Origin: Hansschlegelia quercus
GTDB taxonomy: Bacteria > Pseudomonadota > Alphaproteobacteria > Rhizobiales > Methylopilaceae
NCBI RefSeq assembly: GCF_004310425.1
Contig: NZ_SIUB01000001.1
Span: forward strand, 372,001 to 436,000
DNA length: 64,000 nt
Direction: 5' to 3'
Each line of letters opens with the position of its first letter. The stretch's first letter is position 1. Below are positions 1 through 64,000 of the stretch, piece by piece. The position numbers were made by a program, and so were the translations under genes. The notes under the pieces were generated by a model. The model saw only the letters and a program-made list of their open reading frames with translations, was not told the origin of the DNA and did no database searches.

Positions 1-1002
1 TCCCCTCGAGGTGAGAATGTTCGTATCGCAGTCCCTGTTCTTCCACACGGCCTGAGCGAAAGTGCCAAGGTCCACGCGCAGCGACAGCTGATTGATCGTG
101 AGCTTGAAGGCCTGCCGCAAGCTCGCCGGATCTTCTGGTACTACACGCCGATGGCGTTGCTTTTCACGCGCCACCTTCAGGGTGACGTCGTCGTCTTCGA
201 CAGCATGGACGAGCTCTCGGCGTTCAAGGGCGCGCCCCCGGAGTTGATCGCTCTCGAAGAGGAGCTGATGGGCCGCGCCGACGTTGTGTTCACCGGCGGT
301 CACAGCCTGTTCGAGGCGAAGAAGCATCGCCATCGTGACATTCACGCCTTCCCCAGCAGCATCGATACGCGGCATTTCGCGCGCGCCCGCTCCCCCGAGC
401 GAAAGGATCCGGAAGATCAGGCCTCTATCAAGGGCCCGCGGCTCGGCTTCTTCGGCGTCGTCGACGAGCGCATGGACATCGATCTGCTCGGCGAGGTCGC
501 GAAGCTTCGACCGGACTGGTCGTTCGTCATGATCGGACCGGTGGTGAAGATCGATCCTGCCGACCTGCCGAGGGCGGATAACATCCACTGGCTCGGCGGC
601 CGCGACTACAAACAGCTGCCCGACTATATTGGCGGGTGGGACGTCGGCTTCATGCCGTTCGCGCTGAATGAATCCACCCGGTTCATCAGCCCGACCAAGA
701 CGCCCGAATTCCTGGCCGCTGGCGTGCCGGTCGTCTCGACGCCGATCGTCGACGTGATCCGCTCCTATGGAGGCGAGAACTACGTCGCTATCGCCCAAGA
801 CGCCGCCTCCGTCGTCCAAGCGGCCGAAGAGTTGATGGCGGCGGATCGGGAGCCTTGGCTCAGGAGAGTCGATCAGAAGCTCGCGCAGTCATCCTGGGAT
901 CAGACATTCGAGAGAATCTATGAGCGGGTCGCAGCGGCGAATGCGCGTCGCGGCGGGCTGAATGAAGGGGCGCACGCTGGAAAGGATAGCTTCCGTGTAT
1001 GA
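1..1002 (+). CDS. Glycosyltransferase, GT-B fold, 5' end outside window
   Basis: The reading frame is already open at base 1, so the gene starts upstream and only the last 333 residues are visible. The visible part looks like the C-terminal half of a GT-B glycosyltransferase: a GFFGVVDERMD segment, a predicted strand ending VMIGPV, and late in the protein PTKTPEFLAAGVPVVSTP, the usual donor-nucleotide-binding block with its conserved Glu. It should transfer a sugar from an activated donor to a cell-surface glycan or lipid. Its stop codon overlaps the GTG start proposed for the UDP-galactopyranose mutase, so the two are probably translated together, and a role in a galactofuranose-containing polysaccharide is a reasonable inference. 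The exact donor and acceptor cannot be told. Confidence 0.8.
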   Translation, partial: SPRGENVRIAVPVLPHGLSESAKVHAQRQLIDRELEGLPQARRIFWYYTPMALLFTRHLQGDVVVFDSMDELSAFKGAPPELIALEEELMGRADVVFTGGHSLFEAKKHRHRDIHAFPSSIDTRHFARARSPERKDPEDQASIKGPRLGFFGVVDERMDIDLLGEVAKLRPDWSFVMIGPVVKIDPADLPRADNIHWLGGRDYKQLPDYIGGWDVGFMPFALNESTRFISPTKTPEFLAAGVPVVSTPIVDVIRSYGGENYVAIAQDAASVVQAAEELMAADREPWLRRVDQKLAQSSWDQTFERIYERVAAANARRGGLNEGAHAGKDSFRV

Positions 1003-2176
1003 TTGGCTCATCGTCGGCGCGGGTTTCGCCGGCAGCGTACTAGCCGAGCGCATCGCTTCTCAACGCGACCAGTCCGTCCTGATCATAGATCGTCGTCCGC
1101 ATATCGCTGGCAACGCATACGATCGGCACGACGACGCCGGCGTCCTGATGCATCAGTACGGCCCGCATATCTTCCACACCAACTCCGACGCGATCGTCGA
1201 CTACCTGTCGCAGTTCACCGAGTGGCGGAAATACGAGCACCGCGTTCTCGGTCGGATCGACGACAAGATTGTCCCGATCCCGATCAACCGCACCACGATC
1301 AACGCCCTCTACGGCCTCGACTTGAAGTCCGACGAGGAGGCGCAGACCTTCCTCGACTCGCGGGCCGAGCCCGTGGAGGAGATCAAAACGTCCGAGGACG
1401 TCGTGGTCTCCAAGGTCGGCCGTGAGCTCTACGAGAAGTTCTTCAAGGGCTACACGACGAAGCAGTGGGGGCTCGACCCGTCCGAGCTCGATAAGTCCGT
1501 GACGTCCAGGGTGCCGACCCGCACCAACACGGATGATCGCTACTTCACCGATGAGCACCAAGTGATGCCGAAGCACGGCTACACGAGGATGTTCGAGAAC
1601 ATCCTGAAGCATCCCAATATCAAGGTGATGCTGAACGCCGACTATCGCGAGGTGAAGGATGTAATCCCGCATCGGCGGCTGATCTTCACCGGCCCGATCG
1701 ACGAGTTCTTCGACTTCAGGTACGGCCGCCTGCCCTACCGCTCGCTGCGCTTCGAGCACGTGACGCACGAGCAGGAACAGTATCAGGCCGTTGGAACGGT
1801 GAACTACCCGATGACCGAGGCCTACACCCGCATCAGCGAGTACAAGCACATCACCGGACAGAAGCACCACGCGACGACGATCACCTACGAGTATCCCTCG
1901 GCGACGGGAGACCCGTACTACCCAATCCCGCGTCCGGAGAACCAGACGCTCTACAAGCGTTACCAGGCGCTCGCGAACGAGACCGAGAACGTGCACTTCG
2001 TCGGGCGGCTTGCGACCTACCGCTACTACAATATGGATCAGGTGGTCGGTCAGGCGCTGGCGGAGTTCCGCCGCATCCAGGAGACGGTTCCGCTGTGGAC
2101 GTCGCCGGTCAACGGCAAGAACCATCACGCGGATGGCGAGCTCATCATGCCAGACGGCGCGCGGCTCCTGAACTGA
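995..2176 (+). CDS. glf: UDP-galactopyranose mutase
   Basis: This flavoenzyme converts UDP-galactopyranose to UDP-galactofuranose, the donor for galactofuranose residues in surface polysaccharides. The N-terminus has the FAD dinucleotide-binding motif GAGFAG at about residues 8-13, followed by the family signatures HIAGNAYD and YGPHIFHT; TTKQWG and the C-terminal NMDQVVGQAL flavin contact are also present. I chose the GTG at 995 because AAAGGA lies about eight bases upstream and the protein then starts directly with the beta strand of the FAD fold. An in-frame ATG at 962 would add 11 residues. Length (393 aa) is normal. The gene overlaps the preceding glycosyltransferase by eight bases and ends just before a strong terminator, so it closes that operon. 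Confidence 0.95.
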   Translation: MYDWLIVGAGFAGSVLAERIASQRDQSVLIIDRRPHIAGNAYDRHDDAGVLMHQYGPHIFHTNSDAIVDYLSQFTEWRKYEHRVLGRIDDKIVPIPINRTTINALYGLDLKSDEEAQTFLDSRAEPVEEIKTSEDVVVSKVGRELYEKFFKGYTTKQWGLDPSELDKSVTSRVPTRTNTDDRYFTDEHQVMPKHGYTRMFENILKHPNIKVMLNADYREVKDVIPHRRLIFTGPIDEFFDFRYGRLPYRSLRFEHVTHEQEQYQAVGTVNYPMTEAYTRISEYKHITGQKHHATTITYEYPSATGDPYYPIPRPENQTLYKRYQALANETENVHFVGRLATYRYYNMDQVVGQALAEFRRIQETVPLWTSPVNGKNHHADGELIMPDGARLLN

Positions 2177-2204
2177 TCGTCGAGCTTTGACACAAACCAC
2201 GAAA

Positions 2205-2235
2205 GGCGTCGCCGGCATTCGGCGGCGCCTTTTTT
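2205..2235 (+). terminator. Rho-independent terminator after glf
   Basis: Ten-base arms (2205-2214 and 2220-2229, with one G-T pair) enclose a five-base loop and are followed by six T residues. It lies 28 bases after the glf stop and ends the polysaccharide operon before the convergent DUF3750 gene. Confidence 0.9.
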
Positions 2236-2243
2236 CTTTGACT

Positions 2244-2999
2244 TCAGGCGCCCTGGCCCACTCCGAAGCGGCCAAGCCCGGGTAGATTGATCGCAGGCCG
2301 CCGAAGCTCGAACCCGACGATCGCGCCCAGCACGTTGATCTCAATGCCCTCCAGCCAGCCGATCGTCACGCCGCCATAGCCGCCGAGCGTGAAGCGGAAG
2401 CCGGTCTTGGACGGCGTCAGAGAGAGCCATTTGCCACCATAGGGATAGTCCTTGCCGATCGCTGTCGTCGGCAATTTGGCGTCGAGTTCGGGAGCCGCCG
2501 CCATCACGGCCGCCACGAAGGTGTTCGAGTTCGGCCCTGGCCAGGCGTGGTAGTCGCCATACTCCTTGAACTTGTAGGATTCGATCGCGGCTTCGATCTG
2601 CGGGATGGCGCGCTCGGCCTTCTCGCCATCGGCGGAGAATACGACGTCCGGCGCGCGGCCGAACCATCTGCCATCGGCGATGAAGCCGTTGACGCGGACC
2701 GGCTCGCCCCACGCCGTATAATCGTAGCGGGTATAGGCGTTCGCCCCTGCCCGCTTCACGACGATCCAACAATGCGTCGCGAAGATCCCGCGCCAACGCA
2801 CCGTCCGCGCAGCGAAGACGCGCACGACGGCGTCCCTCTGCTCGTTCGCGGGACGCAGCAGGCCGGCGCTCGACCGATCGGCCGTGCTCCAATTCCGCGG
2901 GCTGTCGCCCACGGCGTAGAGCAAGGCGGAGATCGCCAGAGGGATCAAAAAGAAAAGGACGAAGCCGGAGAGAAGCCCGAGAAGGATACGTGTCATCAT
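2244..2999 (-). CDS. DUF3750 membrane-anchored protein
   Basis: The 251-residue product has one hydrophobic N-terminal segment (about residues 5-30) and then a soluble domain resembling the DUF3750 family. THCWIVVKR and later WPGPNSNTF are its most recognisable blocks. A His followed later by a WPGPNSNTF-like block recalls the NlpC/LRAT-type papain-like fold, but no function has been shown that I know of and this is inference. Two adjacent ATG codons at 2999 and 2996 are the plausible starts; the frame continues upstream, but that part reads as low-complexity shadow translation of the neighbouring gene. It is convergent with glf and divergent from the SHOCT-domain gene. Confidence 0.75.
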   Translation of the reverse strand: MMTRILLGLLSGFVLFFLIPLAISALLYAVGDSPRNWSTADRSSAGLLRPANEQRDAVVRVFAARTVRWRGIFATHCWIVVKRAGANAYTRYDYTAWGEPVRVNGFIADGRWFGRAPDVVFSADGEKAERAIPQIEAAIESYKFKEYGDYHAWPGPNSNTFVAAVMAAAPELDAKLPTTAIGKDYPYGGKWLSLTPSKTGFRFTLGGYGGVTIGWLEGIEINVLGAIVGFELRRPAINLPGLGRFGVGQGA

Positions 3000-3108
3000 C
3001 TCAGGTGAAGATGGCGAGGCCAAAGCCGTTGGAGAAGGGGTGTGGGCGCCGCAGGCCGCAGCCGAGCGCCCTATATTCCTCCTCAGTCGACGGTGTGGGG
3101 AGCAAACG

Positions 3109-3894
3109 ATGCAATCGCCTTGGAGCGAGGACGACCGTAAGGCGATTGGCGCAATCGCCGGCCAACACGGGTTCAGCGAAGACGCAGGAGTTGCGATGGC
3201 CGTCGCGCTTGCGGCCGGCGGCGGCGCGATGGCGCAGTTCGGCCATCCTGAGCTCGGCGGGATGGGGCAGTGGTCGCAGGGAGGCATGCTGATGATCGGC
3301 GACATGTTCAACGACGGTCTCAAGCATCGCGTCCGTGGTCTCGCCGACGAGCTCGCCTCCGCGATGCGCGATGGCCGCATCTCCGCCCCGAAGGCTTCCG
3401 AAAGCTGGGGCAGCAGCCGGTGGTGGCCGGAAGAGCTTGGCCAGCCTTCGTCCAGCGGCTCCCAGAACGGCCAGCGCTATGCGGTCTTCCCCGACAAGCG
3501 GCGGCTCGCGATCGAACGTGATGGGCGGGTCACGATTCATGACACGGGAGATCACCGCATCCACGGCGCCTCGCAGCAGCAGGGATCGAATTCCAACCTC
3601 GCCTTTAACGGCGATCTGGGTTCGGTGAACCTCTCGGATTTGCCGGAAATCAGGCGCTCGCCGGATGCGCGCGAGAAGCCGTCCGCGTCCTTCGAAACAG
3701 CGGCGCAGCCGTCGTTCCCTCCGTCCGAGCAGGCCAAACAGCCTCGCCCTGCGCCTGCCGCGGCCACACTTTCGTCGCCTGCGTCCGGCGACCCTATCGA
3801 ACTGATCCGCAGGCTCGCGGAGCTGCGTGATGCCGGCTTGCTGAGCGAAAGCGAATTCTCAGTAAAGAAGACCGAGCTGCTCAGCCGCCTCTGA
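3109..3894 (+). CDS. SHOCT-domain protein of unknown function
   Basis: The product is 261 residues from the ATG at 3109. The last 30 residues ([19 protein letters not shown] and onward) are a clear SHOCT domain, a short C-terminal oligomerisation module found on many otherwise unrelated proteins. The N-terminal 90 residues contain a glycine/methionine-rich stretch ([18 protein letters not shown]); the middle is Ser/Gln/Pro-rich and probably disordered. No signal peptide is evident. It stands alone between the divergent DUF3750 gene and tRNA-Pro. Only the SHOCT assignment is secure. Confidence 0.75.
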
Positions 3895-3950
3895 CGACGA
3901 TGCGCCAAGTAAGCGATGCGGGCTTCGGGACGCCCTTCGATCAAATCGGC

Positions 3951-4027
3951 TGGTCGGAGTGGCAGGATTCGAACCTGCGACCCCCTCGTCCCGAACGAGG
4001 TGCGCTACCAGGCTGCGCCACACTCCG
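3951..4027 (-). tRNA. tRNA-Pro (anticodon CGG)
   Basis: The minus strand folds as a complete cloverleaf of 77 bases with a CGGAGTG/CACTCCG acceptor stem and an encoded CCA end. The anticodon stem CCTCG/CGAGG encloses the loop TTCGGGA, giving CGG, which reads CCG proline codons. The T-loop is GGTTCGAATCC. No inserted element is visible at its 3' end. Confidence 0.97.
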
Positions 4028-4104
4028 TCTCGCCGATGGCGGGCTTATAGGGGGGTCGCGGGCGCTCTGCAAGCGGCCTGGAGACGCAGCGTCCATGTCA
4101 TGAC

Positions 4105-4129
4105 GGAACCACCTTCGCGTCGGCGCGTT
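4105..4129 (+). promoter_or_regulatory. EcfG-type general stress promoter
   Basis: GGAAC at 4105-4109 and CGTT at 4126-4129 are separated by exactly 16 bases, a perfect match to the GGAAC-N16/17-(C/G)GTT consensus of EcfG sigma factors in alphaproteobacteria. It lies about 50 bases before the ATG of the DUF883 gene at 4180 and could drive that gene and csbD. The ecfG gene itself is in this window at 53733. Confidence 0.8.
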
Positions 4130-4179
4130 TGTTGAACGCGCGGCGCTTCTACGCGACGCGAACCGGGAGGATTTCAGAC

Positions 4180-4485
4180 ATGGCCGATCCGATCACAGAC
4201 CGCGCGAACGATCTCGCAAGCGGCGTGGCCGACGCAGGCCGCAGCGCAGCGTCCAGTGCGCGCAACGCGGGCGACAAAGTGGCGTCCGGCGTCGAAAGCG
4301 CGTCCGAGAAGGGCGCATCGGCCATCCGTCGCGGCGGCCGGAGCGGTTCTGCGGCTTATGACGATGCAGCAGCCGACCTCGACGGGCGCGTGAGCTCGAT
4401 TGAGGACACCATTCGTCAAAACCCTCTCGCGGCGGCCGGCGCCGCGCTTGTCGTCGGAATTTTTCTGGGCCGGTTCGTGCTTTGA
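4180..4485 (+). CDS. DUF883/ElaB-YqjD-like membrane-anchored stress protein
   Basis: The 101-residue protein has an Ala/Ser/Gly-rich amphipathic helical region, then DTIRQNPLAAAGAALVVG, the characteristic C-terminal end of ElaB/YqjD-type (DUF883) proteins: a single transmembrane helix with glycine packing and a short basic/hydrophobic tail. In enterobacteria these tail-anchored proteins associate with ribosomes at the inner membrane in stationary phase; whether this one does is inference. GGGAGG lies nine bases before the ATG at 4180, which decides the start over an upstream GTG/TTG frame extension. It follows a perfect EcfG promoter and precedes a CsbD gene, so general stress control is likely. 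Confidence 0.8.
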   Translation: MADPITDRANDLASGVADAGRSAASSARNAGDKVASGVESASEKGASAIRRGGRSGSAAYDDAAADLDGRVSSIEDTIRQNPLAAAGAALVVGIFLGRFVL

Positions 4486-4545
4486 AAAGTTGATTTAACT
4501 TTTTCGCGTGTCTTATCGGCACGTCCAAACAAGGTGGACATCGCT

Positions 4546-4728
4546 ATGGTGAACTCGACCACGGTTAAGGGTGCGGCCAAGGAAGCCGCCGGCAAAGTGA
4601 AGACTGCGGCTGGCAAGGCGACGGACAATCCCAAGCTCGAGGGCAAGGGCCGGGCCGAAGAGGCCGAAGGCAAAGTTCAGAAGACGGCCGGCAAGGCTAA
4701 GACGGCAGTTAAATCCGCCCTTAAGTGA
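4546..4728 (+). CDS. CsbD-family stress protein
   Basis: This 60-residue, Lys/Ala-rich protein has the CsbD pattern: repeated VKGAAKEAAGKVK and GKGRAEEAEGKVQ blocks predicted to form short amphipathic helices. CsbD proteins are among the most abundantly induced general stress proteins in bacteria, but their molecular role is unknown. AAGGTGG lies about eight bases before the ATG at 4546, so that codon is preferred over a GTG at 4534. It is 60 bases after the DUF883 gene and probably shares its EcfG promoter. Confidence 0.9.
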   Translation: MVNSTTVKGAAKEAAGKVKTAAGKATDNPKLEGKGRAEEAEGKVQKTAGKAKTAVKSALK

Positions 4729-4735
4729 AGGGCGG
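4715..4735 (+). other. Hairpin across the csbD stop codon
   Basis: Eight-base perfect arms (4715-4722 and 4728-4735) enclose a five-base loop and straddle the csbD stop. There is no T-run, so it is more likely an mRNA 3'-end stabiliser or a partial block between csbD and the lipoprotein gene than a full terminator. Confidence 0.45.
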
Positions 4736-4742
4736 CCGGGGG

Positions 4743-4877
4743 ATGATGACTATGTACGCGCGTATCTTCGTGTTTATCGGCGCTCTCGCTTCGACGGTCG
4801 CGCTGGCCGCGTGCTCCAACACTATGGGCGGCGTCGAAGCGGACGCCGGTCAGGCCGTCGTCCGCCGCGCGAACTGA
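4743..4877 (+). CDS. Entericidin-like small lipoprotein
   Basis: The 44-residue reading frame encodes a short charged start, a hydrophobic segment (IFVFIGALASTVALA) and a lipobox LAAC followed by SNTMGGVEADAGQAV. This is the layout of entericidin A/B (EcnA/EcnB) lipoproteins, which are small cell-envelope peptides linked to stationary-phase lysis or stress. The acylated Cys would be residue 24. Three near-adjacent ATG codons (4743, 4746, 4752) follow a GGGGG stretch; the last has the best spacing and would give 41 residues. It lies 14 bases after csbD and is probably co-transcribed with it. Confidence 0.75.
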   Translation: MMTMYARIFVFIGALASTVALAACSNTMGGVEADAGQAVVRRAN

Positions 4878-4895
4878 TCGGGCGACGCGCTTCGC

Positions 4896-7800
4896 CTAAG
4901 CCGCTTCCTTCTTGTCGATCAGCTTTCTTACCGTTTCGACGAGATGGGAAAGCGATGTCCGCGATTTCGTCATTGTTGCTTCCGCGTGAAGCGTCGGGTT
5001 GAGATCGACGTCGCGAGCCGAGAAGATGATGGCGGGCACCGGCTGAGGGCTAAGCTCCCTTAGAGCCGCCAACAGATCGAGCCCTGACCCATCCTCGAGC
5101 GCCACGTCAACGATCGCCAGATCAAAGCGTCCCGAGCGAAGTTGACCGATTGCGCCTGACAAGGTGCCGACGGACACCACGTCCGCGAGGGGCGCCAGCG
5201 AGGCCGATACGACCTTGCAGAGATCGAGATCGTCCTCGACGTGCAGGATCCGAGACCGTGAGGACGCGCGCCCAAGCGAAACGCTGAGGAGTTCCGCGAT
5301 CCGCCGCGTGTCGACCGGCTTCTCCAGCCACGCGGCGACCTCGAGCGAAGCAGACTGCGGATCGCCCCCGCGCAGCGCGGCGTCGGCCGACACCACAACA
5401 ATCGGAATTCGCGAGCTCGCTGGCCGGGACCGCAATGTGCGAATCAGCGAGACGCCGTCGCCATCCGGCAGACGGAGATCGACCAGCATGGCGTCGATCC
5501 TTTCCTCCGCAACAATACGCAACGCCTCCTGAACTCCCCCTGCGGTTCGCGCCTCGAAGCCCGCGTCTCGCATCTGCTCAGCGAGGATCGTCGCGATCAG
5601 CGGGTCGTCCTCGCAGATAAGGACGCGCGCGGCCTGAGCCGACGACACCCGCACTCCTCGCTCCGAGACCGTGTGTCGCGGCAGACGAACCTCGAACTCC
5701 GCGCCGCCGCCTTCCGCGTCACGGTAGGACACTGCGCCGGCATGGCGCTCCACGATCTCGCGGGCGATGGCGAGGCCAAGCCCGGTGCCGCCCTTCCGCC
5801 GGCTGTCGGAACCGTCCGCCTGCGCGAACTTTGTGAAGATGCGGGACCGGAACGCTTCGGGCACCCCGAGCCCGCGGTCCCGGACCGAGACCACCACGAT
5901 TTCCCCCTCGGCTCTCAGACTGACGGAAACCGTCTCCCCGGCCGGTGAGAACTTGATCGCGTTCGACAGCAGGTTGGTCACCACCTGGTTGAGCCGATCC
6001 GCATCGCCGCGCACGAGCAGATCGCGCATCGAGCCGTCGAAGGCGACGGTCACGTCGAATTCGTTGGCATAGCCGTCGAGACCCTGGATCGCGTGATTGA
6101 CTATGTCGGCCATCACGAGAGTCTGAACCTCGAACGTCATCCGTCCGGCTTCGATCTTCTCGATGTCCAGAATGTCGTTGATGAGCCGCACGAGCCTCAA
6201 GCTATTCGAGTGCGCGATTGCGATCAGCCCCGCCACCTTCTCCCCGAGAGGACCCGCGGCCCCTCCTACGAGCAGACCGAGAGAGCCCGCGATCGAGGTG
6301 AGCGGCGTGCGAAGCTCGTGGCTGACCGTCGAGACGAACTCGTTCTTGAGGCGCTCGACGCGCTTGCGCTCGCTGATGTCTCGGGCGCTGACGAAGATGC
6401 GCTCCACCGCGCCATCGGGGCCGTACAGCGGCATCTGCAGCAATTCCACGGCGGTCGAGACGCCGTTCACCACCAGCTCACGCTCAATGGTCATGAGCCC
6501 AAGCGGATCGATCGTGCCGAGGAGTTCGCGCTCGAGCGCCGCTCCGATCCCCTTCGGCAGCACGTCGCGCAGCCGCTTGCCTATCACTGCCGAAGCCTCC
6601 AGGCCCGACATCTGGGCGGCGGCCGCGTTCCAGGTCTCGATCCAGAGATCGTGGCGCTCATCGACCCGCACGATGATCTTGGCGTCGGGCGAATGCTCGA
6701 ACAGCCGCCGGAACAGCGCCTCGGCCTCGGCGAGCCGCCGCTCGCGGTCCTCAATCGCTGTGGCCGACAGAGCGAGCGCGCGTCCGAGCGCCCGCACCTC
6801 GCCGGAGGAGCCCACCTGTGGTCGGGCCGAGAGATCGCCGGCCTCGAGTTCGCCGGCGTAGGCGATCAGTCTCCGCAGGGGCCGCAGGAAGGCGATTTCG
6901 CTGCCGATGACGCCAAGCGCCAATGACGCGGCGAGGATCGCCGAGATCAGGAGCAGGCGGTCATTCAGGCGGCGGTCCACCGGACCGACAACCTGCTCCC
7001 TCGGCAACCCGATAATGAGCGTGCTCTGTTCGTTCAGCACCGGCCGGGAAATGAAAACGGATGCCGCGCCGTCAAGCTCAGGGGCGATAAACGGCCTGCC
7101 GAAGCTTGAGAGCGCACGGCTGACGAAGTCTCGCGAGCGAAGATCGGATCCGATCAGTTGCGGCATATCGGGCCGGCGGGCGATCACGACGCCATTCTTG
7201 TCGACCAGCGTCGCGGAAGCCCCTTCGGCGAGCGCGCGTTCGAGCGGCGGCCCGAACGACGACAGATCAAGCGTCGCGGCGAGGATCAGGTCGTCGGAGC
7301 CGGCCACTGGATTGGTAAGCGCGATCCGCGGCTCGCCCATGTTCCGCGTCAGGAAGACGCCCGACACCGTAAAAATGCGTCGAGCGAAGGCCTCCTGCAC
7401 ATAATCCCGGTCGCCGAGGTTGAGCGACAGAATGCGCGGCGTGCTGGCGCACGCGACCGAGCCGTCGCGGCGGATCGAGTAGATCGATTTCAGCGACGCG
7501 ACCACGGGCAGGAATTCGGCCATCTCCTGCGCGCAGCTCGGCGCGGACGTCCTGACCTGCGACGACCGCGCTACAAACGCCAGCGTCTGGCGGGCCTGCT
7601 CGATCAGCGCCTCCTGCCGCTCGGCGACGATCTGCGCGGAGGCCCTGAGGCGCTCGGCGGCGTGGTCGAGCGAGATTTCGCGTTCCGAGCTCGCGAAATG
7701 CAGCATCAGCGCCGCGAGCGGCGACACGACGGCGACCCCGATATAGGCGATCTGCCAGCGCAGGCTCGTCGCAGGTCTGTCGACTCCGATCGCCACGAGC

Positions 7801-8294
7801 AAAAGGCCAAGCGCGATCGCCATGGCGACGGACGCGTCGCGGAAACCAGCGACGATCTTGAGCGTCGGCGCATCGTAGATCGTCAAGGCGAGGATGAAGA
7901 GCGGGACGGCGATGCCGACAAGGCGGGCGAACTGCCGTAAATCCCCCGCTCTCGGAAAACGGGCGCCAGTCAGCGCCAAAGCGATCGCCGCGAGCAGCAG
8001 AGACGCCCACTCTGCTGCGCTCGCGCCAAGCGGCGGCCGAACCGCGACCAGTCCCGCCACGGCTAGGAGGCCGACGCTGGCCGCCAGCCCGACACCCAGC
8101 GTTCGCCAGCCGCGGGGCCGGGCGTGTAGCAGGAACCATGACGCGCAGGCCGCGAGCACACCGCCGGCCGCAAGCGCGCCGAAGCTCGCATCCTCGCTCG
8201 ACGCTAAGGCCCAGCAGGCGATCGCGGCTGCGATCAGAACGGCGCCGGCCGCCAAGAGATAGCGGAATGGGGGGAGAGCGCGCGGTTGCAGCAT
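4896..8294 (-). CDS. Large membrane hybrid histidine kinase with two receiver domains
   Basis: The 1132-residue protein is a complete membrane phosphorelay sensor. Roughly seven hydrophobic helices fill residues 10-190. An extracytoplasmic Cache-like sensor follows at about 225-430, then another helix, a HAMP region (about 475-510) and a PAS domain (about 526-640). The dimerisation/phosphoacceptor domain has SHELRTPLTS near residue 656; the ATPase domain has the N box LLSNAIKFS and GTGLGLAI. Two C-terminal receivers (RVLICEDDP near 886, RILHVEDD near 1015) keep their Asp residues (VDLRLPDGDG, VDVALEDGSG). I prefer the ATG at 8294 because GGAG lies just upstream; an earlier start would add 31 Arg-rich residues. 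No ligand or partner regulator is apparent. It lies between the stress cluster and mucR. Confidence 0.88.
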   Translation of the reverse strand: MLQPRALPPFRYLLAAGAVLIAAAIACWALASSEDASFGALAAGGVLAACASWFLLHARPRGWRTLGVGLAASVGLLAVAGLVAVRPPLGASAAEWASLLLAAIALALTGARFPRAGDLRQFARLVGIAVPLFILALTIYDAPTLKIVAGFRDASVAMAIALGLLLVAIGVDRPATSLRWQIAYIGVAVVSPLAALMLHFASSEREISLDHAAERLRASAQIVAERQEALIEQARQTLAFVARSSQVRTSAPSCAQEMAEFLPVVASLKSIYSIRRDGSVACASTPRILSLNLGDRDYVQEAFARRIFTVSGVFLTRNMGEPRIALTNPVAGSDDLILAATLDLSSFGPPLERALAEGASATLVDKNGVVIARRPDMPQLIGSDLRSRDFVSRALSSFGRPFIAPELDGAASVFISRPVLNEQSTLIIGLPREQVVGPVDRRLNDRLLLISAILAASLALGVIGSEIAFLRPLRRLIAYAGELEAGDLSARPQVGSSGEVRALGRALALSATAIEDRERRLAEAEALFRRLFEHSPDAKIIVRVDERHDLWIETWNAAAAQMSGLEASAVIGKRLRDVLPKGIGAALERELLGTIDPLGLMTIERELVVNGVSTAVELLQMPLYGPDGAVERIFVSARDISERKRVERLKNEFVSTVSHELRTPLTSIAGSLGLLVGGAAGPLGEKVAGLIAIAHSNSLRLVRLINDILDIEKIEAGRMTFEVQTLVMADIVNHAIQGLDGYANEFDVTVAFDGSMRDLLVRGDADRLNQVVTNLLSNAIKFSPAGETVSVSLRAEGEIVVVSVRDRGLGVPEAFRSRIFTKFAQADGSDSRRKGGTGLGLAIAREIVERHAGAVSYRDAEGGGAEFEVRLPRHTVSERGVRVSSAQAARVLICEDDPLIATILAEQMRDAGFEARTAGGVQEALRIVAEERIDAMLVDLRLPDGDGVSLIRTLRSRPASSRIPIVVVSADAALRGGDPQSASLEVAAWLEKPVDTRRIAELLSVSLGRASSRSRILHVEDDLDLCKVVSASLAPLADVVSVGTLSGAIGQLRSGRFDLAIVDVALEDGSGLDLLAALRELSPQPVPAIIFSARDVDLNPTLHAEATMTKSRTSLSHLVETVRKLIDKKEAA

Positions 8295-8465
8295 TGGCTC
8301 CGCCTCCGCGGGTTCGGGCCTCGCCAGGAGCTTAGCGCGACCTGGAGTTCGCCGGGAGCGTATGCGACGCGACGGAGGCCGAATCAATGACGGCCGCCCA
8401 GAAGGCCCGGGCGGCCGTCATTGTCGAGGAACACTGATCTGCGCGCGGCAGATACAAAGCGCCGT

Positions 8466-8930
8466 TTAGGCGGCGGCGGCCTTGCGCCCGCGCTTCGCCG
8501 GAGCCGGAGCTTCGGTCTTCTTCGCGGCGCTGCGCTGCTGGCCAAGGCCCATCTTCTTCGCGAGAGCTGAGCGCGCCTGAGCGTAGGACGGAGCGACCAT
8601 CGGATAATCGTTCGGAAGGCCCCACTTCGTCCGGTACTCTTCCGGCGTCATGTCATAGGCGGTCCGCAGGTGCCGCTTCAGAGACTTGAACTGCTTCCCG
8701 TCCTCGAGGCAGACGATGTAGTCGGGCGTCACCGACTTCTTTACCGAGACGGCGGGCTTCAGCTCTTCGACAGGCGCTGCGGGCGCTGCGCCGACGGAGC
8801 TCAGCGTCGAGTAGATGCTCTGGATCAGGGCCGGAAGATCCGCCGCCGCCACCGAGTTGTTGCTGACATAGGAGCCGACAACGTCCGCCGTCAGCATCAC
8901 AAGGCCCGTGTGATCGGTGCTCTCAGTCAT
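8466..8930 (-). CDS. mucR: MucR/Ros-family transcriptional regulator
   Basis: This 154-residue protein belongs to the MucR/Ros family, which in Hyphomicrobiales controls exopolysaccharide, motility and cell-cycle genes and behaves as an H-NS-like binder of AT-rich DNA. The N-terminal 60 residues are the oligomerisation region; the DNA-binding domain runs from about residue 66 to 125 ([31 protein letters not shown]). Of the four usual zinc-ligand positions, Cys74, Asp77 and His87 are present, but the fourth is Ala91 (RTAYD where many homologues have a THY-type sequence). The C-terminal tail is Lys/Ala-rich. GGCGAGG before the ATG at 8930 decides the start over one nine codons upstream. The upstream DNA is comparatively AT-rich with TA steps, which fits autoregulation. 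Confidence 0.92.
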
Positions 8931-9243
8931 TTTTACCTCGCCAATATTCGTTTGCACAGTATGTGCCGGTAACGACTATTGAGTTCAAGCCGATTCGCGC
9001 ACAAATCGGCGCGCTCACAGCACAAATAGTTCGTTTTGCGTGCGGCATTCGCGACATTCGCCTAATAAGCGACGCCACGAATGCTCAAAGGCGAAGCTGC
9101 GAAAGCGTACGCCCGATTTCAAAAGCGGTCCTCGCGATCGGCTGCCACAGGATGGACATTTGCGGCAGCGGTTCGACCGCGGCGCAACGGCCTCGCGATC
9201 CTCTCCGCGGCGCATAGATCGCCGCTGCAAGCAGAATGCGGCC
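8931..9243. other. Intergenic region upstream of mucR
   Basis: I see no convincing gene here. The first 90 bases (8931-9020) are AT-richer than the surroundings and contain several TA steps, as expected for a MucR-type promoter and autoregulatory site. The rest is open on several frames, but the translations are Arg/Ser-rich and unlike proteins. Confidence 0.4.
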
Positions 9244-9268
9244 GGAACGATCCGAACCGCGAGGGGTT
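9244..9268 (+). promoter_or_regulatory. EcfG-type general stress promoter
   Basis: GGAAC at 9244-9248 is followed after 16 bases by GGTT at 9265-9268, matching the EcfG consensus. It lies 66 bases before the ATG of the secreted-protein gene at 9334. Confidence 0.7.
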
Positions 9269-9333
9269 TGAATTACGAGACTCCCGGCTCGACCCGGGCT
9301 GGCGTGCACAACACGACAAGTGAGGAAAACACA

Positions 9334-9648
9334 ATGCTGAACAACATCATTCGCTCAGCGGCGGTCGTCGGCGTCATCGCTCTCGGCGTGACCGGCGCAG
9401 CGGCGCAGTCGCCGCCTGTTGGCGGCAAGGGTCAGGGCGCGCCGATGGGCGTCACCGGCTCTTCGACGCAGGGCCAGATCGGTTCGAGCGGCGGCGGCGC
9501 CGTTTCGACGGAGACTGTGACAGGCGCTGGCGTCAGCCCTCAAACGTCCACCAGCAGCATGCCCGCTGGCACGACCACCGTTCAGCCGGTCAACCCGCAG
9601 GCGGAAGTCGGCGGCCAGACTTCGGGCACGGTTCGCCAGCCGCAGTAG
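9334..9648 (+). CDS. Small secreted Gly/Ser/Thr-rich protein
   Basis: The 104-residue product begins with a signal peptide (LNNIIRSAAVVGVIALGVTG, probable cleavage after AAA before QSPP). The mature part is low-complexity, rich in Gly, Ser, Thr, Pro and Gln, with no Cys and no recognisable domain, so it is probably a disordered periplasmic or secreted protein. GAGGAA lies six to seven bases before the ATG. It has its own EcfG-like promoter and a strong terminator, making it a monocistronic candidate member of the general stress regulon. I do not recognise a named family. Confidence 0.75.
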   Translation: MLNNIIRSAAVVGVIALGVTGAAAQSPPVGGKGQGAPMGVTGSSTQGQIGSSGGGAVSTETVTGAGVSPQTSTSSMPAGTTTVQPVNPQAEVGGQTSGTVRQPQ

Positions 9649-9674
9649 GGCTTGGTAGACTCTGTAGATGGAAA

Positions 9675-9701
9675 GGCCGCGTCCAGGGACGCGGCCTTTT
9701 T
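9675..9701 (+). terminator. Rho-independent terminator
   Basis: Nine-base G+C-rich arms (9675-9683 and about 9688-9696) with a short loop are followed by five T residues, and A residues precede the left arm. It ends the secreted-protein transcript and could also act on the convergent gene. Confidence 0.85.
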
Positions 9702-9730
9702 CTTGTTAAGCGAAGCCCAGACTTGGCTTT

Positions 9731-10042
9731 TCAGTGCTGCCGAAATGGGCGCAAGCCGCTGGGCGTGTAGTAGCAACGCTTGCCGTACCAGCGACCCTTA
9801 CCGCACCAACGCCCGCGGCTGTGCACGGACCGCAGGGAGTATGGCCGGCTTGTCCGGTAGCGTTTGCGCTGGACGCGGTGATTGGCGACTTCCTGAATGT
9901 CGCCGCTGTTGAGGCTCGCCATCGCATCGGCGCGAATTCCGGCTCGAGACGGCGTCATCGGCGCAGCCGAGGACGGTGACGCCTCGCCAAACGCGGCGAT
10001 CCCGACGGCGCAGGCAAGCGTCAAAAGGAAGGTCCTCTTCAT
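9731..10042 (-). CDS. Small secreted Arg/Tyr-rich protein
   Basis: The 103-residue product has a clear signal peptide (KRTFLLTLACAVGIAAFG, likely cleavage after SSAA) and a basic mature domain. It ends with GRWCGKGRWYGKRCYY, a paired-cysteine motif that could form a disulfide in the periplasm. GGGAGAAG lies just upstream of the ATG at 10042. The family resembles short rhizobial exported proteins with a W-C-G-x-G-R-W core, but I know of no assigned function. It is convergent with the preceding stress-type secreted-protein gene. Confidence 0.7.
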   Translation of the reverse strand: MKRTFLLTLACAVGIAAFGEASPSSAAPMTPSRAGIRADAMASLNSGDIQEVANHRVQRKRYRTSRPYSLRSVHSRGRWCGKGRWYGKRCYYTPSGLRPFRQH

Positions 10043-10151
10043 CGTTCTTCTCCCAGCTTCCTCCGCTCGAACTAACGTCCGAGAGCGCGCCGGGAAGGCT
10101 CAGGGCGAGCGGTTGGGAAACCCGCGCTCGCCCGCGCCAACGCGATCGAGG

Positions 10152-11630
10152 TCAATGGCCGGCTTTGGAGACTGCAGGCTCCTTCTCGTACATGCCGAAG
10201 CGCTCGACCATGGTGGCGCTCGCCTCGTTCAATCCGACGACTGCGACCTCGCGCCCATGCCCGCGCGCCTTCAAGACGATGCGGTCGAGAGCGGCGACCG
10301 CCGAGATGTCCCAGAAGTGAGCCGCGGCGACATCGATCACGAGACGGTCGACGTCCTCAAGCAGATCGATCTGTTCCGAGAACGCGCCGGCGGAGGCAAA
10401 GAACACCTGCCCCTGGACTCTATAGGTGCGGGAGCGACCGTCTTCCGAGAGCGAGGACGTCACGTGGCTCAGTCGCGAGACCTTGCCGGCGAAGAACACG
10501 CCCGACAGTAGGACGCCGACCAGAACGCCCTTGGCGAGGTCATGGGTCGCGACCACCGTCGCGACCGTCGCCAGCATGACGACCGACGATGGCCACGGAT
10601 TTGTGCGGAGCCGCTTCAGCGAACCCCACGAGAAGGTGTTGAGCGACACCATGATCATGACTGCCGTCAGCGCAGCGACCGGCACGATCTTCAGCAGGTC
10701 CTGCAGCAGAACCAGAAGGATCAGCAGGAACGCGCCAGCCGTGAAGGTCGAAAGCCTCCCACGCGCGCCAGACGACACATTGATCACGGATTGGCCGATC
10801 ATCGCGCAGCCGCCCATGCCTCCGAACAGCGCTGACGCCATGTTGGCGGCGCCCTGCCCAAGGCACTCACGGTTCTTCGAAGACGGCGTCTCCGTCATGT
10901 CGTCGACGATCTGCGCCGTAAGCAGCGATTCCAGGAGCCCGACGGCCGCGAGCGTCAGGGCGACCGGCGCGATGATCCGGAGGGTCTCCAGGGTATACGG
11001 CACGCTCGGCAGGACCAGCGCCGGCAGGCTGGTGGGCAGATGGCCGAGGTCCGATACCGTCCGTACGTCGAGTCGGAGCCAGGCGGTCAGTACGGTCAGC
11101 ACGACGATCGCGACGAGGGGCGACGGGACCGCTGTCGTGAGGCGCGGCAGCAGATAGATGATGGCGAGCCCCAGGGCGATCAGCACATAGGTCGCGGGAG
11201 CCACATCGAGGAGCTCAGGCGCCTGGGCGGCGAGGATGAGGATCGCGAGCGCGTTGACGAAGCCGGTCATCACCGATTGCGAGACGAACCGCATCAGGCG
11301 CCCGAGCTTCAACAGGCCCGCGACGATCTGGAATACGCCCATCAGGATCGTGGCGGCGAACAGGTATTCGACGCCGTGATCACGGACCAGCGGGGTCATG
11401 ACCACCGCCGTGGCCGCCGTGGCCGCGGAGATCATGGCGGGTCGGCCGCCGGCGAAGGAGATGACGATCGCGATCACGACCGAGGCGTAGAGGCCGACCC
11501 TCGGGTCGACGCCGGCGATCACCGAGAAGCCGATCGCCTCGGGGATTAAGGCGATCGCGACGACGATCCCAGACAGGACATCGGAACGAAAGCGCGACAG
11601 AAGCGCTGGGGCGGGAACGGGATTGGTCAT
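10152..11630 (-). CDS. SulP-family anion transporter with STAS domain
   Basis: The 492-residue protein is a SulP (SLC26-type) inner-membrane transporter. About ten to twelve hydrophobic helices cover residues 15-385, with the family signature of helix 1 (GIVVAIALIPEAIGFSVIAG) and the conserved QSVINVSSGARGRLS block in the middle. The last 90 residues are a STAS domain (VFFASAGAFSEQIDLLED, FWDISAVAALDRIV). SulP proteins move sulfate, bicarbonate or dicarboxylates; the substrate cannot be read from sequence. At 492 residues it is on the short side, with a compact STAS domain. No sulfur-assimilation or carbonic anhydrase gene is adjacent. Confidence 0.9.
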   Translation of the reverse strand: MTNPVPAPALLSRFRSDVLSGIVVAIALIPEAIGFSVIAGVDPRVGLYASVVIAIVISFAGGRPAMISAATAATAVVMTPLVRDHGVEYLFAATILMGVFQIVAGLLKLGRLMRFVSQSVMTGFVNALAILILAAQAPELLDVAPATYVLIALGLAIIYLLPRLTTAVPSPLVAIVVLTVLTAWLRLDVRTVSDLGHLPTSLPALVLPSVPYTLETLRIIAPVALTLAAVGLLESLLTAQIVDDMTETPSSKNRECLGQGAANMASALFGGMGGCAMIGQSVINVSSGARGRLSTFTAGAFLLILLVLLQDLLKIVPVAALTAVMIMVSLNTFSWGSLKRLRTNPWPSSVVMLATVATVVATHDLAKGVLVGVLLSGVFFAGKVSRLSHVTSSLSEDGRSRTYRVQGQVFFASAGAFSEQIDLLEDVDRLVIDVAAAHFWDISAVAALDRIVLKARGHGREVAVVGLNEASATMVERFGMYEKEPAVSKAGH

Positions 11631-11834
11631 GGATTATCCGCAAGACGCGAGCGCCCGCCGCCCGGCTTACGGGCGTCGTACGCTGGGAGGGTCGATTGCG
11701 TGGTCCGGCGGATCGGCGGCCGGAAGAGCCACCCGGGCTTGCACCGGGGTCCGAGCGAATGGCGACGTCTTAGCTGGATATTTGTGCGAAGCAACTGGAC
11801 CTGCGCGGCGCCAGGGCGTGGCGACGCTTGAAAC

Positions 11835-11960
11835 TCATCGCATGACCGGGTCGAAGTCCGTCCCGCCGGCCGCTAGCAGGCTGTAGGCGACGTAGATCAA
11901 GACCACCAACAGCACGACGACGACGCCGACGATCAACGGATGCGACCGCAGCATGTTCAT
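11835..11960 (-). CDS. 41-residue single-span membrane protein
   Basis: An ATG at 11960 opens a 41-codon frame. It encodes a short basic start (MNMLRSHP), one strongly hydrophobic helix (LIVGVVVVLLVVLIYVAYSL) and a polar tail ending DFDPVMR. GGGGAG lies about 11 bases upstream of the start. The positive-inside arrangement predicts a cytoplasmic N-terminus. No family is recognisable, but the codon pattern and the classic small membrane-protein layout make it a credible gene in an otherwise empty interval between the SulP gene and tRNA-Lys. Confidence 0.5.
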   Translation of the reverse strand: MNMLRSHPLIVGVVVVLLVVLIYVAYSLLAAGGTDFDPVMR

Positions 11961-12114
11961 ACGAATAGGCTCCCCGCCGCGAACCGAGCGCGCGCAGCTA
12001 AGGTCGTCCGAAGGCGACTTGCAAGCAGAACGAACAAAGCTGGCTGATTGGGGCGAGCATCCGACTGTTCGTCGGAATGCTCTCTGCGGCGCGGAAGGAA
12101 CACCAAGAAGATCT

Positions 12115-12190
<76 letters not shown>

Positions 12191-12263
12191 GAAGACCGAA
12201 GCTTCGGCAGCGCGCCGCAGGGCCGGGGATGTAACAAAGGCCGGAGCGGCTGTCCAGCGCCGA

Positions 12264-13769
12264 TCAGCCCTCTTCCTGGAAAACTTCTTCGCGCTTCGCC
12301 TTCACGGACGGCAGGAAGACGACCGCCAGCACCAGCGCCGCCGCGATCAGCAGTCCGGCGCTCAAGGGGCGCGTGAAAAACACCGTCCAATCGCCGCGCG
12401 ATATGGTCATCGCCCGGCGGAGATTCTCCTCGATCATCGGTCCGAGCACGAAGCCGAGCAGCAGCGGGGCCGGCTCGCAGCCGAGCTTCACGAGGAAGTA
12501 GCCGAGCAGCCCGAAGAACGCGACTGTGTAGAGGTCGAACACGTTGGAGTTCACGCTGAACACGCCGATCGAGCAGAACACGAGGATCGCGGGGAACAGC
12601 ACGGTGTAGGGGATCGTCAGAAGCTTCACCCACAGCCCGATCAGCGGCAGGTTGAGCAGGACCAGCATGAGGTTGCCGATCCACATCGAGGTGATGACGC
12701 CCCAGAACAGCTCGGGCTGCTCGATCGCGACGTTCGGGCCCGGCTGGATGCCCTGGATGATCATCGCGCCGACCATCAGCGCCATCACCGCGTTCGCTGG
12801 GATGCCGAGCGTCAGCATCGGGATGAACGAGGTCTGCGCGCCGGCGTTGTTCGCGGATTCCGGCGCCGCGACGCCGGCGATCGCGCCCTTGCCGAACTCC
12901 CACGGCGTCTTCGAGATCTTCTTCTCGACGGTATAGGCCGCAAACGACGACAGGATCGCGCCGCCGCCCGGGAGGATGCCGAGGATCGAGCCGAGCGCGG
13001 TTCCGCGCAGCACCGGGCCGACCATCTCCCTGAACTCCTCGCGGTTCGGAAGCAATCGGCTGATCTTCGTCGCGACGACCTCGCGGTCGCTCTCGTTCTC
13101 GAGGTTCTTGAGAATCTCCGCGAGACCGAAGACGCCGATTGCGACAGCGACAAACTCGAGCTTGTCGGAAATCTCGGGAATTCCCATCGTGAAGCGCTGC
13201 GCGCCGGACGTGACGTCGGAGCCGACGAGGCCGAACAGCAGGCCGAGCACGATCATCGCCAGCGCCTTCAGGATCGAGCCGTGCGCAAGCGCGACCGAGG
13301 AGACGAGGCCGAGGAAGATTAGCGAGAAGTACTCCGCCGGCCCGAACTGGAGCGCCAGTTCGGTAAGCGGCGTCGCGAACACCGCGACGAGCACGGTTGC
13401 AACCGTGCCGGCGAAGAATGATCCGAGCGCGGCGATCGCGAGCGCCGGCCCAGCCTTGCCCTTGCGGGCCATCTGGTAGCCGTCGATTGCGGTGACCGCG
13501 GAGGAGCTCTCGCCCGGCAGGTTGATCAGGATCGCCGTCGTCGAGCCGCCGTATTGCGCCCCATAATAGATGCCGGCGAGCATGATCAGCGAGGTCTCGG
13601 GCTTCAGTCCAAAGGTGATCGGAAGAAGCATCGCGATCGTCGCCGTCGGCCCGATGCCGGGCAGAACGCCGATCAGCGTGCCGAGCAGCACGCCGATGAA
13701 GCAGTAGAGCAGGTTGACCGGCTCGAGCGAGGCGCCGAAGCCAAGCGCCAGATTGGAGAGCAGTTCCAA
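12264..13769 (-). CDS. tctA: Tripartite tricarboxylate transporter large membrane subunit
   Basis: TctA is the roughly 12-helix membrane permease of the TTT family. With TctB and the periplasmic binding protein TctC it imports citrate-like or other carboxylates using the ion gradient. Family marks are GVLPGIGPTATIAMLLP near the start, YYGAQYGGSTTAILINLPGE, and the duplicated ILPGGGAILSSF and NNAGAQTSFIPMLTLGIPAN in the second half. I place the start at a TTG (13769), because GAGGAGAG lies six bases upstream and this gives the usual 501 residues; longer frame starts lie inside tctB. It begins ten bases after the tctB stop. The gene order tctC-tctB-tctA is a standard TTT operon. Confidence 0.92.
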   Translation of the reverse strand: MELLSNLALGFGASLEPVNLLYCFIGVLLGTLIGVLPGIGPTATIAMLLPITFGLKPETSLIMLAGIYYGAQYGGSTTAILINLPGESSSAVTAIDGYQMARKGKAGPALAIAALGSFFAGTVATVLVAVFATPLTELALQFGPAEYFSLIFLGLVSSVALAHGSILKALAMIVLGLLFGLVGSDVTSGAQRFTMGIPEISDKLEFVAVAIGVFGLAEILKNLENESDREVVATKISRLLPNREEFREMVGPVLRGTALGSILGILPGGGAILSSFAAYTVEKKISKTPWEFGKGAIAGVAAPESANNAGAQTSFIPMLTLGIPANAVMALMVGAMIIQGIQPGPNVAIEQPELFWGVITSMWIGNLMLVLLNLPLIGLWVKLLTIPYTVLFPAILVFCSIGVFSVNSNVFDLYTVAFFGLLGYFLVKLGCEPAPLLLGFVLGPMIEENLRRAMTISRGDWTVFFTRPLSAGLLIAAALVLAVVFLPSVKAKREEVFQEEG

Positions 13770-13779
13770 CGGACTCTCC

Positions 13780-14247
13780 TCAGACGCCAGGCAGCAGCGG
13801 CGCGACCCACGGGCCGAACATGGCATAGGGCAGTCCGAGGCCGTAGCTGAATACGATGACGCAGAAGGCGGTGAGCGCGATCGGGAGCAGGACAATGGTC
13901 CGCCAGCCTGCCTTCGCGCTCGCGAGCGCCGCAATTAGTGCGACGAGCGCGATCGCCGGGACGATGCCAAGGCCGCGCACAGTGAGGCCGAACAGGATCG
14001 GCCCCAGAAGGATGAAGACCACGCCCCGCCAAGGAACGCTGCCGATTGGCGACGTCGCGCGGCCAAGGCCCTTCACGACGATCAGCAATCCGAGCGCGCC
14101 CAGAATGATGGCGAGCATCAGAGGGAAATAGCCTGGCCCCATCCGGATCGCCGTGCCCATCGGCAGATCGATCGTGCCGTAGGCGAACAAGGCCGCGACC
14201 ACGACGAACACGCCGCCGCAGATGACCTCACGAGCGTCGATTTGCAT
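13780..14247 (-). CDS. tctB: Tripartite tricarboxylate transporter small membrane subunit
   Basis: The 155-residue protein has four hydrophobic helices and the TctB marks GTAIRMGPGYFP near residue 35 and a C-terminal FGPWVAPLLPG. It is the small integral-membrane partner of TctA. It sits 27 bases after tctC and ten bases before tctA, in the normal operon order. Confidence 0.92.
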   Translation of the reverse strand: MQIDAREVICGGVFVVVAALFAYGTIDLPMGTAIRMGPGYFPLMLAIILGALGLLIVVKGLGRATSPIGSVPWRGVVFILLGPILFGLTVRGLGIVPAIALVALIAALASAKAGWRTIVLLPIALTAFCVIVFSYGLGLPYAMFGPWVAPLLPGV

Positions 14248-14274
14248 GTCCGCGAGCGCCCCGCCGGTCTGCGA

Positions 14275-15246
14275 TCAGTCGGCGTAGACGCCGGCCGCCT
14301 TGATGACGGGCGCCCAGCGCTCAATCTCCGAAGTCAGCTTTGCCTTGAGGCCTTCCGAGGTCGCCTCGGCGTCCGTCGACGGCGCGGTGCCAAGGTCCGC
14401 GAAGCGCTTGATGACGGTCGGGTCCTTCAACGCTTTCTGCAACGAGGCTGTGAGCTTGGCGAGGGCCTCCGGCGGCGTGCCCTTGGGCGCGTAGACGCCA
14501 TGCCATATCCCGAGTTCGAAGTCCTGCAAGCCCGCTTCCGCCGCAGTCGGCACGTCAGGCAGTGAAGAAAGACGCGCCTTCGTCGTCGTAGCGTAGGCCT
14601 TCACCTTGCCGGAGCGGATCTGGTTGGTGGTGTTGGTGGTCTGGTCGCACATGAAATCAACCTGGCCGCCGATCAGGTCCGTCATCGCGGGGCCCGCCCC
14701 CTTGTAGGGAACGGTCGTCAGCGCAGTCTCGATCCGGCTCATGAACAGCATGCCGCAAAGGTGCGACGCTGCGCCGACGCCGGCGTTGGCGTAGGTGACC
14801 TTGTCCTTGTTGGCCTTCACATAGTCGATCAGGCCCTTGAGGTCGGTCGGCTCCAGGCCCGAGCGCCCGACGATCGTCATCGGCACGTCGGTGACGAGGC
14901 CGACATAATCGAACGAATTCAGCGTGTCGTAGGGCAGCTTGCGATAGAGCGTGGCGCTCGTCGCCATGCCGATGTGATGCAGCAGCAGCGTGTAGCCGTC
15001 CGGATCGGACTTCGCGACGCGGCCCGCGCCGAGCGTGCCGCCGGCGCCGCCGACGTTCTCGACAAGGATCTGCTGGCCGAGGTCCTTGCCCATCGCCTCC
15101 GCGATGAGGCGCGTCACCGTGTCGGTGGGACCGCCGGCGGAGAAGGGCACCACCATGGTGATCGGGCGGGTGGGATAATCCGCGGCTGAAGCCGCGCCCA
15201 TCGCAAACACGGACGCGACCGCCGCGGCGAACATCGACTTCAGCAT
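14275..15246 (-). CDS. tctC: TTT-family periplasmic solute-binding protein
   Basis: A signal peptide (MLKSMFAAAVASVFAMGAA, cleavage after ASA) leads into a mature TctC/Bug-type receptor that starts ADYPTRPITMVVPFSAGGPTD. The GGPTD loop and the later YANAGVGAASHL segment bind the carboxylate of the ligand in this family. The actual substrate is not predictable. Of two in-frame ATGs, the one at 15246 has GGGAGG at the best distance; the other at 15252 is almost on top of it. The product is 323 residues. This is the first gene of the tctCBA operon and feeds the TctAB permease. Confidence 0.92.
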   Translation of the reverse strand: MLKSMFAAAVASVFAMGAASAADYPTRPITMVVPFSAGGPTDTVTRLIAEAMGKDLGQQILVENVGGAGGTLGAGRVAKSDPDGYTLLLHHIGMATSATLYRKLPYDTLNSFDYVGLVTDVPMTIVGRSGLEPTDLKGLIDYVKANKDKVTYANAGVGAASHLCGMLFMSRIETALTTVPYKGAGPAMTDLIGGQVDFMCDQTTNTTNQIRSGKVKAYATTTKARLSSLPDVPTAAEAGLQDFELGIWHGVYAPKGTPPEALAKLTASLQKALKDPTVIKRFADLGTAPSTDAEATSEGLKAKLTSEIERWAPVIKAAGVYAD

Positions 15247-15504
15247 GCTCATTCCTCCCAAGGCACAAGGCCGGCGAGGCGGTTGACCCGCGCCCGGGCG
15301 GTATGACTTTCCGCCGACCCACACTCCCCGCAGGGCCTTCGGCCTCGTGTCGGGGTTATCGCTTATGTTTCATCAGGAGAGCTGAGGCAACAGATGTTGT
15401 GGCGAAAAAGCGGCAAAGAAAGCTGAGCAGATCGCCTGATAGGAAGGCGAGATCAAGTAAACGTGAATGGACGCGCGGCCGAATACCGACAGCGGAAGAA
15501 GAGG

Positions 15505-16737
15505 TTAGCCTGCTTTCCGCCGCGCGGACGGATATCGGCTGAAGGCGATGGTCGTCGCCCGGGCGCAGTCGCGCTGGAAGGCGGCGACAAGCGCCCCGAG
15601 GGCCAGCAGCGCGGCGCCGAGCGCAAGACCGGCGTCGAGCCCTCCGGTGAAGTCCGTCACGACGCCGGTCAGGACCGGACCGACTGTCTGGCCGAGGCTG
15701 AACGCCACCGTGAGGGCGCCCACGCCGGAAGCCCAAGATTCCGGCGGCAGGCTCCGCCTGACGAAGATCGTCGTCGTAGCGACGACCGTGAACATGCCGA
15801 GGCCGAACACGACGCCTGAAGCGAGTTCGGCCGCGAAGCTGCGCGAAATCAGCGGCGCCGCCGCGCCAAGGCACGTCACGGTCATCGTCACCGCCATGCC
15901 CCAGCCATTGTGGAGCGCCGCGAGCGCCCTCCCCCATACAAAGGGCGCCGCGACGCCGGCGACGCCGATCACGCACCAGAACGCGCTCTCCCGAACGGGA
16001 TCGGCGCCGCCGTCGCGCAGGAAGGCGATCATGAAGGTCATGTAGGCGATGTAGCCGGCGCCGAAGAGGCCGTAGCCAATTAGCGCCGGCATCATCGGCG
16101 CGAGAGGCGCGCGAGAGGCGCCGACCGGGCTCTTCTCGCCGCGGGCCGCTCGGAACGAAGGGATCATCAGCGGAGTCAGCAGGATGAAAGAGGCGACGCC
16201 GAGCCACGCCCACGCTTCTCGCCAACCGGCCTCCAGCGCGAACGGCGTCACCAGAGCTGAGACGGCGATGCCGAGCGGCGGACCAGCGTAGAACAGCGAG
16301 ACCACCATGGGGCCGCTTCGGCCCAGCCGCTCCGAAATCGCGATCGCCACCGCGCCGCCGGCCACCACGCCGCAGGCGGCCGAGGCCCCCGCGACGAAGC
16401 GGAGGGCGGAAAGCGACCACAGACCGATCGCGAGAGCGCTCGCGGCAGTCGACACCGCCGCGACGATCGCGCTGAGCAGGACGAGCCGCGCCCCGCCGAC
16501 GAGCGCGGCGAGCCGCCCGGCGACGATCGCGCCGAACAGATATCCGGCGGCGTTCAGCGCGTTCGGCGTTCCCGCCTCGCTGAAGCTCCATCCGAAGCCC
16601 GCCCGCATGTCCGGCAGCACAAGGGCGTAGCCGAAACGCGCGATGCCGAGGCCGATCGCCGGGGCCATGGCGAGCGCCGCCACGGCGACGAACGCGCGGC
16701 GGAACTCGGTGTTGGACGGTGAAGCGTCGGGAGGCAT
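15505..16737 (-). CDS. YbfB/YjiJ-type MFS transporter
   Basis: The 410-residue protein has twelve predicted helices and the marks of the YbfB/YjiJ family, such as GLGIARFGYALVLPDMRAGF in helix 1 and GTPNALNAAGYLFGAIVAG in helix 2. These inner-membrane proteins are putative exporters or facilitators of unknown substrate. It is on the same strand as tctCBA but separated from tctC by about 260 bases, so it is probably not in that operon. The 3' end carries a short Arg/Lys-rich tail. Confidence 0.82.
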   Translation of the reverse strand: MPPDASPSNTEFRRAFVAVAALAMAPAIGLGIARFGYALVLPDMRAGFGWSFSEAGTPNALNAAGYLFGAIVAGRLAALVGGARLVLLSAIVAAVSTAASALAIGLWSLSALRFVAGASAACGVVAGGAVAIAISERLGRSGPMVVSLFYAGPPLGIAVSALVTPFALEAGWREAWAWLGVASFILLTPLMIPSFRAARGEKSPVGASRAPLAPMMPALIGYGLFGAGYIAYMTFMIAFLRDGGADPVRESAFWCVIGVAGVAAPFVWGRALAALHNGWGMAVTMTVTCLGAAAPLISRSFAAELASGVVFGLGMFTVVATTTIFVRRSLPPESWASGVGALTVAFSLGQTVGPVLTGVVTDFTGGLDAGLALGAALLALGALVAAFQRDCARATTIAFSRYPSARRKAG

Positions 16738-16833
16738 GTCGCGGCCTTTCGGCGAACGGAGCGCCTCACATGCCCTCCGCCAGCAGGCTTCGCCAGCCGC
16801 GCCGCCGCAAGCCTGCCCCGCGCGGGCGCAGGC

Positions 16834-18384
<1,551 letters not shown>

Positions 18385-18471
18385 TGGGTTCTGGTCCTTC
18401 GGTCGTGTCCGCCGGGCGCAGTTCGCGCAGCCATCGAGCGGATGTCTTCGGAAATTTGTTTGCTCCTCACA

Positions 18472-18513
18472 CCCCTGAGCGCCCAGGCGACAAGCCCGGC
18501 CGGCCCTCAGGGG
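18472..18513 (-). promoter_or_regulatory. leuA leader hairpin (candidate attenuator)
   Basis: Perfect eight-base arms (18506-18513 and 18472-18479) enclose a GC-rich loop. The first arm contains the stop codon of the leader peptide, so ribosome position decides whether it can form. No T-run follows on the minus strand, so it may be a pause or Rho-linked structure rather than a classic terminator. Confidence 0.6.
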
Positions 18514-18611
18514 CGGCTAAGGAGAAGCAGCCGAAGGCGGAGAGAACGCGCGCGGAAACCGGCCGCAGGGGTCCGGGTCAGGTCAGCGAAGAAATCGCCG
18601 CTCGCGCGCAT
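18507..18611 (-). CDS. leuL: leuA leader peptide, leucine-rich
   Basis: A 34-codon frame begins with ATG at 18611 and ends FRARSLRLRLLLLSRP. It contains six Leu codons in an eleven-codon stretch just before its stop, and the stop lies inside the stem of a GC-rich hairpin. This is the expected layout for an attenuator sensing charged tRNA-Leu in front of leuA, whose start is 122 bases downstream. No Shine-Dalgarno sequence precedes the ATG. A -10-like GATATT lies only eight bases upstream, so the transcript would start at or near the ATG and be translated leaderlessly, as known for the rhizobial trpL leader. The symbol is used by analogy. Confidence 0.72.
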   Translation of the reverse strand: MRASGDFFADLTRTPAAGFRARSLRLRLLLLSRP

Positions 18612-18619
18612 CGTCTGGC

Positions 18620-18648
18620 AATATCACATTCGTCCGGTTTGACGCCAG
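18620..18648 (-). promoter_or_regulatory. Candidate promoter for the leuA leader transcript
   Basis: On the minus strand, CTGGCG (18643-18648) and GATATT (18620-18625) are spaced 17 bases apart within the 48-base gap between the pdxY stop and the leader ATG. The -35 match is weak. The predicted start site coincides with the leader ATG. Confidence 0.45.
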
Positions 18649-18659
18649 TGTCGGCGGCG

Positions 18660-19508
18660 TCAGACCCGCTCCGCGGAGAACACGCGGTTGGGCGTCACGA
18701 ACTCGTTCTGCGCGGCGACCGTCAGGATCTCTCGCGAGCCGGCCTCCGACGTCCGCTTCAGCAGGCCGTAGACCGAAGATGCGGCCTTCGACAGCGCCTC
18801 CGCCGCTGAGCCGCTCTCCAGCAGATGCACGAAGAACAGCGCCGCGATCGCGTCGCCTGCGCCGTTGACGGAGACGGGCAGCAGCGGCGTGCGAAGAACC
18901 CAGGCGCCCTCCCCGTCCGCAGCCAGCATGTCGATCGAATCCTGCGGCGTCTCCGGCGTCCTGAGGCTCGTCACCATCACGACGCGGGGCCCGAGCGCCT
19001 GCAGGGCGGCGACGGCCGCTTTAGCGGCGCCGAAACCCTCGATCTCGACGCCGGTCATCCACTCGAGCTCAAACTGGTTCGGCGTCGCGATGTCCGACGC
19101 CGGAACGGCGCGGTCGCGCATGAACTCCGGGATGCCCGGGCGCACGAAGATTCCGCGGCCGACGTCGCCGATTACGGGGTCGCAGCAGTAAAGCGCTTGC
19201 GGGTTCGCCGCCTTCACGCGCCCCACGGCGTCGAGGATCGCCTCTCCAGTCTGAGCATCACCCATGTAACCGGAAAGAACGCCGTCGCAGGATGCCAGGA
19301 CGCCCCGTTCCTCGACGCCTGTCACGACGTCGCAGATCGCGTCCGCTGGGAACACCGGCCCGCGCCACGCGCCATAGCCGGTGTGGTTGGAGAACTGGAC
19401 GGTGTTGACGGCCCAGACCTCATGGCCGAGGCGCTGCATCGGGAAAACGGCGGACGCGTTGCCGACATGGCCGTAGGCGACGTGGCTCTGGATCGAGAGG
19501 ATGTTCAT
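18660..19508 (-). CDS. pdxY: Pyridoxal kinase
   Basis: PdxY phosphorylates pyridoxal in the vitamin B6 salvage pathway. The 282-residue protein begins NILSIQSHVAYGHVGNASA, the substrate-binding start of the PdxK/PdxY group of the ribokinase fold. It has CDPVIGD in the middle and the C-terminal anion-hole motif VNGAGDAIAALFF with its catalytic Asp. It lies upstream of leuA on the same strand but is separated by the leader promoter, so the two are probably separate units. Many PLP-dependent enzymes, including the aminotransferase at 29859, depend on its product. Confidence 0.93.
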   Translation of the reverse strand: MNILSIQSHVAYGHVGNASAVFPMQRLGHEVWAVNTVQFSNHTGYGAWRGPVFPADAICDVVTGVEERGVLASCDGVLSGYMGDAQTGEAILDAVGRVKAANPQALYCCDPVIGDVGRGIFVRPGIPEFMRDRAVPASDIATPNQFELEWMTGVEIEGFGAAKAAVAALQALGPRVVMVTSLRTPETPQDSIDMLAADGEGAWVLRTPLLPVSVNGAGDAIAALFFVHLLESGSAAEALSKAASSVYGLLKRTSEAGSREILTVAAQNEFVTPNRVFSAERV

Positions 19509-19609
19509 GGGGCCGCCGCGGGTCAGAGCGCCGATGGTCTCGCCAGCGTTCTAGTCCCCTGCCGCCTAAGCCGTCGAGCGGCTTTCAGGAATGCCGTCCT
19601 TGCGGCCGC

Positions 19610-20128
19610 TCAGACGTAGCTCCTGAGCAGCGCCGCCCCCGGCGCGAGCAGAACGTAGGCCCAGACCCCCGCGGACGCGGCGTTCGCCGCCTGGAAGGGG
19701 ACCCACGGCATGCGGAACATGCCCGCCGCGAACGGCACGAAGGAGCGGATCGGACTGATGAAGCGTCCGATGAAGACAGCCAGCACCCCGTATCGTTCCA
19801 GGAAGCGATGCGCGCGATCGATGACTTGCGGTCGCTTCTTCACCGCCTCCCAGGATATCACCGTGTCCTTGAAGCGCAGGCCGAGCCAGTATGAGACCCA
19901 GTCGCCGATGAACCCGCCCAGCGCAACACCCGCGAAGATCGGCCAGAACGCGATATTGCTCGCCCCGATCAACGCGCCAACGCCGACGAACAGAGGCGTC
20001 GATGGGATGGCGAGCGACAGCCCGACGATCGATTCCAGAAAGGCCATGACGAAGACGATGACCGGCGCCCAGGCCTGATGGTCGCGCACGAAGTTGAGGA
20101 TCGGCTGGATCACGCTGTCGAAGGTCAT
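19610..20128 (-). CDS. DedA-family membrane protein
   Basis: The 172-residue DedA (SNARE-associated/VTT-domain) protein has the motif ESIVGLSLAIPSTPLFVGVG, the reentrant-helix block ALGGFIGDWVSYWLGLRFG-like, and FIGRFISPIRSFVPFAAGM with the conserved arginines. DedA proteins are undecaprenyl-phosphate or lipid flippases and affect membrane homeostasis. I start at the ATG at 20128, where the hydrophobic part begins; an upstream start would add 25 polar residues. It is on the same strand downstream of ilvC but behind a hairpin terminator. Confidence 0.87.
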   Translation of the reverse strand: MTFDSVIQPILNFVRDHQAWAPVIVFVMAFLESIVGLSLAIPSTPLFVGVGALIGASNIAFWPIFAGVALGGFIGDWVSYWLGLRFKDTVISWEAVKKRPQVIDRAHRFLERYGVLAVFIGRFISPIRSFVPFAAGMFRMPWVPFQAANAASAGVWAYVLLAPGAALLRSYV

Positions 20129-20250
20129 GAAGGCCCCGGAGAGCCGCGAGGACGGAAGCTTGAGCGGCCGACCGCTTGTCCCGTCTTCGGCGCGCCCTTT
20201 CAACGGCGCGCAGACCGAATGCGATCAACAGATTGCGCGTGAAACGCAAA

Positions 20251-20270
20251 GGGGCGGCCGGAGCCGCCCC
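20251..20270 (-). terminator. Hairpin terminator after ilvC
   Basis: Perfect eight-base arms (20251-20258 and 20263-20270) with a four-base loop are followed on the minus strand by TTT. It lies 27 bases beyond the ilvC stop. The T-tract is short. Confidence 0.65.
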
Positions 20271-20296
20271 TTCCGTGAGTCCTGAGGGTCGTCGCC

Positions 20297-21986
<1,690 letters not shown>

Positions 21987-22002
21987 CCGCTCCGACCTCC
22001 GT

Positions 22003-22017
22003 ACCGTACGTTACGGT
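22003..22017. promoter_or_regulatory. Probable TetR operator
   Basis: The 15-bp sequence ACCGTACGTTACGGT has six-base perfect arms around a three-base centre. It lies 17 bases upstream of the TetR gene, a typical place and size for an autoregulatory operator. Confidence 0.65.
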
Positions 22018-22124
22018 TCGGCCATATGCCTCATCTGACGGAGGGACGCAAGAGCGCACGCCGTCCGATTGCGCCGGTCCAGACGGAGTCCAACTGTGCC
22101 GGTTTCCTTGTGACCTGACGCCGG

Positions 22125-22589
22125 TCAGGCCGCGGGAGCCCGCTCCTCGTCGATCGCGATGGCGCGCATGATATCGAAGATGCGCTCGCCTTCGAGCCTC
22201 TTCGCCTCGAAACCGGTAGCCTCCGTCACGTGCCCGAACAGATGCTTGCCTTTCTGCGAGCGGCCGATGAAGCCCATCGACCATGTTGGGAAGGCGCGCG
22301 TCGCGGTCGGCTCGAACTGCAGCACCTCGACGTCGCCATGGCGTTGATCGCGCTGGATACGTTCGAAGGTCGCCTCGATGTCGGGCAGCGCGCCTTCGAG
22401 CACCTGAGCGAACACGCCCGAATTGAAGATCAGCGCGCCGGTGACCCCGACGCGCGCGTTGTTGCGCCGCGAGGCAGCCAAGATGTCGTCGATCTCCGCC
22501 GCCGTCGCCTCCGTTTCCTGAGCGACGCGGTTGCGGCTGTAATAGACCAGCCGGTAGAGCTTGGCCTCGGCTGCGTTATCTACGGTCAT
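22125..22589 (-). CDS. Stand-alone BLUF blue-light photoreceptor
   Basis: The 154-residue protein is a short BLUF protein that binds FAD and switches hydrogen bonding on blue light. The photocycle residues are present: Tyr16 (LVYYSRN), Asn44 (RRNNARVGVTG), Gln62 (GVFAQVLEG), and Trp103 with Met105 (PTWSMGF). The last 40 residues form the usual two-helix cap. With no effector domain of its own it must act through a partner. The obvious candidate is the GGDEF-EAL protein encoded 36 bases upstream on the same strand, probably in one operon. In other bacteria BLUF domains are fused to EAL domains, so a split version is plausible. Confidence 0.93.
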   Translation of the reverse strand: MTVDNAAEAKLYRLVYYSRNRVAQETEATAAEIDDILAASRRNNARVGVTGALIFNSGVFAQVLEGALPDIEATFERIQRDQRHGDVEVLQFEPTATRAFPTWSMGFIGRSQKGKHLFGHVTEATGFEAKRLEGERIFDIMRAIAIDEERAPAA

Positions 22590-22625
22590 TGTCGCCTCCT
22601 GGGCGTGAGCTCGGGATCGGCCGCT

Positions 22626-24242
22626 TCAAGCGTCTCGCGGCGAGGATGTAAGAAAGGCTGCGATCTGGTCCGCCGGCATCGGGCGGCTGATCGCGTAGCC
22701 CTGGACGTCGGTGCAGCCAACCGCCAGCACGTTGGCGAACTGGTCATCGGTCTCCACGCCTTCTGCGGTCACCGTCATGCCGAGGCTCTGGCCCAGCGCC
22801 GCGATGGCCCGCACGATCGCCGCGGCGCCGGGATCCTGGTCTCCCGCGCGCACGAAGGACTGGTCGATCTTGATCTTGTCGAAGGGAAAGCTGCGCAGAT
22901 AGGAAAGCGAAGAATAGCCGGTGCCAAAATCGTCCATCGACACGCGCACGCCCATCTCGCGGACGCTGTTCAGCAGCGAAGTCGCCGCGCCAAGGTCTTC
23001 GAGCAGCACGCTTTCCGTGATTTCCAGCTCAAGCCTGTTCGGAGCAAGGCCGCTTTCGGCGAGCGCGGATACGATCGTGGAGAGCAGAGTGCGGCTTCGG
23101 AACTGCACCGCCGAGACGTTGACGGCGACGCTGAGATTGTCGGCCCAGCCGGCGGCCTCACGGCACGCGGTGCGGATGACCCATTCGCCGATCGGCGAGA
23201 TGAGGCCGATCTCCTCCGCCAGCGGAATGAATTCGGCGGGCGGAACCATCCCCCGGCTCTCGCTCCGCCAGCGCAGCAGCGCCTCGAAGCCTGTGACCTT
23301 CCTGGAGGCGAGGTTGAACTGCGGCTGATAGAACAGCGTGAACTCGCGCAGCGCGAGCGCGCGCCGCAGATCGATCTCCAGGCGACGGCGCGCCTGCATC
23401 TGCTCGTCCATGGCGCTTTCGAAGAATCGGAACGTCGAGCGGCCGCCCTGCTTCGCGCGATAGAGCGCGAGATCGGCGCTGCGCACGATTTCCGCATAGC
23501 TTCCGCCGTCCTCGGGCGCGAGCGCGACGCCCACGCTTGCGCCGATATTGATGAGGTGCCCGTCGACGATGTAGGCGCGTCCGAGCAGATCGACGAGCCG
23601 CTCCGCGAGCGCGGCGGCCGCCTGAGGCTGCGACTGTCCCACCTGGATGACGCCGAACTCGTCGCCTCCAAGGCGCGCCGCTACGTCGTCGGGAGAAAGC
23701 GCGCCGCGCAGTCGCTGCGCGATCTTCACCAGCAGCGCGTCTCCGACGGGATGGCCGAGCCCGTCATTGACCGCCTTGAAGCGGTCGAGGTCGAGCATCA
23801 GGACCGCGAAACGCGTGTCCTTGCCATCCAGCGCCGCGTTCATGGCCTCCTGAAACATCAGCCGGTTGCCGAGCCCGGTCAGGATGTCCACGCGCGCCTC
23901 GCCGGCCGCGCGCTCGCGTTCGACGAGCGCCGCGGACACGTCTTCGGCCGTGATCAGCCACCCCTGCGGCACGCGGGCGACCTCGACGGAGGCGGTGCGG
24001 CCGTCGTCGAGCAGGACCTGGAACGGACCGGAGTCCTCCGCCGGACGCGCGCGCAAGCCGATCATGCTGAGAACGGCGGGGCCCGTCAGTCCGGCGCCGA
24101 AGAGCGCGTCGAAACCGGGGTTCTTCAGCAGCAGCCTGTCATCGTGGCCGATGACCGCGACGCCGCGGCTCAGCTTGAGCAGCGCGGCGAGAGCGACGTC
24201 TTCGACGTCATGCGAATAATCGATCGAAGCGGTGAGGGACAT
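22626..24242 (-). CDS. PAS-GGDEF-EAL cyclic-di-GMP protein
   Basis: The 538-residue soluble protein has a PAS-like N-terminal domain (about 15-105), a GGDEF domain (about 118-275) and an EAL domain (about 285-535). The cyclase motif is intact (RLGGDEFGV near residue 192). So is the phosphodiesterase signature (FEALLRW near 319, with EITESVLLED, DDFGTGYSSLSYL and EGVET). Both synthesis and breakdown of c-di-GMP are therefore chemically possible; which dominates cannot be told. It is followed at 36 bases by a BLUF photoreceptor on the same strand, suggesting that light changes its activity. There are no membrane helices. Confidence 0.93.
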   Translation of the reverse strand: MSLTASIDYSHDVEDVALAALLKLSRGVAVIGHDDRLLLKNPGFDALFGAGLTGPAVLSMIGLRARPAEDSGPFQVLLDDGRTASVEVARVPQGWLITAEDVSAALVERERAAGEARVDILTGLGNRLMFQEAMNAALDGKDTRFAVLMLDLDRFKAVNDGLGHPVGDALLVKIAQRLRGALSPDDVAARLGGDEFGVIQVGQSQPQAAAALAERLVDLLGRAYIVDGHLINIGASVGVALAPEDGGSYAEIVRSADLALYRAKQGGRSTFRFFESAMDEQMQARRRLEIDLRRALALREFTLFYQPQFNLASRKVTGFEALLRWRSESRGMVPPAEFIPLAEEIGLISPIGEWVIRTACREAAGWADNLSVAVNVSAVQFRSRTLLSTIVSALAESGLAPNRLELEITESVLLEDLGAATSLLNSVREMGVRVSMDDFGTGYSSLSYLRSFPFDKIKIDQSFVRAGDQDPGAAAIVRAIAALGQSLGMTVTAEGVETDDQFANVLAVGCTDVQGYAISRPMPADQIAAFLTSSPRDA

Positions 24243-24398
24243 CTGAACCCGGCGTCGGCGAGAACCGCGCGACGTTAGTCCAGCACCCGTTGAAAAATGG
24301 TTCTTCGAATTACACGGATTGCGCGAGTTGCAGCGATACGATGCTGGACCAGCTCAGCGCCTCGACCCGTCGTCAGGAGACAAGGACAGACTCGGAGC

Positions 24399-24950
24399 CT
24401 AACCCGCCATGCCTTCGGGCCCACGCGCAATGGCGGCGACGCCGGTGCGGGAGACCTCGACGAGGCCAAGCGGCGCCATCAGGACGATGAACTGGTCGAG
24501 CTTGTCCGGCTTGCCGGTGATCTCGAAGATGAAGCTCTCCGTAGTCGCGTCGATCACGCGAGCGCGGAACGCCTCCGCGAGCCGGAGCGCCTCGGCGCGC
24601 TGTTCGCCCGTGCCGCGCGCCTTGATGAGCATCAGCTCACGCTCGAGCGCTCGCCCCGTCAGCGTAAGATCGACGACGGAGTGAACCGGCACCAGCCGAT
24701 CGAGCTGCGTTTTGATCTGCTCGACGACGCCGGCGGGCCCCGACGTCACGATGGTGATGCGCGAGAGCTGGCCCTCGTGGCTGACCTCCGACACGGTCAG
24801 GCTGTCGATGTTGTAGCCGCGGCCCGAGAACAGGCCGATGACGCGCGCCAGCACGCCCGGCTCGTTGTCGACGAGGATCGCGAGCGTGTGGCTCGCGATC
24901 GGCGGGTGGGCGTCGTCCATGAAATAGGCGGAGCCTGTGGGCTGGCGCAT
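24399..24950 (-). CDS. ilvN: Acetolactate synthase small (regulatory) subunit
   Basis: The 183-residue regulatory subunit starts with an ACT domain (HTLAILVDNEPGVLARVIGL, then GRGYNIDSLTVSE) that binds valine and confers feedback inhibition. It ends with the ALS small-subunit C-terminal domain (ARVIDATTESFIFEITG). It activates the catalytic subunit encoded 134 bases upstream. That gap is unusually long for this gene pair and is filled by a 106-base inverted-repeat element. It is also commonly called ilvH. Confidence 0.96.
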   Translation of the reverse strand: MRQPTGSAYFMDDAHPPIASHTLAILVDNEPGVLARVIGLFSGRGYNIDSLTVSEVSHEGQLSRITIVTSGPAGVVEQIKTQLDRLVPVHSVVDLTLTGRALERELMLIKARGTGEQRAEALRLAEAFRARVIDATTESFIFEITGKPDKLDQFIVLMAPLGLVEVSRTGVAAIARGPEGMAG

Positions 24951-24972
24951 GGCGTGTCCTGAAAGGGAGAGG

Positions 24973-25078
24973 CGTCATCCCGGACGGAGGCGAAGCCGCC
25001 GAGCCGGGATCGCGTGCAGAAAGGGCGCTTGATCCTGAAGATGATCCCGGATCGGCCTCGCGGCCGTCCGGGATGACG
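24973..25078. repeat. Nested inverted-repeat element between ilvB and ilvN
   Basis: A perfect 15-bp outer inverted repeat (24973-24987 and 25064-25078, CGTCATCCCGGACGG and its complement) encloses a second 14-bp pair with one mismatch (24998-25011 and 25043-25056). The 106-base unit fits a REP/RIME-like intergenic element of Hyphomicrobiales and can fold into a long hairpin in the ilvBN mRNA. I cannot see a second full copy in this window. Confidence 0.75.
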
Positions 25079-25084
25079 TGCAGA

Positions 25085-26860
25085 TCACACCAGCATCTTG
25101 CCCTCGTCGGAGATCGCGTTCTCGATGCGATCCTCGCTGGCGTCGCCGAGCAGCATGTCGTTGTGCGCGCGGCCCGACGGGATCATGGGCGTGACGTTCT
25201 CCATCTTGTCGACGAGACAATCGACGACGACCGGCCCGGGCGTCTCGATCATCGCCCGAATGGTGGCGTCGAGGTCGCCCGGCTCGACGCAGCGCAGCCC
25301 CGTCGCGCCATAGGCTTCCGCGAGCTTCACGAAGTCCGGCAGCGCTTCCGAATACGAGTTCGAGTAGCGCGATCCGTGCAGCAGTTGCTGCCACTGGCGC
25401 ACCATGCCCATGTATTCGTTGTTCAGGATGAAGATCTTGATCGGCAGCTTGTACTGGATCGCCGTCGAGAGCTCCTGGATGCACATCTGGATCGAGGCTT
25501 CGCCAGCGATGTCGATGACGAGCGCGTCCGGATGGGCGACCTGCACGCCCACCGCGGCCGGCATGCCGTAGCCCATCGTGCCGAGGCCACCGGAGGTCAT
25601 CCAGCGGTTCGGCTCCTCGAACTTGTAGTACTGCGCGGCCCACATCTGATGCTGGCCGACCTCGGTGGTGATGTAGGTGTTCGGCCCCTTGGTCAGCTCG
25701 TAGAGCCGCTCGATCGCCTGCTGCGGCTTGATGGTCTCGCCCGACGGCCGGTAGGCGAGGCAGTTGCGCGCGCGCCAGCGGTCGATCTCCTGCCACCAGT
25801 CCTTGAGCGCCTCGGCGTCGAGCTTGGCGTTCGAGGCGCGCCAGACCGCGAGCATGTCCTCGAGCACGTGCGCGACATCGCCGATGACGCCGACCTCGAC
25901 CTTGACGTTCTTGTTGATCTGCGCAGGGTCGATGTCGATGTGGATCTTGCGGGAGCCCGGAGAGAACAGGTCGAGGCGGCCGGTGATGCGATCGTCGAAG
26001 CGCGCGCCGATGCAGACCATGACGTCGCAGTCATGCATCGCGTGGTTCGCCTCGTAGGTCCCGTGCATGCCGAGCATGCCGAGCCACTGCGGGCCCGACG
26101 CCGGATAGCAGCCGAGACCCATCAGCGTGGAGGTGACCGGCGCGCCGGTGACCTCAGCGAGTTCGCGCAGCAGCGCGGTCGCGCGATCGCCGGAATTGAT
26201 GACGCCGCCGCCGGTGTAGAGGATCGGCTTCTTGGCGCCGGCCAGCAGCTCCACCGCCGCGCGGATCTTGTCCGCGTCGCCCTTCAGCTTCGGGTGATAG
26301 GTTTTGTGAACGACGTTCTCCGGGCCGACATAGGCGCCGGTCGCGAACTGCACGTCCTTCGGGATGTCGACGACGACCGGGCCGGGACGGCCGTTGGTCG
26401 CGACATAGAAGGCCTCGTGCAGCACCTGCGCGAGATCGTTGACGTCTTTCACAAGGTAGTTGTGCTTAGTGCAGGGACGGGTGATGCCGACCGTGTCGCA
26501 CTCCTGGAAAGCGTCCGAGCCGATGAGGTGCGTCGGCACCTGGCCCGTGATGCAGACCATCGGGATCGAGTCCATCAGCGCGTCGGTGAGGCCCGTGACA
26601 GCGTTGGTCGCGCCGGGGCCCGAGGTGACGAGGACGACGCCGGGCTTGCCCGTCGAGCGTGCATAGCCTTCCGCCATGTGCGTCGCGCCCTGCTCGTGGC
26701 GGACGAGCACGTGTTCCGGCCCCTCGTTCTGGAACAGCGCGTCGTAGATCGGGAGCACCGCGCCGCCGGGATAACCGAAGATGTGGGCGACGCCCTGGTC
26801 CTTGAGCGCGCGGACGACCATCTCGGCGCCGGTCATCGTCTCGGATGAATTCGGGGTCAT
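25085..26860 (-). CDS. ilvB: Acetolactate synthase large (catalytic) subunit
   Basis: This 591-residue ThDP- and FAD-dependent enzyme makes acetolactate and acetohydroxybutyrate, the entry to valine, leucine and isoleucine. The N-terminal domain has GYPGGAVLPIYDAL and the catalytic Glu in RHEQGATHMAEGYAR. The middle FAD-associated domain has MLGMHGTYEAN and GARFDDRITG. The C-terminal ThDP/Mg site has GEASIQMCIQEL with LNNEYMGMVRQWQ. A GxGSF-type motif is replaced by GEASI, a form I associate with alphaproteobacterial enzymes. Upstream lie a promoter, a leader peptide and an attenuator terminator (26925-27101). It is also called ilvI. Confidence 0.97.
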   Translation of the reverse strand: MTPNSSETMTGAEMVVRALKDQGVAHIFGYPGGAVLPIYDALFQNEGPEHVLVRHEQGATHMAEGYARSTGKPGVVLVTSGPGATNAVTGLTDALMDSIPMVCITGQVPTHLIGSDAFQECDTVGITRPCTKHNYLVKDVNDLAQVLHEAFYVATNGRPGPVVVDIPKDVQFATGAYVGPENVVHKTYHPKLKGDADKIRAAVELLAGAKKPILYTGGGVINSGDRATALLRELAEVTGAPVTSTLMGLGCYPASGPQWLGMLGMHGTYEANHAMHDCDVMVCIGARFDDRITGRLDLFSPGSRKIHIDIDPAQINKNVKVEVGVIGDVAHVLEDMLAVWRASNAKLDAEALKDWWQEIDRWRARNCLAYRPSGETIKPQQAIERLYELTKGPNTYITTEVGQHQMWAAQYYKFEEPNRWMTSGGLGTMGYGMPAAVGVQVAHPDALVIDIAGEASIQMCIQELSTAIQYKLPIKIFILNNEYMGMVRQWQQLLHGSRYSNSYSEALPDFVKLAEAYGATGLRCVEPGDLDATIRAMIETPGPVVVDCLVDKMENVTPMIPSGRAHNDMLLGDASEDRIENAISDEGKMLV

Positions 26861-26924
26861 TGGCGCATTCCTTTCGCCTTATCCGACCTGATCCGCCCTG
26901 CGGCCGATCGGGACGCTGGGCAAC

Positions 26925-26951
26925 AAAAAAGGGCCCTCTGGGGAGCCCTTT
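26925..26951 (-). terminator. Attenuator terminator of the ilvBN operon
   Basis: On the minus strand, AAAGGGC and GCCCTTT arms with a GC-rich middle are followed by six T residues. The hairpin lies between the leader peptide and the ilvB start (64 bases before the ATG), the position of a transcription attenuator. Confidence 0.82.
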
Positions 26952-26976
26952 GCTTCAAGCGTCACCGAACAGGGGC

Positions 26977-26996
26977 GCGGGCTTTAGGCGGCCCGC
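26977..26996 (-). promoter_or_regulatory. Upstream leader hairpin overlapping the ilv leader stop
   Basis: Six-base perfect arms (26991-26996 and 26977-26982) flank the leader stop codon. It is the candidate pause or protector hairpin whose formation depends on ribosome progress through the leader. Confidence 0.5.
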
Positions 26997-27040
26997 ACCG
27001 TCGATGACGCCTGACTTACGAGAATAAGATTGCGCGACAC
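26984..27040 (-). CDS. ilvL: ilvBN leader peptide
   Basis: An 18-codon frame starting with GTG at 27040 encodes MSRNLILVSQASSTVRAA. The consecutive Leu-Ile-Leu-Val codons are exactly the regulatory amino acids of the operon. GGAGAG lies eight bases before the GTG. Two hairpins follow, the second being a terminator with a T-run directly before ilvB. Low charged tRNA for branched-chain amino acids would stall ribosomes on the LILV codons and should favour antitermination. The symbol is used by analogy with other ilv leaders. Confidence 0.78.
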   Translation of the reverse strand: MSRNLILVSQASSTVRAA

Positions 27041-27072
27041 GGCGTCGGCTCTCCGGTTGTGAATTCGCGCGG

Positions 27073-27101
27073 AAGCTACGCGCGGCGTCGGCGGAGGTCA
27101 A
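27073..27101 (-). promoter_or_regulatory. Promoter of the ilvBN leader transcript
   Basis: TTGACC (27096-27101) and TAGCTT (27073-27078) on the minus strand are 17 bases apart. The start site would fall about 25 bases before the leader GTG, leaving room for its ribosome-binding site. Confidence 0.6.
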
Positions 27102-27139
27102 GCCGCGCTCGAGCGGAAGCATGGCCTCTCCGCCCTTCT

Positions 27140-28633
27140 TTAATCGATCAAGACGGTCTCGCCTTCGAATTCGACCGACGGCGGGCCATCCACCCAGATG
27201 ACGTCCTGCGCGGCGAGGCGGTCGCCGGCGGAGAACCGCCAGGTGTTGCGGCCTGCCCGCTTCGCCTCGTAGAGCGCTTCGTCGGCGAAGCGCAACAGCG
27301 TTTCGCGGTCGAAGCCGGAGTCCGGCGCGAGCGCTCCGCCGAGCGTGATGCTCGGCTCGAAAACGACGCCGCTCAGCTCGCAGGGCTGGTTCACCGCTTC
27401 CACCAGGCGCTTGGCCATCGTCATCGCGTCGTTGACGGAGGAGATCGCCGCGACGACGGCGAATTCGTCGCCGCCGAGCCGCGCGACGAGATCGCTCGCC
27501 CGCACCGACCGGCGGAGCCGCTCCGAAACCTCGACCAACAGTTGGTCGCCGGCGGCGTGTCCATAATTGTCGTTGACCGCCTTGAAGTGGTCGAGATCGA
27601 TCAACATCAGCACGAAGCGCTGCCCGGTGACGGTCGCGGACTTCAGCGCCCGGTCGAGCACCTGCCGGTAGCGCGTCCGATTGGCGAGCCTGGTCAGCCC
27701 GTCATGGGTCGCCTCGTAGGCGTAGATCATCTTCTGGCGCCGCTGATCGCTCATGACGGCGGCCACGAAGACGCTGGGCAGCGTGAGCAGCGCGACGGCG
27801 ACGTTCTGCGAGAAGTCGCCGACAGGCGAAAACGGCCATCCCGCAAGACCGCGCCAGGAACCCTGGTGACCGAGGGCCAGAAGGAAAGTCGAGAAGGCGA
27901 AGGCCGCGGCCGAAGCCTGGAAGACGTCGTAGCGCAACGCGAACCACAGCAAGGCGAGGGAGGCCGCCAGCATGGATATCGGCCGGTTGTCGAACACGGC
28001 CGCCAGCGCAAGCGCCAGTGTGGCCGCGCTCGAGATGAAAAATTCGATCGTCTTCGGAGTCGCCTCCGGGTTCTCCAGTCCCCCGGTTTCGGCCGCAGGC
28101 CGGCCATAGGTGAGCACGACCATCGCGCCGAGCGCGATCGACAGGGCGGCGGAGCCCCAGGCCGCCGGCAGCGCAGTGATGATCGCCGACCAGTCCGGCG
28201 CGGCGGCGAGGCGCGTCAGCGAGCCGGCGAGAGCCGCGACAATTCCCGTCGCACAGGCGACCGCCGCAAGCGCAGGCTGGGAGCCGACCAGTTTCGTCCG
28301 GCGGGAGGCGCAAAAGATCGCCGCGCCGACGGCGGACGCGATCAGATCGCCGGCGAGCGCCGCAGCCCAGTGAGCCGGTCCTATGCCGAAGGCGGTCGAG
28401 ATCCCGGCGTGAGCGGCGGCGATCGCCAGCGCATCCCGTGAAGTCATGAAGCGCCCGGAACGGGCGAGCATGCCGATGGCGATCGCCGGCCCGAGGGCGA
28501 TGCTCGCCGCGCCCGCCGTCCCGGCGCCCGCCCATAGGCTGACCGCGAGCGCTCCGCCGTAACATACGAAGAGTGCGATCGTCTGATCGCCGAACAAGGC
28601 GAGAAGCCGCGATACTCGAGACGGCTTGATCAT
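27140..28633 (-). CDS. Membrane-bound GGDEF diguanylate cyclase
   Basis: The 497-residue protein has about ten hydrophobic helices (residues 10-300), a MASE-like membrane sensor, followed by a GGDEF domain (about 320-480). The cyclase motif is intact (ARLGGDEFAVV), as are the substrate-binding residues FVLMLIDLDHFKAVNDNYGH. An RxxD inhibitory site can be read in RRSVRASDLVARLG, five residues before the motif, so product inhibition is likely. I start at the ATG at 28633 because the preceding 27 codons lack membrane-protein character. It is upstream of the ilvBN leader on the same strand and is a second c-di-GMP enzyme in this region. Confidence 0.87.
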   Translation of the reverse strand: MIKPSRVSRLLALFGDQTIALFVCYGGALAVSLWAGAGTAGAASIALGPAIAIGMLARSGRFMTSRDALAIAAAHAGISTAFGIGPAHWAAALAGDLIASAVGAAIFCASRRTKLVGSQPALAAVACATGIVAALAGSLTRLAAAPDWSAIITALPAAWGSAALSIALGAMVVLTYGRPAAETGGLENPEATPKTIEFFISSAATLALALAAVFDNRPISMLAASLALLWFALRYDVFQASAAAFAFSTFLLALGHQGSWRGLAGWPFSPVGDFSQNVAVALLTLPSVFVAAVMSDQRRQKMIYAYEATHDGLTRLANRTRYRQVLDRALKSATVTGQRFVLMLIDLDHFKAVNDNYGHAAGDQLLVEVSERLRRSVRASDLVARLGGDEFAVVAAISSVNDAMTMAKRLVEAVNQPCELSGVVFEPSITLGGALAPDSGFDRETLLRFADEALYEAKRAGRNTWRFSAGDRLAAQDVIWVDGPPSVEFEGETVLID

Positions 28634-28784
28634 GCAGGGCTTGGTCCAAGATACGCGCCGGTGGTCCACTGGTACTCCAGCAACTGAGAAGATCAGGTTC
28701 GCGAAGCTCCGCAAATTTTAAGGTTTTGCTTCTTTGCGTCTCGGCGTCGGTAACGATCGAGGCCGCGCCTGCGAAGGAAGCCCC

Positions 28785-29777
28785 ATGAGCCTTGTTCACG
28801 ACCGCTCCGGCCGGTTTTCTCCCCTGCTCGCTCTGACGCTCGCCGCGTTACTGGCGCCGGCCGTTTGGCTCGCCTTCCGAGCGGCGATGGGGGATTTTTC
28901 CGGCCCGGCTCCCGACGCGCTCGGCCTGCCGCCGGGCTTCGCAGCCCCGAGCGCTACGCCGTTCGGCCCCGCCGGCGGCGCCTCAGCCTTGGGCCAGGCC
29001 GGCGCGGACGCCGCCCGGCCGATCTACGCCGCGATCCACTTCACCGGCGAGTGGGCGGTACGGTTCCTTCTGCTCTCGCTCGCGGTCACGCCGTTCCGGC
29101 GGCTGTGGCACGGGCCTCGGCTTACGTTGATCCGCCGGCGGGTCGGCCTCGCGGCTTTGTTCTACGCGCTCGGCCACCTCTTCCTCTATGTCCTCGACCA
29201 GCAGTTCGATCTGGCGAAGGTCGCGAGCGAGATCGTGCTCCGCATCTATCTGGCGGTGGGCTTCGTCGGGCTGATGGGCCTTGTCGCCCTGGGCGCGACC
29301 TCGACGGACGGCGCGGTAAAGCGCCTCGGAGCCAAGCGCTGGAGCCGGCTCCACAAGCTCGCCTACCCCATCGCCGGCCTCGCCGTGCTGCACTTCGCCA
29401 TGCAGTCGAAGCTCGACGTGAGCGAGCCGACGCTGATGTGGGGCCTGTTCCTGTGGGCGATGGGCTGGCGCTGGCTGCAGACGAAGGGCGAGCGCGCCGT
29501 CAGCCTGCCCTGGTTGCTCGGCCTTGCAGCGGCGGCCGGCCTCGCGACGGCGCTCTCGGAAGCGCTCTGGTACGGGCTTGCAACCGGCGTCGATCCCTTG
29601 CGGGTGCTCGCCGCCAACTTCTCGATCCGCATCGGCCTACGGCCGTGCTGGCTGGTGCTGATCTTCGGCCTGGCGGCGGTGTCGACCAGCTTCATCGGCG
29701 CTCGGCGGCGCGGTCCTGCTCGGCCGCGGGCCGAACGGCCGGGCCGGCGCCCGGAAGCTGCGGATCAGCCCGCCTGA
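28785..29777 (+). CDS. msrQ: MsrQ/YedZ-like haem-binding membrane protein
   Basis: The protein resembles the haem b membrane subunit (MsrQ, formerly YedZ) that feeds electrons to the periplasmic methionine sulfoxide reductase MsrP. The ferric-reductase-like core has the expected helices and His residues in HFTGEWAVRFLLLSL, ALGHLFLYVLDQQFD and RLHKLAYPIAGLAVLHF. At 330 residues it is much longer than a typical MsrQ of about 200, with an extra N-terminal helix and Pro/Gly-rich linker (residues 1-95) and a long basic tail. No msrP gene is adjacent, so the partner must be elsewhere or different. GAAGGAAG precedes the ATG at 28785. Confidence 0.82.
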   Translation: MSLVHDRSGRFSPLLALTLAALLAPAVWLAFRAAMGDFSGPAPDALGLPPGFAAPSATPFGPAGGASALGQAGADAARPIYAAIHFTGEWAVRFLLLSLAVTPFRRLWHGPRLTLIRRRVGLAALFYALGHLFLYVLDQQFDLAKVASEIVLRIYLAVGFVGLMGLVALGATSTDGAVKRLGAKRWSRLHKLAYPIAGLAVLHFAMQSKLDVSEPTLMWGLFLWAMGWRWLQTKGERAVSLPWLLGLAAAAGLATALSEALWYGLATGVDPLRVLAANFSIRIGLRPCWLVLIFGLAAVSTSFIGARRRGPARPRAERPGRRPEAADQPA

Positions 29778-29858
29778 AGCCGTTCCGCGGTCTGGCGCGG
29801 CGCGGCTCATGAGACTAAGGTCGCGCCCCGTTCGAAACCCCTACGGAGCACGCCTCCC

Positions 29859-31148
29859 GTGATCGCCGATCTTTCGCAGTCCGACCTCGAAGCCCTGGGC
29901 GCGCGCGTGCGCGCCGATTACGACGCGTTCCGCGCGCGCGGCCTCAAGCTCGACATGACCCGCGGCAAACCGGCGCCGGAGCAGCTCGACCTCGCGGAAG
30001 GCATGCTCGCTCTGCCGGGCAACCGCGATCACCTCACCGAAGCCAACGAAGACGCCCGCAATTACGGCGGCGTGCAGGGTCTCGCGGAGGTGCGCGCGAT
30101 GTTCGCGCCGACGCTGGGCGTAGCCCCTGCGCAGGTCATCGTCGGCGACAACGCCAGCCTCGCGATGATGCATGACGCGATCGTCTGGGCGCTTCTCAAG
30201 GGCGTGCCGGGCTCGGCCAAGCCCTGGAGCAAGGAAGGCGAGATCGCCTTCCTCTGCCCGGTCCCCGGCTACGACCGCCACTTCGCGATCTGCGAGGAAT
30301 ACGGCATCCGCATGATCCCCGTGCCGATGACCGGCGACGGCCCGGACATGGCGAAGGTGGAAGAGCTCGTGCGCGACCCGGCAGTGAAGGGCATGTGGTG
30401 CGTGCCGAAATATTCCAACCCGTCGGCCGAGAGCTATTCCGACGAGACGGTCCGCCGGCTGGCCTCCATGAAGACCGCGGCGCCGGACTTCCGGCTGTTC
30501 TGGGACAACGCCTATGTCCTCCATCACCTGACGGATGATCGGCGCGAGATCCTCAACGTCGTCGAGGCCTGCGCCGAGGCCGGCAATCCCGACCGCCCGT
30601 TCGTGTTCGCCTCCACCTCGAAGATGACGCTCGCCGGCGCCGGCCTCGCCTTCTTCGCGTCGTCGGAAGCCAACGTGAAGTGGTGGATCGCGCGGGCCTC
30701 CAAGCGCACCATCGGCCCGGACAAGCTGAACCAGCTTCGCCATGTCCGCTTCCTCAAGGACGAGGCGGGCCTGATTGCGCATATGGACAAGCACCGTGCG
30801 CTGCTCGCCCCGAAGTTCGAGGCGGTGACCAAGGCGCTGTCGGACCGCCTCGCCAACCAGGGCGCCGCGCGCTGGATCAAGCCGGCTGGCGGCTACTTCG
30901 TGAGCGTCGACGTGACCGAGGGCGCGGCGTCGCGCGTGGTCCAGCTCGCCAAGGAAGCCGGCCTGCTGCTGACCGCCGCCGGCGCGACCTGGCCCTACGG
31001 GAAGGACCCGAACGACAGCAATCTGCGGCTCGCGCCGTCTTATCCTTCGCTGAAGGACGTTAAGGCGGCCTCCGAAGGCATCGCCATCTGCATCCAGCTC
31101 GCCGCCATCGAGTCCGAACAGGCGAAGCGGAAGTCGAAGGCGGCTTAA
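29859..31148 (+). CDS. Aspartate aminotransferase, PF12897-type (class Ic)
   Basis: The 429-residue PLP enzyme belongs to the unusual aspartate aminotransferase group once labelled 'MocR-like aminotransferase' (class Ic). Its marks are LDMTRGKPAPEQLDL near residue 30, CPVPGYDRHFAICEEYGI, FWDNAYVLHHL with the PLP-pyridine Asp, and ASTSKMTLAGAGLAF with the Schiff-base Lys. It should interconvert aspartate and oxaloacetate with 2-oxoglutarate. There is no MocR-type DNA-binding domain. The start is GTG at 29859 with GGAG ten bases upstream. It is convergent with miaA. Confidence 0.9.
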   Translation: MIADLSQSDLEALGARVRADYDAFRARGLKLDMTRGKPAPEQLDLAEGMLALPGNRDHLTEANEDARNYGGVQGLAEVRAMFAPTLGVAPAQVIVGDNASLAMMHDAIVWALLKGVPGSAKPWSKEGEIAFLCPVPGYDRHFAICEEYGIRMIPVPMTGDGPDMAKVEELVRDPAVKGMWCVPKYSNPSAESYSDETVRRLASMKTAAPDFRLFWDNAYVLHHLTDDRREILNVVEACAEAGNPDRPFVFASTSKMTLAGAGLAFFASSEANVKWWIARASKRTIGPDKLNQLRHVRFLKDEAGLIAHMDKHRALLAPKFEAVTKALSDRLANQGAARWIKPAGGYFVSVDVTEGAASRVVQLAKEAGLLLTAAGATWPYGKDPNDSNLRLAPSYPSLKDVKAASEGIAICIQLAAIESEQAKRKSKAA

Positions 31149-31243
31149 GCACAGCGGCCGCACGCCAACAAAGCGTGGAAGAATCTCCGCCCTCGCGTCG
31201 CGGCTCATGGTCAGGACGCGAGGGCGACGTTTCCTGCCCCGGA

Positions 31244-32200
31244 TCACCCCACCCCTCGCCGCTCGATCTCCTGCATCGCAACATCCAGCGCCGCCTCCGA
31301 GGCGACATGGATCCAGTCCGCCATGCGATTGCGGAACCATGTCGACTGGCGCTTGGCGTAGCGCCTCGTGTCCAGCCTCGCGCGCTCCAGCGCTTCGGCG
31401 CGACTAATTCCGCCTTGCGCAAACGCGGCGAAGTGCGCGACGCCGATCGCCTTCATGACGGGAAGCGACGGCGAAAGTCCGCGGGCCGCCAGACGCGCCG
31501 CCTCGTCGACGCCGCCCTGCTCCATCATCCGTTCCAGCCGCGTCGCGATGCGTCCGTCGAGGACGGCGCGATCGGGAGAGAGCACGATCCTCAGCGCCCG
31601 CGCCAGCGGGATCGGACCCGGGGTCGTCTCGCGCTGCCATTCAGCGAGCGAGCGGCCGGTCCCGTCGATCACCTCCAGCGCGCGCGTGAGGCGCTGCGGG
31701 TCGGACGGCCTGAGGCGCGCAGCCATGACGGGGTCGAGCCGCGCCAGCGCGCCGTGGAGCTCGGCAGGCGGGGCCGAACGCCAGCGCGCCCGAACATCCG
31801 CCGGGACCTCCGGCACGGTTGCGAGGCCGGTCGTCAGCGCCTCGAAATAGAGGCCGGTGCCGCCTACGAAGATCGGCGTCGATCGGCCAGCCTTACGCTC
31901 CTGCGGACCCGGCTCAGCAGTCCCGCTTAAGTCCTTGATAACCATAGTGGCGTCAGCGAGCCACCGCCCCACGCCATAGACCTCCGCCCCATCGACATGA
32001 CCGTACAGGCGATGTGGCGCGACCGTCTCGTCCTCCACTGACGGACGGGCGCTTAGCACGGCGAGATCCGCGTAGACCTGGGAGGCGTCGGCGTTCACCA
32101 CCGCCCCGCCAAGCGCTCGCGCAAGCGCGACGGCGAGCGCGGATTTGCCCGACGCGGTGGGGCCTCCGATCAGCACGGATCCGACGGGGGCTTCCGTCAT
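31244..32200 (-). CDS. miaA: tRNA dimethylallyltransferase
   Basis: MiaA adds a dimethylallyl group to A37 of tRNAs that read codons starting with U. The 318-residue protein has the P-loop GGPTASGKSALA near residue 12, the substrate-binding NADASQVYADL and SARPS blocks, VGGTGLYFEALTTGL, and the C-terminal YAKRQSTWFRNR tRNA-binding motif. It is divergent from the short PAS-MCP gene with 26 bases between starts. In many Hyphomicrobiales miaA lies close to ilvB and a Do-type protease gene; that neighbourhood is recognisable here but interrupted. Confidence 0.95.
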   Translation of the reverse strand: MTEAPVGSVLIGGPTASGKSALAVALARALGGAVVNADASQVYADLAVLSARPSVEDETVAPHRLYGHVDGAEVYGVGRWLADATMVIKDLSGTAEPGPQERKAGRSTPIFVGGTGLYFEALTTGLATVPEVPADVRARWRSAPPAELHGALARLDPVMAARLRPSDPQRLTRALEVIDGTGRSLAEWQRETTPGPIPLARALRIVLSPDRAVLDGRIATRLERMMEQGGVDEAARLAARGLSPSLPVMKAIGVAHFAAFAQGGISRAEALERARLDTRRYAKRQSTWFRNRMADWIHVASEAALDVAMQEIERRGVG

Positions 32201-32226
32201 GCGGGACCACTATGAAGGCCTGAGTC

Positions 32227-32718
32227 TTGGCGAGCGCCGCCGCGACCGTCTACGCCCATTCCCGTCATCTCCCGCAGAGCCCTTCCCATGTCGCCAGCGT
32301 CGCACGCACCGTCAAATCTCGTGGCGGTGCCTATCGCATAAAGACGTCCGACGGGCGCTGGCGCTACGTCCACGAGACCGGCGGCGGCTGTGAGCGCGAC
32401 CCGGCGACGGGCGAGACGCTTTATCTCGACGGCATCATCCTCGACGCCGGCCGGCTGACGTCGCTCGCGACCAAGCTCGACAGCGGTCGAGCCTCGGTCA
32501 AGGCGATGAACGGCTCGATCGACCAAATCCTCAAGACGCTGAAGACGCTTCGGCTGCTGTCGCTCAACGCGCGCATCGAGGCGGCGCGCGCGAACGAGCA
32601 CGGCGCGGGCTTCAGCGTCGTCGCGCAGGAGATGATGGGCCTCGCCAACGCGGGCGAAACGGTCACCCGCGCGATCGAGAACGAACTGGCCCGCCTGAAC
32701 GACGCGATCCGGCTCTGA
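32227..32718 (+). CDS. Very short PAS-MCP signalling protein
   Basis: The 163-residue protein combines the end of a PAS-like fold (residues 27-70: AYRIKTSDGRWRYVHETGGG, ETLYLDGIILDAG) with about 85 residues of methyl-accepting chemotaxis coiled coil (LRLLSLNARIEAARANEHG, GFSVVAQEMMGLANAGE). A normal chemoreceptor signalling domain is a long hairpin; here only one arm's worth is present, with no membrane segment. It may be a soluble energy-taxis-like or c-di-GMP-linked signalling adaptor, or a remnant. The start is a TTG at 32227, an uncertain choice. The end abuts the protease gene, convergent with one base between stops. Confidence 0.7.
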   Translation: MASAAATVYAHSRHLPQSPSHVASVARTVKSRGGAYRIKTSDGRWRYVHETGGGCERDPATGETLYLDGIILDAGRLTSLATKLDSGRASVKAMNGSIDQILKTLKTLRLLSLNARIEAARANEHGAGFSVVAQEMMGLANAGETVTRAIENELARLNDAIRL

Positions 32719-32719
32719 C

Positions 32720-34195
32720 CTACTCGATCGACAGAGCGACGAAGCGGACGTCGCCTTTGTTGTTCGAGAGCAGCAGCAGCGCGGTCTTCTTGCCGTCCTT
32801 CTTCAACGCCGCGATCCTGGCCTCGACGTCTTGCGGAGTCGCGACCGCCTCCTGAGCCACCTCGACCAGCACGTCGCCGGGCTTGATCGCGTTCTCCTGC
32901 GCCTTCGAACCGTCTGCGACTGCAGTTATCACGAGGCCCTTGGCGTCAGGCTTCAGCGCGAACTTCTTCACGAGGTCATCCGTCACGGCCTCGAAGGTGA
33001 TGCCGAGCGCGACGCCGGATTTCGGCGCCTCGTCCGCGCCCGGCGTCTTCAGCGCTGCCGGCGTGGCGACGTCCTCGGCGAGACGCGCAATCTTGATCGT
33101 CAGAGACTTCTCCTCGCCCTTCCGCAACACGACCAGCGGGACCTCCTTGTCGATCTCGCTGTCGGCGACGATCCTCGGCAGGTCGCGCATCTCCTTGACG
33201 GTCTTTCCGTCAAACGTCAGCACGACGTCGCCGGTCTGAATGCCAGCCTTCGCCGCGGGGCCGTCATCGTTGACGCCCGCGATCAGCGCGCCGACCGGGC
33301 CGCTTTTCAGGCCAAGACTTTCTGCGATCTGGTCGGTCACCTGCTGCACGCGGACGCCGATCCAGCCGCGACGCGTCTCGCCATATTTCAGGATCTGCTC
33401 GACGACCGGGCGCGCGGTTCGGGCGGGCACCGAAAAGCCGATGCCAATCGAACCGCCCGAAGGCGAGATGATCGCGGTGTTGATGCCGACGACTTTTCCG
33501 TCGATATCGAACAGCGGGCCGCCGGAATTGCCGCGATTGATGGCCGCGTCGGTCTGGATGAAGTTGTCGTAAGGCCCGGAGTTGATGTTGCGGTTGCGCG
33601 CCGAGACGATGCCGGCGGAGACCGAGCCGCCGAGCCCGAACGGATTGCCGATCGCGAGCACCCAGTCGCCGACCCTCAGCCGCTCGGAATCGCCGAAGCT
33701 GACCGCCTTCAGCGGCTTCGGCGGTTTCACTCGCAGCACCGCCAGATCGGTCTTGAGGTCTTTGCCGACGAGTTCGGCGATCAGCTTGGAGCCGTCCGCG
33801 AAATTGACGGTGATCTCGTCCGCCCCATCGATGACGTGATTGTTGGTGACGACGATACCGGATGCGTCGATCACGAAGCCGGACCCCAGAGAACTCTGCT
33901 TGCGGGACGGCCCCTTGGACGTCTCGCCTCGCTTGAAGAAATCGTCGAAGAACTCGTCCAAAGGCGAGCCGTCCGGCGCTTGTGGCGGCGGCACGGCCTT
34001 GTCGGCGGCGGGCGCGTTCTGCGACGTCGAGATGTTGACGACCGCGTCGAGCAGCCCTTCCGCGATGTCGGCGAAGCTCTCTGGCGCGGGCCGCGCCTCA
34101 GCTGAAGGCGCACCGGCAGCCCAAACGAGGCTTGCCGCGAAGGCCGCGGCGCAAACCGTTCTGAACGGCTTCAGGCGGCGGTTCCGATCGCTCAT
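32720..34195 (-). CDS. Periplasmic Do-type serine protease (DegP/MucD-like)
   Basis: The 491-residue protein is a HtrA/Do-type envelope quality-control protease. A signal peptide (residues 1-34, cleavage after AEA) precedes the trypsin-like domain. The catalytic triad is visible: His in TNNHVIDGAD, Asp in LKTDLAVLRV and Ser in INRGNSGGPLFD. Two PDZ domains follow (about 280-375 and 395-485; IGVRVQQVTDQIAESLGL and VALGITFEAVTDDLVKKF). It should degrade misfolded periplasmic proteins. It is monocistronic, convergent with the PAS-MCP gene. Confidence 0.93.
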   Translation of the reverse strand: MSDRNRRLKPFRTVCAAAFAASLVWAAGAPSAEARPAPESFADIAEGLLDAVVNISTSQNAPAADKAVPPPQAPDGSPLDEFFDDFFKRGETSKGPSRKQSSLGSGFVIDASGIVVTNNHVIDGADEITVNFADGSKLIAELVGKDLKTDLAVLRVKPPKPLKAVSFGDSERLRVGDWVLAIGNPFGLGGSVSAGIVSARNRNINSGPYDNFIQTDAAINRGNSGGPLFDIDGKVVGINTAIISPSGGSIGIGFSVPARTARPVVEQILKYGETRRGWIGVRVQQVTDQIAESLGLKSGPVGALIAGVNDDGPAAKAGIQTGDVVLTFDGKTVKEMRDLPRIVADSEIDKEVPLVVLRKGEEKSLTIKIARLAEDVATPAALKTPGADEAPKSGVALGITFEAVTDDLVKKFALKPDAKGLVITAVADGSKAQENAIKPGDVLVEVAQEAVATPQDVEARIAALKKDGKKTALLLLSNNKGDVRFVALSIE

Positions 34196-34283
34196 CGCGT
34201 CTCCTTGGGGCAGCTTGGCGCCGACTCTACACGACGCCCGGCTTGCGGAAAGGGCACGGGATCGCCTCCGCCACGCGACCGGG

Positions 34284-34646
34284 TCAGCGCGCCTGGCTGG
34301 TGCAGACGACCTGCTCGCCGAGTACGTAGCAGGCGCTCATCCGCCCGCTGCCGCGCTCCACGCGGTAGACGCCGCCCTCCTGCTCGTGATTGGAGGCGAC
34401 GAGGTCGTAGGCGCCGGGCTCCTGCGGCCCGGCGCCCTCGCCGGAAGCGAAACACAGCGTGACGCCAACCGTCCCATCCTTCACCGCGTACTGGCAGGCC
34501 CCGACCTCGCCGGTCGACTTGTCCACCCGGAACATGCGGTTGAGGTCCGTCTGCGGCGAAGCGAGGAAGGCGTAGTCCGCGCGGGCCGCTCCCGCAGCCA
34601 GGCCCATGGAGGCGACGAGCAGCAGACGGGCGATGACGGCTTTCAT
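34284..34646 (-). CDS. Small exported protein of unknown function
   Basis: The 120-residue product has a signal peptide (KAVIARLLLVASMGLAAGAA, cleavage after ARA) and a mature domain of about 96 residues with four cysteines (GACQYAVKDG, TLCFASGEG, SACYVLGEQVVC) that could form two disulfides in the periplasm. It is preceded in the mature part by DLNRMFRVDKSTGEVG, and a similar phrase YRVERGSGRMSAC recurs near the end, suggesting two related beta-rich halves. It is on the same strand upstream of the protease gene, 88 bases away. No family name is recognised. Confidence 0.7.
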   Translation of the reverse strand: MKAVIARLLLVASMGLAAGAARADYAFLASPQTDLNRMFRVDKSTGEVGACQYAVKDGTVGVTLCFASGEGAGPQEPGAYDLVASNHEQEGGVYRVERGSGRMSACYVLGEQVVCTSQAR

Positions 34647-34772
34647 GCTTGCATCCGAAGCCGGCCGAATCGGCCGCAGGTTGACGGGCCGATCCTATCA
34701 GGCGATGCACCGACGAACACGCCGCGCCCGTGCGGCGCCGCCTTCAGCCCTCAGGACAGAGACCGGATATCC

Positions 34773-35450
34773 ATGAGCGAGCGCGCGCCCGTGACGATCG
34801 TCTTCGACCTCGACGGCACGCTCGTCGAGTCGGCCCCAGACCTTCTCGAGGCGTTGACCGCTACGCTCATCGAGGAAGGCGTCGAGCCGATCCCCTATGA
34901 TCAGGCCCGCGGCTTGATCGGCGCGGGCGCCCGCGCGCTCGTCCAGCGTGGTCTCGACGCCGCAGACCGAAAGGTGACGAAAGAGCGGCTCGACGCGCTG
35001 CATGCCTTCTTCCTGCAGCACTACTCTGCCCACATCGCCGATAAGACGCGGCCTTACGCCGGATGCGAAGACGCGCTTGACCGGCTTGCCGCCTCCGGCG
35101 CGAAGCTCGCGGTCTGCACCAATAAGATCGAGAGTCTCGCCCGCCAGCTTCTCGACGCGCTGAACCTCACCTCCCGCTTCGACGCCATCGTCGGCGGCGA
35201 CACGTTCGGGGTCTCGAAGCCCGACCCCACTTCTCTTCTGGGCGCGATCGAACGCGCAGGCGGCGATCCGTCGCGCGCAGTCATGGTCGGCGACAGCTCG
35301 ACCGATGTCGACGCCGCGAAGAACGCTGGCGTGCCCGTCATCGTGGCGACGTTCGGCTACACCGAGATTCCAGCGCGGGAGCTTGGCGGCGACCGACTGA
35401 TGGACCGTTTCGAGGAGTTGGAAGAGCTGGTCGGCGAGTTGACAGACTGA
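34773..35450 (+). CDS. gph: Phosphoglycolate phosphatase-like HAD hydrolase
   Basis: The 225-residue HAD-superfamily phosphatase has all four motifs: DLDGTLVES (nucleophile Asp), CTNK (motif II Thr), KPDP (Lys) and GDSSTDVDAAKNAG (acidic pair). The alpha-helical cap between motifs I and II is of the Gph type. The likely substrate is 2-phosphoglycolate produced during DNA repair or oxygenation reactions, though related sugar phosphates are possible. The ATG at 34773 is chosen; the long upstream frame extension runs through an unrelated antisense region. Confidence 0.9.
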   Translation: MSERAPVTIVFDLDGTLVESAPDLLEALTATLIEEGVEPIPYDQARGLIGAGARALVQRGLDAADRKVTKERLDALHAFFLQHYSAHIADKTRPYAGCEDALDRLAASGAKLAVCTNKIESLARQLLDALNLTSRFDAIVGGDTFGVSKPDPTSLLGAIERAGGDPSRAVMVGDSSTDVDAAKNAGVPVIVATFGYTEIPARELGGDRLMDRFEELEELVGELTD

Positions 35451-35490
35451 GACGGAAGGCGCTCCGACAACCCTCGTGATCGATGAAGAA

Positions 35491-35565
35491 TGGTGCCCGA
35501 AACAGGGATCGAACCTGTGACCCCACCCGTGTGAAAGGTGTGCTCTCCCGCTGAGCTATTCGGGC
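35491..35565 (-). tRNA. tRNA-Val (anticodon CAC)
   Basis: A 75-base cloverleaf on the minus strand has the acceptor stem GCCCGAA/TTCGGGC and encoded CCA. The anticodon arm CACCT-TTCACAC-GGGTG gives CAC, reading GUG. One G-T pair closes the anticodon stem. Confidence 0.93.
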
Positions 35566-35655
35566 GCCGGCGCGTTTGCCGCGAGGCGCTTCCTACGCCA
35601 GACGACGGCCAATTTCAATCAGCTTCGCAAAAGGCGGCCACAATGTCCGACTCAG

Positions 35656-36177
35656 CTACCGGTCGCCGACCAATAGGCGCTGATCAAGTTGCTCGAGGGT
35701 CCAGCCGCCGTGTTCGCGCTTTATCGACCACACCAGGTCGTAGCGATCAGAAGGCCATTCCTGAGGCGCGCCTTCGACGCCTATTTGGGCAAGAATCTCT
35801 GGAATCACCGAATGCTCCCAAGCGACCAGGACGACGCCCTCGCGGCCAAGTAGATCCTGCACCAATTCGCCGACCGCCTTTTTCGCGAAGGCGTCGCAAT
35901 AGGTGACCTCACGCCATTTGCGCAGATACGCCAACAGGGGCGCGACCGTCTGTTGCGGACGGCGGCTTTCGCTGTCCGGCGCGATAGCGGAGGCGTAGAC
36001 CACGTTTGGCAAGCCGGGGCTGTGCAGGGCTCGGGCGAAGTGCCCGATCAAAGCGCCCGCCCGCTGCCATCCCCGGGCGTTCAGGCTCTGCGGATCTTCA
36101 AGGCCGTCCTCTGTGAAGCCGGATTGGCTGTGATGCTCGGCGTGCCGGATAAACAAAATGCGATCGAGTCCAGACAT
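35656..36177 (-). CDS. Histidine phosphatase (phosphoglycerate-mutase-like) protein
   Basis: The 173-residue protein has the histidine-phosphatase signature RILFIRHAEHHSQSG near the N-terminus, with the catalytic RH pair and a second catalytic His in VLVAWEHSVIPEILA. The core is compact, and the substrate is not predictable. GAGGAACGG directly precedes the ATG at 36177, which is preferred over an upstream start. It is divergent from luxR and marks the left edge of the quorum-sensing segment. Confidence 0.85.
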   Translation of the reverse strand: MSGLDRILFIRHAEHHSQSGFTEDGLEDPQSLNARGWQRAGALIGHFARALHSPGLPNVVYASAIAPDSESRRPQQTVAPLLAYLRKWREVTYCDAFAKKAVGELVQDLLGREGVVLVAWEHSVIPEILAQIGVEGAPQEWPSDRYDLVWSIKREHGGWTLEQLDQRLLVGDR

Positions 36178-36306
36178 CCGTTCCTCATGATCGACCAAAA
36201 CTCAGATCGTACGTTGCAACGGCGTTTCTCGACCACGCCCCGGGCCAATCGCTCCAAGCGACAGCAGCTTAAAGCTTTAACGAAGAAACGAAGGCGTTCG
36301 CCAAAC

Positions 36307-36336
36307 TTGAGGATTCCTCGTCGCTCTGCCCATAGT
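36307..36336 (+). promoter_or_regulatory. Candidate luxR promoter
   Basis: TTGAGG (36307-36312) and CATAGT (36331-36336) are 18 bases apart, about 40 bases upstream of the luxR GTG. The same hexamer pair type (TTGAGA/CATAGA) occurs before luxI. Confidence 0.45.
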
Positions 36337-36377
36337 CTGTGGCGATGAATCAGCGGCTGGCGGCTTAGGGAGCAACG

Positions 36378-37109
36378 GTGTCCGCGTTCATTAAAACCTT
36401 CGATGCGATCGAGCGCGTCAATCAGTGCGACACGCCCGAAAGGGTCTTCCATGAATTATTGAAGGTCGTTGAGCCGTACGGGTTGACCAACCTTATGGCG
36501 GGCACGATGCCTTCGCCACACGATAAGCGTGCGGAGACCAAAAGACATCTCTGGGCCGAACGGCAGCCCGAAGGCTGGATGCAACGCTACCTCCAGCAGA
36601 GTTATGTCTTCACCGATCCGGTCATTCGTCGAATCCACGGAGAGCTCAGCCCGTTCCGCTGGAGCGAGGCGCCTTTGTCCGCTGCGATCGAGACACGCCA
36701 GAAACTGATCTTCAGCGAGGCCTCCGAGTTTGGCCTCAAGGACGGGCTTGCCGTTCCGATCGTGCTCGTGGACGGCACGCTCGGCTCCGTCTCCTTTGGT
36801 GGAGGAGGTCTCGTCGACGTGCCCACGCATGCGATGGGCGAGATCAACCTGATCGCGATCTATGCGATGGGACGGGCGGTGCAACTCAGGTCCGAAACGG
36901 AGCACAGCGTACGCGCCAAGCTGACGACGCGCGAACTCGACACGCTCCGATGGGCCTGTGAGGGCCTCACCATGATCGAGATCGGCGAACGTTTGGGAAT
37001 CTCAAACCGCACGGTGGAGCTTCATCTGAAATCGGCCGCGACAAAGCTCGGGGCTCGGAACCGCGCTCATGCGGTCGCAGAAGCGTTCAGAGCCGGGATC
37101 ATCCACTGA
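36378..37109 (+). CDS. LuxR-family acyl-homoserine-lactone-responsive regulator
   Basis: The 243-residue protein is a full LuxR/TraR-type quorum-sensing regulator. Residues that contact acyl-homoserine lactone in the family are present: Trp and Tyr in GWMQRYLQQSY, Asp-Pro in FTDPVIRR, Trp in PFRWSEA and Gly in FGLKDGLAVPI. The C-terminal helix-turn-helix has LTTRELDTLRWACEGLTMIE and SNRTVELHLKSAATKLGARN. It should bind the signal made by the adjacent LuxI and act at the dyad at 37112. The start is GTG at 36378 behind AGGGAG. It is immediately upstream of luxI on the same strand, the usual layout. Confidence 0.94.
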   Translation: MSAFIKTFDAIERVNQCDTPERVFHELLKVVEPYGLTNLMAGTMPSPHDKRAETKRHLWAERQPEGWMQRYLQQSYVFTDPVIRRIHGELSPFRWSEAPLSAAIETRQKLIFSEASEFGLKDGLAVPIVLVDGTLGSVSFGGGGLVDVPTHAMGEINLIAIYAMGRAVQLRSETEHSVRAKLTTRELDTLRWACEGLTMIEIGERLGISNRTVELHLKSAATKLGARNRAHAVAEAFRAGIIH

Positions 37110-37111
37110 AT

Positions 37112-37127
37112 TAGGGGAATTCCCCTA
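37112..37127 (+). promoter_or_regulatory. lux-type box (LuxR binding site)
   Basis: TAGGGGAATTCCCCTA is a perfect 16-bp palindrome, three bases after the luxR stop and four bases before the -35 hexamer of luxI. Position and size fit a LuxR-type activator site for positive feedback on luxI. Confidence 0.8.
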
Positions 37128-37130
37128 TAC

Positions 37131-37159
37131 TTGAGACTGCGGAATATCCCGATCATAGA
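37131..37159 (+). promoter_or_regulatory. luxI promoter
   Basis: TTGAGA (37131-37136) and CATAGA (37154-37159) are spaced by 17 bases. The dyad at 37112-37127 lies just upstream, as in class II-like LuxR-activated promoters. The start codon is 25 bases downstream of the -10. Confidence 0.65.
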
Positions 37160-37184
37160 CCCGTCGCCAACCGCGGAGGGTGAA

Positions 37185-37829
37185 ATGATCAAGGTCATCG
37201 CAGGATGTGACGTCGGTCACTTCGACAGTCTTTTCGATGAAATTTTCGCTCTTAGACATAAAGTCTTCGTTGAAGAGCTTGGCTGGGAGGAAATCCGTCG
37301 GCCCGACGGACGAGAAATCGACCAGTTCGATGACGATTACGCTGTCCATCATGTCGCGTTCCGAGACGGACGCGTGTCGGGCTACCAGCGCATGCTTTCC
37401 ATGGCGCGACCGAACCTTCTTCGGAACGTCTACCCGGAACTCTGCGAACTTGAAATTCCGTCCTCTCCCGACGTCTGGGAGCTGACCCGCTACGCTGTCG
37501 CGCCCGAGTATCGAGAGGGCAAGCGATCGGTGGGTTCCGTGGGCACGGAGTTGATCGCGGGCTTCGTGGAGTGGGGCCTCGCCTCAGGCGTCAACAAGGT
37601 CATCATCGAGTTTGAGCCGATGTGGGTGTTCCGCGCGATGGGGCTCGGCTTTCTGCCTCGGCCGCTCGGGCTGCCGGCGGAGGTCGGCCAACAGACGATC
37701 GTGCCGACCGAAGTGACGTTCAGCGAGCGGACGCTTCTGAAGATCCGCGAGACGATGGGCCGCCACGATCCTGTCGTCTGTTTCATGGGGACCCTCGCCG
37801 AGCAGCGGCGTGTCCGTCTCGCGTCGTGA
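37185..37829 (+). CDS. LuxI-family acyl-homoserine lactone synthase
   Basis: The 214-residue enzyme makes an acyl-homoserine lactone from S-adenosylmethionine and an acyl-ACP or acyl-CoA. Conserved family residues are visible: Arg, Phe and Trp in ALRHKVFVEELGWE, the acidic pair in EIDQFDDDYAVHHVAF, Arg in SGYQRMLS, and WELTRYAVAPEYR. GGAGGG nine bases before the ATG at 37185 decides the start. The downstream crotonase (9 bases away) and three small genes probably belong to the same operon. The acyl chain cannot be predicted, but the crotonase suggests an unsaturated or otherwise modified chain. Confidence 0.95.
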   Translation: MIKVIAGCDVGHFDSLFDEIFALRHKVFVEELGWEEIRRPDGREIDQFDDDYAVHHVAFRDGRVSGYQRMLSMARPNLLRNVYPELCELEIPSSPDVWELTRYAVAPEYREGKRSVGSVGTELIAGFVEWGLASGVNKVIIEFEPMWVFRAMGLGFLPRPLGLPAEVGQQTIVPTEVTFSERTLLKIRETMGRHDPVVCFMGTLAEQRRVRLAS

Positions 37830-37838
37830 GGCCGAGAC

Positions 37839-38597
37839 ATGGCTGACATTTCCATCAGGCGAGAAGGTGCGGTCCGCATCATCGAAATGGCCGAACCCGC
37901 AAGCGGGTTGACCCTCGACAATCTGCGAACCTTCACAGAGGCCTTAGAAACGGCGCAGCAAGACGACGAGACGGCGGCCGTCCTTCTCGTCGGCCCAGCC
38001 GACGCATTCTGCTCCGGCTGCGATCTCGGGGACTTCCTGGGATGCGGCGATCTCGACGAACTCGCCGGGACCGTTCGCAGCTTCTTCCGAGCGCTCGCGC
38101 TCGGCAGCAAACCTCTGGTCGCGGCGGTCGATGGCCCAGCCGTCGGGCTCGGCATGACAATGTTGCTTCACTTCGACGCCGTCTTCGCCACTCCGGCGAG
38201 CAGCTTCGCAGCGCCCTTCGCCGATCTAGGTCTTGTTCCAGAGGCCGCGGCGACGCTGATCGCCCCGTTGAGGTTCGGCTATCTTCGCGCCTTCGAGATG
38301 CTCTGCGTCGGGCGCCCGTTCTCCGCAACGGAGGCGCATGCTCTCGGATTGGTGACGGAAGTCACCGATCCCGAAAGAGCAAGCGAACGTGCGCTGCATG
38401 TCGCATCGCGTTTGGCTCGAAAGCCGAAAGCAGCGCTCCAGGCGACCCGGGCTCTGCTTCGGGCCGACCCCATCGACATCGAGTCTCGGATCGACGCGGA
38501 AATCGCCGAGTTCAGGGCCCGTCTAGAAGACGCGGCCACTGTCAAACGACTAGGCCGGCTCTTGCGGATGGCCGACCAAGCTCGCTCAGCGGCCTGA
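37839..38597 (+). CDS. Crotonase-family enoyl-CoA hydratase/isomerase linked to luxI
   Basis: The 252-residue crotonase has both oxyanion-hole segments (DAFCSGCDLGDF and DGPAVGLGMTML). The helix that carries the first catalytic Glu of enoyl-CoA hydratases reads FAAPFADLG, so that Glu is replaced, while LGLVPEAAATLIAPLRFG has a Glu at the place used by delta3,delta2-enoyl-CoA isomerases. It may therefore move a double bond rather than hydrate. It starts nine bases after luxI and is followed at four bases by a small gene, so it probably supplies or modifies the acyl donor for the quorum signal. LuxI-crotonase pairs tied to unsaturated signals have, to my recollection, been described in Mesorhizobium. 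Confidence 0.88.
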   Translation: MADISIRREGAVRIIEMAEPASGLTLDNLRTFTEALETAQQDDETAAVLLVGPADAFCSGCDLGDFLGCGDLDELAGTVRSFFRALALGSKPLVAAVDGPAVGLGMTMLLHFDAVFATPASSFAAPFADLGLVPEAAATLIAPLRFGYLRAFEMLCVGRPFSATEAHALGLVTEVTDPERASERALHVASRLARKPKAALQATRALLRADPIDIESRIDAEIAEFRARLEDAATVKRLGRLLRMADQARSAA

Positions 38598-38601
38598 AGC
38601 C

Positions 38602-38841
38602 GTGGCGAAGGAAAAGGTTGTAAGCCTCACCTCAACTCAGCTGTCCGAAATCTTCTTCGATCTCTCGGATCAAGCCTCTCAGCAGGGACATGTGTATCTT
38701 CATTACCTTCTGCAGAACGCGGCGATCGAAGCCGCGGCGCTCGACTCCGAGTTTGTGACTGGCGGACTTACCGTCAATGCGGCTCGGCCGGATCTGTTCG
38801 AAGGGCTAAGGCGAGCAAGCCGGTTGTTTTGGCTCAGGTAA
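38602..38841 (+). CDS. Small unknown protein in the luxI operon
   Basis: The 79-residue protein starts at GTG 38602, four bases after the crotonase stop, and so is probably translated with it. It is soluble and helical, with blocks such as LTSTQLSEIFFDLSDQASQQ and VYLHYLLQNAAIEAAAL. No domain or signal peptide is recognised. The tight spacing is the main evidence that it is real and part of the quorum-sensing operon. Confidence 0.6.
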   Translation: MAKEKVVSLTSTQLSEIFFDLSDQASQQGHVYLHYLLQNAAIEAAALDSEFVTGGLTVNAARPDLFEGLRRASRLFWLR

Positions 38842-38932
38842 GAATAAGCCAGAATCTCGCCTCAATCTTTGCCGAGCGGACTCCTCAGGCCTCGCGCCAC
38901 GCCATATCTCTTAAAAAAAATGGGAGGACGCG

Positions 38933-39148
38933 ATGCCCTACAACATCATCATCGAAGACGGCCGAAAGCGCATCCATCATGCTCGCACCGCTCAGGACGC
39001 TTTGGCGTTCGCGCTCGCCAAGCGCGCCGAGCATCCGGATCTTCGGATCGTTTCAAACGAGGGCGCGGTCCTCGAGATCGATCGGCTGGAACTGATGGCG
39101 CGCGCCGAGGCGGCTCAGCGACCAGTATCCGCGCCACGGGCTGCCTGA
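38933..39148 (+). CDS. Small unknown protein downstream of luxI, copy 1
   Basis: The 71-residue soluble protein begins MPYNIIIEDGRKRIHHARTA, then DALAFALAKRAEHPDLRIV and GAVLEIDRLELM. GGGAGGA lies six bases before the ATG. Its order of short beta, helix, beta (strand, T-x-x-D-x-L-A helix, then a V-S/K-N/D-x-x-x-L-E-I/V-D strand) is shared with the next small gene, so the two look like diverged copies. The function is unknown. It lies 91 bases after the preceding gene. Confidence 0.65.
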   Translation: MPYNIIIEDGRKRIHHARTAQDALAFALAKRAEHPDLRIVSNEGAVLEIDRLELMARAEAAQRPVSAPRAA

Positions 39149-39321
39149 AGCGCGAACTGGACGGCTGAGATCAAGGCTGCAGCCGAAGCGGAGCCTCACG
39201 GCTCGTCGACGCCGTCGTCAGCCTAATTCGAGTGGGGAGACGTTAACTTCCCGGTAACTTTTCGCTTGCCGGATGTTGCGTTGCAGCGTTTGATTACGCA
39301 CCCGCAGCGGAGGTTACGACC

Positions 39322-39507
39322 GTGGCTTATATCGTGCGCTGGGTGCCGACCGGCCCCGAGATGATCGTCAGCTGCCCCACGCCGGACGACGTCCTGGCGC
39401 TTGCCGACGAGTTGATCGCAACCGGCCGATCGAGCGACATCACAGTCGTCAAAGACGGACTCGAAGTCGACCTCGCCAGCCTCAAGGCCCAGCCGGCGCT
39501 GAGCTGA
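39322..39507 (+). CDS. Small unknown protein downstream of luxI, copy 2
   Basis: The 61-residue protein starts with GTG at 39322 behind GCGGAGG. It reads MAYIVRWVPTGPEMIVSC, then TPDDVLALADELIATGRSSD and ITVVKDGLEVDLASLK. The pattern matches the preceding small protein: an N-terminal M-x-Y strand, a T-x-x-D-x-L-A helix and a final strand ending L-E-V-D. It is separated by 173 bases from that gene and may have its own promoter. No function is known to me. Confidence 0.6.
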   Translation: MAYIVRWVPTGPEMIVSCPTPDDVLALADELIATGRSSDITVVKDGLEVDLASLKAQPALS

Positions 39508-39536
39508 TCCAATCTAACGCGAGGTCGGGCGGCGGC

Positions 39537-40037
39537 TCAGAACGCCGGCCGCGCCTCGCCTTTGGTCAAGGTCTGTGCGAGGCCGCCGAGCGGCCGCCAT
39601 AGCATGCGCGCCGGATCGACGGGGCCTGGCATCTCGACCAAGCCGTCCGGGATCCGAGAAAAACCGAGACGCCCATAGTAGGGCTCGTCCCCGACAAGCA
39701 TGACGAGCGCGTGGCCGGCCTTCTCCGCCGCCTGCACCGACGCTGCGATCAGCGCCGCTCCGATGCCGCGGCTGCGGAAAGCCGGGTCGACGACGAGCGG
39801 CCCCAGCAGCAGCGCCGGCGCATCTCCGATCAGGATCGGCGACATGCGGTTCGAGCCGACCAGCATCGCTCCCACGCGCGCTGTGAAGGACAATCCCGCG
39901 ACCGGCTCGACGCCCTCGCGCAGCCGATAGGCCGATCGAGCGTAGCGGCCGGGACCGAAAGCCCGCTCCTGCAGGCGCTCGATGGCGGGGGCGTCGTCGG
40001 GCTGCTCGTGGAGGATCGCGAGCGGGAGGGATGTCAT
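39537..40037 (-). CDS. GNAT-family N-acetyltransferase
   Basis: The 166-residue protein has a GNAT fold. The acetyl-CoA loop is LGPLVVDPAFRSRGIGAALI, followed by MLVGDEPYYGRLGFSRIPD near the end, typical of the YhbS-like group. The substrate is unknown. GGGAGGG precedes the ATG at 40037, and the longer frame upstream runs into the neighbouring gene's region. It is convergent with the small genes of the quorum-sensing segment. Confidence 0.85.
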   Translation of the reverse strand: MTSLPLAILHEQPDDAPAIERLQERAFGPGRYARSAYRLREGVEPVAGLSFTARVGAMLVGSNRMSPILIGDAPALLLGPLVVDPAFRSRGIGAALIAASVQAAEKAGHALVMLVGDEPYYGRLGFSRIPDGLVEMPGPVDPARMLWRPLGGLAQTLTKGEARPAF

Positions 40038-40252
40038 GGGAAGGCTCGGGAGATGACGGCGGCGGAAGGTCCCGCCCGCTCCCGCGCCGAAGCGCGCAAG
40101 AAGCGGGTCAGATGCGAGCGAGAGGTGCCGCAAGGCGCCGGACGCAGCGTCGTCGCAAAGGGATAAAACGGTTGCTCGCCATGACTGATCGCGCTTAGCA
40201 CGGCGGCGTAGCGCACGCCAGCGTGAGGCCGCGGCGGGGAGAACAGATCGCG

Positions 40253-41251
40253 ATGGGTCTTCTGGTCGACGGCGCATGGCGCGATCAATGGTACGACACG
40301 TCGAAGTCCGGCGGGCGCTTCGAGCGCCAGGCCTCGCAGTTCCGCAACTGGGTGGCGGCGGACGGCGCAGCGGGCCCGAGCGGCGAAGGCGGCTTCAAGG
40401 CCGAGGCCGGGCGCTACCATCTCTACGTCTCGCTCGCCTGCCCATGGGCGCACCGCACGCTGATCTTCCGCAGGCTGAAGAAGCTCGAGGAGCTCATCTC
40501 CGTCAGTGTCGTCGATCCGCATATGGGCGCGGAAGGCTGGGTGTTCGGCGACTTCCCCGCTGCGACGCCCGACACAGTCAACGGCGCGGAACGGCTCTAC
40601 GAGGTGTACCTGCGCGCAGAACCCGACGTGACGACGCGGGTAACGGTACCGGTGCTCTGGGACAAGACGCGCGGCGCGATCGTCTCGAACGAATCCGCGG
40701 AGATCATCCGCATGTTCAACTCGGCCTTCGACGGGCTAACGGGCGAGACCTCGGACTTCTACCCCGAGCCGCTCCGGTCTGAGATCGACGCCTTGAACGA
40801 GCGGATCTATGCCCGCGTCAACAACGGCGTCTACCGAGTGGGCTTCGCGACCACGCAGGACGCCTATGAGGAAGCCTTCGCGGCGCTGTTCGAGGAGCTT
40901 GACGACCTCGACGAGCGGCTCGGCCGCCGGCGGTTCCTGTGCGGCGCGGAGACGACCGAGGCGGACTGGCGGCTGTTCACCACGCTCGTCCGCTTCGACG
41001 CGGTCTATTTCGGCCACTTCAAGTGTAATCGCCGCCGCATCGCCGATTACGCCAATCTGTCGGGCTATCTGCGCGACTTCTATCAGCAGCCGGGCGTCCG
41101 CGAGACCGTGAACTTCGCCCACATCAAGACGCACTATTACTGGTCGCACACCACCATCAACCCGACCCGAATCGTGCCTGTCGGGCCTGACCTCGACCTC
41201 GATGCGCCAGCCGATCGCGAGGGGCTAACCGGGCTTACCAGCGGTCGCTGA
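40253..41251 (+). CDS. yqjG: Glutathionyl-hydroquinone reductase (Xi-class GST)
   Basis: The 332-residue protein is a Xi-class glutathione transferase that reduces glutathionyl-hydroquinones. The N-terminal thioredoxin-like domain has the catalytic Cys in SLACPWAHRTLIFR and the glutathione-binding VPVLWDK and SNESAEIIRM. The C-terminal helical domain has TEADWRLFTTLVRFDAVYFG and FKCNRRRI, with the characteristic Tyr-rich HYYWSH end. It would act in the cytosol against quinone stress. Its end overlaps the convergent NUDIX gene by 17 bases. Confidence 0.93.
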   Translation: MGLLVDGAWRDQWYDTSKSGGRFERQASQFRNWVAADGAAGPSGEGGFKAEAGRYHLYVSLACPWAHRTLIFRRLKKLEELISVSVVDPHMGAEGWVFGDFPAATPDTVNGAERLYEVYLRAEPDVTTRVTVPVLWDKTRGAIVSNESAEIIRMFNSAFDGLTGETSDFYPEPLRSEIDALNERIYARVNNGVYRVGFATTQDAYEEAFAALFEELDDLDERLGRRRFLCGAETTEADWRLFTTLVRFDAVYFGHFKCNRRRIADYANLSGYLRDFYQQPGVRETVNFAHIKTHYYWSHTTINPTRIVPVGPDLDLDAPADREGLTGLTSGR

Positions 41252-41756
41252 CTGCCGCGCCGTCGCGAAATTCGGCGAGCCGGCGGAGCGTGCCCGGGGT
41301 CGCCCCTTCCGGGAGCGCGTCGATGGGGAACCAGCCGCGCTCGACGATCTCGTACCCGGTCCGAGGCTCGGGACCTCGGCGCAGGCGGCTGACGACATAG
41401 ACCGCGACATGGTCGCGGCCGCCGAACGTCTCGTTGAAGCACAGGCCGATCAGGCGCGGGGTCCCAAGGACCTCGACCCCCGCCTCCTCCATGATCTCGC
41501 GTGCGGCCGCGTCGGCCGCCGTCTCGCCCCGATCGACGCCGCCGCCGGGCAGGTGCCAGCCGGTCTCGTAACCGTGCCTCACGAGCAGGACGCGGCCCTC
41601 CTCCACCGCGATGACGCGGACGCCGACCGTCATGGCGCTGCGGGTCAGCGCCCACCGCGCCCGCACGGCGCGGAACAGCCTCGTCCTGATCGCTTCCAAC
41701 CGGCGTCCTCCCAAATCCTCGAAACCTGTGATAATGGAGGGCGCGCGAAAACGCAT
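41235..41756 (-). CDS. NUDIX hydrolase
   Basis: The 173-residue protein has an intact NUDIX box, GGGVDRGETAADAAAREI with MEEAGV, at about residues 70-92, preceded by HGYETGWHLPG. It would hydrolyse a nucleoside diphosphate linked to another moiety; the substrate is unknown. The N-terminal 40 residues are Arg-rich with no clear family, so a later start is possible; I place it at the ATG 41756. It overlaps the 3' end of the glutathionyl-hydroquinone reductase gene. Confidence 0.83.
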   Translation of the reverse strand: MRFRAPSIITGFEDLGGRRLEAIRTRLFRAVRARWALTRSAMTVGVRVIAVEEGRVLLVRHGYETGWHLPGGGVDRGETAADAAAREIMEEAGVEVLGTPRLIGLCFNETFGGRDHVAVYVVSRLRRGPEPRTGYEIVERGWFPIDALPEGATPGTLRRLAEFRDGAAVSDRW

Positions 41757-41812
41757 GGGGGCCCGCCGCGCCTGAGGCTCGTCGCCCCCACCCCGTTCCG
41801 CCATATCAAGGG

Positions 41813-41847
41813 ACGAAGCCGAAGCGCCCGTGGGGGCGCGGCTTCGT
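41813..41847 (+). other. Hairpin in the leader of a possible small transcript
   Basis: Outer arms of eight bases (41813-41820 and 41840-41847) and inner arms of six bases (41824-41829 and 41834-41839) fold around a four-base loop with a small bulge. It lies between the NUDIX start and a small reading frame on the plus strand. It could be an RNA leader structure or a terminator reading either way; no T-run follows. Confidence 0.4.
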
Positions 41848-41862
41848 CGTTAGAGGACCATC

Positions 41863-41988
41863 ATGTTCTGGCTTTTTTCGTTCCGTCGCGGCGCCTTCCG
41901 GCGCATGGCGGAAAGCCCTTTCCTTCGCGCGCTGAGCGCCCCCTCCGGGGCGGCGGTCGCTGCGCTCGCGACCTTTTCCAGGGACTGA
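41863..41988 (+). CDS. Possible 41-residue basic peptide
   Basis: An ATG at 41863, preceded by GAGGA, opens a frame encoding MFWLFSFRRGAFRRMAESPF followed by an Ala/Ser-rich tail. It lies in a 350-base interval flanked by a hairpin upstream and a strong terminator downstream on the same strand, so a small transcript is likely even if this peptide is not its product. The N-terminus is amphipathic and aromatic/basic, which would fit membrane association. No homology is recognised. Confidence 0.35.
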   Translation: MFWLFSFRRGAFRRMAESPFLRALSAPSGAAVAALATFSRD

Positions 41989-42021
41989 CGGCGGCTTTTC
42001 GCCCGATTTAGGAACTGAGCG

Positions 42022-42063
42022 ACGCCGGGCCGCGCCAAAGCGCCGCTCGGCGTTTTCATTTTT
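42022..42063 (+). terminator. Rho-independent terminator in the NUDIX-phosphoesterase interval
   Basis: Arms ACGCCG (42022-42027) and CGGCGT (42048-42053), with further GC pairing inside, are followed by TTTTCATTTTT. No annotated plus-strand gene lies directly upstream except the 41-codon frame at 41863, so it implies a short transcript ending here. Confidence 0.65.
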
Positions 42064-42109
42064 CGACCCGGCCTGCGCCATCGCGCGATGATCCGCTATA
42101 ACGGCTGAT

Positions 42110-42991
42110 GTGACCGTCATCGCGCACCTCTCCGATCCCCATCTCGGGCCCTTACCAAGCTTCTCGATCTTCGACCTGATGTCGAAGCGCGGGCTTGGCG
42201 CGATCAACTATTTTCGCCGGCGGCGGAAGTGGCACGATATGGCGGTGTTCGACCAGATCGTCGCGGACATCGTCGAGGAAGAGCCGGACGCGGTGGCTTG
42301 CACCGGCGACCTCACCAATCTCGCGCTGGAGAAGGAATTCGTGCCAGCGGCCGTGTTCCTCGGTCGCCTTGGCGAGCCGGAGCGCGTAGCCGCCATCCCC
42401 GGCAATCACGACGCCTATGTCAGCACCGCGGCGAGCGCGCCTGCCCGCGTCTGGGGCGCAAACATGTCGAGCGACGACGGCCGGGTCGGCTTCCCCTTCG
42501 TGCGCCGCCACGGCAAGGTCGCGCTGATCGGCCTGTCCTCCGCCGTGCCGACATGGCCGCTCGCCGCCACCGGCGAGGTCGGCGCCATCCAGCGCGACGC
42601 GGTTGGCCCCATGCTCAAAGGGCTGAAGGAGGAAGGCTTCTTCCGCATGCTGCTGGTCCATCACCCGCTGGCGGAGGACGACACGCCCTGGATGCGCCGC
42701 CTGCGCGACGCCGCGCTGCTCCGCGAGATCGTGGCGCGCGAGGGCGCGGAACTCGTCCTGCATGGCCACAATCACGAGCCGACGCGCCGGGAAATCGCCG
42801 GCCCGGACGGCCCGGTGCCGGTGATCGGCGTGCCGTCCTGCTCCGCGGGACCGCTCAGCCACGAGCCGCTGGCGGGCTACAATCTCTATGATGTCGAAGG
42901 CGAGCCGGGCGCCTGGCGCTGCGAGGTTACGACCCGCGGCCTGACGCCGGACGGGCAGATCGAGGAGACCGACAGGTACATGCTGGGCTGA
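42110..42991 (+). CDS. Calcineurin-like metallophosphoesterase
   Basis: The 293-residue protein has the full set of metal-binding motifs of the CpdA-like phosphoesterase group: LSDPHLG at the N-terminus, TGDLTN near residue 66, GNHDAY near 105, LLVHHPL near 185 and LHGHNHEP near 225. It could hydrolyse cyclic nucleotides or other phosphodiesters; the substrate is unproven. The start is GTG at 42110. It stands alone, convergent with the small membrane protein gene that follows pyc. Confidence 0.9.
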   Translation: MTVIAHLSDPHLGPLPSFSIFDLMSKRGLGAINYFRRRRKWHDMAVFDQIVADIVEEEPDAVACTGDLTNLALEKEFVPAAVFLGRLGEPERVAAIPGNHDAYVSTAASAPARVWGANMSSDDGRVGFPFVRRHGKVALIGLSSAVPTWPLAATGEVGAIQRDAVGPMLKGLKEEGFFRMLLVHHPLAEDDTPWMRRLRDAALLREIVAREGAELVLHGHNHEPTRREIAGPDGPVPVIGVPSCSAGPLSHEPLAGYNLYDVEGEPGAWRCEVTTRGLTPDGQIEETDRYMLG

Positions 42992-43006
42992 AGCGCGACG
43001 CGCCGT

Positions 43007-43186
43007 TCAGTTGACCCAGGGGATCAACCCCTTCGACGCAAGCACCATCAGCGCGACGATAATCGACGCCCCTACGCCGCCGCCGAATCCAAAGGCGACG
43101 AGCACGGCGAGCGCCCGCACCCAGAACGGATAGCGCCGACGTTCCTGCGGCGCGGCCGCCTCGGTGTGAGAAGCCAGGTCTCTCAT
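43007..43186 (-). CDS. 59-residue membrane protein coupled to pyc
   Basis: The ATG at 43186 shares bases with the pyc stop codon (ATGA), so translation is coupled to pyruvate carboxylase. The product has a polar start (MRDLASHTEAAAPQERRRYP), two hydrophobic stretches separated by a glycine run (VRALAVLVAFGFGGGVGASI and IVALMVLASKGLIPW) and ends VN. It is probably one long or two short membrane helices. No family is recognised. Overlap with a highly expressed anaplerotic gene, correct hydrophobic pattern and the absence of stop codons all support it. Confidence 0.6.
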   Translation of the reverse strand: MRDLASHTEAAAPQERRRYPFWVRALAVLVAFGFGGGVGASIIVALMVLASKGLIPWVN

Positions 43187-46100
43187 TCCCCGATAACGAC
43201 CAGCAGGTCCTTGGCGTCGACCGGCGTGCCTGGCGTAACCAGCACTTCCTTCACCACCCCCACGCGCTCAGCGTGAATCGCGGTCTCCATCTTCATCGCT
43301 TCGATCGAGCAGAGCACGTCACCCTGCGCGACGGACTGGCCCTGCTTCACAGACACCGTAGAGATCACGCCCGGCATCGGCGCCGCGACATGCCCCGGGT
43401 CGCTTTCGTTCGCCTTGCGACGAGCCTCGCGGACGTTCGCCGCGGAGCGGTTCGGCACCTTGATGATGCGCGGCTGGCCGTTCAGCTCGAAGAAGACCTT
43501 CACCTGGCCCTCTTCGTCGGTCTCGCCCACGCCCTGGCAGCGAATGACCAGCGTTTTTCCGCGCTCGATCTCGACAGCGGTCTCCTCGCCCGCGGGTAGG
43601 CCGTAGAAGAAGACCGGGGTCGGCAGCGTCGAAACCGGACCGTACTTCTTCTCCTGCGTTGCGAAGTCGACGAAAACCTTGGGGTACATAAGGTACGAAA
43701 ACAGCTCGTCCTCGGACACGGTTCGGTCGATCTTCTCCTCGACCTCGGCGCGCACGGCGCCAAAATCGGCTGGCGGCATCAGCGTGCCTGCGCGCTGCGT
43801 CAGCGGCTTTTCGCCCTTCAGCACCTTGGCCTGGATTCCCGGCGGAAAGCCGCCCGGCGGTTGGCTGAGCTCGCCTTTCATGAGTTGAATCACGCTCTCG
43901 GGGAACGAAACGTCGACATCCGGATCCTCGACCTCGGCGCGCGTCAGGCCGGCCGAGACCATGACCAGCGCCATGTCGCCGACCACCTTAGAGGTCGGCG
44001 TCACCTTCACCACGTCGCCGAACATGTCGTTGACGTCGCGATAGGTCTTCGCGACCTCGTTCCAGCGGCTCTCAAGCCCCATGGAGCGCGCCTGCTCCTT
44101 GAGATTGGTGAACTGGCCGCCGGGCATTTCGTGGAGATAGACCTCCGACGCCGGCGCGAGCAGATTGCTCTCGAACGCGGCGTATTGCGTGCGCGCCGCC
44201 TCCCAGTAGAGCGAAATTTCGCGGATCGCCTCCATGTCGAGGCCGGTGTCGCGCTCGCCCGATTTCAGCGTCGCGACGATCGAGCCGAGGCAGGGCTGCG
44301 ACGTCATGCCGGACAGCGCGTCCATCGCGACGTCGACCGCGTCGACACCAGCCTCGACCGCGAGCAGGACGGTCGCGGCGGACAGGCCGGAGGTGTCGTG
44401 GGTGTGGAGATGCAGCGGGAGCCCGACCTCCTCGCGCAGCGCCTTGATCAGCATGCCGGCCGCAGAAGGCTTCAGAAGTCCGCCCATATCCTTGACGCAC
44501 AGCACATGGGCGCCGGCCTTCTCGAGCTCTTTCGCGAGCGAGACGTAGTATTTGAGGTCGTATTTCGGACGGCTCGCGTCGAGCAGGTCGCCGGTGTAGC
44601 AGATCGCCGCCTCGCAGATTGCGTCGGTCTCGTTCACCGCGTCGATCGTGACGCGCATGTTCTCGATCCAGTTCAGGCAGTCGAACACGCGGAAGAGGTC
44701 CATGCCCTCCTTCGCGGCGTGTTTCACGAACCCTGAGACCACGTTGTCCGGATAGTTGGCGTAGCCGACGCCGTTCGAGCCGCGTACGAGACATTGCAGC
44801 AGCAGGTTCGGCGCGCCCTCGCGGATCTTCGCGAGCCGCTCCCAAGGATCTTCGTTCAGGAAGCGCATCGCGACGTCGAAGGTCGCGCCGCCCCAGCATT
44901 CCAGGCTGAGGAGGTTCGGCAGACCGGTCGCGTATGAACGCGCGGCGGCTGCGATGTCGAAGGTGCGCATGCGGGTCGCGAGCAGGGACTGGTGCGCGTC
45001 GCGCATCGTCGTGTCGGTGACGAGCACGCGCTTCTCCGCGCGCATCCACTCCGCGAACTTCTTCGGCCCCAACTCCTTCAGCAGCTGCCGGGAGCCGGCC
45101 GGCGGCTCGCCCTCGCCGAAGACGGGCGCCGCCGGGGCCGCGGTCCCTTCCTTGGGCTTGGCCCTGCCCTTCACCTCGGGATGACCGTTGACGGTGACGT
45201 CGGCGATATAGGTGAGCAGCCGCGTTGCGCGGTCCTGCCGCTTCTCGAAGGCGAACAGTTCCGGCGTCTCGTCGATGAAGCGCGTTGTCGTCTCGCCGTT
45301 CAGGAAGGTCGGGTGCTCGACCACGTTCTCGAGGAAGGCGAGGTTCGTCGCGACGCCGCGGATGCGATACTCCCGTAGGCTCCGGCTCATGCGCAGGCAC
45401 GCCTCTTCCGGCGTCGGCGCCCAGCAGGTCAGCTTCTCCAGCAGAGGATCGTAGAAGCGGGTGATGACGGCGCCCGAATAGGCGGTGCCGCCGTCGACGC
45501 GCACGCCAAAACCCATCGCCCCGCGATAGGCGGAGATGCGGCCGTAATCCGGAATGAAGTTGTCTTCCGGGTTCTCGGTCGTGATCCGGCACTGCAGCGC
45601 GTGGCCGTTGAGGCGCATGTCCTGCTGCAGGGGCACGCCGGATTCTGGCGTCCCGATCGCGGCGCCTTCGATGACGTGGATCTGCGCCTTCACGATGTCG
45701 ACGCCGGTGACGACCTCGGTGACCGTATGCTCGACCTGGATCCGCGGATTGACCTCGATGAAGTAGAAGTCGCCGGTGTCGGCGTCCATCAGGTACTCGA
45801 CCGTGCCGGCCCCGAGATAGTCGGTCGCCCGCGCGATCTTCAGCGCGCTCTCGCACAGCTCCTTGCGGCGCTCTTCATCGAGGTAGGGCGCGGGCGCGCG
45901 CTCCACGACCTTCTGGTGACGGCGCTGCACGGAGCAATCGCGCTCGAACAGATGCACCGCATTGCCGTGCCGGTCGCCGAGAATCTGGACCTCGACGTGG
46001 CGCGCGCGTTCGACGAGCTTCTCGAGATAGACGTCGTCCTTGCCGAAAGCGGACTTGGCCTCGCGCTTGGCGTTGATCACCTCCTGGGGGAGCTTGTCGA

Positions 46101-46653
46101 GATCACGGATGACGCGCATGCCGCGCCCGCCCCCGCCCCACGCGGCCTTGAGCATGACCGGCAGGCCGATCTCTTCGGCCGCCTTGCGGACGAGCGCCGG
46201 ATCGTCCGGCAGCGGCTCGGTCGCGGGCATCACCGGCACGCCGCAACTGATCGCAAGGTTGCGCGCGGCGACCTTGTTGCCGAGCTTGCGCATCGTGTCC
46301 GGCGAGGGGCCGATGAACAGGATTCCGGCTTCCGCGCAGGCGTCGGCGAATTCGGGGCTTTCGGACAGGAAGCCGTAGCCCGGATGGATGGCGTCGACGC
46401 CGGCCTCGGTCGCGACGCGGATGATCTCGGGGATCGAGAGATAGGCCTCGAGCGGCCCCATCCCGCGACCGACGCGATAGGCCTCGTCGGCCTTGAAGCG
46501 GTGGAGCGAGAGCTTGTCCTCCTCCGCGTAGATCGCGACCGTGCGGATGCCGAGCTCGGCGGCCGCGCGGAAGACGCGGATGGCGATCTCCGACCTGTTT
46601 GCGACGAGAAGCTTGGTGATCTTTCGCGGCTCAACGGTCGGGCTGGCGCTCAT
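43183..46653 (-). CDS. pyc: Pyruvate carboxylase
   Basis: This biotin enzyme makes oxaloacetate from pyruvate and bicarbonate, the main anaplerotic route in many Hyphomicrobiales. The single 1156-residue chain has all three parts. The biotin carboxylase region covers about 10-460 (KLLVANRSEIAIRVFRAA, KAAWGGGGRGMR, FIEVNPRIQVEHTVTE). The carboxyltransferase barrel covers about 540-830 (TDTTMRDAHQSLLATRMR, GGATFDVAMRFL, HTHDTSG). The biotin carrier domain at the C-terminus has the biotinylated Lys in IEAMKMETAI. A pyruvate/allostery linker lies between. The length is normal. A 59-codon membrane protein gene overlaps its stop. The upstream 113 bases probably hold its promoter. Confidence 0.97.
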   Translation of the reverse strand: MSASPTVEPRKITKLLVANRSEIAIRVFRAAAELGIRTVAIYAEEDKLSLHRFKADEAYRVGRGMGPLEAYLSIPEIIRVATEAGVDAIHPGYGFLSESPEFADACAEAGILFIGPSPDTMRKLGNKVAARNLAISCGVPVMPATEPLPDDPALVRKAAEEIGLPVMLKAAWGGGGRGMRVIRDLDKLPQEVINAKREAKSAFGKDDVYLEKLVERARHVEVQILGDRHGNAVHLFERDCSVQRRHQKVVERAPAPYLDEERRKELCESALKIARATDYLGAGTVEYLMDADTGDFYFIEVNPRIQVEHTVTEVVTGVDIVKAQIHVIEGAAIGTPESGVPLQQDMRLNGHALQCRITTENPEDNFIPDYGRISAYRGAMGFGVRVDGGTAYSGAVITRFYDPLLEKLTCWAPTPEEACLRMSRSLREYRIRGVATNLAFLENVVEHPTFLNGETTTRFIDETPELFAFEKRQDRATRLLTYIADVTVNGHPEVKGRAKPKEGTAAPAAPVFGEGEPPAGSRQLLKELGPKKFAEWMRAEKRVLVTDTTMRDAHQSLLATRMRTFDIAAAARSYATGLPNLLSLECWGGATFDVAMRFLNEDPWERLAKIREGAPNLLLQCLVRGSNGVGYANYPDNVVSGFVKHAAKEGMDLFRVFDCLNWIENMRVTIDAVNETDAICEAAICYTGDLLDASRPKYDLKYYVSLAKELEKAGAHVLCVKDMGGLLKPSAAGMLIKALREEVGLPLHLHTHDTSGLSAATVLLAVEAGVDAVDVAMDALSGMTSQPCLGSIVATLKSGERDTGLDMEAIREISLYWEAARTQYAAFESNLLAPASEVYLHEMPGGQFTNLKEQARSMGLESRWNEVAKTYRDVNDMFGDVVKVTPTSKVVGDMALVMVSAGLTRAEVEDPDVDVSFPESVIQLMKGELSQPPGGFPPGIQAKVLKGEKPLTQRAGTLMPPADFGAVRAEVEEKIDRTVSEDELFSYLMYPKVFVDFATQEKKYGPVSTLPTPVFFYGLPAGEETAVEIERGKTLVIRCQGVGETDEEGQVKVFFELNGQPRIIKVPNRSAANVREARRKANESDPGHVAAPMPGVISTVSVKQGQSVAQGDVLCSIEAMKMETAIHAERVGVVKEVLVTPGTPVDAKDLLVVIGE

Positions 46654-46766
46654 CGGATCGGTCTGTCTCCGGGTCGTTTGAAAACACCGCGAGGGACCCG
46701 CGGCCAGCAGAACTTATCGCAAGTTTTCCCTGGCGCGGACGCGAAATTCGCTTGGTCCGTCATGTC

Positions 46767-47999
46767 TCAGGAAGCGATCGCGGGCGCCTGCAGCGAGCTG
46801 GGCTCGGCCGCCTCGCGCGGGCTCGGCTTCGCGATCGACGGCGACTGCGGCGGGCCGCCCTTGCCGACCCGACCAAGACTGTCGGCGGCGTGGGCGAGCC
46901 CGGCCAGAACGCCGACCATGGCGAGCGAATAGACGATCTGCACGATGACCGAGTGGTGGAACCAGTCGAACAGGCCGTGGGTGAACGCCGCGAACACGCT
47001 GGAGATCACGAACATCGGCAGGCTGCGTCGGCCGATCAGCACCATCGAGCGGCCGAGGAGCGTCTGGTCGATTCGCATGTCCTTCTTGAGGTAGAGCGTC
47101 GCGAGATGCGCCATCGCCAGGAAATGGATGAGGCGCACCGGCGACGCGAAGGACTTGTCGGCGATGTCGGTCAGGAACGAGAGCGGCCGCCACTCCAGCA
47201 GGCCCGCCGTCGCCCACGGCGCGGCCGCGATGAAGCCTATGACGACGATGGCGATCGACAGCGCCTTGGTGGCCGGCCGCGCGACGAGACGCCTCACCCA
47301 AAGCTCGTCGCGGATGAGGAAGGTGACGAAGCCTGCCAGCATCACCGCCTGCCAAGTCAGCGGGTTGAACGTCCAGTGCCGCGTATCCGGATAGGAGGAG
47401 AGCGTGGCGCCCGTCATCCACGCGAAACTCCACACGACGACGGCGAAGGCGACGTAAGGCGCTACACGGTCGCGGAATGCGCTGAACAGCACGCCCAGCA
47501 TCAGCGTCAGCAGGATGTAAAGCGGCAGGATGTCGAGCAGCGGCGGCAGATAAGCGAGGGTGACGAGCTTCGGCAGCACCGTCTCCGTCGACAGCAGGAA
47601 GGGGCGGATGAACAGGTCGCGCTCGACCACGCTCGAATCCGCGACGCCCCGGTAGAACACGGCGAAGGCCGCGATCACCACGAAGGCGGTGATGTGGTGG
47701 AGGTAGAGCGTAAAGGCCCGGCCGATGCAGTACGGAATTGCCATCAGCGGCCGCGAGGCGAACTTCGCCGCGAACATGCTCGCCATCGCGAAGCCGGACA
47801 AAAAGACGAACAGCTCGGCGGAATCCGAAAGCCCGATATATTTCGTCGTGGCCCAGCTCATGACGCTGTTGGCCGAGTGGTTCCAGAAGATGAAGACGAT
47901 CGCGAGGCCGCGCCAGAAGTCGATGCGCCAGTCGCGCGACGAGGCGCCCGGCAGAGCCGTCTCGACCACGGGGTCCTGCCTTACGGGGGGATTCGCCAT
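46767..47999 (-). CDS. opgC: OpgC-type membrane acyltransferase
   Basis: The 410-residue protein has about ten membrane helices and the OpgC family signature RDWRIDFWRGLAIVFIFWNH at the start and LSDSAELFVFLSGFAMASMF after it. OpgC-like proteins attach succinyl or other acyl groups to osmoregulated periplasmic glucans; whether the substrate here is a cyclic glucan is inference. The C-terminal 45 residues are polar and Pro/Ser-rich. It follows an MFS transporter and galE on the same strand with a 63-base gap, so the three may be one envelope-related cluster. Confidence 0.88.
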   Translation of the reverse strand: MANPPVRQDPVVETALPGASSRDWRIDFWRGLAIVFIFWNHSANSVMSWATTKYIGLSDSAELFVFLSGFAMASMFAAKFASRPLMAIPYCIGRAFTLYLHHITAFVVIAAFAVFYRGVADSSVVERDLFIRPFLLSTETVLPKLVTLAYLPPLLDILPLYILLTLMLGVLFSAFRDRVAPYVAFAVVVWSFAWMTGATLSSYPDTRHWTFNPLTWQAVMLAGFVTFLIRDELWVRRLVARPATKALSIAIVVIGFIAAAPWATAGLLEWRPLSFLTDIADKSFASPVRLIHFLAMAHLATLYLKKDMRIDQTLLGRSMVLIGRRSLPMFVISSVFAAFTHGLFDWFHHSVIVQIVYSLAMVGVLAGLAHAADSLGRVGKGGPPQSPSIAKPSPREAAEPSSLQAPAIAS

Positions 48000-48062
48000 G
48001 TCTTCCTGCTCCCCGTAGCCGGCGCCTCGCCGCCAACGCGTCGAGACATTCGATGGTTCAGG

Positions 48063-49511
48063 TCACGCGATCTGCGACAGCGGCGGCGCCACCTCTTCGA
48101 GCGATTTGCCTTCCGCGTCCACCCCGAACAGGAGCGCAGCGACGCCTGCCGCGATCATGAGGGCCGCCGCGCCGGCATAGCCCCAGAAGATCGGCCACGG
48201 TTCGCCGCCGCCGATCAGACGGCCGAAGATGGAGGGCGCGACCACGCCGCCGATGCCGGTCCCGATCGCGTAGAACGCCGCGATCGCAAGAGCGCGCACC
48301 TCAAGAGGAAAGACCTCGCTCGCCGTCAGATAGGCCGAACTCGCGGCTGAGGAGGCGAAGAAGAAGATCATGCACCACGCCGCGGTCTGGGTGACCGCGC
48401 TCAACAGGCCGAGCGCGAAGAGGTAGCCGGTGGCGAGCAGCAGAATCCCCGAGACCGCATAGGTCGCGAAGATCATTTTTCGCCGTCCGACCGTGTCAAA
48501 CAGCGGACCGAGGACGATCGGGCCGATGACGTTGCCAATGGCGAAGGGAACGAGGTAGAGCCCGACATGCGCAGGCTCGGTCCCGTAAAACTTCGTAAGC
48601 ACTAGGCCGTAAGTGAAGAAGATTGCGTTGTAGAGGAACGCCTGCGCGATCATGAGCAGCAGAACGAGGGCCGAGCGGCCGCGGTAGCGCCCAAGCATCG
48701 CGTGGAAGATCAGGCCGAAGCCGAAACTCCGCCGCGGCTCGATCTTGAGGAGGCCGGTCGCCGGCGCAAGCCGCTTGCCGGTCTCGCGCGCGACCTCCTG
48801 CTCGATCTCCGCGACGACCTTCTCGCCTTCCTCGAGGAAGCCGTGGGTGACGAGCCAGCGCGGGCTTTCCGGCACGAAGCGGCGCGTGAACAGGATGAGC
48901 AGGCCGAGCGCCGCGCCGATGCCGAAGCCCAGCCGCCAGCCGAGGTCGACGGGCACGATCGCGGGATCGAGCAGCACGACGGTCGCGCCCGAACCAAGCG
49001 CGGCGCCGGCCCAAAAGCTGCCGTTGACGATGAGCGCGACGCGGCCGCGCAGCCGCGCAGGCGTCATCTCGTCGATCGCGGAGTTGATCGCCGCGTATTC
49101 CCCGCCGATGCCGACGCCCGTCAGGAAGCGGAAGGCGGCGAGGCTCCACACGTCGAACGCAAAGGCGGACAGCAGGACGCCGGCGACGTAGATGCCGAGG
49201 GTCGCAAAGAAGATCAGCTTGCGGCCGAAGCGGTCGGTCAGCCAGCCGAAGGCCAACGCGCCGGCCACCGCGCCCAGGAGATAGGCGGAGGCCAGCCCGC
49301 CGATCCCAGCTTCGCTGAGGGCCAGCGTGTCGGCATGCTGGAGGATCGGGCCGAGCGCGCCGACGATCGTGACCTCGAGCCCGTCGAGCGCCCAGGTCAC
49401 GCCAAGCGCGATGACGACGAGAAGATGGAAGCGCGACCAGGGCAGCCGGTCGAGGCGCGCGGGGATGTCGGTCTCGACAGCTGCCGCGACTGCCTCCCGG
49501 CGCGGCGCCAT
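48063..49511 (-). CDS. Major facilitator superfamily transporter (sugar porter-like)
   Basis: The 482-residue protein has 12 predicted helices. The loop signature GWLTDRFGRKLIFFATLG appears between helices 2 and 3, FLTGVGIGGEYAAINSAIDE follows, then PESPRWLVTHGFLEEG before a central loop and FDTVGRRKMIF in the second half, as in the sugar porter and metabolite:H+ symporter groups. The substrate is unknown. Its ATG shares one base with the galE stop, so the two are translationally coupled, which hints at a sugar or aromatic acid substrate. Confidence 0.88.
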   Translation of the reverse strand: MAPRREAVAAAVETDIPARLDRLPWSRFHLLVVIALGVTWALDGLEVTIVGALGPILQHADTLALSEAGIGGLASAYLLGAVAGALAFGWLTDRFGRKLIFFATLGIYVAGVLLSAFAFDVWSLAAFRFLTGVGIGGEYAAINSAIDEMTPARLRGRVALIVNGSFWAGAALGSGATVVLLDPAIVPVDLGWRLGFGIGAALGLLILFTRRFVPESPRWLVTHGFLEEGEKVVAEIEQEVARETGKRLAPATGLLKIEPRRSFGFGLIFHAMLGRYRGRSALVLLLMIAQAFLYNAIFFTYGLVLTKFYGTEPAHVGLYLVPFAIGNVIGPIVLGPLFDTVGRRKMIFATYAVSGILLLATGYLFALGLLSAVTQTAAWCMIFFFASSAASSAYLTASEVFPLEVRALAIAAFYAIGTGIGGVVAPSIFGRLIGGGEPWPIFWGYAGAAALMIAAGVAALLFGVDAEGKSLEEVAPPLSQIA

Positions 49512-50500
49512 CAGGCCGCGTCGCGCTGGGCGAGACGCTGCTCCCAGGCGAGCGCGTGGCCGACGATCGTGTCGAGATCGTCATGGTCCGGCGTCCATTT
49601 CAACGTCTGGCGGGCGACAGACGCATCGGCCACCAGCGAAGCGGGATCGCCGTCGCGCCGAGGAGCGCGCTTCACCGGGAAATCGACGCCGGAGACGCGC
49701 TTCACCGATTCGATCACTTCGAGGACAGAGGCACCACGGCCGTACCCGCAATTCGCCGTGAGCGGCGCGCCACCGCCGGCGAGATAGTCGAGCGCCTGCA
49801 GATGCGCCTTGGCCAGGTCGGACACGTGGATGTAGTCCCGTACGCAGGTGCCGTCGCGCGTCGGATAATCATCGCCGAATATGTCGAGGCCGGCGCGCTT
49901 CCCGACGACGACGCCCGCCGCCGTCTTGATGAGATGCGTCGCGCGCGCGCTCGATTGACCCGCCCTGCCCTGCGGGTCGGCGCCAGCGACGTTGAAGTAG
50001 CGCAGGACGACGTAAGGCAGACCGTAGGCGCGCGCGCTGTCCGCGAGCATGCGCTCCGTCATCAGCTTCGACGCGCCGTAGGGCGAGACCGGGTCGAGCG
50101 GCGACGTCTCCTTGAGCGGCTCGGCCGAGGCCTCCCCGTAGACGGCCGCGGTGGACGAGAAGACGAAGCGCTTCACGCCGCTCTTCACCGCCGCAGCGAT
50201 CAGCGCGCGGGAGCGCACGGTGTTGTTGAGGTAGTAGTCGAGCGGATCGGTCACCGAGTCCGGAACCACGATCGAGCCCGCAAAATGGACGATCGCGTCG
50301 ATTCCCTTCTCGGCGATCACCTTCGCGACGAGCGCTTCATCCGAAACGCATCCCTCGACGAAATCCGCCGCGGCGGGGACCGCCGTCCGGAAGCCCGTGG
50401 ACAGATTGTCGAGCACCGCGACCTGCTGCCCCGCGTCGAGCAGGGCGAGGACCATGTGGCTGCCGATATAGCCGGCGCCGCCCGTCACAAGGATTGTCAT
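49511..50500 (-). CDS. galE: UDP-glucose 4-epimerase
   Basis: GalE interconverts UDP-glucose and UDP-galactose and so supplies galactose for surface glycans, including the substrate used by Glf at 995. The 329-residue extended SDR enzyme has the NAD motif TGGAGYIGSHMV at the start, the catalytic Ser in FSSTAAVYGE and the Tyr-x-x-x-Lys in PYGASKLMTE. GGGGGAAG precedes the ATG at 50500, and the N-terminal extension of the open frame is not needed. It is the first gene of a unit with the MFS transporter. Confidence 0.95.
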   Translation of the reverse strand: MTILVTGGAGYIGSHMVLALLDAGQQVAVLDNLSTGFRTAVPAAADFVEGCVSDEALVAKVIAEKGIDAIVHFAGSIVVPDSVTDPLDYYLNNTVRSRALIAAAVKSGVKRFVFSSTAAVYGEASAEPLKETSPLDPVSPYGASKLMTERMLADSARAYGLPYVVLRYFNVAGADPQGRAGQSSARATHLIKTAAGVVVGKRAGLDIFGDDYPTRDGTCVRDYIHVSDLAKAHLQALDYLAGGGAPLTANCGYGRGASVLEVIESVKRVSGVDFPVKRAPRRDGDPASLVADASVARQTLKWTPDHDDLDTIVGHALAWEQRLAQRDAA

Positions 50501-50720
50501 TGCTTCCCCCAAACGTCTGGCGGCGGAACTTTCCGATTCACGACCCGAGGCAAGACCACGACGCTTCGAGATGCAAGCGGCCAACGGCCGCAGCAGCGCT
50601 CCATCATCCGTGGGGGCCGCGTCCAGTCCTAAAGCGGCAACCGCTTTGAAGCGGCGCTCTGCGAGACGCCAGCTAAATTCCCTGCCTCTTCGCGTGAAAA
50701 TACATAGCAGCTTACCCCCG

Positions 50721-51425
50721 ATGCAGGATAAATCCCTCGGGATGGAAAACAATCGCGGCCATATCGATCAGATTCCGGACGCTGGCGCGAAGGAAGGCGA
50801 GAGCGCCGCCGTCGCAGAGCTCCGCCACCAGTTCCGCAACCAGATCCAGACGATGACGAGCCTCGTCGGGCTCTTCGGCGACCGCATGGAGCCAGGACCG
50901 GCCCGAGCCGCCTTCCTCGACCTACGGGCGCGCTTCGAAGCGACCGCCGTGATGCAGTCCGAAGAGTTCGCTCGCGGTGGCGACGTGCGCTGCGACGCCA
51001 TGCTTGCGGCGCTCGCTCGACGCATCGCTGTCCTTTACGATCCCGGCGGCCGGATGGCCCTTCATGTCGAGACCGCGCATTTCGCGGCCGAGGCGAAACG
51101 CGCAGCGACGATCGCGCAGCTTTTCGCCGAAATGCTGATCGAATTCTTCCGTGCCGGAGGCGCAAAACATGCGGAGGCGTCGGCGAAGATCTTCGTCGGC
51201 GCTGGACCCGACGGCGCCCTGCGCCTCAGGATCGCCGGGCCCGCCTTGCCGCCGGCCGGTCAGCCGGACGGCGGTGATACGCTCGGCCGCATGATCATGG
51301 ACAGTCTGGCGCAGAGCCTTGCCGGTCGCGTCGAACGCGAAACGGCGGACAGGTTCTTGCTCGAAGCGACGGCGTCCGGGAATCCCGATCCGGGCAAGGC
51401 CTGGAAAGTTGACTTGGCGGCGTGA
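50721..51425 (+). CDS. HisKA_2-like protein with degenerate ATPase domain, next to phyR
   Basis: The 234-residue soluble protein has a two-helix dimerisation segment AVAELRHQFRNQIQTMTSLV that aligns with the HisKA_2/HWE phosphoacceptor helix (HHRVKNNLQ type) and keeps one His. The following domain has the outline of a GHKL ATPase, but the N-box reads FAEMLIEFFRAG without asparagines, and the G boxes are missing (LRIAGPALPPAG, LGRMIMDSLAQ). It is unlikely to bind ATP. A histidine phosphotransferase (ChpT-like) or phosphatase role acting on PhyR is the best inference. It lies 71 bases upstream of phyR on the same strand. Start choice between 50721 and 50742 is uncertain. Confidence 0.7.
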   Translation: MQDKSLGMENNRGHIDQIPDAGAKEGESAAVAELRHQFRNQIQTMTSLVGLFGDRMEPGPARAAFLDLRARFEATAVMQSEEFARGGDVRCDAMLAALARRIAVLYDPGGRMALHVETAHFAAEAKRAATIAQLFAEMLIEFFRAGGAKHAEASAKIFVGAGPDGALRLRIAGPALPPAGQPDGGDTLGRMIMDSLAQSLAGRVERETADRFLLEATASGNPDPGKAWKVDLAA

Positions 51426-51496
51426 AGTCTTGCTGATTGCCGCGACAGCGCCATCTTGCGCGCCGTCGACCCTCTTTTGAGTTCGGACCCAAGTTT

Positions 51497-52294
51497 ATGG
51501 CACTCGCCGACACGATCGCGCCCCATCTTCCTTTCCTGCGCCGCTACGCCCGCGCGCTGACGGGCCGACAGGACAGCGGCGACGCCTATGTCGCCGCAGT
51601 CCTGAAAGCGCTGATCGCGGACCCCTCCATCTTCCCGAGCGACAGCGAGCCGCGCGTCGGCCTCTACGCGATCTTCTCGCGCATCTGGTCGTCGGTCGCG
51701 CTCAACGTCGAGACCGGTGTCGAGTCGCCCGAAAGCGAGCGCACGATCGAGGCGCTGACGCCGCGCTCCCGCCAAGTCTTCCTGCTCGTCTCGGTCGAAG
51801 GTTTCACGCCGTCGGAAGCCGCCCAGATCCTCGGCATCTCCGAGCCCGACATCGCCCAGGCGATCGACGAGGCCGGCCGCGAGATCGCCGAGCAGGTCGC
51901 GACCGACGTGCTCATCATCGAGGACGAGCCGATCATCGCGATGGATCTCGCGAAGCTCGTCGAGGGTCTCGGCCACAACGTCATCGGCACCGCTCGGACC
52001 CATACCGAGGCCGTCGCCCTCGCCGGCCGTTCGTCGCCGGGACTCGTTCTCGCCGACATCCAGCTCGCCGACGGCTCGTCGGGTCTCGAGGCGGTAAACG
52101 AGATGCTGCCGAACCTCGACGTTCCGGTGATCTTCATCACCGCCTACCCCGAGCGCCTGCTGAGCGGCGAGCGTCCGGAGCCGGTGTTCCTCGTCACGAA
52201 GCCTTTCCAGGCCTCGACCGTGAAGGCGATCGTCAGCCAGGCCCTGTTCTTCGGCGCCAAGGCCCGCAACGCGGATCGCCGCGGCGCCGCCTGA
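51497..52294 (+). CDS. phyR: PhyR anti-anti-sigma response regulator
   Basis: PhyR is the master switch of the alphaproteobacterial general stress response. When phosphorylated, its sigma-like domain binds NepR and frees EcfG. The 265-residue protein has an N-terminal sigma-like part (residues 1-125: IAPHLPFLRRYARALTGRQ, ALTPRSRQVFLLVSVEGFTP) and a C-terminal receiver (from about 135). The receiver has VLIIEDEP, the phosphoacceptor Asp in GLVLADIQLADGSSG, and PVIFITAYPE, the FAT-GUY-type loop, with the Lys in LVTKPF. The genes nepR and ecfG are 1.2 kb downstream on the same strand, separated by dps and a small gene, rather than divergent as often seen. Confidence 0.96.
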   Translation: MALADTIAPHLPFLRRYARALTGRQDSGDAYVAAVLKALIADPSIFPSDSEPRVGLYAIFSRIWSSVALNVETGVESPESERTIEALTPRSRQVFLLVSVEGFTPSEAAQILGISEPDIAQAIDEAGREIAEQVATDVLIIEDEPIIAMDLAKLVEGLGHNVIGTARTHTEAVALAGRSSPGLVLADIQLADGSSGLEAVNEMLPNLDVPVIFITAYPERLLSGERPEPVFLVTKPFQASTVKAIVSQALFFGAKARNADRRGAA

Positions 52295-52320
52295 GCGTCC
52301 ACCGCCGATCGAGATGACAA

Positions 52321-52355
52321 GCGCCGCGCGCCGTCGTGAGACGGCGCGGCGCTTT
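52321..52355 (+). terminator. Terminator after phyR
   Basis: Long GC-rich arms (52321-52335 and 52340-52352, with a two-base bulge) and a four-base loop are followed by TTT and another T-rich stretch. It separates phyR from dps transcription. Confidence 0.75.
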
Positions 52356-52387
52356 GCGTTTGCGATCGTTTTTAGCGGCGCGGCGCT

Positions 52388-52412
52388 GAAACTTTCTGTC
52401 AACTTTCGCGTT
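52388..52412 (+). promoter_or_regulatory. EcfG-like promoter of dps
   Basis: GAAAC at 52388-52392 and CGTT at 52409-52412 are spaced by 16 bases; only one base differs from the EcfG consensus. It lies about 70 bases before the dps ATG. Confidence 0.6.
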
Positions 52413-52480
52413 CTGGCACCAAGCCCCGGAGCGGGCAGGCAATCAGGCCGAGACCTAGTCCGGCGACAAGGGGTCTCGGT

Positions 52481-52990
52481 ATGTCTCAGGCAAGCGCCGT
52501 ATCGAACGTACGACCCATTTCAAAGGGCATCGACGTCGGGATCAGCGACATTGATCGCAAGGCTATCGCGGAGATGTTGAGCGAAGTCACGGTCCAGACC
52601 TACCGGACGCTCCTACGCTCCCAGGTCGTGCACTGGAATGTGGTCGGCCCGCTCTTCCAGCCGATCCACACCCTGACCGAGCAGCACTACACCGAACTCT
52701 TCGCCGCGATCGACCTAATCGCCGAGCGGATTCGCGCTCTCGGCCATGCTGTGCCGACCGGCAAGGCGGCCGCAGGCCTCGACCGGGCTCTCTCGCTTGG
52801 CGACCGCACGACGGCAAAGGCGATGATCGAGGAATTGATCGAGGATCATCAATCCATCGCCCGTCTCATCCGCGAAGGCGCGACCGAGGCGGAAGATCGC
52901 AACGATTTCGTCACGCATGACTTGATGGCCAACCGACTAGCCTTCCACGAGAAGGCGGTCTGGATGCTCCGGGCGACCATCGCGGATTAA
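52481..52990 (+). CDS. dps: Dps-family DNA-protecting ferritin
   Basis: The 169-residue protein is a Dps ferritin-like dodecamer subunit that oxidises and stores iron and protects DNA in stress. The ferroxidase-site motifs are visible: VVHWNVVGPLFQPIHTLTEQ with the His pair, then HYTELFAAIDLIAERIRALG with the acidic residues. The C-terminal part, DLMANRLAFHEKAVWMLRA, is typical. The N-terminal tail carries a few basic residues. An EcfG-like promoter precedes it, and it sits between phyR and nepR-ecfG, so it is very likely a stress-regulon member. Confidence 0.95.
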   Translation: MSQASAVSNVRPISKGIDVGISDIDRKAIAEMLSEVTVQTYRTLLRSQVVHWNVVGPLFQPIHTLTEQHYTELFAAIDLIAERIRALGHAVPTGKAAAGLDRALSLGDRTTAKAMIEELIEDHQSIARLIREGATEAEDRNDFVTHDLMANRLAFHEKAVWMLRATIAD

Positions 52991-53012
52991 CGCAAAACGA
53001 AAGGATATGAGC

Positions 53013-53342
53013 ATGGCGTATGTCAGCCACAGTTCCTATCATGCGTATGGTCGTTCCAGGGACTGGTCCCGCTTCGACGCATCGCTTCTCGGACGCGCCG
53101 CGATCGTCGCTCTCGCCGCTGGCGCCGCTGTGGTCGCCCTCTCGGGCGCAGCGATGGAAGAAGGCGGCGCGAAGGAGCAGCGAGTTCTCGGCAAAGGCGA
53201 CAGGATCGTCGCGGCCAGCGTCATGATCCCGGCGGCGTCGAAGACATACGTGGTCGATGGGCCCTCTCGCACGACGACCGTCGAGAAAGGGTCAGTTGCG
53301 GGGCTTTCCCAGGACTCGCCTTACGCCGCCGCGTTCAAATGA
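53013..53342 (+). CDS. Small single-span protein after dps
   Basis: The 109-residue product has a Ser/Tyr/Arg-rich start (SHSSYHAYGRSRDWSRFD), one hydrophobic helix (AAIVALAAGAAVVALSGA) and a polar, probably periplasmic tail. AAAGGA lies eight bases before the ATG at 53013; a nearer ATG at 53007 is too close to it. It follows dps by 22 bases and is probably co-transcribed. No family is recognised. Its position inside the PhyR-EcfG locus suggests a stress-related envelope role. Confidence 0.6.
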   Translation: MAYVSHSSYHAYGRSRDWSRFDASLLGRAAIVALAAGAAVVALSGAAMEEGGAKEQRVLGKGDRIVAASVMIPAASKTYVVDGPSRTTTVEKGSVAGLSQDSPYAAAFK

Positions 53343-53350
53343 GCTCGTTG

Positions 53351-53373
53351 GGGCGGCTCATAGCGAGCCGCCC
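53351..53373 (+). terminator. Hairpin terminator after the dps operon
   Basis: Perfect nine-base arms (53351-53359 and 53365-53373) with a five-base loop follow the stop of the preceding gene by eight bases. The downstream T content is low, so termination may be partial. Confidence 0.55.
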
Positions 53374-53517
53374 TTCGGGTATGCTTACGATGTTTTATGT
53401 TTAATAGTCTTAGATATTGAGACGCGAGACTTGTCGCCGGAACTTGGCTTCTATCTCTAGAGCTGACGAAGCAATCCTGGCTGCGGAGCGCGCGTCCGTG
53501 GACAGTAAGGTGAGTGC

Positions 53518-53736
53518 ATGACCCAGGGGAATTCCGACACGCAAGGCGCTCCGGACAACAGGTTGGACTCCGACGTGCAGGCCCATATCGGTCGTCAGCT
53601 CCGCGCCGGCTATGTCGACATCCTGAATCAGCCCGTGCCCGATCGCTTCCTCGAACTTCTGGCTCAGCTTGACCAGCGCGAGGAACAATCGGGACCTTCG
53701 AGCACTGATGGCGCGCTGAAGAACTGCTCGCGATGA
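53518..53736 (+). CDS. nepR: NepR anti-sigma factor
   Basis: The 72-residue protein has the two conserved NepR helices: DVQAHIGRQLRAGYVDILNQ and PVPDRFLELLAQLD. NepR holds EcfG inactive until phospho-PhyR captures it. The stop overlaps the ecfG ATG (ATGA), so sigma and anti-sigma are translated in step. The N-terminal 18 residues and the tail are polar and probably disordered, as in other NepR proteins. Confidence 0.94.
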   Translation: MTQGNSDTQGAPDNRLDSDVQAHIGRQLRAGYVDILNQPVPDRFLELLAQLDQREEQSGPSSTDGALKNCSR

Positions 53737-54293
53737 GCGATCCCACCGTTCGCGCGCCGCGCGACGAGCTCTTGATCCACATTCCCAGCCTGCGCGCCTT
53801 CGCGGTGTCGCTGTCGGGTCAGATCGACCGTGCGGACGACCTCGTGCAGGAGACGCTGGTCAAGGCATGGCGCAACCTCGGCAGCTTTACCGAGGGTACG
53901 AACATGCGCGCGTGGCTCTTTACGATTTTGCGCAACGTCTACATTTCCGAAATCCGCCGCCGCCGCCGCGAAGTGCAGGACACCGACGGCGTGTTTTCCG
54001 AAAGCGTCGCGGTGGCGCCGCAGCAGAACGGCCACATGGATTTGGCCGACTTCCGCAAGGCGCTGACCGAACTGCCCGAGGAGCAACGCGAGGCGCTGAT
54101 TCTGATCGGCGCCGCCGAGTTTTCCTACGAGGAAGCGGCGGAGATCGCGGGCTGTGCGGTCGGCACGGTGAAGAGCCGCGTGAATCGCGCTCGCACAGCG
54201 CTCGCGCGTCGGCTCAACTTGGATGTGAGTGAAATCGGACTCGAGCCTGCGCTGAGGGCGGCGCTCGGATCCGTGCGTTCCGGAGCGGCTTGA
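53733..54293 (+). CDS. ecfG: EcfG general stress sigma factor
   Basis: The 186-residue ECF sigma factor (ECF15 group) has region 2 at about residues 10-80 (AFAVSLSGQIDRADDLVQET, AWRNLGSFTEGTNMRAWLF, RNVYISEIRR) and region 4 at about 108-165 (LTELPEEQREALILIGAAEF, SYEEAAEIAGCAVGTVKSRV). It directs RNA polymerase to GGAAC-N16/17-(C/G)GTT promoters, three candidates of which are in this window. It is coupled to nepR by a four-base overlap and followed 31 bases later by a membrane HisKA_2-type protein. Confidence 0.96.
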   Translation: MSDPTVRAPRDELLIHIPSLRAFAVSLSGQIDRADDLVQETLVKAWRNLGSFTEGTNMRAWLFTILRNVYISEIRRRRREVQDTDGVFSESVAVAPQQNGHMDLADFRKALTELPEEQREALILIGAAEFSYEEAAEIAGCAVGTVKSRVNRARTALARRLNLDVSEIGLEPALRAALGSVRSGAA

Positions 54294-54324
54294 CGCAACG
54301 GGTTTCGGCCGGGCGATCGGAAGA

Positions 54325-55674
54325 GTGAGCAGTTCCGTGTTCAACACCCTCAGAAGGCGGATCGCACTCCTCCTGATCGCGGCGAACCTGCCCGTCATCA
54401 TTTTCGCGATCGCAATCGGCAAGCAGGAGTTCACGCTCGCCGATCAGTTCGACCGCGATCGGCTGGTGCAGACCGCGGCTTTGGTCGCGGCGCGCGCCGC
54501 GCTCAACTCACAACCGGGCCGTGCCCCGGCTGACGCTCTCGCGGGCATTCCACATGATGGCGTCGCGACCGCGATCGTCCGGGGGGATGGCTCGCTGGTC
54601 GCCCAGGATGCCAAGGCGTTGAACGACGCCGGCGCAAGCTGGCTGCCGCAGTCCGGTCTTCCCGACAAGCCGGACAGCGACGACTCGCGCATTATGAAGG
54701 GGCGCACGGTCGAGGGCGCCGCCTTCCGCTATGCGGTCGCGCCGATCGAGGGCGGCGACATGAAGGCGGTCGCCGGCGCACGCTTCGACTTCTTCGGCCA
54801 CACGCAGACGCAGTGGCTGTTCTTCGCGCTCGGGCTGCCGGCGCTGATGGTGCTGTCCTGCATCGGCCTTGTCATGTTCGGCATCGAGCGCTTCGTGCTG
54901 CGCTGGATTCGGGCGCTGCGCGCGATGGCGGCGTCGTTCGACGGCAGCCGGCGTGACGTCAAAGCGCCGCCGATCGCCGGCGCCCCCCAGGAATTCGCCG
55001 AACTCGGCGAAGCCTTCGAAGCGATGTCCAGCCGCGTTCAAGACCGGTCTTCCGCGCTCGAGACCGCGATCGACGGACGCGACCGCCTGCTCCGCGAGCT
55101 TCACCACCGGGTGAAGAACAATTTCCAGATGATCGCGAGCCTGCTCGCCCTTCAACGGCAGGAGGCGCCAGCGACCCTCTCTGCGGTGCTGCGCGCGCCG
55201 GAGGATCGCGTCCGTGCGATGGCTGCGGCCTACAAGGTGTCCTATGCCTCGGGCGAGATCGGCCATGTCGGCGTGGCGGCGCTGATCCGCGACGTCGCGC
55301 TTCAGGCGCGCCAGACGACCGGCGGCCGGATCTTCGAGGTGTCGGCGCATTTCCCTGAAGAGGATTTCGAGATCGGCCTCGATTTCGCGGTGTCGCTCGC
55401 GCTGCTCGTCACCGAGCTCCTGAACGCCGCCTCCGCCGCAGGCGAGATTGCGTCCGTTACCGCGGCCGCGCTGCCGAACAGCAAGGTCTCGCTGACGATC
55501 TCCGGCCCGCCGCGCGGGTGGCTTCCGACCACCGGCCTGCCGCACCGGCTGATACGCGCCTATGCCGACCAGCTCTCAACCGGACTCGAGGAGCGCGAGG
55601 ACGGGGCGATCAAGCTCATCATCCAGCTCGCTCAGGACAAGCCGTTCTTCGGGATGCGCGCCGGCGCCGCTTGA
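54325..55674 (+). CDS. Membrane HisKA_2 sensor with degenerate ATPase domain (PhyP/PhyK-like)
   Basis: The 449-residue protein has two membrane helices (about 10-32 and 155-185) around a periplasmic sensor, a HAMP-like linker, and a HisKA_2 helix with the phosphoacceptor motif LLRELHHRVKNNFQMIASLL intact. The ATPase domain is poor: the N-box reads LLVTELLNAASAAG, with no proper Asn spacing, and the Asp-containing G1 box is replaced by ISGPPRGWLP. It resembles PhyP of sphingomonads, which acts on PhyR as a phosphatase, or the PhyK-type kinase found next to ecfG in other genera. The start is GTG at 54325. It is 31 bases after ecfG and probably in its operon. Confidence 0.82.
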   Translation: MSSSVFNTLRRRIALLLIAANLPVIIFAIAIGKQEFTLADQFDRDRLVQTAALVAARAALNSQPGRAPADALAGIPHDGVATAIVRGDGSLVAQDAKALNDAGASWLPQSGLPDKPDSDDSRIMKGRTVEGAAFRYAVAPIEGGDMKAVAGARFDFFGHTQTQWLFFALGLPALMVLSCIGLVMFGIERFVLRWIRALRAMAASFDGSRRDVKAPPIAGAPQEFAELGEAFEAMSSRVQDRSSALETAIDGRDRLLRELHHRVKNNFQMIASLLALQRQEAPATLSAVLRAPEDRVRAMAAAYKVSYASGEIGHVGVAALIRDVALQARQTTGGRIFEVSAHFPEEDFEIGLDFAVSLALLVTELLNAASAAGEIASVTAAALPNSKVSLTISGPPRGWLPTTGLPHRLIRAYADQLSTGLEEREDGAIKLIIQLAQDKPFFGMRAGAA

Positions 55675-55705
55675 GCCCGCGGGTCTCGCGGCTTATCACC
55701 CGCCC

Positions 55706-57511
55706 ATGGCCCCTCCTCTTCTGCATCTTCGCGACATTCGCCTCACTTTCGGCGGACGTCCCCTGCTTGACGGCGCCGAGATCGCGGTTTCGGCGGGCGA
55801 GCGCCTCGGGCTCGTCGGCCGCAACGGTTCGGGCAAGTCCACGCTGCTCAAGATCGCGGCCGGCGCCGTCGAGGCCGATGAAGGCGAGCGCTTCGTGCAG
55901 CCCGGCGCGACGATCCGCTATCTCCCGCAGGAGCCGGATCTTTCGGGTTTCGAGACCCTGCGGTCTTATGTCGAGGCCGGGCTCGCGCCCGGCGACGACG
56001 CTTATCGCGCGATCTATTTGCTCGGCTCTCTCGGCCTGACGGGCGACGAACGGCCGGGCAGCCTGTCCGGCGGCGAGGCGCGCCGCGCGGCGCTTGCCCG
56101 CGCGCTCGCGCCCGAGCCCGACGTGCTGCTGCTCGACGAGCCCACCAACCATCTCGACCTACCCGCAATCGAATGGCTCGAAGCCGAGCTTCGCCGCTCC
56201 CGCTCGGCGCTGGTGCTGATCAGCCACGACCGGCGCTTTCTGCAGACATTGACCCGCGCGACGCTCTGGCTCGACCGCGGCAAGACGCGCCGCCTCAACC
56301 AGGGTTTCGGCGCCTTCGAAGCCTGGCGCGACGACGTGCTGGCCGAGGAGGAACGCGACCGGCACAAGCTCGACCGCAAGATCGAGATGGAGAAGGACTG
56401 GCTGCGCTATGGCGTGACCGCCAGGCGCAAGCGCAACCAGGGCCGCATGCGCGCGCTTGAAGTCCTGCGCCAGACCCGCAAGGATGCGCGCGGCCCGCAA
56501 GGCGGCGTGAAGCTGACGGTGACCGAGGGCGAGACGTCCGGAGCTCTGGTGATCGAGGCGAAGCGCGTCTCGAAGTCGTTCGGCGAACGGCCGATCGTGA
56601 CGGACTTCTCCACTCGCATCGCGCGCGGCGACCGCGTCGGCCTCGTCGGCGCGAATGGGGCGGGCAAGACGACGCTGCTCAACCTCCTCACCGGGCAGCT
56701 TGCGCCGGACGAGGGCACGGTGAAGGTGGGCTCGAACGTGACGGTCGCGACGATCGACCAGCGCCGCGCGAGCCTCGACCCTGACATGTCGCTGCGCGAC
56801 GCGCTGACGGGCGCAAAGGGCGACACGGTCGAGGTCGGCGGCCAGAGCAAGCATGTCGTGTCCTACATGAAGGACTTCCTGTTCGAGCCGGAACAGGCGG
56901 GCTCGCCGGTCAAGGCGCTCTCCGGCGGTGAGCGCGGCCGCCTGCTGCTCGCCCGCGCGCTGGCGCAGCCCGCAAACCTGCTGGTTCTCGACGAGCCGAC
57001 CAACGACCTCGACCTCGAGACGCTCGATCTCCTGCAGGAGATGATCGCCGACTATCCCGGCACGATCCTGCTCGTCAGCCACGATCGCGACTTCCTCGAT
57101 CGAACGGTCGGCTCGGTGATCGCGGCCGAGGGCGACGGGCTCTGGACCGAGTTCGCCGGGGGCTATTCCGACATGGTCGCGCAGCGCGGACGCGGCGTCG
57201 ACGCGCGCGCGGCGGCCTCGGCGCCGAGCCCGAAGAGGAGATCGTCCGAGGTTGCGGCGCCCTCCCCGTCCAAGAAGAAGCTCTCCTTCAAGGACCAGCA
57301 CGCGCTCGACACGCTGCCGAAGACCATCAAGGCGCTCGAGGCCGAGATCACCCGGCTCGAGGCCCGGATCGCAGATCCGGCGCTCTACACGAAGGACCCC
57401 GCAGCCTTCGCCGCGGCGACCGATGCTCTCGGGAAAGCGCAAGCGGAGCGCGCCGCGGCGGAGGATCGCTGGCTTGAGCTCGAAATGATGCGCGAGGAAC
57501 TGGCGGGCTGA
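55706..57511 (+). CDS. uup: Uup-like ABC-F ATPase
   Basis: The 601-residue soluble ABC-F protein has two nucleotide-binding domains. The first has Walker A GLVGRNGSGKSTLLK, signature LSGGEARRAALARA and Walker B LLLDEPTNHLDLPAIEWL. The second has GLVGANGAGKTTLLN, LSGGERGRLLLARALAQP and DEPTNDLDLETLDLL. The linker carries a basic helix typical of ABC-F, and the C-terminal coiled coil (about 520-600) is the Uup mark. Uup affects ribosome function and transposon excision in E. coli. The start is ATG at 55706; the upstream frame extension overlaps the sensor gene. It lies before pal, where tolB would be expected. Confidence 0.93.
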   Translation: MAPPLLHLRDIRLTFGGRPLLDGAEIAVSAGERLGLVGRNGSGKSTLLKIAAGAVEADEGERFVQPGATIRYLPQEPDLSGFETLRSYVEAGLAPGDDAYRAIYLLGSLGLTGDERPGSLSGGEARRAALARALAPEPDVLLLDEPTNHLDLPAIEWLEAELRRSRSALVLISHDRRFLQTLTRATLWLDRGKTRRLNQGFGAFEAWRDDVLAEEERDRHKLDRKIEMEKDWLRYGVTARRKRNQGRMRALEVLRQTRKDARGPQGGVKLTVTEGETSGALVIEAKRVSKSFGERPIVTDFSTRIARGDRVGLVGANGAGKTTLLNLLTGQLAPDEGTVKVGSNVTVATIDQRRASLDPDMSLRDALTGAKGDTVEVGGQSKHVVSYMKDFLFEPEQAGSPVKALSGGERGRLLLARALAQPANLLVLDEPTNDLDLETLDLLQEMIADYPGTILLVSHDRDFLDRTVGSVIAAEGDGLWTEFAGGYSDMVAQRGRGVDARAAASAPSPKRRSSEVAAPSPSKKKLSFKDQHALDTLPKTIKALEAEITRLEARIADPALYTKDPAAFAAATDALGKAQAERAAAEDRWLELEMMREELAG

Positions 57512-57739
57512 CGCAGCTCCGCCTGCGAGCCGTCCTGTTGCAGCTTGGACTCACCCTGCGATCAATCTCAGTCGCCACGCTGAAGCGCCATGATCGCGAC
57601 GCGTTCGCCTTCGAAAGCTGAAGCCGGGACAGGGCGTCTCAGGGTTCGCGGAAACGGCTTCTTAAGCCTAACGGAACCTTCGGTTAACGGGGAGGATGCT
57701 ATGGATCGCGCAACGGACAGCCATAAGGAGTTGAAGGGC

Positions 57740-58264
57740 ATGTTGCGTACCATGCGTATTGGAAACGGCGCGAAGATCGCCGCCGTGATCTGCGCTGCGA
57801 TGCTTCTGGGCGCCTGCGCCAAGAAGTCAGGCGCGGACGGACTGGACGGCGCCGGCGGTTACGGCGCAAATGGCGGCGGACGCGGCGGCCCTCCCGGCAG
57901 CCAGCAGGACTTCGTCGTGAACGTTGGCGACCGCGTGTTCTTCGAGACCGACTCGACTGAGCTCACCTCGACCGCGCGCTCGACGCTCGACAAGCAGGCT
58001 TCGTGGCTGTCGCGCTACCCGCGCTACGCGATCACGGTCGAAGGCCACGCCGACGAGCGCGGCACCCGCGAGTACAACTTCGCGCTCGGCGCCCGTCGCG
58101 GCCAGGTGGCTCGTGACTACCTCGCCGCCCGCGGCGTCGGTGGCGGCCGTATCCGTACGATCTCCTACGGCAAGGAGCGTCCGGTCGCGGTTTGCGACGA
58201 CATCTCGTGCTGGTCGCAGAACCGCCGCGCCGTCACCGTGCTGAGCGGCGGCGCCGGCTCCTAA
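57740..58264 (+). CDS. pal: Peptidoglycan-associated lipoprotein Pal
   Basis: Pal anchors the outer membrane to peptidoglycan as part of the Tol-Pal system. A signal peptide with lipobox LLGAC (Cys about residue 26) is followed by a Gly-rich linker and an OmpA-C domain. Its peptidoglycan-binding loop is EGHADERGTREYNFALGARR and its C-terminal part is ISYGKERPVAVCDD. From the ATG at 57740 (AAGGAG nine bases upstream) the protein has 174 residues. A second ATG at 57701 behind GGGGAGG would add 13 residues before the hydrophobic core and cannot be excluded. cpoB and tilS follow. tolQRAB, normally upstream, are absent here and uup takes their place. Confidence 0.94.
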   Translation: MLRTMRIGNGAKIAAVICAAMLLGACAKKSGADGLDGAGGYGANGGGRGGPPGSQQDFVVNVGDRVFFETDSTELTSTARSTLDKQASWLSRYPRYAITVEGHADERGTREYNFALGARRGQVARDYLAARGVGGGRIRTISYGKERPVAVCDDISCWSQNRRAVTVLSGGAGS

Positions 58265-58279
58265 CGCCGAGCCACCCGG

Positions 58280-58315
58280 TTCCGGCGGCCCGACTTAGAT
58301 CGAGGGCCGCCGGAA
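58280..58315 (+). terminator. Hairpin after pal
   Basis: Perfect twelve-base arms (58280-58291 and 58304-58315) around a twelve-base loop follow the pal stop by 16 bases. There is no T-run, so it may be a partial terminator or mRNA stabiliser rather than a full stop before cpoB. Confidence 0.55.
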
Positions 58316-58400
58316 TCAGCCCTAATTCGGCCGAACTGGGGGCGTAGCGGCAATCTTGCCCGCCGACGTATTTCAAAATCGCCCGGACGCCCGCCAGATC

Positions 58401-59438
58401 ATGAACGCTCCATCGCGCTTCTCGCCGCTCCGCCTTGCAGCGCTTGGGCTCGGACTCGCCTGCGCTGCGCCGGGGGCGGCGTTCGCCCAGGCCGCGCCGG
58501 CCTGGCTCAGCGACCGCGTCGATCAGGTCGAGCAGAAACTGGCCTTCTTCGGCTCGCGAGAGGCCCGCGAGAGCGCCCCGCCCGCCGCCACCCCAGCGCA
58601 GGCTTCCTCGATGGCCGACATCGCGGTGCGGCTGGATCGCATCGAGAACCAGATGCGCACGATGAACGGGCGCATCGAGCAGTTGGAGTTTCAGGGCCGC
58701 AAGAACGACGAAGGCCTCAAGCGCATGCAGGGCGACGTCGACTTCCGCCTGCAGGATCTCGAAAGCGGCAAATCCGGCGGGGCGAAGCCCCAGAAGCGCG
58801 GCGACGCCGCCGATCCCGCTCCAACGTCGACGGCGTCGACCAGCGGACAAGGCGGCGGCTCTTTGGGCGGTTCCTCGGGTCAAAGCGGCGCAGGCGCGCG
58901 ACCGGCCGATCTCGGCTCCACGCGTTCGAGCGACGCGATCGGCGGCCTGCTTGACGACCGCGACGATTCCGACGGCCCGATGCGCATCACGCCTCCGGGC
59001 GCCGGCGGCAATGATCGCACGGCGTCTCGCGACGCTGGCGGCGACGCCGGGGTGCTCGCCGGGGCCGGCGGCCCGCGCGACCAGTTCGACCTCGGCGTCG
59101 GCTTCATCCAGCGGCGCGACTACCCGCAGGCCGAGGCGACGTTCCGCGACTTCCTGCGCCAATATCCGAAGGACGCCAAGGCGCCCGAGGCGCAATACTG
59201 GCTTGGCGAAAGTCTCTACCAGCGGAAGAAATTCACCGACGCCGCCGAGAACTTCCTCGCGATCTACAATTCCGCGCCGCAGTCTCCGAAAGCGCCCGAG
59301 AGCATGCTGAAGCTCGGCATGTCGCTGAACGGGATGGGCCAGAAGGAGCAGGCCTGCGCCGCAATCGCGGAGGCGGGCAAGAAATATGCGCGCATCAAGC
59401 CCCAGTCCGACCGCGAGCTGAAGCGCATCGCCTGCTAA
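58401..59438 (+). CDS. cpoB: CpoB/YbgF cell-division coordinator
   Basis: CpoB links outer-membrane constriction to septal peptidoglycan synthesis through the Tol system. The 345-residue protein has a signal peptide (LRLAALGLGLACAAPGAAFA), an N-terminal coiled coil (VRLDRIENQMRTMNGRIEQL), a Ser/Gly-rich disordered middle (about 120-225), and C-terminal tetratricopeptide-like repeats. The repeats include FDLGVGFIQRRDYPQAEATF, WLGESLYQRKKFTDAAENFL and MLKLGMSLNGMGQKEQACAA. The disordered middle is longer than usual. The ATG at 58401 begins the signal peptide; a longer frame start lacks support. Confidence 0.92.
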   Translation: MNAPSRFSPLRLAALGLGLACAAPGAAFAQAAPAWLSDRVDQVEQKLAFFGSREARESAPPAATPAQASSMADIAVRLDRIENQMRTMNGRIEQLEFQGRKNDEGLKRMQGDVDFRLQDLESGKSGGAKPQKRGDAADPAPTSTASTSGQGGGSLGGSSGQSGAGARPADLGSTRSSDAIGGLLDDRDDSDGPMRITPPGAGGNDRTASRDAGGDAGVLAGAGGPRDQFDLGVGFIQRRDYPQAEATFRDFLRQYPKDAKAPEAQYWLGESLYQRKKFTDAAENFLAIYNSAPQSPKAPESMLKLGMSLNGMGQKEQACAAIAEAGKKYARIKPQSDRELKRIAC

Positions 59439-59505
59439 AGGCGGATCGCCATCCCGAAGCGAGCTCGGAATGACGCGCTGGGGGCGACTGCGCTAACCTG
59501 CCGGC

Positions 59506-60519
59506 ATGCTCGACCGCGCCCCTGCGCCTGACGCCGCGCCGATCCAGTCCGACGAAGCCGCCGCGATCTTCGCGCGCGCGTTCGGCGACGCCGGTCACGT
59601 GCTGCTTGCGGTTTCCGGCGGCGCGGACTCCACCGCCCTCCTGATCCTCGCCGCAGAATGGCGGGACGCGCCGCGCCTCTCGGTCGCGACCGTCAACCAT
59701 GGCCTGCGAGCGGAAGCCGTGACCGAGGCGGCTGATGTCGCGGAACTCGCTGGACGTCTCGGCCTCTCCCACGCGATCCTCGCGGCGCCTGTCTCTTCGA
59801 AAACCCGGATCGAAGCCGCGGCTCGCGAAGTTCGCTATTCGGCGCTCCGCGAGCATGCGGACCGGATTGGCGCCGACGCCATCGCCACCGCGCATACGCT
59901 CGACGATCAGGCGGAGACGGTGCTGATGCGGCTCGCGGCCGGCAGCGGCCCCGCTGGCCTCGCCGCCATGCGCCCGGAAACCACGCGCGACGGCTTGCGG
60001 CATTTCCGTCCGCTGCTCGACGTGCCGAAGACGCGGCTCGTCGCGAGCCTCGCGGCGCGCGGGATTGGCTGGTCGGAAGACGCAATGAATGCCGACTCCC
60101 GCTTCGCCCGCCCCCGCTTGCGGACCGCACGGGACGCGCTCGCGGCGGAAGGGCTGACCGCACGGCGGCTCGGCCGGTTCGCGACCCGCATGGCGCGGGC
60201 GGACGCCGCGATCGCGCACGCCGTGGACCAAGCAGCCGACGCCCACGTCGCAATGGACGCCCGCGATCAGCTCGTCGTCTCGGCGTTTGCTGGCCTGCCC
60301 GAGGAAATCCTGCTGCGCCTTCTCGCCCGGCTGATCGCGCAAGCCGGCGGCGGCGAGCTGCGGCTCGAGCGGCTGGAGCGGCTGATCGGACGCATCCTCG
60401 GCGAACCCAAGGGCGCCGCGACGCTCGCGGGCGCGAAAATCGGCTGGAGGCGGGACGCGATTGTGGTCTCAGCCGCGCCGCCCCGCCGCGATGGCGCGGC
60501 CACAGTCCCGGGCGTATGA
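59506..60519 (+). CDS. tilS: tRNA(Ile)-lysidine synthetase
   Basis: TilS attaches lysine to C34 of tRNA-Ile(CAU), changing its reading to AUA and its charging to Ile. The 337-residue N-type enzyme has the PP-loop LAVSGGADSTALLILAAEW near residue 35, then TVNHGLRAEA, ATAHTLDDQAETVLMRLA and the SRFARPRLRT-type block. It lacks the extra C-terminal domain of longer enzymes. In many alphaproteobacteria tilS lies between cpoB and ftsH; here ftsH is missing and the stop overlaps the start of a small exported-protein gene. Confidence 0.93.
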   Translation: MLDRAPAPDAAPIQSDEAAAIFARAFGDAGHVLLAVSGGADSTALLILAAEWRDAPRLSVATVNHGLRAEAVTEAADVAELAGRLGLSHAILAAPVSSKTRIEAAAREVRYSALREHADRIGADAIATAHTLDDQAETVLMRLAAGSGPAGLAAMRPETTRDGLRHFRPLLDVPKTRLVASLAARGIGWSEDAMNADSRFARPRLRTARDALAAEGLTARRLGRFATRMARADAAIAHAVDQAADAHVAMDARDQLVVSAFAGLPEEILLRLLARLIAQAGGGELRLERLERLIGRILGEPKGAATLAGAKIGWRRDAIVVSAAPPRRDGAATVPGV

Positions 60520-60860
60520 AGAGCGTCATGCGCTTCAGGCTTCCAGGCGTCTTCGCCGTCGCCCTCGCTTATGTCTTCATCGTGTCGGCAGCGCTCAGCG
60601 CTTCCGCGCTCGGAGCGCATGCCGCGCGCGCCGCGATGGGTGCGGAGATCTGCCAGCCGGAGGGCCGCGGCGGTTCTTCGGAGCGTGCCGTCTGCCAGGC
60701 CCTCTGCCAGATCGCCGGCGCGCCGATGATGGCGTCGCCGACGGCGCCTTCTTTCAGCGCGCTCAGCTTGCAGCCATTCTCGGCCATTGCTCGCGAAAGT
60801 GCGCGGCCGGGCGTGCCTGAAGCCATCGAAGCTGCGGCGCGGGGACCGCCTGCTGCGTGA
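60516..60860 (+). CDS. Small exported Cys-containing protein (DUF2946-like?)
   Basis: The 114-residue protein begins with a hydrophobic signal or anchor (LPGVFAVALAYVFIVSAALS) and has three cysteines in EICQPEGRG and RAVCQALCQIAG. This weakly resembles DUF2946-type proteins that often occur beside copper-handling genes. The next gene encodes a PCuAC copper chaperone, which supports a link to periplasmic copper, but this is inference. The ATG overlaps the tilS stop (ATGA), so translation is coupled to a tRNA-modifying enzyme, an odd partnership. Confidence 0.55.
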   Translation: MKSVMRFRLPGVFAVALAYVFIVSAALSASALGAHAARAAMGAEICQPEGRGGSSERAVCQALCQIAGAPMMASPTAPSFSALSLQPFSAIARESARPGVPEAIEAAARGPPAA

Positions 60861-60931
60861 GGCCTCCTGTCGATGAGCTAAAAATTCATTCGCGGCCGAG
60901 GCTGAAGCCAGCCGCCCGGAGCACTGAACCC

Positions 60932-61468
60932 ATGTCCCGCATGATCTACGCCGCAATCCTGAGCGCCTGCGCGCTCACGCTCGTCTCGCCCGCCTCCGCC
61001 CATGAGTACAAGCTGGGCGATCTCACAATCGGCCATCCATGGTCGCGCGCCACTCCGCCCGGGGCAAAGGTCGGCGGCGGCTTCCTCACCATCGAAAACA
61101 AGGGGTCGACGCCCGACCGACTGGTCGCGGTCTCCGCGAGTTTCGCCCAAAAGGCCGAGATGCACGAGACGCTCACCGAGGACGGCGTGTCCAAGATGCG
61201 CCCGCTGAAGGACGGGGTGGAGGTAAAGCCCGGCGAGACGGTGACCTTCGAGCCCGGCGGAAAGCACCTGATGTTCATCGGCCTCGCCGCTCCTCTGAAG
61301 CAGGGCGATCGGGCGAAGGGCGAACTGACCTTCGAGAAGGCCGGCAAAGTCGACGTCGAGTTCGCGGTCGAAGCGGCCGGTTCGAGCCCGAAAAAGCAGA
61401 TGGACGGCGATATGAAGGGCATGGACCACGGTTCCATGGATCATTCGGGGATGAAGCAGGGCCAGTGA
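60932..61468 (+). CDS. PCuAC-type periplasmic copper chaperone
   Basis: The 178-residue protein delivers copper to the CuA/CuB centres of cytochrome oxidase. It has a signal peptide (YAAILSACALTLVSPASA), then a beta-barrel domain with the copper motif: Met and His in KAEMHETLTEDG, Met in SKMRPL, and His-x-Met in GGKHLMFIGL. A second Met/His-rich metal site forms the C-terminal tail (MDGDMKGMDHGSMDHSGM). The start at ATG 60932 directly precedes the signal peptide. A perfect 34-bp palindrome lies six bases after the stop. The preceding exported Cys-protein gene may be functionally linked. Confidence 0.92.
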   Translation: MSRMIYAAILSACALTLVSPASAHEYKLGDLTIGHPWSRATPPGAKVGGGFLTIENKGSTPDRLVAVSASFAQKAEMHETLTEDGVSKMRPLKDGVEVKPGETVTFEPGGKHLMFIGLAAPLKQGDRAKGELTFEKAGKVDVEFAVEAAGSSPKKQMDGDMKGMDHGSMDHSGMKQGQ

Positions 61469-61474
61469 CGCCAA

Positions 61475-61508
61475 GCTATCGCGTCCCGGCGCGCCGGGAC
61501 GCGATAGC
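61475..61508. terminator. Perfect 34-bp palindrome after the copper chaperone gene
   Basis: The sequence 61475-61508 is its own reverse complement over all 34 bases (15-base arms with a self-complementary CGCG centre). It can form a very stable hairpin in RNA, probably ending or protecting the upstream mRNA, though no T-run follows. The perfect symmetry is higher than a terminator needs. Confidence 0.6.
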
Positions 61509-61578
61509 GGCTGGCTCCACAGCCCAGATGGCCCGTGCCGTCGCTTCGAGCGGTCGAATCCCTTAACCTTGCGGTCAG

Positions 61579-63405
61579 ATGACCGCACTCGCTCGCACTC
61601 TTCCCAGCCCCGGCCTCGAAGCTGAAAAATACCGCGTTCTCAAGGAGGCGTTCGGCTTCGAAGCATTCCGCCCGGGCCAGGAGCGGGTGATCGATGCGCT
61701 GCTCGCCGGCCGCGACGTGCTGGCGGTGATGCCGACAGGCGCCGGCAAGTCACTCTGCTACCAGGTGCCGGCGCTTGTCATGGGCGGGCTGGCGATCGTC
61801 ATCTCGCCTTTGATCGCGCTGATGCAGGATCAGGTCGCGGGGCTGCTTCTCGACGGCGTGCAGGCCGAGGCGATCCATTCGGCCAAGACCCGCGAGGAGA
61901 ACGTCGCCTCATGGCGGCGCGTCGCGTCAGGCGAGGCGAAGCTGCTCTACCTCGCGCCCGAGCGGCTGATGACCGGCCGCATGCTCTCCGCTTTATCGCG
62001 CCTGCCGGTGTCGCTGATCGCGATCGACGAGGCGCACTGCATCTCGCAATGGGGCCACAGCTTCCGCGCCGAATATCTTGCGCTGGGGAACGCCCACGAG
62101 GCGCTTCCCAGGGCGCGGCTGGTCGCGCTCACCGCCACCGCCGACGAGACCACCCAAGCCGACATTCTGCAGAAGCTTTTTTCCGGGCGGGCGGAAAAGT
62201 TCGTCGCGGGCTTCGACCGGCCGAATATCTCGATCGCCGTGCAGGACAAGCGCGACGTCGGCCAGGCGATTGAATCCTACGTGAAGGCTCGGCCGGGCAT
62301 GAGCGGGGTGGTCTATCGCCTATCCCGCAAGAAGGTCGACGAGACCACCGCGCGTCTTCAAGCCGCGGGCGTGAAGGCGCTGGCTTATCATGCCGGCATG
62401 GACGCCGGCGACCGCGCAACGGCGCAGGAGGCGTTTCTGGCCGAGCCCGGCGTGGTGATGGTCGCGACCGTCGCATTCGGCATGGGCATCGACAAATCGG
62501 ACGTGCGCTTCGTCCTGCATGGCGACGCCCCCGGCTCGCTCGAAGCCTACTATCAGGAGATCGGCCGCGCGGGCCGCGACGGCGAGCCGGCGGAAGCCCT
62601 GATGTTCTATGGGCTTGAGGACATCCGAACCCGCCGCCGGTTCATCGACGAGGAGGACAGCGCACCGGAGCGCAAGCGCATGGAGGCGCAGCGGCTCGAC
62701 GCGCTGGTGGGCTTCTGCGAGACGACTGCATGCAGGCGTCAGACCCTGCTCAGCTATTTCGGCGAGACGTCCGGCCCCTGCGGAAACTGCGACACCTGCC
62801 TCGACCCGCCGGAAGTGATCGACGGCACGGAGGAAGCGCGGCTGCTGCTGCAGTTGATCGCGGCGACCGGCGAGCGTTTCGGCGCGGCGCATATCGTGGC
62901 GCTCGCCGTCGGGCATCTGTCGGAGACGGTGGAGGCGCGCGGCCATTCCAGCCTGCCCGGTTTCGGCAATGGCGCGGACCGCCCGGCGGCCGAATGGCGC
63001 GCGATCATCCGGCAGCTCGTCTCGGCGGGCGCAGTGGCTGTCGAGGCCGGCGCCTATGGCGGACTGACGATCACGTCCCGCGGCGCGCGCGTGCTCGAAG
63101 GCGTGGACCGCATCACCATCGCGAAGCCCAAGCCGAAGTCGCGCGAGCGCCGCCGCATGGCGGCCGAGGCGATCGCGCCGGTCGGCGTGGACATGGCCCT
63201 GCTCGCCAAGCTGAAGACGCTGCGGCGGGAGCTCGCCATCGCCCGCGCCGTGCCGGCCTATGTGATTTTCTCCGACAGGACGCTGATGGAGATGGCCGCC
63301 GCCCGCCCACAGAACGAGGACGCGCTGGCGCGTGTGAAGGGCGTGGGCGCCGCCAAGCTGGAGGCGTTCGGCGACGTGTTTTTGAAGGTTCTGCGCGACG
63401 GTTAG
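61579..63405 (+). CDS. recQ: ATP-dependent DNA helicase RecQ
   Basis: RecQ unwinds DNA during recombination and repair. The 608-residue protein has the helicase core with Walker A MPTGAGKSLCYQVPA near residue 52, the DEAH box IAIDEAHCISQWGHSF, and motif VI YYQEIGRAGRDGEPAE. The zinc-binding Cys cluster follows (ACRRQTLLSYFGETSGPCGN, CDTC), then the RQC winged helix (about 410-510) and an HRDC domain (about 530-605: LLAKLKTLRRELAIARAVPA). All modules are present. It is convergent with the RNA methyltransferase gene. Confidence 0.96.
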   Translation: MTALARTLPSPGLEAEKYRVLKEAFGFEAFRPGQERVIDALLAGRDVLAVMPTGAGKSLCYQVPALVMGGLAIVISPLIALMQDQVAGLLLDGVQAEAIHSAKTREENVASWRRVASGEAKLLYLAPERLMTGRMLSALSRLPVSLIAIDEAHCISQWGHSFRAEYLALGNAHEALPRARLVALTATADETTQADILQKLFSGRAEKFVAGFDRPNISIAVQDKRDVGQAIESYVKARPGMSGVVYRLSRKKVDETTARLQAAGVKALAYHAGMDAGDRATAQEAFLAEPGVVMVATVAFGMGIDKSDVRFVLHGDAPGSLEAYYQEIGRAGRDGEPAEALMFYGLEDIRTRRRFIDEEDSAPERKRMEAQRLDALVGFCETTACRRQTLLSYFGETSGPCGNCDTCLDPPEVIDGTEEARLLLQLIAATGERFGAAHIVALAVGHLSETVEARGHSSLPGFGNGADRPAAEWRAIIRQLVSAGAVAVEAGAYGGLTITSRGARVLEGVDRITIAKPKPKSRERRRMAAEAIAPVGVDMALLAKLKTLRRELAIARAVPAYVIFSDRTLMEMAAARPQNEDALARVKGVGAAKLEAFGDVFLKVLRDG

Positions 63406-63443
63406 GACTCCTCATCTCTCCCCAAGCAGAGCTCGGGGAGGGA

Positions 63444-64000
63444 TCATAGCGTCAGCGCATAGAGCGCGACCGCGCTCGTCGCGGCCACGTTCAGGCTGTC
63501 GAATCCCGCAGCCATCGGGATGCGCACGGTCTTCGCCCGCGCCATCAGCGAGGCGGCCAGGCCGGGTCCTTCGGCGCCAAGCAACAGCGCGATGCGTGGC
63601 GTGCGTTCGACCTCCGACAGCAGCCGATCGCCCGAGGGGCTGAGCGCCAGGACTTCGAACCTCTCCGCTTCCAGCGCATCGAGCATGGCTTCTGACGAGG
63701 CGCCCCGGGAAAACGGCGTGATCAGGCTGGCGCCGACGGAGACGCGGATCGCCTTGCGGTAGAGCGGATCGCAGGACGCGCCGTCGAGCAGCACGGCGGC
63801 GGCACCGAAGGCGGCGGCGTTGCGAAAAATCCCGCCGACATTGTCGTGGTTGGAAACGCCCGAGAGCGCAACGACCAACGCGCGCTCCGGCAGACCGGCG
63901 AGTAGCGCTGCGGCGTCCGGCGTCGACGCGCGACGGCCGATCGCCAGCAGGCCGCGGTGAATGTGGAAGCCTACGACTGCGTCCATCACTGCTTGAGACG
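63444..64000 (-). CDS. TrmH/SpoU-family RNA methyltransferase, 5' end outside window
   Basis: The frame is open through the window edge, so the gene starts outside. The visible 185 residues include the SPOUT catalytic domain: LSGVSNHDNVGGIFRNAAAF with the motif-1 Asn and Arg, LLLGAEGPGL (motif 2) and IPMAAGFDSLNVAATSAVAL (motif 3), the AdoMet-binding knot. It methylates a ribose 2'-OH of tRNA or rRNA; the exact target cannot be told from this part. The N-terminal substrate-binding domain is probably beyond the window. Confidence 0.9.
   Translation of the reverse strand, partial: SQAVMDAVVGFHIHRGLLAIGRRASTPDAAALLAGLPERALVVALSGVSNHDNVGGIFRNAAAFGAAAVLLDGASCDPLYRKAIRVSVGASLITPFSRGASSEAMLDALEAERFEVLALSPSGDRLLSEVERTPRIALLLGAEGPGLAASLMARAKTVRIPMAAGFDSLNVAATSAVALYALTL

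What the first reader, a model, noticed from the sequence alone, without database searches (positions are those of the whole stretch)
36307..39507. LuxI-crotonase operon with three unknown small proteins: a possible modified quorum signal
A luxR-luxI pair with a perfect 16-bp dyad before luxI is followed at 9 bp by a crotonase and at 4 bp by a 79-residue unknown protein. Two small proteins of similar layout come next. The crotonase looks more like a double-bond isomerase than a hydratase, because the first hydratase Glu is replaced and a Glu in the LGLVPEA segment remains. This suggests a signal with an unusual double-bond position, with small proteins that may tune synthesis or sensing. Seen directly: spacing, dyad and motifs. 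Inference: the chemistry and the operon's outer limit.
Basis: partly seen in the sequence, partly recalled or inferred. Interest (0 to 1): 0.75.

Follow-up and report, generated by a model that had tools for sequence, protein, structure and literature searches.

The report
Quorum-signal operon with small helical protein
A bacterium related to Methylopila carries a known kind of three-gene quorum-sensing circuit thought to make an unusual unsaturated signal, plus a fourth small gene from an unnamed protein family that turns up repeatedly beside quorum-signal genes and may carry the message to a second regulator.

Summary
In detail: luxR, a perfect 16-bp dyad, luxI, a crotonase 9 bp on, a 79-aa ORF 4 bp further on. 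The luxR-luxI-crotonase part is published: the Mesorhizobium R1-I1-mlr5639 circuit (2E,4E-C12:2-HSL; a Methylopila strain is in that paper's Fig. 5 legend). The isomerase idea is strengthened: in 17 of 17 luxI-linked crotonases both hydratase glutamates are lost (T, F) and one acid (E in 10, D in 7) sits where I recall the ECI2/PaaG catalytic acid. I propose that it turns 2E,5Z- into 2E,4E-dienoyl-CoA. New here: the 79-aa protein is no orphan. It belongs to an unnamed Hyphomicrobiales family whose usual copy lies between dprA and topA (14 of 19 loci). A model built from 16 members not linked to luxI picked 16 of 5245 small ORFs in 97 luxI loci at E<0.001; 15 lie downstream of luxI, one beside luxR, in five genera. 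By position it resembles MmaP and CinS, luxI-cotranscribed proteins that bind PraR; a praR-metK-trmB locus is present, but homology to MmaP-type proteins was tested and not found. The 71- and 61-aa proteins belong to a genus-wide multi-copy family, probably not part of the circuit.

The parts
36378..37109 (+). luxR-type receptor/regulator (243 aa)
   Evidence: PF03472 E 4.4e-24, PF00196 E 2.6e-15; 70% identical to the LuxR of two congeneric triads, L011 and L012
37112..37127 (.). 16-bp perfect dyad TAGGGGAATTCCCCTA, likely LuxR binding site for the luxI promoter (inferred)
   Evidence: identical in L042, near copy in L002
37185..37829 (+). luxI-type acyl-homoserine lactone synthase (214 aa), the only Autoind_synth match in this genome
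   Evidence: PF00765 E 5e-18; one match in the whole genome; 56-59% identical to LuxIs of triads in unnamed family f24 and in Pinisolibacter
37839..38597 (+). crotonase-superfamily enzyme (252 aa) without the hydratase glutamates, probably an isomerase
   Evidence: PF00378 E 2.3e-32; T107, F127, E135 at the three columns
38602..38841 (+). 79-aa protein, predicted helical hairpin, of an unnamed Hyphomicrobiales family (usual copy between dprA and topA) that recurs beside luxI
   Evidence: E 1.7e-6 with a model lacking luxI-linked rows, 3.1e-6 with a stricter one; helices 11-27 and 31-50; no Pfam/NCBIfam family over cut-off
38933..39148 (+). 71-aa small protein of a genus-wide multi-copy family; probably not part of the circuit
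39322..39507 (+). 61-aa small protein, same family as the 71-aa one; probably not part of the circuit

Best explanation
The locus is a luxR-luxI-crotonase circuit of the Mesorhizobium R1-I1-mlr5639 kind with a fourth, QS-driven gene. Proposed working: (1) LuxR with signal binds the dyad at 37112-37127 and drives luxI, the crotonase and the 79-aa gene as one transcript (inferred from spacing and the conserved dyad). (2) The crotonase is an enoyl/dienoyl-CoA isomerase that diverts 2E,5Z-dodecadienoyl-CoA, expected from beta-oxidation of cis-vaccenate (three rounds give 5Z-dodecenoyl-CoA, then dehydrogenation), to conjugated 2E,4E-dodecadienoyl-CoA (inferred from the active site and from the reductase-dependent route for odd double bonds; recalled biochemistry). 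(3) LuxI joins this acyl-CoA to S-adenosylmethionine, giving 2E,4E-C12:2-HSL or a near relative (inferred from the published homologue). (4) The 79-aa protein is an output adaptor: made when the signal has built up, it binds and disables a second transcription factor, most likely the XRE regulator PraR, as MmaP does in Methylobacterium and CinS in Rhizobium (inferred; shown are only the recurrent luxI linkage, a hairpin prediction and a praR locus).
For: Published genetics of the homologous triad (PMC10470506: abstract, introduction, discussion and passages seen). Crotonase within 500 bp downstream of luxI in 18 of 95 luxI loci, and in 16 of 17 with LuxI at least 50% identical (13 of 14 after dropping a duplicate and two loci that had been fetched by crotonase similarity). 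On a tree of 93 LuxIs (counted) one clade of 19 holds all 17 triads; 3 label changes, against 11 or more in 500 shuffles. Active-site columns T/F/acid in 17 of 17, against E/E/G in another crotonase of the same genome, L199. Model built without luxI-linked rows: 16 small ORFs at E<0.001, all beside luxI or luxR (the same 16 with 13 rows); two hits at E<=1, best 0.6, in five shuffled sets. A praR-like gene before metK (by eye) and trmB, the order by which PMC10790750 identified PraR (passages).
Against: No signal chemistry or transcript exists for this species. hhalign finds no homology between the 79-aa family and MmaP-type proteins (Prob 0.1 and 0.2), so the PraR step rests on position and layout. 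M. capsulata has the triad and a dyad but no ORF that the family model hits, and the same holds for the other triads except L042 and L046, so the fourth gene is not needed for the circuit. The rows of the model were themselves collected with a profile that held seven luxI-linked rows of eight, so hits in g1, g37 and g22 are less independent than those in g106 and g17. The ECI2/PaaG assignment of the acid is recalled, not tested. The same T/F/E residues occur in crotonases not known to be luxI-linked (4nek, 5ve2, 7bor, 6lvo; L007), so they mark a broad subfamily, not a signal enzyme.
Confidence: 0.55

Rival explanations
1. The 79-aa protein acts on the circuit itself, as an antiactivator of LuxR or a partner of LuxI or the crotonase.
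For: It is co-linear with luxI and the crotonase; in L046 a family member lies between luxI and crotonase and overlaps the luxI stop.
Against: Family members also sit beside luxI genes without a crotonase (L080 and others of g37, L061, L074, L052), and the usual copy lies between dprA and topA with no luxI within about 1.5 kb, so neither crotonase nor LuxI is a general partner. Triads without it exist.
Confidence: 0.25
2. The crotonase makes a 2E-monounsaturated or other acyl-CoA, so the signal differs from 2E,4E-C12:2-HSL (for instance a 2E,7Z-C14:2 or 2E,5Z-C12:2 type).
For: LuxI is only 56-59% identical to those of the f24 triads, and the acid is Glu here but Asp there; other Alphaproteobacteria make 2E,7Z-C14:2-HSL and 2E,5Z-C12:2-HSL (named in PMC10470506).
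Against: Loss of both hydratase glutamates argues against hydratase chemistry; the single luxI clade of the triads favours one chemistry.
Confidence: 0.3
3. The 79-aa ORF is a stray copy of the dprA-topA small protein, expressed by read-through at most, with no QS role.
For: Only 33% identical to its congeneric relative in L042; no relative detected in the M. capsulata triad; the genome also holds an unlinked paralogue, L041.
Against: 16 of 16 hits at E<0.001 in the luxI loci lie beside luxI or luxR, in five genera, though only g106 and g17 were unseen when the family was collected; the linkage changes 8 times on the luxI tree, which fits repeated gain, or loss.
Confidence: 0.2

Closest known systems
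Mesorhizobium japonicum R1-I1-mlr5639 three-gene circuit (PMC10470506)
   Same: luxR, luxI and crotonase in the same order and nearly the same spacing (8 bp luxI-crotonase there, 9 bp here); the paper's Fig. 5 legend names Methylopila sp. M107 as a holder
   Different: A 79-aa family member follows here and none was seen in the five f24 triads looked at; Glu instead of Asp at the single acidic position compared with the seven f24 crotonases, which are Mesorhizobium-like by inference, not by name
MmaI-MmaP of Methylobacterium fujisawaense (PMC10790750)
   Same: Small protein (59 aa) encoded directly downstream of a luxI and co-transcribed with it; its partner PraR has a candidate orthologue in this genome
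   Different: No crotonase is mentioned in that paper (0 occurrences); no detectable homology between MmaP-type proteins and the 79-aa family
CinI-CinS of Rhizobium leguminosarum (PMC4149787)
   Same: Small protein co-transcribed with luxI, binding PraR
   Different: No CinS sequence was at hand; a candidate from locus L110 was not hit by the family model
ECI2 / PaaG-type enoyl-CoA isomerases (e.g. 4u18, 4fzw_C)
   Same: Clear sequence relatives; a single acid at the position recalled as catalytic
   Different: Substrate; matches of about 5e-23 and 4e-24, weaker than 4nek and 5ve2, whose names give no tested function here

Membership tests
R1-I1-crotonase three-gene QS circuit | luxR, luxI and crotonase gene adjacent, same strand, luxI and crotonase few bp apart | tested here: met
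R1-I1-crotonase three-gene QS circuit | LuxI in one clade with the other triads | tested here: met
   clade of 19 LuxIs holding all 17 triads, support 0.87; MAFF 303099 I1 itself was not in the tree by name
R1-I1-crotonase three-gene QS circuit | Crotonase of the same subfamily with conserved active site | tested here: met
   T/F/acid in 17 of 17; 43-47% identical to the seven f24 crotonases
R1-I1-crotonase three-gene QS circuit | 2E,4E-C12:2-HSL made, crotonase needed for it | not testable with these tools
   needs LC-MS/NMR and a deletion
MmaP/CinS-type PraR antagonists | Small protein encoded downstream of luxI in one transcript | tested here: inconclusive
   position met, but behind the crotonase; co-transcription not testable
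MmaP/CinS-type PraR antagonists | Sequence homology to MmaP-type proteins | tested here: not met
   hhalign Prob 0.1 and 0.2; the second alignment is ungapped over 43 columns but P is 0.3
MmaP/CinS-type PraR antagonists | PraR orthologue in the genome, before metK and trmB | tested here: met
   L126 1979-2401, HTH_3; metK 2474-3700 by eye; trmB PF02390. Other XRE proteins of the genome were not examined
MmaP/CinS-type PraR antagonists | Binds PraR | not testable with these tools
   needs pull-down or EMSA
Hyphomicrobiales dprA-topA small-protein family (unnamed) | Match to a profile built from members not linked to luxI | tested here: met
   E 1.7e-6 (16 rows) and 3.1e-6 (13 rows) among 5245 ORFs
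Enoyl-CoA hydratase (crotonase proper) | Two catalytic Glu (144 and 164, rat numbering, recalled) | tested here: not met
   T and F at the columns where L199 of the same genome has E and E

The most novel reading that the evidence does not exclude
An ancient, unnamed small protein encoded between dprA and topA in Hyphomicrobiales has been captured repeatedly by luxI operons and turned into an adaptor, made in proportion to quorum, that disables an XRE-type regulator. CinS and MmaP would be further cases, converged or too far diverged to align, so that QS operons of this order often carry a four-part kit: receptor, synthase, signal-tailoring enzyme, adaptor.
Probability: 0.3. Interest if true: 0.75.

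Novelty: new variant of a known kind. Interest (0 to 1): 0.5.

Why it matters
The three-gene circuit is known, but what its crotonase does was left open by its discoverers. The active-site result and the cis-vaccenate route give a specific, cheap biochemical test. The small-protein result names a candidate for what such circuits control, and gathers a scatter of ORFs beside luxI in five genera into one testable family with a conserved chromosomal home copy for which I found no family model (two home copies scanned) and no paper (one search).

Tried and rejected
Plain protein search of the 79-aa protein in 297 genomes of the order found only the window's own genome, with one weak paralogue (E 3.4e-4); it looked like an orphan until luxI neighbourhoods were read. 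I first took the unnamed genus g37 for Methylobacterium and its luxI-linked ORF for MmaP; genome sizes up to 10.4 Mb spoke against it (Bradyrhizobium-like, by size and a recalled BjaI sequence), and I corrected this in the notebook. A plasmid search gave no name for g37. The f24 triads (genera g64, g132) I call Mesorhizobium-like: this is inferred; two plasmid searches gave only partial matches, for L107 best to Mesorhizobium amorphae, 79.8% over 24% of the query, for L048 none to Mesorhizobium in the counts by genus. MmaP-type proteins were found in genus g85; the LuxI of its member G117 is 98.6% identical to that of a named Methylobacterium bullatum plasmid. That these are MmaP itself is inferred, since no call gave an MmaP sequence. 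Homology of the 79-aa family with them was tested twice and not found. A candidate for CinS (L110; relatives on Rhizobium plasmids) stays unverified; the CinS paper is not held. Pfam, NCBIfam and PHROGs give no family over cut-off or below E 0.02 for the three small proteins. An earlier count said that the home copy lies between dprA and topA in 6 of 7 loci; one search shows topA in 6 of 7 and dprA readable in three, so I rely (14 of 19). Literature searches bearing on novelty; one search returned nothing. Promoter scan: 0 sites (0.6 expected); terminator scan: 4 against 2.5 expected; no help for the operon limit. No fold search was run on the hairpin model: two helices match too much. A treekit run failed on overlapping groups and was redone with FastTree.
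Full report
What was checked. The finding's coordinates, gaps and dyad are right. luxR ends at 37109, the dyad TAGGGGAATTCCCCTA fills 37112-37127, luxI runs 37185-37829, the crotonase starts 9 bp later, and the 79-aa ORF (GTG start) 4 bp after that. Pfam confirms the three large genes and finds nothing over cut-off for the small ones. The window lies in a 3.58-Mb genome of 17 contigs with a single Autoind_synth match.

The core is known. Suo et al. 2023 (PMC10470506; abstract, introduction, discussion and passages seen) describe a luxR-luxI-crotonase element in Mesorhizobium japonicum whose crotonase gene mlr5639 begins 8 bp after luxI and whose deletion leaves little of the signal N-(2E,4E-dodecadienoyl)-HSL; the legend of Fig. 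5 lists Methylopila sp. M107 as a holder. Here the LuxI search of 397 genomes of the order found matches in 86 (E<=1e-15). The crotonase search of the named genome collection gave 8 loci, five of them luxI triads (L002-L006) and three without luxI (L007-L009). Of 95 luxI loci examined, 18 have a crotonase within 500 bp downstream, and 16 of the 17 with LuxI at least 50% identical do. One of these is a duplicate (L003 and L045 are one contig) and two (L004, L006) had been fetched by crotonase similarity; without these three it is 13 of 14. On a LuxI tree of 93 sequences all 17 triads fall in one clade of 19 (support 0.87; the other two are L043 and L058), with 3 label changes against a minimum of 11 in 500 shuffles. 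The simplest reading is that the pairing arose once and was mostly kept.

What the crotonase probably does. In the 17 luxI-linked crotonases aligned, the two hydratase glutamate columns read T and F, and a single acid stands eight residues after the second: E in 10, D in the 7 from the unnamed family f24 (Mesorhizobium-like by inference). Another crotonase of the window's genome (L199, one of four ECH_1 matches) reads E, E and G in the same alignment, which fixes the columns. From memory, the acid's position is that of the catalytic acid of ECI2/Eci1p and PaaG and of Asp204 of dienoyl-CoA isomerase; human ECI2 and a PaaG are among the sequence relatives with solved structures. The four nearest solved relatives, whose alignments were printed, carry the same T, F and E, so this is a subfamily mark, not one of signal enzymes alone. 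The discoverers say that the role of the crotonase is still open. Textbook beta-oxidation of cis-vaccenate (common in these bacteria; recalled) yields 5Z-C12:1-CoA after three rounds, and dehydrogenation gives 2E,5Z-C12:2-CoA. A 2,5 to 3,5 to 2,4 isomerisation, as in the reductase-dependent route for odd double bonds, gives exactly 2E,4E-C12:2-CoA. I therefore propose that the crotonase is this isomerase. No title or abstract start listed makes the link; that is one search of an open-licence library.

The dyad. The identical 16-mer begins 75 bp before luxI in L042 (73 bp here) and a near copy lies at that place in M. capsulata. In three g37 loci whose luxI is followed by a family member, a dyad with the core TGGGAAATTTCCCA begins 71-76 bp before luxI. 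The other triads listed show no perfect palindrome of 12 bp or more at that place. A LuxR binding site is the natural reading, untested.

The 79-aa protein. A search of 297 genomes gave only a weak paralogue in the same genome. Reading luxI neighbourhoods showed look-alikes. A profile of eight of them, seven luxI-linked, hit 213 of 397 genomes at E<=0.01, in most of those listed once; at most 15 candidates per genome were scored. Of 19 best-scoring loci outside the luxI set, 14 have the ORF between dprA and topA, and none has a luxI within about 1.5 kb. The ORFs are 57 to 117 aa as called, starts uncertain. Two such members and the window protein have no family over cut-off in Pfam or NCBIfam. 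The main test is: a model from 16 members not linked to luxI (15 of those 19 loci plus L041) was run against 5245 small ORFs of 97 luxI loci. It gave 16 hits at E<0.001: 15 on the luxI strand downstream (two of them behind a crotonase, the window's at 1.7e-6), and one divergent beside luxR (L052). Weaker hits up to E 1 were L061 (0.057), L103 (0.081), L052 (0.11), all downstream of luxI, and L053 (0.58), far from it. Only 175 of the 5245 ORFs (3.3%) lie just downstream of luxI. Shuffled ORFs gave two hits at E<=1 in five sets, best 0.6, with this model and likewise two, best 0.62, with the full one. A stricter model of 13 rows gave the same 16 hits. They come from five genera: g37 (8 hits), g22 (4), g1 (2), g106 and g17 (1 each). 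Limits: the family was collected with a profile that already held luxI-linked members of g1, g37 and g22, so only g106 and g17 are unseen genera; and five g37 loci were added after I had seen the ORF. On the LuxI tree the linkage changes 8 times (shuffles: 12 or more), so it comes and goes. In the triads, family members follow the crotonase here and in L042 and precede it in L046. L050, L051 and L004 have other small ORFs of 60-89 aa at these places that the model does not hit; no convincing one was seen in L002, L003 and five f24 triads, and L006 has none between luxI and crotonase. The structure prediction of the window protein alone gives two helices (residues 11-27 and 31-50; pLDDT about 88 for residues 11-40) and a weak C-terminal helix; the five models differ (mean pLDDT 44 to 70).

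What it resembles. MmaP (59 aa, co-transcribed with mmaI, binds PraR, suppresses swarming; PMC10790750, passages and part 1 of the results) and CinS (co-transcribed with cinI, binds PraR; PMC4149787, passages) are small proteins in a similar position. The window's genome has an HTH_3 protein before metK and trmB, the order by which the MmaP paper identified PraR. Homology to MmaP-type proteins from genus g85 is not detectable, although the alignment is ungapped over 43 columns. So it may work like MmaP, but is not shown to be a member of that family.

The 71- and 61-aa proteins. They align with each other and with two ORFs downstream of the M. capsulata triad. Their family has 1-5 matches (E<=0.05) in 13 of 13 genomes of the genus and none in 5 genomes of sister genera; 9 of the 13 gave no LuxI match at E<=1e-15. 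In this genome the only two matches stand beside the QS operon, and two of three in M. capsulata do, but none of the three in G215 is near its luxI. A role in the circuit is unsupported, though not excluded.

Verdict. A new member of a published circuit, with a fourth gene from a family that I found unnamed and recurrently luxI-linked; its function is a testable inference.

Noticed in passing
L154, L157, L158 (genus g85, Methylobacterium by LuxI identity of one member): Proteins of about 200 aa, PAS-like by eye, whose C-terminal part matches MmaP-type proteins: the MmaP-type domain also seems to exist fused to a sensor; up to 10 matches per genome.
   Followed up: partly
L075 2689-3060 and 2855-3283 (reverse-complement coordinates); L061 5264-5632 and 5583-5855 (likewise): Two small proteins of the 79-aa family behind one luxI in genus g22.
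   Followed up: partly
L052 3447-3662, minus strand: A family member divergent to luxR, in a locus with a second, weaker one (5275-5508) that overlaps the luxI stop by 4 bp.
   Followed up: partly
L041 1540-1743, minus strand (own genome, contig C9): A second paralogue of the 79-aa protein, not near luxI, dprA or topA, beside a cation-diffusion-facilitator-like gene (by eye); the genome also has the dprA-topA copy (L192 3553-3786).
   Followed up: partly
L056 around 4530-4961 (G312, same genus): LuxI-like stretch matching only residues 1-144 (43% identity) with no luxR match in the locus: possibly a decayed luxI.
   Followed up: no
L050 after the crotonase (63 aa, 4-bp overlap), L051 (60 aa), L004 between luxI and crotonase (89 aa as called): Other small ORFs at the same places in triads, not hit by the family model.
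   Followed up: partly
window 35494-35565, minus strand: tRNA gene (Rfam RF00005) upstream of the luxR side.
   Followed up: no
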